From assembly GCA_021780615.1 (NCBI GenBank), contig JAJXYJ010000019.1:1-32858 (forward strand): 32,858 nucleotides of DNA, given 5' to 3'. The stretch's first letter is position 1; every line of letters begins with the position of its first letter. This document shows, piece after piece, positions 1-32,858 of this stretch. The position numbers and the translations under genes were made by a program. Below the pieces are notes generated by a model. That model ran no database searches, had not been told where the DNA came from, and saw nothing but the letters and a program-made list of their open reading frames with translations. This stretch comes from a bacterium. Its GTDB lineage: Bacteria > Patescibacteriota > Minisyncoccia > UBA6257 > JAGOQP01.

Positions 1-2970
1 TGCCGTTAAGGTAAGTGTCGTAGACAGCGTTCCCAGATCGCTTGCCGGCGATGCCGAAAGCATACAGGTCAAAAGATTTGGAAGCGGAGTTTGATTAATT
101 ATCACCGTTGCCTGATTAGACACAACCGTGTTTCCTCCGCCGGTGCCCGTGACCGTAAATGGATATGAACCATTGGCGGCATTGGAAGATGCGGACACGG
201 TATACGCAATGCTTGTTTGCGAAGCCGGTATAACCGCGCTTGTTCCAAATGATCCGCTCAAACCAGTTCCCGAAAGATTCGATGAAACATTGACTGCGCC
301 GTTATATCCCCCACTGCGATTCACCGTGACGGTATATGCCGTCGTGCCGGGTACATTCGTTATAGTGTTTTGCGATGGAGTGACGGAAAGTGTGAATGAA
401 GTAGGAGTAGATGGTGTAATAACCACATTCACTGTCGCTGTTTGAGATAACGCTGATCCATTTGCAGCAGTTCCTACGGCAGTGACCACGAATGGATACG
501 TGCCTGGAACCGCGGTACCAAGAATAGAAAATGTCAGTCTTCGCACCGGAACAGGAGCGCCTATGGATGAAAGATTGGTGATAATGCTGTAATTAGACGC
601 AGACGCAGGAGACGAAGCGGGAGAAAATGAAATGCTGTTTGCATTCACACCGATTAAGTTACCCGCGGAAATGATTGATGATGAGCTCGTTGTTACTCCT
701 TGGGGAACAGTAATTGTTGCCGGTACTGGAGTAAGATTGAAAGATGATGCTTGTGTTGCAAGTGTTGTGGCAGTCACTACATTTGAGGTTGCAATTTTAA
801 CCCCAGCAGCATTGTATGCTTCCGCAAAGTAGTAGAACGTGGAGCTTGCAGGAAGACCAGTGTCAGTAAACGAAGATCCCGGCGTTGAAGTAGTGGCAGT
901 TCTCCACAAAGGATAGGAGTTTCCTTTGGGATAGGTGTTGCTCGCATTCCAGGTATTACGATATACGGCATATGTCGTTGCACCGGTAGTCGTAAGCCCA
1001 TCAATTCGTATAGCTGAAGATGATTGCGTAGTGGCTGATATAGTTAGCGTTGGTGCAGGTGGTGCGATAACGATACTTACCGTTGCCGTTTTAGTTACCG
1101 TTGAACCATTACCGCACGTACCAACAGCGGTCGCCGTAAAGGCATAGGTGCTCGGAGAAGCATTTCTGGTGACCGAAAAGTTTAGATTTTTTGATTGCGT
1201 TGTTGGCGATGCGCTACTCACTGCAGTCAGGTACGGATAGATGCTGTAGTTAGATGCATATGATGGAGAAAATGAAAATGCTATCGGATTATTACCCGTA
1301 TCAATACCTACTATATTCGTTGCGGAGATAAGTGACGTTACTATCTCGCTCGTTCCCTGAGGAACCGTCAGTGTCGTGGGGGATGCGCTGAAATTAAACG
1401 AACACGGAGCAGGCGATGCAATAGTCACATTCACATCAGTTGTAGCTGGTATGGACTTATTCGTTACTGTCCCCACACCCGTTGCACTCGGTGTTACTTT
1501 TATCCCCGTATTTGTTCCCGGTGTTGCATTTGATGCCGCCGTCACTTTCAGTATGTGCGTATTAGGATCAACTTTTGCAGATGTTATCATCGCCTGATTT
1601 GTACCACTCACCGCCGCCTGCTGAGCATACACCACATTAGTTACATTCTGTTGCGTGGTGGTAGAAATGAGAGTGGTTACCGATGCACCGGGAGCCACAG
1701 AGAGTGTGGGGGATGCCGCGGTGATGGCAAGAGTTTCGGGTTGTGATGCCTGACAAGTGACCGTCACTGGCACACTCACCGATGATCCTTGATATGAGAA
1801 TGTGATGTTTTCAGATTGATTGCTTCCCGTGCATGAGCTGGTGCTGAATATGTATGTCGGCGGAACGGATGAAGGAGTTGATTGGGTAATTTTTACAGAA
1901 TCTCCGGATCGATAAGCCAATATCCCTGGAGAGTACGGCTGTCCCAAAGTCAGAAGCGTTAAACTCACCTCAGTTCCCGGACACGTGCCACTGCTTGTAG
2001 GTTGTTGCGTACAAAACGTCCAATTGCCTCCCGCCTGAGAAGGAATATTTGAAAGAACATGAGAACTATCCATACTGCCTTGAAGCGTTGCCTGATACGA
2101 AACATTTCCCGCCTGTACTGCGGCGGATACACCCGGCAGCTGCATGGTGTTAAAAAGACCGTAACGAGGATCGGACACAATGACAGAGTTTCCACTGTAT
2201 ACGCCATTGTTATATCCCGAAGGAAAACTTAAAAACAATGCCGCCATGTTGTTGGTTGTTTGTCCCGTCGTCAAATTTCTATAGTAATAATATCCATATG
2301 GATTAACCACAGTGGCATTGCCCAACTGAGTCACTTGAGGAGGTTGCTGTTGGACGCCCTGTGCATGCACGTAGGTTCCCGGTGTCGGTGTCACAGAAAC
2401 ATTAGGATCGCCGACAATATTAGTGCTGCCATTAAGTAAAGCGACAGCAAATGTATTGCCCCCAGAAACAGTCACTGATGCGGGGTTGGTGCTAAGAGTA
2501 GCTATCCGATTGGTTACCCTAATGGTAAAAGAAAGAATCCCCGATACTGATTGACTGACAGTAGGAGGAAGACCATTGGTAAAAGGTCCGGCGTTATATT
2601 CAACATACATGGTGTATGTTCCAAGCTGCATACTTGCCGGTACATTGAGCGTAAAGCTATTGGGATAATTAAAGCTATAATTACTGACGCTCATGCCACT
2701 GGGAGGTGTTGGCTGACTGCTGATCCACGCATAACAACCATTTTGATTACTGTATGTAGTACACTGTATCGATATAGGGGCGAGTTGATATAAGTGGTTA
2801 TTGTCCGGACGGACAAGGCTGACAACAGCTGTGCCACCTTGTGTAACCGTTACATCATTGATGTGCAGGGGGCCGCTTAAGACACCAGTTGCCTGCACAT
2901 GATGTGCCACAACAGCAAAAGAACCGACCGCAAAAATTGCTAAAGCAAAAAGAAAAACTTTTTTAATCAT
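1..2970 (-). CDS. Large secreted/surface protein, C-terminus beyond window; Ig-like repeats and a fibronectin-III-like segment
   Basis: Open minus frame from ATG at 2970 to window edge, spot-checked in frame at several points (e.g. FTATAVGTCGNGSTVTKTAT, SGYNNGVYSGNSVIVSDPRY, TTLTLTA at edge). Signal peptide MIKKVFLFALAIFAVGSFAVVAHHVQA. Not in ORF track because no stop lies in the window. Confidence 0.85.
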   Translation of the reverse strand, partial: MIKKVFLFALAIFAVGSFAVVAHHVQATGVLSGPLHINDVTVTQGGTAVVSLVRPDNNHLYQLAPISIQCTTYSNQNGCYAWISSQPTPPSGMSVSNYSFNYPNSFTLNVPASMQLGTYTMYVEYNAGPFTNGLPPTVSQSVSGILSFTIRVTNRIATLSTNPASVTVSGGNTFAVALLNGSTNIVGDPNVSVTPTPGTYVHAQGVQQQPPQVTQLGNATVVNPYGYYYYRNLTTGQTTNNMAALFLSFPSGYNNGVYSGNSVIVSDPRYGLFNTMQLPGVSAAVQAGNVSYQATLQGSMDSSHVLSNIPSQAGGNWTFCTQQPTSSGTCPGTEVSLTLLTLGQPYSPGILAYRSGDSVKITQSTPSSVPPTYIFSTSSCTGSNQSENITFSYQGSSVSVPVTVTCQASQPETLAITAASPTLSVAPGASVTTLISTTTQQNVTNVVYAQQAAVSGTNQAMITSAKVDPNTHILKVTAASNATPGTNTGIKVTPSATGVGTVTNKSIPATTDVNVTIASPAPCSFNFSASPTTLTVPQGTSEIVTSLISATNIVGIDTGNNPIAFSFSPSYASNYSIYPYLTAVSSASPTTQSKNLNFSVTRNASPSTYAFTATAVGTCGNGSTVTKTATVSIVIAPPAPTLTISATTQSSSAIRIDGLTTTGATTYAVYRNTWNASNTYPKGNSYPLWRTATTSTPGSSFTDTGLPASSTFYYFAEAYNAAGVKIATSNVVTATTLATQASSFNLTPVPATITVPQGVTTSSSSIISAGNLIGVNANSISFSPASSPASASNYSIITNLSSIGAPVPVRRLTFSILGTAVPGTYPFVVTAVGTAANGSALSQTATVNVVITPSTPTSFTLSVTPSQNTITNVPGTTAYTVTVNRSGGYNGAVNVSSNLSGTGLSGSFGTSAVIPASQTSIAYTVSASSNAANGSYPFTVTGTGGGNTVVSNQATVIINQTPLPNLLTCMLSASPASDLGTLSTTLTLTA

Positions 2971-3180
2971 AATACTTAGTTTTATATGCATATAGTATAC
3001 ACCATAGTGTTTTGTGAAGGAAATACAGCTGTGCATAACGGATAATGGGTAATACAATTTCGAATTTCGATTTACGAATTTCGAATGGAAGAGATTAAAA
3101 GATAGTAATTAGGGAGAGAATTTCGAATTTTGAATGAAAGAAGGGGAATTAGTAATTAGTAAGCGGTAATTAGTAAAGTG

Positions 3181-3300
3181 AAGGATTTATCATTGACGAA
3201 GTGCAGATGCTTCGTGGAACCTGCACTGAGCAGAAGCGAATGTGCTCAGCATGACGAAGAAAGAATGTCATCCTGATCCGCCTTGGGCGGAGAAGGATCT
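3181..3300. repeat. Intergenic palindromic repeat module (GATCCGCCTTGGGCGGAGAAGGATC plus CTTCG...GACGAAG)
   Basis: Nested inverted repeats: ATCC..CCGCC ttg GGCGG..GGAT and GCTGAGCACATTCGCTTCTGCTCAGTGC on the minus strand. Confidence 0.5.
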
Positions 3301-3317
3301 AAACTTCGTTACATTAA

Positions 3318-3370
3318 AATAAAAAAAAACAAAAAGGCCCTGGTGTACGGTAGGAACACGCAGGGCACTT
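3318..3370 (-). terminator. Rho-independent terminator of the 3372-4322 gene
   Basis: Minus strand GCCCTG..CAGGGC stem with inner ACAC/GTGT, then CCTTTTTGTTTTTTTTTATTTT. Confidence 0.75.
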
Positions 3371-3371
3371 T

Positions 3372-4322
3372 TCATTTCAAAAGAACCATTTTTTTGACAA
3401 TCCGCTGGGAGCCGGATGTCAAAATATAAAAGTATGTTCCTGACGCAAGGTGAGAAGCGTCAAAGACCACCGTGTGACGGCCTGCAGATTGGTAACCGTC
3501 GACAAGAATGCTTACTTCTTGCCCAAGGGTATTAAAAACGGAGAGTTTAACGTCGCCTGCTTTGGCAACGTCATAGTCAATCCGCGTGGACGGATTGAAG
3601 GGATTGGGGTAGTTCTGGTAGAGATGGAAATTAGCAGGAACAACCGGCATAGGAGGAACGATATCCGCAATGGAATCATCTCCAAAGGTATCCTGATAGA
3701 TCACCTGCCCGTTTTTATAGCATTCGAAATTGTCTACACGGACAACAATCCCGCTATACAAGGAATCCCGAAAGTAGACATCTATGAGAAACCCATACTT
3801 TCCCCATTTTGTTATGGGTCCTGGAGGGTTCGCGAGATATCCCGTCGGGATAGAAAAGTGAACCCATTTTCCATTCAAATATCCGAGAGCAGGAGCAGTT
3901 GACCACCCTGACCCTGAGATGGTGAGATAGGAAAAAGAGGTATCCAAATCCCCATCGACATGGATCAATCTCATATCAACAGAAATGCTGTCGGGAGTGT
4001 TAATGCTGTCCCGCAATGTTTTCAGCCAAATATTCCACAGTTCATAGCGATACGAACCATGATATACGACGGTATCTCCTCCCAAAACAAGAATGCGAGG
4101 ATTTCCATAGAGATGAAAATCCTGAGCCTTGGAGGACTGGAACCCGGAATCAACGACGGATGAGTAAGTTGCCGCCGAATCAATGGCGGGATACCATCCC
4201 CAGATTTTAAATCCGTTCACCGTATCCCACATGGAGGGGTGCGGCGTATTTCCTAAGTTTTGCGCCTGTGCGGCACATAACATAGAAAATAAAATCGCAA
4301 AAAGAATAACAAACTTTTTCAT
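3372..4322 (-). CDS. Secreted protein with C-terminal T9SS type A-like sorting domain
   Basis: Signal peptide MKKFVILFAILFSMLCAAQAQ; C-terminus NYPNPFNPSTRIDYDVAKAGDVKLSVFNTLGQEVSILVDGYQSAGRHTVVFDASHLASGTYFYILTSGSQRIVKKMVLLK matches the family pattern; strong SD GGAGGG before ATG. Confidence 0.85.
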   Translation of the reverse strand: MKKFVILFAILFSMLCAAQAQNLGNTPHPSMWDTVNGFKIWGWYPAIDSAATYSSVVDSGFQSSKAQDFHLYGNPRILVLGGDTVVYHGSYRYELWNIWLKTLRDSINTPDSISVDMRLIHVDGDLDTSFSYLTISGSGWSTAPALGYLNGKWVHFSIPTGYLANPPGPITKWGKYGFLIDVYFRDSLYSGIVVRVDNFECYKNGQVIYQDTFGDDSIADIVPPMPVVPANFHLYQNYPNPFNPSTRIDYDVAKAGDVKLSVFNTLGQEVSILVDGYQSAGRHTVVFDASHLASGTYFYILTSGSQRIVKKMVLLK

Positions 4323-4377
4323 TGTTCCCTCCTTAGGGAATATTTCCGCCTTGAAGCGGAAGGGTTTTAAAATGCTC

Positions 4378-4437
4378 TAAAAAAACTGGAATCAGCACGT
4401 ATCCGCTCATCGGAACATACTTTTTATTCAGTTTTCA
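4378..4437 (-). promoter_or_regulatory. Candidate attenuator in the 5' UTR of the 3372-4322 gene
   Basis: Minus strand AAAACTGAAT...ATTCCAGTTTTTTTAG: stem with one bulge followed by a U run, between predicted promoter and start codon. Confidence 0.4.
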
Positions 4438-4453
4438 AAGGTTAGCTGGTTAT

Positions 4454-4482
4454 ACTATACACCATTTTCACGATTTTTGCAA
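4454..4482 (-). promoter_or_regulatory. Sigma70-type promoter TTGCAA-17-TATAGT
   Basis: -35 at 4477-4482, 17-bp spacer, -10 at 4454-4459, upstream of the 3372-4322 gene. Confidence 0.6.
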
Positions 4483-4486
4483 GTAC

Positions 4487-4496
4487 CTGTGGATAA
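4487..4496 (-). promoter_or_regulatory. TTATCCACAG (DnaA-box-like) motif
   Basis: Perfect TTATCCACA on minus strand, 4 bp upstream of the predicted -35. Confidence 0.6.
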
Positions 4497-4570
4497 GTCA
4501 AAAAGGCACGCAAAAAGCGGCTTTTAAACCGCTTTGATGTATAAAAATAAAAGGTGTATACTTCATTCAT

Positions 4571-4927
4571 ATGAATAAAGATCTATTCATTCACCATCTT
4601 GAAAAACAAGCCCCACATCTTCATAGAAAGATAGGAGAAGGACTGTATGCCGATGCCCTTCAGTTATTGGAAATACAACCATCGCAAGAGAAAACAAGAT
4701 ACCTGAACACAATCGTATTACAAGGCATTGCCATGCTGGAGCGCGGAGAAAAAGAAAGCGCATCAAGTCTATTTCTTCTTTTAAGCGAGCTACCAGACAT
4801 ACCCGACATACAAAAAAACTTTTGTCTTGATGCCATGCTTGTGGCGGAGGATGATTTTGAAGGATCGTTCTCATCAATGCAAGAGCTTACGACATATTTT
4901 AATGAACATATAAAAGCCCGAGAATGA
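4571..4927 (+). CDS. Hypothetical helical protein, 118 aa
   Basis: Complete ORF; TTGATG-17-TATACT promoter about 8 bp from ATG; stop codon sits in the loop of a strong terminator. Confidence 0.75.
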   Translation: MNKDLFIHHLEKQAPHLHRKIGEGLYADALQLLEIQPSQEKTRYLNTIVLQGIAMLERGEKESASSLFLLLSELPDIPDIQKNFCLDAMLVAEDDFEGSFSSMQELTTYFNEHIKARE

Positions 4928-4937
4928 ATCGGGCTTT
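4913..4937. terminator. Convergent/bidirectional hairpin terminator
   Basis: AAAGCCCGA gaatgaa TCGGGCTTT; loop contains the TGA of the 4571-4927 ORF. Confidence 0.75.
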
Positions 4938-4944
4938 AAGATAT

Positions 4945-5148
4945 CTATTTCTGATCCTTTCCCGGAGTAGACCCTCCGCTTTGAACGTTGCCATCCTTAT
5001 CGTAGTTTATCCATGTATGCTGATGATCTTCTTTGCTGCTATCGTTTGTACGAAGACTTTCATATTTTGAAGACCCGTCATCATATTGGGTTGTTTTCTC
5101 CGTCATAGACTCTCCTCCACCAACGTCAAACCAATCTTTCCATCCCAT
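4945..5148 (-). CDS. Small hydrophilic hypothetical protein, 67 aa
   Basis: ORF track gives 5157 (GTG), but a perfect SD GGAGGTGA at about 5157-5161 fits the ATG at 5148 (MGWKDWFDVGGGESMTEK...). Confidence 0.7.
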   Translation of the reverse strand: MGWKDWFDVGGGESMTEKTTQYDDGSSKYESLRTNDSSKEDHQHTWINYDKDGNVQSGGSTPGKDQK

Positions 5149-5202
5149 TCTTCTCACCTCCTCTCAGGAAAATTGTTTTAGATTTTGTGTACTATGATGT
5201 TT

Positions 5203-5244
5203 ATTATGAACCGTTTTTCAAAATGTGCAACCCCCTGTGGATAA
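5203..5244 (-). promoter_or_regulatory. Promoter TTGCAC-16-CATAAT with upstream TTATCCACAG
   Basis: -10 5203-5208, -35 5225-5230, motif 5235-5244; same 4-bp gap as at 4487. Confidence 0.5.
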
Positions 5245-5307
5245 CTCAAAAAGAGGCTTGTGGGAAGCCAAGAATGAGACTTTCTGAACCAAAAATAAAA
5301 GAGTGCA

Positions 5308-5431
5308 TATAAACGAATCGACACACAGCCAGTGAGCAGGAATAGAGACACTTACAAAAAATGCCTATATCAGAAGCTCTCATACAGACACTCACAAAAG
5401 GTCTAAGCGGGTAATAATGCCCGCTTTTTTA
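5308..5431 (+). ncRNA. Candidate short transcript (sRNA or 17-codon ORF MPISEALIQTLTKGLSG)
   Basis: Plus-strand terminator AAGCGGG taataatg CCCGCTTTTTT at about 5405-5431 with no long upstream plus ORF; possible -10 TATAAA near 5309. Confidence 0.3.
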
Positions 5432-5460
5432 TTTCTTAAAAATATACTAAAACCATTCAA

Positions 5461-6699
5461 TCAATCCTCAAACGGGTTTTCTTTCCCAAATGCCGTGACA
5501 AACATATCGTCCTTTGAGAGATACTTATTTTTTATAGCAACAAATTCATCATAGGAGAAAGAATCAATGACGTGAAACATATCTTCGGGCGTTACCATGC
5601 TTCCTGCAAGCTTTTTATATATCCATAACATACCCACCTCATAATAAGGGTCGTTTAACAGCCGTGCAAATACATTTTTAAATTGCTCTTTAAGTTCGTT
5701 AAAAATATTTTTCACATACAGCTCATCACACGAAGAAATGAGTTCCGGCAACAATGCGAGCACCTTCTTTGGTTCGGTGGTTCCGGCAACAATGCGCATC
5801 AGCGTCACATCTTGATACGGGGTAGCACTAGCGCTCACGGCATATATGAGCCCGCCCTTATGGCGTAATTCCTGTTTAAGGAACGGCGCTTTGCCATACG
5901 TTAATATATTTGCAATAAAACTCAACAATAATGCCTCCCTGACGCCTGCGCGGGGATACAAAAAACTAAAAAATAATTTTGTTTGCACGCGAGGTAACGC
6001 CACGAATGTATGGCCATTTTTTTGTTCAGGAACCGGTTGCATTTCCTCTTCATGCAACTCGCTATTCCACCGCATAAAATATTTTTGAGCCAAAGAAATA
6101 GCTTCCGCGTGAGATATATTTCCCACAAGAACGAGAGTACTCCGCTGAGGAATAATATATTTTTTATAATACGCGCGCAGGCGTTCAACGGTTGCGTGAG
6201 CAATACTTTCTTCGTTTCCCATGGGATTATGGGAAAGCGGATGATCACCGAACACGAAAGCATCTGATTCAGCAAGCATACGGCCGTTGTCATCGTCATA
6301 AAAACGATGAAGTTCTTCAAGAATGATTTTCTTTTCGGTTTCAAGCATCTGCGGATCAAGAAGCGGTGCTACCGCCATATCCGACATGATTTCAAAAAGA
6401 TTTTCAAAACGGTTGCGGACAACCTGCACATGCAGGCGCAGGCTTTCAGAGCTTGTGGTTGCGTTGGAATATGCCCCCGCACGATCAATGACATCCCCCA
6501 GTTGTTGCGGCGATGGCAGTTTTTGTGTTGCTTTAACAAGCATATGCTCCAGTATATGCGCGTATCCCCGCTCATCTGACTGCTCATAACGAGAGCCCGC
6601 TTTTATACACAAAGATGCTGTGACAATATCAGCATTTTTGTCCTCAGCTGTAATAATAGACAGCCCATTTGCAAGTTTTGATTCTTGATATAGCTTCAT
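5461..6699 (-). CDS. M16 family (insulinase-like) zinc peptidase
   Basis: HXXEH motif in YAHILEHMLVKAT, downstream ILEELHRF; ORF listed to 6729 but MKLYQESKL at 6699 is the likelier start. Confidence 0.9.
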   Translation of the reverse strand: MKLYQESKLANGLSIITAEDKNADIVTASLCIKAGSRYEQSDERGYAHILEHMLVKATQKLPSPQQLGDVIDRAGAYSNATTSSESLRLHVQVVRNRFENLFEIMSDMAVAPLLDPQMLETEKKIILEELHRFYDDDNGRMLAESDAFVFGDHPLSHNPMGNEESIAHATVERLRAYYKKYIIPQRSTLVLVGNISHAEAISLAQKYFMRWNSELHEEEMQPVPEQKNGHTFVALPRVQTKLFFSFLYPRAGVREALLLSFIANILTYGKAPFLKQELRHKGGLIYAVSASATPYQDVTLMRIVAGTTEPKKVLALLPELISSCDELYVKNIFNELKEQFKNVFARLLNDPYYEVGMLWIYKKLAGSMVTPEDMFHVIDSFSYDEFVAIKNKYLSKDDMFVTAFGKENPFED

Positions 6700-6822
6700 T
6701 ACAGTTACAATTATTATATCTGATACCAACGTGACTTGATTGATTTTTGTCCGGATAAAATCTTAGGAATGAGCCCCCACGATTTTTTCATGATGGCAAG
6801 GTGGTGCATGGGAGATAGATTT

Positions 6823-7268
6823 CCCTCCTCCCCTTAGGATAAGGGGAGGGTGGGAGGGGTTATGTTTTTTTGGTTGCAATATAAAGCATTATACTCTTAC
6901 ACACGCCATCCATATTACTTAAAACATCATTATTCCAAAAACGAAGCACGGAGATGTTGTGCTGCCTCAAAAAAGCAGTGCGCATTATGTCATGAGTATT
7001 ATCTATATGCTGGCTGCCATCAATTTCTATTGCCAATCTCAGCGCGGGACAATAGAAATCAAGAATATAACTGCCAACACTATACTGTCTTAAAAATTTA
7101 AATCCACTCAACTTCTTTCCCCGTATAATATTCCAGATTTTGCGCTCGGCGTCTGTTTGTGAAACCCGCAGGGACCTGCGCCTCAATTTGATCGTTTTGT
7201 CATTATACAAGTAAGGCATAGCCACATATAATAACCCACCCTACCCCTCCCTTATTATAAGGGAGGGA
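6823..7268. mobile_element. Candidate compact mobile element: DUF559 gene between inverted palindromic ends
   Basis: Left CCTCCCCTTAGGATAAGGGGAGGGTGGGAGGGGTTAT and right ATAACCCACCCTACCCCTCCCTTATTATAAGGGAGGG are inverted imperfect copies; the gene fills the space between them. Confidence 0.45.
6860..7219 (-). CDS. DUF559 (Vsr-like) endonuclease domain protein
   Basis: LRRRSLRVSQTDAERKIWNIIRGKKLSGFKFLRQYSVGSYILDFYCPALRLAIEIDGSQH; ATG at 7219 or GTG at 7225. Confidence 0.85.
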   Translation of the reverse strand: MPYLYNDKTIKLRRRSLRVSQTDAERKIWNIIRGKKLSGFKFLRQYSVGSYILDFYCPALRLAIEIDGSQHIDNTHDIMRTAFLRQHNISVLRFWNNDVLSNMDGVCKSIMLYIATKKT

Positions 7269-7382
7269 ACATATACACCTCCATTAAAGATAATGTTTAT
7301 ATTCTCGCTTATTGTATGAGGGAAAAAATAATTATTTATTTCAGAGATTCGCCCCGTGGCACTTTTTATATTTTTTACCTGA

Positions 7383-7413
7383 CCCATCCTCCTTCGCTTA
7401 AGCTTTGGAGGAT
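7383..7413 (-). terminator. Hairpin downstream of secA (possible terminator or intergenic repeat)
   Basis: CATCCTCC...GGAGGATG inverted repeat with inner GCTTAAGC. Confidence 0.4.
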
Positions 7414-7431
7414 GCCGCCCTTAACCTATCT

Positions 7432-10104
7432 TTATGCATTCTTGCCATGACAATGCTTGTACTTAACCGGCGTGCCATCCGGCTTTTTTGCTCCACACCA
7501 ACACGGATCATTTCTACCCACGTCTTTATATGCAGGATCAACCGCACCCGAAGCAGAACCTCCCGACACCTGTGCAACCACCTGTTGCTGAGCGGCAAGT
7601 TGCGCTTCACTTAACACAAATACATTAGATACTACCCACTGTTGTGCATCATCCAAGAGCGTTTTAAACATATCATAACTTTCGCGCTTGTATTCTACCA
7701 ATGGATCACGTTGACCGTATGCCCGCATACGCACCGCTTCTAAAAGCGCCTCCAAATTTTCCAAATGACTTGTCCAAAACATATCCAATGAAGCAATGAT
7801 ACGTATCCCTGTTTGTGAATCGCTACTGGCTTGAGCAATGGCTTTACGGAGCACATCGGGAAGCGTACCTTCCTCAAGAGCCGTCACATCATCCGCAGAA
7901 AAATCACCATCATGTTTAATGAGTCGTATGCGCGAAAATTCTTGCGCATATCGTGCACCCAAACTTGGTAATGCAGGAGCATCCGCTCCCGCTGTTTCGT
8001 GCGCATGCTCTTCTTGTGTGTGAGCAGCCGAAAGACGCTGTGCATATTGCAACACCATTTCTTCAAGAACATCAACGGTTTTCCCCTGTTCAATCATTTC
8101 CAATATATGTTGCCGTCGTCGATACATTGCTTTCCGTTGACGGTTAAGCACATCATCGTAATCCAGTAAATGTTTACGAGCATCAAAGTTAAGTCCTTCG
8201 ACTTTCTTTTGTGCTTCATCAATAACCTTTTCTACTAATCGTGATTGAATGGGCACCTCATCAGGCAAGTTGAGCGTGGTCATCAACGATTTAACTCGAT
8301 CACCGCCGAATACACGCATCAAATCATCCTCCAATGAAAGGAAAAATTGTGTTTGTCCTGGGTCTCCCTGGCGACCGGCACGGCCACGCAATTGATTGTC
8401 CACGCGCCGAGAATCGTTGCGCTGTGTACCAATGACAAATAATCCACCAGTGGCACGCACTTGTTCACCTTCCAAAGTATCAGGCGGATTACCACCTAAA
8501 ATAATATCCACTCCCCGCCCTGCCATGTTGGTAGCAAGCGTCACGCGCCCCGGGCGCCCTGCCTGCGCGATAATTTCTCCTTCACGTTCATGATTTTTTG
8601 CATTAAGCACTTCATGCATCATACCCTCGTTATTAAATCGCGCGGAAAGTAGTTCGTTTTCATCAATGGACGTCGTGCCGATGAGTACCGGCTGATTGCG
8701 GTGCATACAATCCCGCACCTGTGCCACCAGAGCGGCATATTTTGCATCTTTATTTTTATAAACCAAATCAGGCAAATCTTTTCTTACGCGCGGCTTATCG
8801 GTGGGAATAGTCACTACATTCAATCCATACACCTTATTAAATTCTTCAGATGATGTCTGCGCCGTTCCCGTCATACCACTCACCCGCTCATAGAGCCTAA
8901 AATAATTTTGGATGGTAATCTGTGCAAATGTTTTTGATTCCTGCTGTACCGAAACACCTTCTTTGGCTTCGATGGCTTGATGCAACCCTCCTGAATACCG
9001 TCGGCCATACATCAATCGGCCAGTAAACTCATCAACGATAACAATCTCACCATTTTTAACCACATACTGTTTGTCACGGAAAAAAAGCCCATACGCCTTC
9101 AGCGACTCTTCCAGATAGTGCGCTAAGCGCACATGCTGAGGATCATAGAGATTTTCAATGGAAAGAATTTGTTCAACTTTGGTAATGCCAGGTTCTGTAA
9201 TTCTGACAAACTTTGCTTTTTCATCAACCTCATAATCTTCATCTTTTATCAAACGACTCACCACTGAGGAAAATAATTTATAGTATTGAGCGGCTTCGAC
9301 ATCAGGAGCGGAAATAATGAGCGGCGTGCGCGCTTCATCAATAAGAATACTATCCACTTCATCGATGATGGCGTACGCATGTCCGCGCTGAACTTGTTGC
9401 GCAGTCGCATATGCCAAATTATCACGCAGATAATCAAAACCAAATTCATTATTGGTACCATACACAATATCGGCTTGATACGCTTCGCGGCGAGAAATGG
9501 GTCTTAGAAATTCACGTTTTACCAAAAATCCTCCTTTTTCATCGCGCTCTTTATCAAGCGTCATTGATCCTTGTTCTAAGACTGGTGATTGCGCATCAAT
9601 AACATCACGAGTGTGTGCGGGATCGTATGCATACGCCGCATCATGTATGATGCACGCGGTTGATAATCCCAAAAAATGATAGATCTGCCCCATCCATACC
9701 GCATCACGTTGAGCCAAATAATCATTAACCGTAATAACGTGCACTCCCTTGCCCGTTAATGCATGGGTATATGCGGGAGCGGTTGCGGCGAGCGTTTTTC
9801 CCTCACCGGTGCTCATTTCAACAATTGACCCTTCAAATAGAGCGAGTCCTCCTGCAAGCTGTACATCAAAATGTCGCTGTCCCAATGTACGCCGTGCCGC
9901 TTCACGAACCAACGCAAAGGCCTCGGCGCGCACTTCTGCTACGGGCGCTAATCCGCTTTCGACGCGACTTCGTAACTCAAGACTCCGTGCACGAAGATCG
10001 GCATCGGACAAATCACGAAGTGTTGATTCGTATTCGTTGATCCGCTCAATAATGGGACCGAACGCTTTTAAGGGGGATGGTGAAAAAAGAAATTTTAAAA
10101 ACAT
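7432..10104 (-). CDS. secA: Preprotein translocase subunit SecA
   Basis: Full-length 890 aa; MSTGEGKTLAATAPAY, DEVDSILIDEARTPLIIS, TNMAGRGVDI, C-terminal Zn motif CWCGAKKPDGTPVKYKHCHG. Confidence 0.98.
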   Translation of the reverse strand: MFLKFLFSPSPLKAFGPIIERINEYESTLRDLSDADLRARSLELRSRVESGLAPVAEVRAEAFALVREAARRTLGQRHFDVQLAGGLALFEGSIVEMSTGEGKTLAATAPAYTHALTGKGVHVITVNDYLAQRDAVWMGQIYHFLGLSTACIIHDAAYAYDPAHTRDVIDAQSPVLEQGSMTLDKERDEKGGFLVKREFLRPISRREAYQADIVYGTNNEFGFDYLRDNLAYATAQQVQRGHAYAIIDEVDSILIDEARTPLIISAPDVEAAQYYKLFSSVVSRLIKDEDYEVDEKAKFVRITEPGITKVEQILSIENLYDPQHVRLAHYLEESLKAYGLFFRDKQYVVKNGEIVIVDEFTGRLMYGRRYSGGLHQAIEAKEGVSVQQESKTFAQITIQNYFRLYERVSGMTGTAQTSSEEFNKVYGLNVVTIPTDKPRVRKDLPDLVYKNKDAKYAALVAQVRDCMHRNQPVLIGTTSIDENELLSARFNNEGMMHEVLNAKNHEREGEIIAQAGRPGRVTLATNMAGRGVDIILGGNPPDTLEGEQVRATGGLFVIGTQRNDSRRVDNQLRGRAGRQGDPGQTQFFLSLEDDLMRVFGGDRVKSLMTTLNLPDEVPIQSRLVEKVIDEAQKKVEGLNFDARKHLLDYDDVLNRQRKAMYRRRQHILEMIEQGKTVDVLEEMVLQYAQRLSAAHTQEEHAHETAGADAPALPSLGARYAQEFSRIRLIKHDGDFSADDVTALEEGTLPDVLRKAIAQASSDSQTGIRIIASLDMFWTSHLENLEALLEAVRMRAYGQRDPLVEYKRESYDMFKTLLDDAQQWVVSNVFVLSEAQLAAQQQVVAQVSGGSASGAVDPAYKDVGRNDPCWCGAKKPDGTPVKYKHCHGKNA

Positions 10105-10225
10105 AAAAAATCATACATCAAAATTATCTGTTGCATCGTTTAAAAATAGACACTTTTATAGACGCTTCATTTCAAAAAAACTATATTTACCGGCAATAAC
10201 GCACCGGGCACACACAATATCATCA

Positions 10226-10576
10226 TTACTTTCGCCCTGCAACCCGTGGTGTTTTTTGCTTATCTTCAAGCATGTGCTTGTATTCTTCAACGGCCACTTT
10301 CAAGCGTTGGTGTGCGGCATCAATACCCGCACGCACATCGCTATCAGTATGTTCTATGCGAATCATTTTTTTAGGAAGAGATAATGTGAACTCCACATAA
10401 TACACATCTCCTTTGCGATGATGACGCGTTACACGGGCAATCTCCACTTCCAAAAGCACTTCTCCGTCATGCTCAAAGCGCTTCAAGAAGCGATCCAGTG
10501 ATGCGAGGCGCTTTATGGTGTATTCCTTGAGAGCATCAGTAAGCAATAATTTTGATCCTTGTAATGAAATACGCAT
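10226..10576 (-). CDS. hpf: Ribosome hibernation promoting factor / S30AE family
   Basis: MRISLQGSKLLLTDALKEYTIKRLASLDRF...; typical fold and length. Confidence 0.9.
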   Translation of the reverse strand: MRISLQGSKLLLTDALKEYTIKRLASLDRFLKRFEHDGEVLLEVEIARVTRHHRKGDVYYVEFTLSLPKKMIRIEHTDSDVRAGIDAAHQRLKVAVEEYKHMLEDKQKTPRVAGRK

Positions 10577-10680
10577 AGTAATAAAACAATGATATTATGC
10601 AGAATACATACGACTCTATACACAAGTGTACCACAGTCCTTGAGCCATTTCCAACGTACGCATAAGCAAGATGCGGACAT

Positions 10681-10710
10681 AAAAAATCAGCCCCGAAGGG
10701 CTGATTTTTT
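10681..10710. terminator. Strong hairpin terminator
   Basis: AAAAAATCAGCCC cgaa GGGCTGATTTTTT. Confidence 0.85.
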
Positions 10711-10716
10711 AGAAGC

Positions 10717-10824
10717 TTATTTCTTTTTTGAAGCTTTCTTTTTTCCGGCTTTCTTTACGGTCTTTTTTGCTGCTTTCTTTACCACTTTCTTTTTTGCCGG
10801 CTTCTTTGCTTTTTTTGCTGCCAT
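10717..10824 (-). CDS. 35-aa Lys/Ala-rich histone H1-like peptide
   Basis: MAAKKAKKPAKKKVVKKAAKKTVKKAGKKKASKKK, ATG 10824 to TAA 10717-10719, directly followed by a strong terminator. Below ORF-track length cutoff. Confidence 0.75.
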   Translation of the reverse strand: MAAKKAKKPAKKKVVKKAAKKTVKKAGKKKASKKK

Positions 10825-10977
10825 AGATGTTTGCTTATACAATCATACATCTCACGTATGACGCACAAGAAATATTAGTGACCAACATGCATACTTGACG
10901 ACGACTCACGTACGATGTTGTGGCTATGAATACCTATACATAGTATAAACTATTTTTGAAAAATAAAAATAAAAAAT

Positions 10978-10987
10978 CTGTGGATAA
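10978..10987 (-). promoter_or_regulatory. TTATCCACAG motif upstream of the Lys-rich peptide gene
   Basis: Perfect copy, same orientation as 4487 and 5235; TATACT -10 at 10942-10947. Confidence 0.5.
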
Positions 10988-11333
10988 CTTTTTATTTTTT
11001 TTATTTTAAAATTTTTATTTTTAAAATTTTTTTATTTTTTAAAAAATCGTATAAAAAAATAATGATACGCGCACATTAAAAAATAAATGAGCAGACAACC
11101 ACTGCATACGACAATCATTCATACAATAATCACTCCAAAATAAAAACACTCATAACAAATGGAGGTATCTTAATGCATAGAGTGTGATACACACAGCATA
11201 CAACGTTCCATAACATACTTTCTTGTACGCACATAAAAAGTTTTTATTGAATTTCATAAAACGTATGTATTCCACAAGAACATACAATAATCTCTACACA
11301 TCTCTATACCTCTAAAATCATACATACAACCTA

Positions 11334-11381
11334 AACCTGTTCCCCTTTCCGTCCCGATCGGGACGGAAAGGGGAACAGGTT
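11334..11381. repeat. 48-bp perfect palindrome without spacer
   Basis: AACCTGTTCCCCTTTCCGTCCCGA|TCGGGACGGAAAGGGGAACAGGTT. Confidence 0.95.
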
Positions 11382-11439
11382 ATCAAGAAGTACATACATA
11401 ACCATCACCTATGTATGAATGAAATATTTTAAATAAAAT

Positions 11440-11545
11440 ATAAAAACATCCCGCCTCAATAAAGAAACGAGATGTTTGAATGCCGCAATAGGCGGCGAGG
11501 GTGACCTCCTTTTTTGTTGTTGAGTGAGTACGCGCATCGCCACCC
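11440..11545 (-). ncRNA. Candidate ~105-nt structured small RNA
   Basis: Extended -10 TGCTATACT (11552-11560); 5' GGUGGCGA pairs with UCGCCGCC; alternative GCCGC/GCGGC hairpin; terminator AACATCTCG..CGGGATGTTTTTATA. Confidence 0.4.
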
Positions 11546-11684
11546 GCAATAAGTATAGCACAATATATATATGAAGGTACATGGGAAATAAGAAGTATTA
11601 AGGAATAAAGAGCGAGAAAGAAAAGCCCAAATAGCAAGCACCAAAAAACAAATAATCCGCCAGACGCCGGATCAAATACTAATA

Positions 11685-11745
11685 ACCAATAGCCAAAACG
11701 AATTTGTTTTGAATTTGGTATTTTGAATTTATTTGGGATTTTAGC
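11685..11745. repeat. Intergenic 7-bp-periodic array
   Basis: TTTGAAT|TTGGTAT|TTTGAAT|TTATTTG register. Confidence 0.5.
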
Positions 11746-11790
11746 TTCTCCCTTAATACATACTCCTTGTCCCATTATCATCCCCCTCTA

Positions 11791-11824
11791 TAAAAACTCC
11801 ACCCCCCATTGCTGGGGGGTGGAG
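11791..11824 (-). terminator. Terminator downstream of GtrA-like gene
   Basis: CTCCACCCCCC agcaat GGGGGGTGGAG TTTTT on minus strand. Confidence 0.8.
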
Positions 11825-11920
11825 AAAAAAGGACAAAGTCTCCCTTAATAAATGGAAACTTTGCACTCAACAAGGTTCATTATACTCCTTTTTTTGAAAA
11901 AGTCAAGAGGGCACAAGCAA

Positions 11921-11992
11921 TCAGTAATCGGTAACTAGTAACTGGAAACTTTTTACTGATTACTGATTACCAATTACTAGTTACTATTTATA
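11921..11992. repeat. Intergenic 7-bp-periodic inverted array
   Basis: TAATCGG|TAACTAG|TAACTGG|AAACT.. then TTACTGA|TTACTGA|TTACCAA|TTACTAG|TTACTAT. Confidence 0.7.
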
Positions 11993-12632
11993 ACGTTATC
12001 TGGGCCGCATTTGGCTCTTCTTTTGATCCCTTGAATACAAAAAGTTTGTATCCAATAAAATTCCATACCATGGAAAACACCACTGCGGCGATAGAACCAA
12101 TAGTTGCCCATGCTTGTGGTAAAACATGGAGAAAGTTAGGAACAACATTAACCAAAAGGGATGCGGCACCAACGTTAATAAGAAATCCTCCCGCACTGAC
12201 GATAACAAATCCCGTCACCATCTTTCCTACTCGACGCGAGTGCGCATCAAACGTCCATAAATGATTCCACACATAACTATTCACCAGAGCAACAAAAAAC
12301 CCTATTGCCTTAAAGAAAGCAAACCACCATCCCACCGCAATACCCGTTACCAACATCAACAGATTAATAATACCCAAATCCACAAGCGTATTAGAGATAC
12401 CTACCGCAGAAAACTTTATGACTTGAAACACCACTGGTGTTTTAAAAAAGAGTTTACGGGAAAGAGTAAGTGCCGCCCACGACACAAGAAACCCGCCAAC
12501 GCCGGCACCAATAACAATGTGCAGTGATCCAAATAAACTTCCTAAGGTAAGAGAAAGAAATATGCCAATGCACGCCGAAACTACTATTGATGCAATAGCA
12601 TCCCTTCGCGTCTGAGCATGAAAGAGAAACAT
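11988..12632 (-). CDS. GtrA-like family membrane protein
   Basis: FQVIKFSAVGISNTLVDLGIINLLMLVTG...KAIGFFVALVNSYVWNHLWTF typical; ORF listed to 12755 but MFLFHAQTRRD at 12632 is the likelier start. Confidence 0.85.
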   Translation of the reverse strand: MFLFHAQTRRDAIASIVVSACIGIFLSLTLGSLFGSLHIVIGAGVGGFLVSWAALTLSRKLFFKTPVVFQVIKFSAVGISNTLVDLGIINLLMLVTGIAVGWWFAFFKAIGFFVALVNSYVWNHLWTFDAHSRRVGKMVTGFVIVSAGGFLINVGAASLLVNVVPNFLHVLPQAWATIGSIAAVVFSMVWNFIGYKLFVFKGSKEEPNAAQITL

Positions 12633-12657
12633 AGGATGGGTATAGTATAGCCTATAC

Positions 12658-12942
12658 TTATGGTACAAGCGGTGCCGAAGATGAAGAAAATACGGATTCG
12701 CTCTGCTGTTGAGATGTCGTTGTTGGTGGTGTAAGGGAAAGAGGAACAGTAACACCCTGACTTGATGTTGAACTTGTTGTCACAAACGGTATGGGTGTAT
12801 CAGTCGCCACCGGCGTCGTATCTACTGCCACTTGCTGTTGAGGAACAATAAACATAAGGTCAGAAAGACCAACAATAGTCACGATACCCACGAGGCCAAC
12901 GCCAATTGACATCCATTTCTTTTTTTTATTTGAGATAGTCAT
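12658..12942 (-). CDS. Hypothetical single-TM protein with Ser/Thr-rich tail
   Basis: MTISNKKKKWMSIGVGLVGIVTIVGLSDLMFIV then low-complexity STQ-rich region. Confidence 0.65.
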   Translation of the reverse strand: MTISNKKKKWMSIGVGLVGIVTIVGLSDLMFIVPQQQVAVDTTPVATDTPIPFVTTSSTSSQGVTVPLSLTPPTTTSQQQSESVFSSSSAPLVP

Positions 12943-12965
12943 AGAAGTGCGTACGCTAAAAAGAA

Positions 12966-13736
12966 TTAACGAATCTCGTACACCATATTAACCGTCACGG
13001 TCACCTGCTGGCTTCCCGGCTCAATAGTCGGCGCACTGCTGGGAGCGGCGGCAACCAATCCTCCAGGACCAAATGTTTTTGCTGTTTGCATATATGGTTG
13101 TGGCTGATTGTATTCATTGATGGATACCACATTCCCCAAAGAAAATCCTGCGGCACGCGCTATTGCCTGCGCCTTTTCCTGCGTCTTGGTGATTGCATCG
13201 GCACGCGCCGTGTCCTGAGCTTTTGTTGGATCATCCAGAGAGAACGTAACGCCATCAATGCGATTAATGCCCATCGTGCTTAAGGTGTCAACAAAAGAAG
13301 ATATTTTTGAAAAATCACGCACCTTTACCTCAACGGTTTGCGTCAAACTATAACTAGCAATACTGGGAACAAATGAATTCAGGGAACTGCTCCACGTCTG
13401 CTGGGTGTATACCGGCGTTAAAGTGTAGTCCGTGGTGGTAATATCGGCAGAATCAACACCTTGATCTTTTAAGTAGGCGATTGTCTTATTAATAAGATCA
13501 TTGCTATCACTGGCTATCTGTTTGGTATCCTTTCCTTCCTTGACGACTGAGTATGAAATCGTTGCTACATCGGGAACTGCGGTTGTTTTACCAGTTGCCT
13601 CAACTGACATTGTCCGACGAGGATACGCGGCACTCCCGCTCAATGCTCCCCAAAAAACAACGTAAATAAGCAAAACGCTTGCAATAAATAAGAATAACGA
13701 CCCTGCTTGAAATAATACTTTTTTATCTTTTTCCAT
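12966..13736 (-). CDS. SIMPL (DUF541) domain protein, membrane anchored
   Basis: MSVEATGKTTAVPDVATISYSVVKEG..., DITTTDYTLTPVY. Confidence 0.88.
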   Translation of the reverse strand: MEKDKKVLFQAGSLFLFIASVLLIYVVFWGALSGSAAYPRRTMSVEATGKTTAVPDVATISYSVVKEGKDTKQIASDSNDLINKTIAYLKDQGVDSADITTTDYTLTPVYTQQTWSSSLNSFVPSIASYSLTQTVEVKVRDFSKISSFVDTLSTMGINRIDGVTFSLDDPTKAQDTARADAITKTQEKAQAIARAAGFSLGNVVSINEYNQPQPYMQTAKTFGPGGLVAAAPSSAPTIEPGSQQVTVTVNMVYEIR

Positions 13737-14499
13737 ATATTTTTTTAATAATAATAGTCATATCCTGCGCGCGCAGGCTTGCGGATCCAATAAGAAATCC
13801 ATTAATAGTATCCCTGTAGTATAGGAAATCATCTATATTTTTGCAATGGACGCTCCCGCCATAGAGTACGCGCGGAACACTGCTAAAATGGTGGGCACAA
13901 AACACATGAATACCTTCAATAACGTGCGCCGCATATGACGGATCAACCTCTTTGGACCCTCCAATCGCCCAGACCGGTTCGTAGGCAATACTAAAATGCG
14001 CACGCTTATCAAAACCGGCAACATCACGGACTAATTGTTGTTCAATAAACGCTAACGCTTTGGCGGGCGTTGTTTTTTTTGTTTCCCCCACACACAACAA
14101 CGGCGTCATACCGTGAGCATGAATGAGAGCAACTTTTTCATTAATTGTTTTGTCTGTTTCTCCAATAATATAGCGCCGTTCGGAATGACCAACGATGACA
14201 CGTGACACTCCCATGTCGGCAAGCATCCCATACGAAACCTCCCCCGTCAGGGCGCGTTGTTCATGTGCTGTACTATTTTGAGCCGCCAGCGCTACCGCAC
14301 GCTGCCCCTTTAACAACGCATGAAGCGGAGCAACGTATGGAAATGGCGGAGCAAGCAGTACCGATGCCGGAGGCGCATATCGCGCCGCACGGATAATTTT
14401 TGAAGCAAGCGCTCGCGCCTCTCGCAATGATTGCGGATTCATCTTCCAATTGCACACCAATAAAGGTGTTTGTAAGGATGTTGCTTTACGCTGTGCCAT
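13723..14499 (-). CDS. tpiA: Triosephosphate isomerase
   Basis: NWKMNP, VIVGHSERR, YEPVWAIG, YGGSV motifs. Confidence 0.97.
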   Translation of the reverse strand: MAQRKATSLQTPLLVCNWKMNPQSLREARALASKIIRAARYAPPASVLLAPPFPYVAPLHALLKGQRAVALAAQNSTAHEQRALTGEVSYGMLADMGVSRVIVGHSERRYIIGETDKTINEKVALIHAHGMTPLLCVGETKKTTPAKALAFIEQQLVRDVAGFDKRAHFSIAYEPVWAIGGSKEVDPSYAAHVIEGIHVFCAHHFSSVPRVLYGGSVHCKNIDDFLYYRDTINGFLIGSASLRAQDMTIIIKKIYGKR

Positions 14500-14530
14500 A
14501 GAGGGTTAGTATAACACAAAATAAGAAAAA

Positions 14531-14635
14531 ATAATCAATTTTCAATTTTCAGTTTTCAATAAATTTTGAAATGAATCAATTGAATAATGTATTGAAATCC
14601 GCCAGCTGGTGGAGGTCATTGATCATTAAAAATTT
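14531..14635. repeat. Heptad-array intergenic element, copy A
   Basis: ATTTTCA|ATTTTCA|GTTTTCA..., CCGCCAGCTGGTGG palindrome, TCATTGA|TCATTAA|AAATTTT. Confidence 0.75.
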
Positions 14636-15245
14636 TGCGTCTTCGCAAATGCTTCCACACCCACCACGCAATGCCAGCAACTATAGCAACACCTATCACG
14701 ACATCAAATTTTTTAATGTATGGCTCCAATACCTGCCATCGATCCCCCAACATCCAGCCGGCATATGTTAACCCCACTACCCATATAAATGAACCGGCAA
14801 TAGTCATCAGAGAAAATTTTTTCTTGTCCATTTTGCCAATCCCGGCAGGAAGGGATATGAAGGTACGGATAACGGGCAACATACGAGAAAAAAAGACCGA
14901 TGCATCACCATAACGTTGGAACCAGCGCGAAGCGCGTGTAAGCGTTTCATCGGAAAAAAGATTTGATAAGATGCGGTACTGCTTCCGATGAGCGACAAGC
15001 CAGTCAGCAATCGCATATGAAATAACTGATCCTAACCAGCTCCCAATCGTTCCGGCAAAAACAACTCCCCAAAAAGAAAAAACGCCTTGCGCCGCAAGAA
15101 ATCCTGAAAAAGGCATGACCACTTCGGAAGGAATCGGTATGTTGCAACTATCAATAAGCATAAGCACCACAATACCGACATAGCCAATATGTTGTATAAA
15201 GGACATAATCCAGACAATGAGTAATCCAAGTAAAGAAGAAAACAT
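14616..15245 (-). CDS. DedA/SNARE-associated family membrane protein
   Basis: IPIPSEVVMPFSGFLAAQG, GTIGSWLGSVISYAIADW, SRMLPVIRTFISLPAGIGKM. Confidence 0.92.
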   Translation of the reverse strand: MFSSLLGLLIVWIMSFIQHIGYVGIVVLMLIDSCNIPIPSEVVMPFSGFLAAQGVFSFWGVVFAGTIGSWLGSVISYAIADWLVAHRKQYRILSNLFSDETLTRASRWFQRYGDASVFFSRMLPVIRTFISLPAGIGKMDKKKFSLMTIAGSFIWVVGLTYAGWMLGDRWQVLEPYIKKFDVVIGVAIVAGIAWWVWKHLRRRKIFNDQ

Positions 15246-15277
15246 AAAGGTAGTTGAAAGTTATAAAGTTAAAAGCG

Positions 15278-15368
15278 TAAGAATTTAAAATTTTAAAATT
15301 AATCATCCACCGACTGACGGAGAAAATTCAATAATCATTAGTCATTAAAAATTGAAAATTCACATTGA
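15278..15368. repeat. Heptad-array intergenic element, copy B
   Basis: CCACCGACTGACGG module then TCATTAG|TCATTAA|AAATTGA|AAATTCA. Confidence 0.65.
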
Positions 15369-15374
15369 CGCATC

Positions 15375-16445
15375 TTAACTCTTATGCGCCTTCAGTGCCG
15401 CTATCGCATCTTGGGGAAGAATCGGATTTTCTTGAATGCCCGTACCCAATTCAAAACCAGCATCAACGCCAATGCGAGTAAAACGGGGAACAATTCGAAT
15501 GTACCAATGGTAAGAGCGTTGTTGTGTGCTCCGCAAACCATGAAACGGTGCCGTGTGTACATACCAATTATAATCAGTCATACCATGCTCCTCTAAGGTG
15601 TGGAGGGCATCATGAAGTGCGCGGACAACACCATGCATAACATCAGGCGATGCAGTCTCAAACGACGCACTATGTACACGAGGAATCACCATTAATTCAA
15701 ATGGTTCACGAGAAGTGTAGGAAGCGGAAACAATTGCATGCGCATCACGATACAGTGTTCGTGCGGCCGCATGGTGTGCAGTCTGTTCATGGCACAAAAA
15801 ACACGCATGATGCTTCGTATAAAAAGAAGCGGCGTGCAATAGTTCATGACGAATGTGCCGCGGTACTACCGGAAGAGAAATCATCTGTAGGTGCGAATGA
15901 GCAATACTTGCTCCCGCCAAAGGCCCCTGATTTTGAAATAAAGCGCTGTAGTATATGCGCGTATCACGCATAACATCATGCACCCGCTGCTGAATTGCTT
16001 CAAATACTTCACCTACGCGTTCCTCCGAATATGACCCTAACGTTTTTTTATGATCACGCATAATGAGAAGATCATGGTACCCATAACCGGGAAGATCGTC
16101 TGCACCGGCGACATACGAGTACCCCGCCGCCTCCAACGGTTCAAGAGCGGGAAATTTATTTTCCAATACCTGCACACGCCACTGACTCAGTGGTTGGTTG
16201 GCAGGAAGCCAAAAGTGAGGAGCTTTATTACCCGCCGCCTGTGGGTCATCAAAAGGACACGTGGTCGCAGAAACTTTTTGTGGCGGCACCGTTACAAAAT
16301 CATACGACTTTGCCGGATCAAATCGCTTAGGAACAAAAAGAACCCATTCACCCGAAAGCACATCGTACCGCAAACGCGATGCGCTATGCAGATGACGAGC
16401 GGAAATATTATTGGGATGTGGTTGTTGCCGGTGTGGTTGTTGCAT
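15375..16445 (-). CDS. galT: Galactose-1-phosphate uridylyltransferase family
   Basis: SRLRYDVLSGEWVLFVPKR, AHSHLQMISLPVVP, paired HIT-like domains; overlaps mrdA 3' end. Confidence 0.8.
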   Translation of the reverse strand: MQQPHRQQPHPNNISARHLHSASRLRYDVLSGEWVLFVPKRFDPAKSYDFVTVPPQKVSATTCPFDDPQAAGNKAPHFWLPANQPLSQWRVQVLENKFPALEPLEAAGYSYVAGADDLPGYGYHDLLIMRDHKKTLGSYSEERVGEVFEAIQQRVHDVMRDTRIYYSALFQNQGPLAGASIAHSHLQMISLPVVPRHIRHELLHAASFYTKHHACFLCHEQTAHHAAARTLYRDAHAIVSASYTSREPFELMVIPRVHSASFETASPDVMHGVVRALHDALHTLEEHGMTDYNWYVHTAPFHGLRSTQQRSYHWYIRIVPRFTRIGVDAGFELGTGIQENPILPQDAIAALKAHKS

Positions 16446-18330
16446 ATAGGGAAGTACTTGTTGCCTGAGAAGTCACATTGACTCTGTGATCATAATACCA
16501 TTGCATTACTTCTTGCGCTACTGGGACCGCGTTAAGACTTCCTTGCACCGAATCTTCAATGAGCACCACAATAGCGATGGTAGGATTGGGAACCGGCGCA
16601 TATGCCACCACAAAAGCGTTTTCTTTTGTATTATTTTGAATTTGCGCGCTTCCTGTTTTAGCGGCAATAACCATAGGCACCACACGCATGGGGTAGGCAG
16701 TACCATAATCTTTGGTAACTGTATCAAGCATCCCCTGCTGAACTACCGCAAGGTGAGCAGGATCCTTCATGGTAATTGGCGTCAGCGTTGGAGAGTGCAC
16801 CACTGTCGCATCAGTCGCATCAGTTCCGATACGGGAAGCGATAAAGGGCGTGGGGAGCTTACCGCCATTCGCAATTGCGGAAATGTAACGAATAAGTTCA
16901 AGAGGAGTAATAACTAAATCACCCTGACCGATAGATACGTTATAGGTATCTCCAATGCGCCATATTTGGCCGGTACGATCTTCTTTTTCTTGCGGTGTCG
17001 GAAGGCTTCCTGCATTTTCACCCGGAAGATCAATGCCGGTCTCTTTATTAAGATCGAATTTTTCCCAATACGCATGGAGCATATTAATCCCCAATCCTTT
17101 TTGTGTTCCAAAGCCACCTCCCACTTCATAGAAATAAACATCACTCGATCGAGCAAGGGCAGAATACATATTGACCCATCCCTGAGGCCTCCAATCCAAA
17201 AACCGCGTTGGATGCGCCGGATCATATGGATTAGGAAGGTCCAAATATCCGGGAGAATAGATTGAAGCGAGCGGATCAATGATATTTTCCTCGAGTGCCC
17301 CAAAAGCAACTAATGGTTTAATGGTTGATCCAGGACTATAGAGCCCGGCAATTGCACGGTTAAACATCGGACGAGTCGGATCGGTAAATAATGACGATGT
17401 TAAATTATTACCATCAAAAGACGGCATACTGATAAGAGAAAGAATTTCTCCTGTTTGCGGATTAATGGCAATACCCGCTCCCGAAGTCCGGTTTAACTGC
17501 CCTAAGCGCGTCACCAATGCCGTATAAAATTCTTGCTGTAAAGCGGCATCAATTGTCGTATAAATATTATCACCAGCAACAGGCTGATGAAGCGTTTTTT
17601 CATCAATAACATTGCCGTGGGCATCGCGAAAACTTATCTGCTCCCCATTAACCCCCCGCAACTGAGTGTCATATTGTTTTTCAAGTCCCACCTTGCCAAT
17701 TTCATCATTGAGACGCAACGATGGATTACTGGTTAAATCCGATTGGTTCACCAATCCGATGTATCCTAAAATATGAGAAAATGCCGGTCCATCAAGATAG
17801 TTGCGCGCAAAACCATTTTCAATAACCACCGCGGGATCATTGAGTTTTTTTAATGCGATAATGCCACTTAACGGCACCGCACGCGCAATCGGATAGTATG
17901 CTTGTTGCTCTAAGTCGGTGGCCAACACCTTCTGTTTTATATCAGCAACATTAAAAGGAACAATTGCCGCAATCGTTGCCAGCTCACTATCCAAGTGACT
18001 CTTATCTTTAAGAATTTGTGAGAGGTTTAAGTTCACATCAAAGCTCGGCTCATTGGAAACTAACGGCACTCCATAGCGATCATAGATAATGCCCCGCGGA
18101 GCCTGCAAAATTGTTTCCTGTCCCGCATTGGCCAGCGCGCGAGATTGATAAAAATCTTGCTTAAGATAGGCAAGCTGAAACACCTTTAAAAAAACCAACA
18201 GTACCAAAGCGGCGGCAACCCATGCAAAAATACGAAAACCGCCTCCTGTAATGGGACGCTCAATAATATCGAGCCCTTCGGACAAATCATCCAAAACGGC
18301 ATCTTCTAAGAAAATCTCTTTTTTAGCCAT
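16408..18330 (-). CDS. mrdA: Penicillin-binding protein 2 (transpeptidase)
   Basis: SPGSTIKP, ARSSDVYFYEVGG, AAKTGSAQ active-site motifs; N-terminal TM. Confidence 0.93.
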   Translation of the reverse strand: MAKKEIFLEDAVLDDLSEGLDIIERPITGGGFRIFAWVAAALVLLVFLKVFQLAYLKQDFYQSRALANAGQETILQAPRGIIYDRYGVPLVSNEPSFDVNLNLSQILKDKSHLDSELATIAAIVPFNVADIKQKVLATDLEQQAYYPIARAVPLSGIIALKKLNDPAVVIENGFARNYLDGPAFSHILGYIGLVNQSDLTSNPSLRLNDEIGKVGLEKQYDTQLRGVNGEQISFRDAHGNVIDEKTLHQPVAGDNIYTTIDAALQQEFYTALVTRLGQLNRTSGAGIAINPQTGEILSLISMPSFDGNNLTSSLFTDPTRPMFNRAIAGLYSPGSTIKPLVAFGALEENIIDPLASIYSPGYLDLPNPYDPAHPTRFLDWRPQGWVNMYSALARSSDVYFYEVGGGFGTQKGLGINMLHAYWEKFDLNKETGIDLPGENAGSLPTPQEKEDRTGQIWRIGDTYNVSIGQGDLVITPLELIRYISAIANGGKLPTPFIASRIGTDATDATVVHSPTLTPITMKDPAHLAVVQQGMLDTVTKDYGTAYPMRVVPMVIAAKTGSAQIQNNTKENAFVVAYAPVPNPTIAIVVLIEDSVQGSLNAVPVAQEVMQWYYDHRVNVTSQATSTSLYATTTPATTTSQ

Positions 18331-18809
18331 AAACCGAAGGCAAAGAGGATCATGCCAACGGCAGTATTATAGAGAAATTCCATCAAAAATGGAAACGCCA
18401 CAAATGTATGGGCAAAAGAAAACACCAACCAGAAAAGAGCGGTTCCCACGAGAATAGCACCTATAAAAAGAATCGGCGCCGGACGAAGAACGAATGATCG
18501 TATGATAAAAAAGACAACGACACCCATGATGCCAATAAAAAGCAGTTCATAACTGGGAGATGGTGCGTACTTCGCCCATAATAATTCCGCCAGCAACCAC
18601 ATCATAAACACATACGCATCATCAATAAAAAATGCCAGTGCAAGCGCGCCGACCAACAACACATCAGGACGAATCACCAACGGCATATTCGCAAGAAAAG
18701 AAAGCGCCATGATTCCTGCCAAAAGCCACGCGCCCCGAAGTATCTCCTGCCGTAATGGTGATGAGTGTGTCATGTTCCTAGGGGTGGACTTCCACGTTAC
18801 GCACATCAT
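18306..18809 (-). CDS. mreD: MreD-like membrane protein
   Basis: 167 aa polytopic membrane protein between mreC and mrdA; assignment by synteny. Confidence 0.65.
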   Translation of the reverse strand: MMCVTWKSTPRNMTHSSPLRQEILRGAWLLAGIMALSFLANMPLVIRPDVLLVGALALAFFIDDAYVFMMWLLAELLWAKYAPSPSYELLFIGIMGVVVFFIIRSFVLRPAPILFIGAILVGTALFWLVFSFAHTFVAFPFLMEFLYNTAVGMILFAFGLWLKKRFS

Positions 18810-19461
18810 TCATGCTGTAAGAAAATTGTATAGATGTCTGAAGAAATGCTCCTAATGTATCAGGAGTGATATCACGCACCGTGCCAATGGTAACCCCATA
18901 CATAAAATCTTTTGATGCGTTTACAATGAGATCCCCAGGAGCAATGGGCTTTGTTTTATCAATAAGAGTAACCAACGGACTCACTCCTCCTTTTAAAAGT
19001 CCATCGACTTGTTGGGCGCCAATACGCACCGGAAGAGAAAATGCCGGATCAAAAACAGTCATCACTTCACTCTCGTGAGGAGTCACTCGTGTCACCTGAC
19101 CAATGAGAACTCGAGAAGGAATAAAAACACCCTCACCAGTCATAACACCGTCAAGACTTCCCTTATCAAGAAAAATCCTATTTTTGGTATTGAACGGATA
19201 GGCCGAAAAAACCTGCGCGGAAATCTCCCCTGTTGAAGAAGCAATGGCAATATGTTGCTGGAGCGCAAAGAGTTCGTTTTTTAACCCATCGTTCTCCTGA
19301 TGCAACGTGGTATTTTCTTCGACGATACTGGAAAGAGAAAAAATGTGAGACAATGATGAAAAAATTTCAAGAGGTTTTGCAATGAAAAACCCCGTCCCAA
19401 TCAGTATCACAAGGATACCGGAAATACTCATAAGAATCACACGCTGATACTGCTGGTGCAT
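18778..19461 (-). CDS. mreC: Rod shape-determining protein MreC
   Basis: TM, coiled coil, beta domain with RVLIGQVTRVTPHESEVMTVFDPAFSLPVRI; follows mreB. Confidence 0.9.
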   Translation of the reverse strand: MHQQYQRVILMSISGILVILIGTGFFIAKPLEIFSSLSHIFSLSSIVEENTTLHQENDGLKNELFALQQHIAIASSTGEISAQVFSAYPFNTKNRIFLDKGSLDGVMTGEGVFIPSRVLIGQVTRVTPHESEVMTVFDPAFSLPVRIGAQQVDGLLKGGVSPLVTLIDKTKPIAPGDLIVNASKDFMYGVTIGTVRDITPDTLGAFLQTSIQFSYSMNDVRNVEVHP

Positions 19462-19463
19462 AG

Positions 19464-20504
19464 TTATTCAAGAATAATAGGCTTGAGAGCAAGCGCAAAG
19501 ACGTCCATATATGCATCGATATTTTCGGCGGCAATACCGGTACCCCGCACCACACAGGTGAGCGGATCATCGACAAGAATCGTTTTGACTGAAAGTTCTT
19601 TTTCAATAAATTCTCCAAGCCCTCGCAATAAACTACCTCCTCCTGAAAGGTAAATGCCCCGCTTGAGAATATCTCCCGAAAGTTCCGGGGGTGTTTTTTC
19701 TATAATATCTTTTATAGATTCAACCATGTGCTTAAGCAATGGCAACAACGTTCCGCGTACTTGCGTGTCTTTAATGAGTACTTCACGAGGAAGTCCTAAC
19801 GACAAATCCCGTCCTGAGACGGCTAAATCAAGTCGCTCAGCCAATGGTAACGCGGAACCAATTTCTATCTTAATGCGTTCCGCGGTCGGTTCACCGATGG
19901 CGATTTTAAATTCGTCCCGCACAAAACGCATAATTTCATCGTTCAACTTATCACCGGCAACTTTAAGACTTCGGGATACCACCACACCCCCCATAGAAAT
20001 GACGGCAATCTCCGTGGTCCCTCCGCCAATATCAACAATCATGTTTGCGGTCGGCTCCCCAATCGGCAATCCGGCACCCAACACTGCGGCAATGGGTTCT
20101 TCCAAAAGATATACGCTTGATGCCCCCGATGAAATAACCGCATCCTCTACCGACTTGCGTTCAACTTCAGTCAAATTAGTGGGAACGGCAACCACCGCAC
20201 GCACATATCGAAACAACGAATCACGCTTTATCTTTTTTATGTAGTTTTTAAGAATTTCCTGTGTCATAAGGAAATCAGAAATAACGCCGTTGACTAACGG
20301 ACGAATAACCTCAATATGCGCCGGTGTACGGCCCATCATACGCTTTGCCTCGTTACCAATCGCCAATACCTGACTCGTTTTGGTATTTAACGCGATGACC
20401 GTCGGCTCATTGACCACAATTCCCTCTCCTTTGACATACATCAGCGTATTTGCTGTTCCCAAATCAACACCAATATCAGTCTTTAACCCATTCAATATAC
20501 CCAT
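19464..20504 (-). CDS. mreB: Rod shape-determining protein MreB
   Basis: DIGVDLGTANTLMYVKGEGIVVNEPTVIAL, GGGTTEIAVIS. Confidence 0.97.
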   Translation of the reverse strand: MGILNGLKTDIGVDLGTANTLMYVKGEGIVVNEPTVIALNTKTSQVLAIGNEAKRMMGRTPAHIEVIRPLVNGVISDFLMTQEILKNYIKKIKRDSLFRYVRAVVAVPTNLTEVERKSVEDAVISSGASSVYLLEEPIAAVLGAGLPIGEPTANMIVDIGGGTTEIAVISMGGVVVSRSLKVAGDKLNDEIMRFVRDEFKIAIGEPTAERIKIEIGSALPLAERLDLAVSGRDLSLGLPREVLIKDTQVRGTLLPLLKHMVESIKDIIEKTPPELSGDILKRGIYLSGGGSLLRGLGEFIEKELSVKTILVDDPLTCVVRGTGIAAENIDAYMDVFALALKPIILE

Positions 20505-20515
20505 ATAAATAAAGA

Positions 20516-21766
20516 TTATGCCTTAAAATACTGCGTTATGAACGAAAAATCAACCTGTGAAGCATCGGGCTTTGCCCGTTCTTTAAATTCCACACGTTCT
20601 CCCGTTTTTGCACTGACCACGAGCCGCACAGGAATACCGATAAGATCGCTCTCGGCAAATTTTTCTCCAGCAGAAATTCCTTCACGATCATCATAGAGCA
20701 CCTCAATACCTTCGGCCCGCAGGCGGTCATACACCCCCTGCGCCTTGGCTAAAATATCTTTTTTTTGAGCTTCGTCCGCCGGGACGATGGCAAGCAGGTG
20801 TGCTTGAAATGGAGCAACGCTCGCGGGCCATAGCAAACCCTTTTCATCATGAAAAAGTTCGGCAATAATACCCATGAGCCGAGAAATACCAATACCGTAG
20901 CACCCCATAATAACCGCATGCGATGTGCCGGCATGATCGGTGTACTGAAGTTTAAAAGGATCAGAATATTTTGTCTTCAGTTGAAAAATATTTCCCACTT
21001 CGCTGGCGGCAACGACCGTCAACGGTTTCCCGCACGTGGGACACGCATCGCCATCCTGCGCTTCATTAATTTCTCTGTTTTGCGCGAATTGGCACACGGC
21101 ACAATACACGATACGATCTTCGCCGCTGGCAACCTGTACTTGAAATTCATGGGAGAACTTAGAAAATGTCCCTCCTGATGCCTCAACTAAGAGCGCGTCA
21201 AGTCCGAGGCGTTTGAATATTGTTGTATATGCGACAATGGCTCGTTGGTAATACATTTCCAAATCAGCTTCGTCAGTATGAAATGAGTACAGATCTTTCA
21301 TTAAAAATTCTCTGCCACGCAGAAGCCCCGATTTTGCACGCGCTTCATCGCGAAACTTTGTTTGTATCTGATACAGCGCCATGGGAAGATCTTTATAGGA
21401 AAAAATCGCCCGCTGTGCCACGGGCACCACAATTTCTTCGTGAGTCGGTCCCAGGGCATACTCTTTTTTATCACGCGCAATAACCTTAAAAAGCACATCC
21501 AACGAATCCCACCGGCCCGTCTGCTGCCAATTTTCACGAGGATGCAGGACCGGCATTAAGACCTCTTGCGCACCCAATGCATTCATTTCATCACGAACAA
21601 TACACTCGATATGGTGAAGCACCCGGAGCCCCAAAGGAAGAAAGGTATACACCCCTGCCATAAGTTTATCAATAAAACCGGCGCGGATAAGAATCTGCGC
21701 ATTGTAGGCCTCTTCATCTTTTGGAGCTTCTTTGCGAATAAAATGAGATAAGTGTGATTGAAGCAT
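20516..21766 (-). CDS. proS: Prolyl-tRNA synthetase, short form
   Basis: GVYTFLPLGLRVLHHIE, ALGPTHEEIV, IQTKFRDEARAKSGLLRGREFLMKDLYSF, GCYGIGISRLMG. Confidence 0.96.
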   Translation of the reverse strand: MLQSHLSHFIRKEAPKDEEAYNAQILIRAGFIDKLMAGVYTFLPLGLRVLHHIECIVRDEMNALGAQEVLMPVLHPRENWQQTGRWDSLDVLFKVIARDKKEYALGPTHEEIVVPVAQRAIFSYKDLPMALYQIQTKFRDEARAKSGLLRGREFLMKDLYSFHTDEADLEMYYQRAIVAYTTIFKRLGLDALLVEASGGTFSKFSHEFQVQVASGEDRIVYCAVCQFAQNREINEAQDGDACPTCGKPLTVVAASEVGNIFQLKTKYSDPFKLQYTDHAGTSHAVIMGCYGIGISRLMGIIAELFHDEKGLLWPASVAPFQAHLLAIVPADEAQKKDILAKAQGVYDRLRAEGIEVLYDDREGISAGEKFAESDLIGIPVRLVVSAKTGERVEFKERAKPDASQVDFSFITQYFKA

Positions 21767-21778
21767 AGGGATAAAATA

Positions 21779-21885
21779 ATTTTACAATTTTCAATTTCCA
21801 ATTTTCAGTAAATTTTCAATTGATTAATTTTAAAATTTAAAAATTCAATGATCATTGGAAATTGGTCATTGATAATTGCTGAGTC
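21779..21885. repeat. Heptad-array intergenic element, copy C
   Basis: TTTTACA|ATTTTCA|ATTTCCA|ATTTTCA...TCATTGG|AAATTGG|TCATTGA|TAATTGC. Confidence 0.8.
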
Positions 21886-22927
21886 ATAGCAAATGCATCA
21901 CGTCCCGAACAGTGATAAACAATAATAGACCAATAACCAAGAGGAATCCAATGCCATTGACGACATACTGTACTTTGGCGGCAATCGGCTTGCGACGAAT
22001 CTTTTCAGCAATCACAAACACCATGCGCCCCCCATCCAGCGCTGGAAAAGGAAATACATTCAATGCCGCCAAATTAATAGAAATGAGTGCCGCCAAATTG
22101 AGCACGTATACAACTCCCATTGATGATGCCTGTGCGGTTGCCTGATAAATTCCCACCGGGCCCGATAAATAAGAAAGCACACTAGGGCCGCCAAAAAGAC
22201 TGGCAATGAGCTTGAAAAGCAACATAAAGATCAGCGAAAAAATCTGAGCCGCCGAAACAAGACCATCCCCGAATGCGGCAAAGAACGGTTCTTGCGGCGC
22301 CCCACCGCCAGCAATACCAATACCCAACGCACCTTCCCCTTGTGGCGGATGCACGCGCGGCACAACCGACAAAGCAACAGATGCGCCATGGCGAATCACC
22401 TGAAAAGAAAACTGCGACCCCGCATGCGCATTCACTGCCGCAATAAAATCATCAGGATTAGAAAACCCGACAATAACATCACCCTGTTGCATTCCCGCAC
22501 TCAGTGCCGGAGAATCAGCGGCAATGTCGGTGACTACCACAGTCGGCCGAGCGCCAATAATAAAGACAAGCGTTAACAAGAGCCATCCGACCAAAAAATT
22601 CATCACCACCCCTGCCACAAGCACGATAATTTTTTGCCATGCCGGATGGGATGCAAAAAACCGCTCGCGGGGAATCGCCTTTTGGTCTTCGGTCAGTTCT
22701 TCATCAATGCCATTTTCCCCCGGAATCTTTACATATCCCCCTAAAGGAATCGCGTTAATACTCACTAGTGTCTCACCTCTCTTCTTTGACCACAGGCGGG
22801 GCGGAAATCCAATACCGAATTCTTCCACATACATCCCAAATTTTTTTGCGGTAAAAAAATGCCCCCACTCATGGGCGATAATCAATGCGGCAAGTATGAC
22901 GATGAAAATAATAATATCGAGAAACAT
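21884..22927 (-). CDS. rseP: Site-2 protease / RseP family zinc metalloprotease
   Basis: AHEWGHFFTAKKFG, PDZ segment, NVFPFPALDGGRMVFV. Confidence 0.93.
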   Translation of the reverse strand: MFLDIIIFIVILAALIIAHEWGHFFTAKKFGMYVEEFGIGFPPRLWSKKRGETLVSINAIPLGGYVKIPGENGIDEELTEDQKAIPRERFFASHPAWQKIIVLVAGVVMNFLVGWLLLTLVFIIGARPTVVVTDIAADSPALSAGMQQGDVIVGFSNPDDFIAAVNAHAGSQFSFQVIRHGASVALSVVPRVHPPQGEGALGIGIAGGGAPQEPFFAAFGDGLVSAAQIFSLIFMLLFKLIASLFGGPSVLSYLSGPVGIYQATAQASSMGVVYVLNLAALISINLAALNVFPFPALDGGRMVFVIAEKIRRKPIAAKVQYVVNGIGFLLVIGLLLFITVRDVMHLL

Positions 22928-22948
22928 GGTAAAATGGGTGGTAAGGGA

Positions 22949-23095
22949 TATGTAGTAAGTAGTAAGTAGTAAGTAGTAGGAAGTAGGAAGTAGGAGAAAA
23001 CTAATTTTTGAATTTTTAATTTTGTAATTTTATAAATAAATCTTAATGTTTAAAACATTAAAAATTTAAAAATTATAAAATTTAAATATTATCTC
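22949..23095. repeat. Intergenic 7-bp-periodic arrays upstream of rseP
   Basis: (GTAGTAA)3 GTAGTAG GAAGTAG GAAGTAG, then TTTTGAA|TTTTTAA|TTTTGTA|ATTTTAT. Confidence 0.7.
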
Positions 23096-23097
23096 AT

Positions 23098-23646
23098 CTA
23101 CTCATTTATCTCTGCGGTCTTTTTTTCTACCAAGACATCAACATCCTTATTAAATACATCCATAACCTGCTGCATCTTTTTTTCAAGTTCAAAGGTATCG
23201 TCCTTGGTTAACTTCCCTTCTTTTTCTTGCGCGGTTATTTCTTTTTTAATTTCATCACGCGCCGCTCGCGATTTTATACGTGCATCCTCCGCCTTCGTGC
23301 GAACAATTTTAATAAACTCATCGCGCCGCTCCTGTGTGAGTGATGGCAAATTAACATGAATGACAGTACCCTCTTGAGCGGCCATGCTATTAAGGCGGGC
23401 GCTGACAGCCGCAGTAACAGCTCCCACTGCGGCACCATCCCACACTGAAATCTGTATCTCACGGGGAGGAATAATGCTAATCGATCCCAACTGTTTAAGG
23501 GGCATTTTTTGGCCGTAGTATTCAACCGAAATATCTTCAACTAACGCACTTGTCGGACGCGAACCACGAATAGAGGCAACATCATCCTTAAAAAACTTCA
23601 GAATATCAGCGATTTTTTTCTCTAATGTATGTATAAAGGTGTCCAT
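23098..23646 (-). CDS. frr: Ribosome recycling factor
   Basis: ASIRGSRPTSALVEDISVEYYGQKMPLKQLGSISIIPPREIQISVWD, TQERRDEFIKIVRTKAEDARI. Confidence 0.97.
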   Translation of the reverse strand: MDTFIHTLEKKIADILKFFKDDVASIRGSRPTSALVEDISVEYYGQKMPLKQLGSISIIPPREIQISVWDGAAVGAVTAAVSARLNSMAAQEGTVIHVNLPSLTQERRDEFIKIVRTKAEDARIKSRAARDEIKKEITAQEKEGKLTKDDTFELEKKMQQVMDVFNKDVDVLVEKKTAEINE

Positions 23647-23652
23647 GGCGAT

Positions 23653-23681
23653 AGTATACGATAGGAGTATCGCAAACGCAA
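23653..23681 (-). promoter_or_regulatory. frr promoter TTGCGT-17-TATACT, near-leaderless
   Basis: -10 at 23653-23658, ATG at 23646, leaving 6 nt between. Confidence 0.6.
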
Positions 23682-23703
23682 ACAGCTCCTTGTAAGGAGC
23701 TGT
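23682..23703 (-). terminator. Hairpin between the holB/BNR unit and the frr promoter
   Basis: ACAGCTCCTT ac AAGGAGCTGT, perfect 10-bp stem, abutting the frr -35. Confidence 0.55.
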
Positions 23704-23734
23704 GTGCAGAAAAACAAAACAAATTAAGAATATA

Positions 23735-24805
23735 TTAATAGGTAAGGAGCACTAACCCATCACCTTCAAAAAAGAATCTGGTTGGTGTAAAAGATGTGGC
23801 AGTATCTTGAGTCTTCCAGCTCGTTCCCCCATCCGTACTCATAAACAATCGTCCATCAGAAAAGACATATACGGTTGTACCATGTACCTCAAACGCATTG
23901 ATGGTACTGGAAAGTAGTGGGATATGTTTTAACACGACAAATGTTTTTCCCGCATCATCGCTACGCCAAATGCCTTCGCTTGTCTGCACATAAAGTACTC
24001 CATTGGTATCAAACGCCATATGAATCACCGACGCCGATGAAGCAAAGAGCCCACCTCCCGGAACAATCACTTGGCTAAACGGTCCCGCCAACGACTCACC
24101 GGTAATCAAAACGCCCGACTTTAAAAGAATATACCACTCATTATTATGACTCACCATGCGCGCCACCGGTGACTTGAAAACATACACCACTTCACTGGTA
24201 TGCATCTTCCACGAATACTGGATCACTTGTCCATTGGAAAGCCCCACATAAAGATACGATGCGGTAGGGACCATGTCGTATGCGGCTTCGTGTTTAAAAT
24301 TAAGCAGGGGCGTCAGGGTAAAAAAATTATCCGTCGTTTGATACATAACCCCTTCACCATTTTGAAAAACAGATATCAAATAAGTAGTGCTTCCCGTCTG
24401 TACAATACGCAAAACACTGGCATCAGATGTTATTTCATTATTTGAAGACGTAAACTGGTGCCATGTTAGTCCGCTATCAAAACTCAAAACCATACCATGA
24501 TCAGTGGCAAGATAGAGTGTACGCGGTTGTGTTGTTGTTTGAGTTGCCACATCAAACACGTGCAAGGGTGTATTGCTCTGTATCGTTGCACTGTGCACAT
24601 TGGCAAATGTGTCGTATGAAATAAGAAAGGTGCCATTCTCTGCGGGAGCGCCGGTAAATGCCGATGCGGCCGATGCCAACAATGTTCCACCCGATCCTGA
24701 GGGTAACAGCCCTGCGATTCCCGTGGGATTCAAAAGAGAAATACCCCAAAAGACGCCGATGAAGGCGATGATAATAAGAAGCGAAAAAGTCAGTGTATCG
24801 TCCAT
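23735..24805 (-). CDS. Membrane-anchored BNR/Asp-box (YCF48/sortilin-like) beta-propeller protein
   Basis: N-terminal TM; repeats SFDSGLTWHQF, SDDAGKTFVVL, STDGGTSWKTQ. Confidence 0.85.
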   Translation of the reverse strand: MDDTLTFSLLIIIAFIGVFWGISLLNPTGIAGLLPSGSGGTLLASAASAFTGAPAENGTFLISYDTFANVHSATIQSNTPLHVFDVATQTTTQPRTLYLATDHGMVLSFDSGLTWHQFTSSNNEITSDASVLRIVQTGSTTYLISVFQNGEGVMYQTTDNFFTLTPLLNFKHEAAYDMVPTASYLYVGLSNGQVIQYSWKMHTSEVVYVFKSPVARMVSHNNEWYILLKSGVLITGESLAGPFSQVIVPGGGLFASSASVIHMAFDTNGVLYVQTSEGIWRSDDAGKTFVVLKHIPLLSSTINAFEVHGTTVYVFSDGRLFMSTDGGTSWKTQDTATSFTPTRFFFEGDGLVLLTY

Positions 24806-25668
24806 ATGATATGTTTAAGGTGAATACGTTTACTTAACGTAAATAATTGATCTTGTGCCATAAGGCGAACCACTGCGTGGAGTGCGGCGGCATGACGAAC
24901 AACATCACGATGCAACACTAAAAGCAATTGTTCAAAAAAGGCAGTCCAGTGAGCGGGACTTTGACTGACAAAGTCATACACCGCATCACTGATGGCGCGG
25001 CGCTCGATGGAAGTTTTTCCCACCGCACCGGCACGTAACGCAAGTTGTTGCGCGTGGGCGACAAGTGATAACGTATCACTCGCAGACGCCACTACACGAC
25101 CTATCCTGCCATAAGCATCCTTGATCGAAGTAACGTCCTTTATTATATCATATTTACTACAAAAGTCAAGCATCTCCTTATCACTCAAGGGAGGGACATA
25201 TACCTTCACAAAACGTGAGGCTACAGGCGGCAAAAAGACACTCGCATCATAAGCGGTGGCTATAATAAGACTATGCGCAGGGGGCTCTTCAAGAATCTTA
25301 AGGAGGGCATTTTGAGCCTGATCAGTAAGCCAATGTGCATCACGAATAATCACACTCCGATATGGAGAGAGCGCCGGCGTCTCATAGAGAAAGTGCTCAA
25401 TATCACGAACCGCATCAATACCCACACTTTCAGTAGGCGCGCCATCCCCCACCTCACGTACCATGGCAGAAAAATCGATAACATGCGTTTCTTGCAATGG
25501 TCGAGTAGGCACATCAAATACTCCTGTTTCAAGATAAGTGGCAAGCGCGTGTGCAAAGTGAAACTTTCCCGTCTGTGGCTGTCCATAGAAAAGATATGCA
25601 TGCGAAAGTGCCCGCGCATCAGCGAGTCGTTGAAATGTCTTTTGCAAATGATCAAATCCGTAGAGCAC
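24790..25668 (-). CDS. holB: DNA polymerase III delta' subunit
   Basis: HAYLFYGQPQTGKFHFAHALA (Walker A), QAQNALLKILEEPPAHSLIIATA; GTG start. Confidence 0.88.
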   Translation of the reverse strand: MLYGFDHLQKTFQRLADARALSHAYLFYGQPQTGKFHFAHALATYLETGVFDVPTRPLQETHVIDFSAMVREVGDGAPTESVGIDAVRDIEHFLYETPALSPYRSVIIRDAHWLTDQAQNALLKILEEPPAHSLIIATAYDASVFLPPVASRFVKVYVPPLSDKEMLDFCSKYDIIKDVTSIKDAYGRIGRVVASASDTLSLVAHAQQLALRAGAVGKTSIERRAISDAVYDFVSQSPAHWTAFFEQLLLVLHRDVVRHAAALHAVVRLMAQDQLFTLSKRIHLKHIIWTIH

Positions 25669-25756
25669 AATACGTAAAGAGTGGTGCTTAAATATTTTTT
25701 GTATAATTTAGAGAACAAGGCTTATCCCAAAGATACCATACAAAAATCTGCATTCT

Positions 25757-25858
25757 TTACGTAATTTACAATGTACAATTTTCAATTTACAATTAATTTC
25801 TTAATTAAATAATTTTAAAATTAATTGATCATTGGTTATTGATCATTGAAAATTTTCT
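25757..25858. repeat. Heptad-array intergenic element, copy D
   Basis: ATTTACA|ATGTACA|ATTTTCA|ATTTACA...TTGATCA|TTGGTTA|TTGATCA|TTGAAAA. Confidence 0.8.
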
Positions 25859-25877
25859 TCTTTATACAACCTTTTCT

Positions 25878-26891
25878 CTATTTCTTATTGAGCAACGTTC
25901 TCTTGTACACGTCCAAGTGATTAAGAATGAGTCCCGTACCCTTCGCAACACACAAAAGCGGATCTTCGGCAACATAGGCATTCACGCCCAGCGCCTTTTT
26001 AAAGAAAATAGGCAGGTTTTCTATTTGCGCACCGCCACCAGAAATAATCATTCCCTTTTCCATAATATCGGCGACTAACTCCGGAGGTGTTTCGTTAAAT
26101 ACCTGTTGAATATTTTTTGCAATGTCCACCAGGTGCGGATGAAGCGCTTCGGCAATTTCATTAGAGGTCAGCACCAAATCACGCGGCAATCCCGAGGTAA
26201 TGTCTCGGCCTCGAACCTGATATTCTTTTTTTGATCGGCTGGAGACCGCGGAGCTAATGGCAATTTTCACATTTTCGGCTGTCTGATCGCCGATATACAG
26301 AGAGTATTTTTTCTTAATGTATTCCGATATAGCCTGATCAAACTTATTACCAGCAATACGCAACGATGCCCAGGATACAATCCCTCCCAGCGACACCACC
26401 GCAACCTCAGATGTACCACCACCAATATTAACAATCATATTGCCCGAATGAGAATTGATGGGGATACCAGCACCCAAGGCGGCTAAAATAGGCTCTTTGA
26501 CAATGTGCGCTTCACGAGCACCGGCTTCAATTGCCGCATTAATCACCGCCCGCCGTTCTGTTTGCGTAATTCCCGCCGGCACCGAAATAACCACATCGGG
26601 TTTCATAAACGCATTAAATGACCCAACCGCACGAGAAATAAAGTACTTTAACAATGCTTTAGTAATATAGTAGTCCGCAATAACGCCGTCTTTGAGGGGT
26701 TTATAGGCAATAATATCAGAAGGAGTTTTACCAATCATATCCTTCGCCTCACGGCCCACTGCCAATACATTATTATCTGGCACACTCAAAGCAACAATGG
26801 TCGGTTCATTGATAATAAAGCCCTTGCCAGGCACAAATACAACGGTATTTGCCGTTCCCAAATCAATACCAATTTTTTTCGTAAACATCAT
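25878..26891 (-). CDS. Second MreB/Mbl-type actin-like protein
   Basis: KIGIDLGTANTVVFVPGKGFIINEPTIVALS, NIGGGTSEVAVVSLGG; paralog of 19464-20504. Confidence 0.93.
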   Translation of the reverse strand: MMFTKKIGIDLGTANTVVFVPGKGFIINEPTIVALSVPDNNVLAVGREAKDMIGKTPSDIIAYKPLKDGVIADYYITKALLKYFISRAVGSFNAFMKPDVVISVPAGITQTERRAVINAAIEAGAREAHIVKEPILAALGAGIPINSHSGNMIVNIGGGTSEVAVVSLGGIVSWASLRIAGNKFDQAISEYIKKKYSLYIGDQTAENVKIAISSAVSSRSKKEYQVRGRDITSGLPRDLVLTSNEIAEALHPHLVDIAKNIQQVFNETPPELVADIMEKGMIISGGGAQIENLPIFFKKALGVNAYVAEDPLLCVAKGTGLILNHLDVYKRTLLNKK

Positions 26892-26961
26892 ATATCAAAA
26901 ATATCTCCCCTATCATAGAGGGAATACACTCCAAAGTCAAAAGCACATACACGCCCATAAC

Positions 26962-26987
26962 AAAGGGGCTCTATTGAGCCCCTTTTT
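26962..26987. terminator. Hairpin terminator
   Basis: AAAGGGGCTC tatt GAGCCCCTTTTT. Confidence 0.8.
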
Positions 26988-26990
26988 ATA

Positions 26991-27494
26991 TCACACTAAA
27001 ACAAATTTCTCCATAAGTCTCACTTTACGCATCCTCCTGATGCGCTCATGAGCCTTTTCCTTCCAAAAAAATTTTTCCTCTAGGCGTCCTAGGCGGACAT
27101 CTTCTTTATGTGCCGGTTCTTTTGTAAAAGAATGCATCTCCGGCATTTTGACGATCTTAGAATCGTCAACAGTAACATTGGGAAGATTTTTATGTTGTTG
27201 TATAACAGAAACATCCTCTTCATCATCAGAGTCAGAATCAGAGTCAGAAGAAGAAATCATTTCATCAAACTGATCATACACCATCTCTTTCAATGCAAAT
27301 GGATCGGATCCATTTACATCAAAAAAATTGAATGACGGGATAACAACAACTTCCTCAAGATTAATGTGTCTTTCCTTGTTCTTTTTTCTACGAAAGACGA
27401 GCTCGTCGTCTTCAAGAGCATAGAGAATTTCAGCATCAGCCGAATCGGGATTAAATGATTCAGCAACAAGTAATTGACCCTTAGAAGTACACAT
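26991..27494 (-). CDS. Hypothetical charged protein with Ser/Asp run, 167 aa
   Basis: ISSSDSDSDSDDEEDVSV; perfect SD GGAGGTG; flanked by consensus promoter and terminator. Confidence 0.8.
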   Translation of the reverse strand: MCTSKGQLLVAESFNPDSADAEILYALEDDELVFRRKKNKERHINLEEVVVIPSFNFFDVNGSDPFALKEMVYDQFDEMISSSDSDSDSDDEEDVSVIQQHKNLPNVTVDDSKIVKMPEMHSFTKEPAHKEDVRLGRLEEKFFWKEKAHERIRRMRKVRLMEKFVLV

Positions 27495-27550
27495 AACACC
27501 TCCAAAAAAATTTATTTTAAAGAATTATATAAATTAAATATAGAGCTGTG

Positions 27551-27585
27551 TATGAGTATACATAGTATGTATCATACAGTCAACA
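27551..27585 (-). promoter_or_regulatory. Consensus promoter TTGACT-17-TATACT overlapped by palindrome
   Basis: -35 27580-27585, -10 27557-27562; TGTATG AGT ATACATA G TATGTAT CATACA covers spacer and -10. Confidence 0.65.
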
Positions 27586-27654
27586 GACAAGTGTCGCATA
27601 CCACATATGTACAATTGAAAAATAGCCAGAAAACAAGTACACTATAGGGACTGT

Positions 27655-29016
27655 ATGACTATACACTTCCGTAGAAAGCTGTTGGCTTTTTTTATTGCGC
27701 TCTTCTTTATGTTAGGCATAAGTGCGCTCTATTACTCTCAAGGATATCGTATTGATTTTTCGACCTGGACCATTAAAAAAACGGGAGCGGTGTATATCGA
27801 AGGATATCAACGGCCCGTGGATATCTATCTTAATAGCACCCACTATAACGATCAGTCCGGTTTTTTAAAAAATGGCACACTCATCTCCAGTATTTTACCC
27901 AAAAAATATCAACTCACCGTCACTAAAAACGGATTTTATACGTATGAAAAAAATATTCAGGTAGAACCCTCACAAGTTGTCCGCCTCTTTCACGCACTGT
28001 TGGTACCCACCACCATCGCCACTACTACCATCACGACAGGCGTGCAGGGAAATACCATCACCGAAGTTGCCGGGGACGGATCATTTATCACCAAATCTTT
28101 GGGAACGCCCACACACTATACCGCCTACTCATTTCCCCTCCCAACTGCTTCATCAACAGCAACCGATATCACCGCAAGCTCATCAACATTTACGAAACAA
28201 AAATTCAGCGCCGTGGCGTTTTACCCACAACACCAAAATCTTTTTATCGGAACATCAAATACGGGCCTCTTTCGTATTGATCCAGTACAAAAAAAAATAA
28301 CCGAGATTTATAGCGGAGAAGTTGATTTTTATACGACCCAAGGAGATACCCTCTATATCATTGCCCCTATCGCGCCGATAGCCACCAGTACCGCAACATC
28401 AACGCCGACACAAAAGAAACAGCAAACAAAAAAACAAGCACCACCAAATCCAGCAGGCATCATCATTGCCTCGGTATCAGATCCAACTCAGGCAACATCA
28501 ACCGAACGCTATCCGGCGACCTTTTATGGGACCAACACCGCTAATTTTGAAGTACGGGGACAATATCAGGCACTCCTCCTTAAAAGTGGTGAGTTGTTTC
28601 TTTATGATACCACGCAAGCAACAACCACACAGTTGTCTTCACATGCAAAATATTTTTCATTCTCTCCCGATGGCAGAAAATTCCTTTGGCAAGATACAAC
28701 CGGCGAAGTCTTTGTGTATATGCTGGATAATGACTTAGAAGCATTAAATGCTCGCCAAGGAGATATCATTTCCCTTCACCTCATTGATACGGCAAACATA
28801 CAACACCTCTGGTGGTACACTGACTCATACCATCTCCTCTTGGCTTACCCCAACACCGTAACATTAGCAGAAGTAAGTACCATCGATCCTAACAATGCTT
28901 TCCCCGTTGCTTCGGGCAGTTATCAAGACATTGCCTACGTACAGCAAAAAAATACCCTTTTGCTCCTGGGAAACGATGGCACCCTTACAACAATTAATCT
29001 CGACTTTTCCCCATAA
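27655..29016 (+). CDS. PEGA-domain protein with C-terminal propeller-like region
   Basis: TGAVYIEGYQRPVDIYLNSTHY...LPKKYQLTVTKNGFYTYEKNIQVEPSQVVRL; N-terminal TM. Confidence 0.85.
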   Translation: MTIHFRRKLLAFFIALFFMLGISALYYSQGYRIDFSTWTIKKTGAVYIEGYQRPVDIYLNSTHYNDQSGFLKNGTLISSILPKKYQLTVTKNGFYTYEKNIQVEPSQVVRLFHALLVPTTIATTTITTGVQGNTITEVAGDGSFITKSLGTPTHYTAYSFPLPTASSTATDITASSSTFTKQKFSAVAFYPQHQNLFIGTSNTGLFRIDPVQKKITEIYSGEVDFYTTQGDTLYIIAPIAPIATSTATSTPTQKKQQTKKQAPPNPAGIIIASVSDPTQATSTERYPATFYGTNTANFEVRGQYQALLLKSGELFLYDTTQATTTQLSSHAKYFSFSPDGRKFLWQDTTGEVFVYMLDNDLEALNARQGDIISLHLIDTANIQHLWWYTDSYHLLLAYPNTVTLAEVSTIDPNNAFPVASGSYQDIAYVQQKNTLLLLGNDGTLTTINLDFSP

Positions 29017-29054
29017 AAACACCGCGCTTATTGGCGGTTATGATAGTGTTTTTA
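29014..29054 (+). terminator. Hairpin terminator after the PEGA gene
   Basis: AAAAACAC CGC..GCG GTGTTTTT. Confidence 0.5.
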
Positions 29055-29133
29055 AAACGCGCTTCGGCGGCCCCTCAAGGACCGCCGAATTATTATACAT
29101 ACACACTCCTACAAAAAATTATACCTTCACGTT

Positions 29134-29568
29134 CTACAATGCCGAAGGAGACTTGGGATGAGCAAATCGCCGTTGTATAAACAACACCCACGCAACAGCC
29201 AATCCACCACCAATAACATCCATTAAAAGGTCCTTCATATTATCAGCGACGCTCGCCTGCAATGATAATGAAAAAAATGTATCCAGTCCAAACTCAAAAA
29301 ATTCCCAAAAGATACCAATGAGTGCGGCAAATCCAATGCCCAAAATAAATATTTTTACCCGTTCGGCATGATGGTCGTAAGATTCATGAGAAAAGAATCC
29401 CGAAAACAGATATAAAAAGACAAGACCAACCCATATGCCACCAATGATGTGCATAGGAACATCAAACCACACCGCGCTGTCAAACCAGCCAAAAAGAAGT
29501 GCCAGTCCATACACGATGGCAAAAAATACAAAGAAATATATGACAACGGAAAGTGAGGTATGACGCAT
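29134..29568 (-). CDS. Polytopic membrane protein (YjdF/DUF2238-like or VanZ-like)
   Basis: WFDVPMHIIGGIWVGLVFLYLF, IGIFWEFFEFGLDTFF, DNMKDLLMDVIGGGLAVAW. Confidence 0.7.
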   Translation of the reverse strand: MRHTSLSVVIYFFVFFAIVYGLALLFGWFDSAVWFDVPMHIIGGIWVGLVFLYLFSGFFSHESYDHHAERVKIFILGIGFAALIGIFWEFFEFGLDTFFSLSLQASVADNMKDLLMDVIGGGLAVAWVLFIQRRFAHPKSPSAL

Positions 29569-29577
29569 AGGAGAACC

Positions 29578-30030
29578 CTAACGCTTTGACCACTGCGGCG
29601 CACGACGAGCTTTTTTAAGGCCGTATTTCTTGCGTTCAACCATACGAGGATCGCGGGTCAAATAGCCAAACTTTTTGAGCTTCTTGCGTAACGTTTCATC
29701 AATAAGGACTAGCGCACGGGCAATACCATGGCGCACTGCGCCTGCTTGTGATGCCACGCCACCGCCTTGTACATGAACTGAAACACTATAATGAGTTAAA
29801 AGATCAGCCTTCGCAAACGGACTCATAATCAACCGCTGATGATTCTGCAGAGGAAAATAAACCTCAAGAGCTTTATCGTTCACCGTTACCAATTTCTTTG
29901 CCGCTTGATCAAGAGCATCTCCTGTCTGCGGTGCAGCTGCGACTAAACGAACCCGCGCGCTCGATGTTTTACGGCGACCGACGGCTTCAGTATAGATTGC
30001 TGTTGTTTTTTTCTGTTTTGTCGTTTCCAT
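29578..30030 (-). CDS. rpsI: 30S ribosomal protein S9
   Basis: AVGRRKTSSARVRL, C-terminal KKYGLKKARRAPQWSKR; start METTKQKK at 30030. Confidence 0.97.
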   Translation of the reverse strand: METTKQKKTTAIYTEAVGRRKTSSARVRLVAAAPQTGDALDQAAKKLVTVNDKALEVYFPLQNHQRLIMSPFAKADLLTHYSVSVHVQGGGVASQAGAVRHGIARALVLIDETLRKKLKKFGYLTRDPRMVERKKYGLKKARRAPQWSKR

Positions 30031-30034
30031 ACGT

Positions 30035-30379
30035 TTATTCAAATACAATACGCTTCATGCGCCGTATCTGTAATTTATTTTTGGGAAGCATGCGCATTAC
30101 CGCATGGGTTAAAATGTATGCCTTGCCATGTTTGGCAACCACATCTTTATACGGCTGCACTTTCAAATGCCCAATCTGCGTGGTGTGCGAATAGTACACT
30201 TTCTGATCTTCTTTCATGCCACTCATAGAAATATCGTTGATGTTTTTGACAATCACACGATCATCGCCTTCCAAACGGGGGTCATACGAGGGGCTCTTTT
30301 TGCCCTGCAAAATAACCGCAATATCGCTGGCGACACGGCCGACACGCTTATTAGTACAATCAATGATATGGTCTTTCAT
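30035..30379 (-). CDS. rplM: 50S ribosomal protein L13
   Basis: IIDCTNKRVGRVASDIAVILQGK, MSGMKEDQKVYYSHT, AVMRMLPKNKL. Confidence 0.95.
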   Translation of the reverse strand: MKDHIIDCTNKRVGRVASDIAVILQGKKSPSYDPRLEGDDRVIVKNINDISMSGMKEDQKVYYSHTTQIGHLKVQPYKDVVAKHGKAYILTHAVMRMLPKNKLQIRRMKRIVFE

Positions 30380-30388
30380 ACGGGTGTT

Positions 30389-30417
30389 ATACTACACTAA
30401 TTATTTCTTCCCTTCAA
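30389..30417 (-). promoter_or_regulatory. rplM promoter TTGAAG-17-TAGTAT inside the fusA 3' end
   Basis: -35 30412-30417, -10 30389-30394, ATG 30379. Confidence 0.5.
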
Positions 30418-32545
30418 CAATTTGCAATTCAATGTTTTTGGGGACTTCTTCATAATGGTTAAATTCCATGGTAAACGATCCTCTGCCCTGCGTCATGGAG
30501 CGCAGTTTCGTGGCATATCCAAACATCTCGGACAACGGCACCATCGCGTCAATGACCTTCATCGTACTGCGATCAGAAAGTTCTTCAATGCGACCGCGCT
30601 TTGAACTCACATCACCAGTCACATCTCCCAGATATTCTTGCGGTGCAATCACCTGCACTTTCATAATCGGCTCAAGCAGTACGGGACCGGATGCTCGTGC
30701 GCCGTCCTGGAGTGCCATAGATGCCGCAATTTTGAACGCCGCTTCGGATGAGTCAACCTCATGGTATGATCCATCGTAGAGGATCACCTCAAGATCAGTC
30801 AATAGATACCCGGCAATAACTCCTTTTGTTAAAGCTTCCTTGATACCCTTTTCAACAGCAGAAATAAACTCCTGCGGAATGACCCCTCCTTTGATTTGGT
30901 TTACAAACACAAATCCCTTACCGCGCTCAAGTGATTTTAAGCGAATACGCACATGACCATATTGTCCGCGGCCTCCCGATTGACGAATGTATTTTCCTTC
31001 AGCCTCTCCTTCTTTGGTAATGGTTTCTTTGTAGGATACTTGCGGACGACCAACGTTGGCCTCCACGTTAAACTCACGCTTCATGCGGTCAACCAAAATT
31101 TCCAAATGTAATTCTCCCATACCCCAGATAATCGTTTCTCCCGTATCAGCATTTCCCGTGACACGGAATGTCGGATCTTCATCAGCCAATCTCTTGAGCG
31201 CAAGACCAAGCTTTTCTTGGTCATTTTTTGTTTTTGGTTCAATGCGCAAGCTAATAACCGGTTCAGGGAAAGTGATTTTTTCAAGAATAATCGGCTGTGC
31301 CGGATCACACAACGTATCACCTGTCGTAGTGTTCTTTAAACCCACAATAGCACCCAAATCACCAGCAAACATTTCATCAACATCTTCCCGATGATTAGCA
31401 TGCATTCGCACAATGCGACCAATACGCTCCTGTATATCCTTTGTCGCATTCAGCACATAACTTCCTTTTTTGATAACACCGCTGTACACACGAAAATACG
31501 TCAAGTTTCCGACAAATGGATCGGTAGCAACTTTAAACGCCATTGCCGTCAGCGGTTCTGCATCGTCAGGCTGACGAATAATATCAACTCCCGTTGCCGG
31601 ATCGGTTCCCTTAATCGGTTTTGAATCAGTGATATCCAAAGGAGAAGGAAGATAATCAATGACGCCATCCAACATCAATTGCACTCCTTTATTTTTTAAC
31701 GCTGAACCACAAAACACCGGCACCAACGCATTGGCAATGGTCGCCGCACGTAACACAGCACGAAGTTCCTCAAGAGAAGGTTCGGTGCCTCCCAAATACT
31801 TTTCCATAAGCACTTCATCTTGTTCAACAATTCTTTCAATTAAGTGCGCCCGCTGTGCTGCTACATCAGCTACCATATCAGCAGGAATAGCAATCGGATT
31901 AAGCGTCTCCCCATGTTCGCCGGCAAACGCAAAAGCCTGCTGTGTTAAGAGATCAACAACACCAGAAAAATGTTCTTCGGCGCCAATCGGCAATTGCACA
32001 GGAATCGCGTTGGGCGTTAAGCGTTCAATAATAGAATCAAATGATTTTTGAAAATTGGCACCCATGCGATCCATTTTATTAATAAAACAGATGCGTGGAA
32101 CCGCATACTTGTCCGCTTGGTGCCACACGGTTTCGGATTGCGGCTCAACACCGGCAACGCCGTCAAATACCGTCACACCGCCATCAAGCACGCGCAAACT
32201 CCGTTCTACTTCAACGGTAAAATCCACGTGTCCGGGAGTATCAATAATGTTGATGCGATGCTCAAATTGTTCACGGGCTTTGATTTTTTCCTCATCACTT
32301 GATGCGCGCATAATCTCGCGAATCGGCGTCCAAAGACAGGTGGTCGCCGCTGAAGTAATGGTGATGCCACGTTCCCGCTCCTGCTCCATCCAGTCCATAA
32401 TGGCGGCACCTTCGTGCACTTCGCCAATTTTATGAGAAATACCGGTATAGAAAAGAATACGTTCTGAGACGGTTGTTTTACCAGCGTCAATGTGAGCAAT
32501 GATGCCGATATTTCTATATTTCTTAAGAGGATAATTGCGGGCCAT
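30401..32545 (-). CDS. fusA: Elongation factor G
   Basis: [54 protein letters not shown]. Confidence 0.98.
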
Positions 32546-32593
32546 GGAAAAAATGAATAATCAGTAATGTAATAATCGCGATACAGTCAGATA

Positions 32594-32858
32594 TTAGCGA
32601 GAGAAATGAGCAAATGCCCGGTTTGCCTCTGCCATCTTGTGCACATTCTGTTTCTTGCGGATAGCAGCGCCATCATTGTTATATGCGGCAATCAATTCAG
32701 CCGCAAGACGCTTTGCCATCGGTTTTCCTTTTGAGGACTGCGCGGCTTCAATCATCCACTTGCAGCCCAAGAAAAATTTCCGTTCGGGGCGTACTTCGCG
32801 AGGAACTTGATAATTTGCTCCACCCACGCGCTTAGAAACCACTTCAAACACAGGTAGA
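32594..32858 (-). CDS. rpsG: 30S ribosomal protein S7, partial (N-terminus beyond window)
   Basis: FEVVSKRVGGANYQVPREVRPERK...KPMAKRLAAELIAAYNNDGAAIRKKQNVHKMAEANRAFAHFSR; frame open at window edge. Confidence 0.93.
   Translation of the reverse strand, partial: LPVFEVVSKRVGGANYQVPREVRPERKFFLGCKWMIEAAQSSKGKPMAKRLAAELIAAYNNDGAAIRKKQNVHKMAEANRAFAHFSR

Follow-up and report, generated by a model that had tools for sequence, protein, structure and literature searches.

Opposed 7-bp arrays of one word vocabulary form imperfect inverted repeats between genes of a patescibacterial genome

That bacterial DNA contains an excess of heptamers has been known for years, but no accepted cause has emerged. 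The window analysed here, a stretch of 32,858 nucleotides from a member of the Patescibacteriota (assembly GCA_021780615.1, contig JAJXYJ010000019.1; genome G000 below), carries 7-bp-periodic elements between its genes and raises the question of what kind of repeat these are. An earlier note described four of them, A to D, and offered a binding array, a roadblock or termination element and a mobile MITE-like repeat. Its gene names agree with Pfam for TIM, VTT/DedA, the class II synthetase, M50, delta' and MreB, but 'galT' has only a weak HIT/GalP match. G000 is 96% complete and was sampled in stretches, about 350 kb or 57% of the genome; G123, G062, G171 and G304 are labels of other genomes compared with it.

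Matches at lag 7 were counted in each interval and set against 5000 dinucleotide shuffles. As described, all four lie between genes, are AT-rich and show a 7-bp period, with an excess at P 0.0008 or lower: 45 matches versus 29.4 in shuffled sequence for copy A (z 3.3, P 0.0008), 47 versus 27.4 for B (z 4.8), 62 versus 33.3 for C (z 6.0) and 53 versus 34.5 for D (z 4.2). Lags 5, 6 and 9 gave no significant excess in these intervals. The suggested 21-bp helical phasing, with every third unit on the same side, is not supported: z at lag 21 is 0.4, 0.0, 2.1 and 1.3 for A to D. Across the 350 kb of G000, 88 segments are periodic at lag 7, of which 73 are intergenic, and each of the lags 4-6 and 8-13 yields 4 to 27. 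The dominant period of the intergenic DNA is 7 bp, the repeats being heptameric tandem arrays that stand above those of other periods; strictly 7-periodic segments occupy 2617 of 54849 bp of sampled intergenic DNA, about 5% in a genome of 0.6 Mb.

Copy A starts with a plus-strand left arm (14529-14563, from sequence and pattern hits) with CAAT/CAGT words at 14536, 14543, 14550 and 14557. A nested 16-bp GC quasi-palindrome, TCCGCCAGCTGGTGGA, is seen in the sequence at 14598-14613 (no strand assigned) and recurs elsewhere in G000 and inside G123 elements. The short right arm (..TCATTGATCATTAAAAATT; 14614-14634, minus strand) overlaps the 3' end of dedA, which enters the copy as had been noted (...RRRKIFNDQ, stop codon 14616-14618). 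The left side of copy B, called degenerate before, is not simply a worn CAATTTT arm; the sequence at 15252-15302 (no strand) shows AGTTAAA-type heptads of a different word family, GTTATAA/GTTAAAA, running into AATTTTAAAATT. It is followed by a nested GC quasi-palindrome, TCCACCGACTGACGGA (15306-15321, no strand; sequence, and a minus-strand stem in the terminator scan), and by the right arm AATAATC ATTAGTC ATTAAAA ATTGAAA ATT (15322-15362, minus strand, from sequence).

The arms of copies C and D were placed from sequence and pattern hits, and their centres, both AATTTTAAAATT with no strand assigned, from pattern hits. Copy C has its left arm at 21778-21812 (plus strand, words at 21785, 21792, 21799 and 21806), its centre at 21826-21837 and a right arm of NNNATTG words at 21845-21878 (minus strand), the last word ending at 21878. 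In copy D the left arm lies at 25763-25796 (plus strand, words at 25769, 25776, 25783 and 25790), the centre at 25811-25822 and the right arm at 25823-25855 (minus strand), with NNNATTG words ending at 25848 and then AAAATT.

All four elements are real, but four is an undercount, as five more heptad tracts of other words lie in the window, none assigned to a strand: AATTTCG/AATTAGT heptads, another family, at 3056-3176; opposed AAT-rich heptads of the ATTTGG/AAATCCC family around CAAAACGAATTTGTTTTG at 11675-11745; opposed GTAAYNN/TTACNNN heptads of the TTAC family, with a strong hairpin (z -4.3/-4.6), at 11911-11984; GTAGTAA/AGTAGGA heptads at 22952-22995; and TTTTGAA/AATTTTT heptads around AATGTTTAAAACATT at 23002-23092. 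In all, about 350 kb of G000 contain 16 elements of the CART vocabulary, and no fewer than five additional 7-bp word families coexist with them.

The two arms had been taken for two kinds of array. When reverse-complemented, the TCATTGA-type arm is of the CAATNNN type; there is thus a single vocabulary, CARTNNN, and each element is one imperfect inverted repeat. The order CART...AYTG was found in 16 of 16 elements and the opposite order in none, and a control with reversed words also gave none (about 350 kb of G000); in every case both arms face the core. Such an order reads alike on either strand, and the shared polarity of the four copies is therefore automatic and carries no information on gene direction. 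The arm vocabulary shows no difference with the direction of transcription (chi2 p 0.47), and in G123, where the arms can be distinguished, about 10 elements are '++' and 8 '--' relative to genes. Inverted partners are in excess, 23 versus 1 in shuffled flanks for 88 arrays, and the other word families show the same (31 versus 1 of 88). Convergent array pairs of the Xanthomonas kind are thus present in G000.

Folding is more stable than that of dinucleotide shuffles (z -3.4 in G000 and -6.3 in G123), and yet two arms of the same element pair less well than arms taken from different elements. In G000 the native arms reach -16.9 kcal/mol and swapped arms -21.7 kcal/mol, with 0 of 10000 permutations as weak, and the effect was replicated in G123/G062 (P=0.0002). 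It was absent in a third lineage, G171, where the arms are less cleanly delimited. Of 39 mirrored triplet positions, 2 match, where 18% would be expected to. This avoidance of mutual pairing runs against the usual RNA-hairpin reading; in two lineages the arm-swap test contradicts a hairpin RNA with compensatory changes.

Within sampled G000, arrays occupy 31 of 92 codirectional gaps of 80-300 bp and 1 of 33 other gaps of that size, with 0 of 12 among convergent ones. The codirectional preference in G123 is not above background (18/22 versus 27/39). A roadblock or termination element is a weak candidate, since the design has no T-tailed GC stem and convergent gene pairs seldom have an array between them. 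The terminator scan picked out just two stems here, one the nested GC palindrome in copy B and the other a 6-pair stem next to copy A. An AT-rich quasi-palindrome with no GC stem plus T-run and no enrichment in convergent gaps does not have the features of an intrinsic terminator. A search of the window against Rfam gave no match at gathering score, and the heptad elements thus correspond to no structured RNA family recorded there.

Similar heptad elements occur across Patescibacteria, in a phylum search whose reversed pattern, offered as a neutral control, is not neutral because TRAC, which is CART reversed, defines a heptad family of its own. G123 and G062 contain dispersed, near-identical copies with fixed ends and centre; the ends in G123, AATTTTCAAT...ATTGAAAATT, are terminal inverted repeats and the centre is ACGACGTCGT-like, so that these elements combine the terminal inverted repeats and dispersed near-copies of a MITE. 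Near-identical copies in a sister-species pair indicate spread as units; the G000 copies are too diverged to prove the same. The layout returns in G171, with one-armed copies. Two samples hint that the left arm of G123 elements may be more variable than the right, but each is biased by the pattern used to find the elements, and we make no claim of it.

Sister species share 9 of 16 array sites; the words agree at 4 of these and differ at 5, where the 7-bp period is nevertheless retained. The remaining sites are one-sided, including a clean 67-bp absence; the synteny comparison proposed earlier thus brought out variable presence, but few clean empty sites. At the orthologous proS/rseP gap the family shows arrays of other words, no array, or just a few bases. 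No target-site duplications were seen by eye at the sites compared. Given near-copies in a related genome, variable presence and variable gap occupancy, a mobile MITE-like repeat has the best support among the three options named at the outset.

We give roughly an even chance to the reading that these are dispersed, non-autonomous, REP-like quasi-palindromes, for the most part tolerated where neighbouring genes are codirectional, with slippage or conversion rewriting them. Each is a non-coding quasi-palindrome of about 100 bp, with two opposed arms of 3-5 heptads from one vocabulary around an AT-rich centre. Whole or half elements would be copied to new intergenic places, chiefly codirectional gaps, with no preferred orientation relative to transcription. 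Slippage, or conversion from other copies, would later rewrite the heptads of one place as a group, so that period and site persist while words change; different words at the same site could also reflect independent birth at a few permissive places. In mRNA the elements may form imperfect, REP-like intercistronic hairpins with little or mild effect, and the instability of perfect palindromes is the probable reason why mismatched triplets persist.

Slippage with a 7-nt preference, creating arrays independently in neutral DNA and inverting them by hairpin-templated strand switching, would explain why the period is fixed and the words are free across genomes. Long perfect arrays do exist, such as about 15 GAAGATT units in G304 (L157), and a polymerase-footprint cause has been proposed for bacterial heptamers (discussed in PMC4692102). 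We consider this unlikely, however, as copying is needed to account for the complete, near-identical G123 elements, whose centre is not made of heptads and which occur at many places, and strand switching should make arms more alike, whereas native arms are less complementary than swapped ones. A DNA- or RNA-binding protein that recognises YCART every 7 bp and is loaded from both sides, at a nucleoid, roadblock or regulatory site, is distinctly unlikely. In its favour, the CAAT keyword of the half-element hardly varies, unlike the positions after it, sites are retained between sister species, and a role as IHF/HU-type sites was proposed for the paired opposite-strand arrays of Geobacter metallireducens (PMC2700814); against this, CART conservation is in part a product of the search pattern, conserved sites do not keep their words, one small genome with at least five unrelated word families would need as many binding proteins, and there is no candidate protein.

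Position between codirectional genes and the stable folding would suit a selected RNA hairpin between co-transcribed genes, acting as terminator, processing site or protector of mRNA 3' ends. This appears very doubtful given arms that avoid pairing (both the swaps and the mirrored triplets), few arrays between convergent genes, and AT-rich stems without a T-tract. REP pairs moved as REPINs by a RAYT (Y1_Tnp) transposase are resembled by the half and inverted-pair forms, and Y1_Tnp genes occur in 7 of 10 other heptad-rich genomes. They are absent from the other 3 and from G000 (at 96% completeness), whose elements are in this respect not REPINs. At all 16 RAYT loci examined, which come from six other genomes, the sequence up to 200 bp from the ORF is free of heptad arrays, leaving this explanation highly improbable. 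The period stays while words turn over at orthologous sister-species sites, and slippage, gene conversion and protein recognition can therefore be distinguished by comparison.

A bolder version, which we put forward tentatively and think somewhat unlikely, is that a sequence-agnostic process of Patescibacteria working in 7-nt steps might build and rewrite opposed arrays at fixed intergenic sites, while selection prevents complementarity of the arms; a 7-phased quasi-palindromic shape, not a sequence, would then be conserved. The elements represent a fast-evolving, poorly explained kind of bacterial repeat in which a 7-letter rhythm is kept across relatives and the letters are rewritten. Our literature search of open-licence papers found none describing heptad elements in genomes of the candidate phyla radiation.

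The heptamers of cyanobacteria are known as STRR. TAACTGA heptads of Beggiatoaceae, cyanobacteria and Bacteroidetes form direct arrays just upstream of start codons, in fixed orientation and with almost no inverted pairs (PMC4679880). Ours are likewise intergenic heptamers, and the TTAC/CAGTAAT family of G000 is close in sequence, but the G000 elements form inverted pairs. REPs and REPINs with RAYT are small intergenic palindromes in single and inverted-pair forms (PMC3116915, PMC2817692), and the present elements resemble them in this. REPs are not known to contain 7-bp arrays. Unlike REPs and REPINs, the elements here have no RAYT in their genome, G000, and the RAYTs of relatives are not flanked by heptads.

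The closest known systems are the convergent GGGAATC heptads of Xanthomonas and the paired opposite-strand arrays of Geobacter metallireducens. In the latter, classes 1-3 of the 'global regulator binding sites' are dispersed arrays of octa- or heptanucleotides that come in pairs, the partners lying on opposite strands and a variable distance apart, with insertion sequences near class 1 and binding of IHF/HU proposed for the classes (PMC2700814). Short dispersed tandem arrays paired on opposite strands are common to both; the words differ. The Xanthomonas heptads are dispersed, mostly intergenic between aligned ORFs, with 70-75 cases per genome of two close arrays in convergent orientation, and lie in the same gene context in two species with varying length and sequence (PMC4692102). 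Dispersed, intergenic 7-bp tandem units in convergent array pairs are thus shared with Xanthomonas. There, however, a single G-rich, quadruplex-forming word is used, whereas many AT-rich words without G-runs coexist per genome here, words change wholesale at shared sites, and imperfectly pairing arms surround a defined centre.

The own assembly comprises 612 kb in 22 contigs, the window being contig C4, and the closest named relatives of its ProS protein come from Wolfebacteria and other Patescibacteria MAGs. A 7-bp periodicity had been described in four intergenic elements (copies A-D, in the tpiA/dedA, dedA/galT, proS/rseP and holB/mreB2 gaps), and the signal at lag 7 was significant against dinucleotide shuffles in all four intervals; among neighbouring lags an excess was found at lag 8 only, in copy C and a widened copy B. 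The gene called galT (15375-16445) matches HIT/DUF4921 and GalP_UDP_transf weakly, and its name is therefore uncertain. A genome sample of 350 kb, i.e. the window and 18 further stretches, contained 88 periodic segments at lag 7, 73 of them intergenic, and 4-27 at lags 4-6 and 8-13. Spacing 7 gave 256 runs of at least three identical 4-mers, compared with 10-61 for spacings of 5, 6 and 8-11. A long intergenic T/A-rich tract at 10990-11044 (TTTTTTATTTTAAAATTTTTATTT...) has a periodicity of 15-17 and is not of the heptad kind.

The left arm of the elements consists of repeated CARTNNN and the right arm of its reverse complement NNNAYTG, with AATTTTAAAATT between them. All 16 two-armed elements in the 350 kb have the order CART to AYTG, and the same pattern search gave 0 matches for the opposite order and for reversed-word controls. 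The half-element consensus is NAATTTT-CAATNNN-CAATNNN-CAATNNN-CAATAAATTTT, where the variable triplets are chiefly TTT, TTC, TTA, GAT, GAC or TAT. The earlier note took the common polarity as a relation to the genes; this was not borne out, as an inverted repeat reads alike on both strands and the polarity thus belongs to the element itself. Arm vocabularies did not differ with transcription direction. Further words in this genome, all present in the window, are of the TTACNNN, AATTTCG, AATTTTT, GTAGTAA and AAATCCC/ATTTGG types. A good nearby partner was inverted for 23/88 arrays, direct for 8/88 and found in shuffled flanks for 1/88; the corresponding numbers for other Patescibacteria families were 31/88, 6/88 and 1/88. 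Copies A and B carry a nested 16-bp GC quasi-palindrome of the TCCGCC..GGCGGA type (14598-14613 and 15306-15321; also at L176 and L229). TCCGCCAGCTGGCGGA and its variants gave 13 matches in the 350 kb, and the palindrome recurs elsewhere in the own genome and within elements of the genome G123, much as a second dispersed repeat of smaller size would.

Mirrored variable triplets were identical at 2 of 39 positions (18% expected, P 0.008). Native arms folded at -16.9 kcal/mol versus -21.7 +/- 1.24 when swapped between elements, none of 10000 permutations being as weak; in G123 and its congener G062 the values were -19.8 versus -23.2 +/- 1.18 kcal/mol (P 0.0002), and G171, from another family, showed no effect. 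Whole elements still folded stably relative to dinucleotide shuffles (z -3.4 in the own genome, -6.3 in G123), and the palindrome is therefore real, although its pairing is held short of perfect. The simplest explanation would be palindrome instability, with the caveat that perfect palindromes may drop out in short-read assembly. The AT-rich elements contrast with a strong, ordinary-looking terminator-like stem on the minus strand at 23682-23703 (ACAGCTCC-TTAC-AAGGAGCTGT), which lies downstream of the region around rrf.

Arrays occupied 31/92 codirectional gaps of 80-300 bp and 1/33 others (P 0.0003; P 0.009 for all gaps of at least 80 bp), counts that are approximate because genes were called by a simple hexamer scorer. 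In G123, 18/22 elements lie in codirectional gaps, near the background of 27/39, about 10 as '++' and 8 as '--'.

No second genome of the window's own genus was found. The orthologous proS/rseP gap holds AATTAGA heptads in G008, GTATTAA/ATACTTA heptads in G009 and none in G010, and just a few bases separate the genes in two other genomes of the family. At least four consecutive CART heptads occur in 85 of 384 Patescibacteria genomes, with genome-specific words. In G123 and G062 (aligned DNA about 80% alike) the elements are clearly a dispersed family: their ends are fixed and their centre resembles CAAAC-ACGACGTCGT-TTTG. The elements of G171 are laid out similarly around a CAAAC...GTTTG centre, and some copies there have one arm. 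Three G123 regions aligned with G062 gave 16 array sites, 9 common and 7 one-sided, words being unchanged at 4 and changed at 5 of the common sites, where the repeat alignment is approximate, common and changed sites were assigned by eye and larger indels contain some of the one-sided sites. Examples of changes are ATTGAAA versus ATTAGAA and CATTCGT versus GTACCCT; one common site has a CAATTTT-type versus an AAATCCC-type element in the same palindromic layout, and the one-sided sites include a clean 67-bp absence. G062 also carries a clean 143-bp insertion relative to G123 (contig C22, L216, minus-strand alignment coordinate 17939) with terminal inverted repeats CCCAGTA-TACAACTGCCAA; the insertion has no heptads and resembles an ordinary MITE. 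Two more dispersed repeats of about 110-140 bp in G123 (L201, 18556-18692 and 18880-18990) are 81-100% identical at more than 20 places, many at contig ends.

What the data show is a period that stays fixed, arms that are inverted and pair imperfectly, words that turn over at common sites and, in some genomes, dispersed near-copies. The elements would have been copied to new places, and their heptads may be rewritten in place through slippage or conversion; intercistronic effects would be mild at most. Copying by a RAYT, the Y1_Tnp-type transposase tied to REP/REPIN repeats, is not likely, because none was found in the own genome and none of the 16 RAYT genes examined in six other genomes lies within 200 bp of a heptad array. 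RAYT-like Y1_Tnp genes, mostly of 145-250 aa, are present in seven heptad-rich genomes (G123, G062, G171, G186, G385, G086 and G304; loci L242-L257).

Our search of open-licence papers found no description of such elements in Patescibacteria. Octa/heptanucleotide arrays paired on opposite strands are known from Geobacter metallireducens (PMC2700814) and TAACTGA arrays from Beggiatoaceae (PMC4679880), and the elements described here form a variant of this known kind of array that is AT-rich, uses many words and switches between them.
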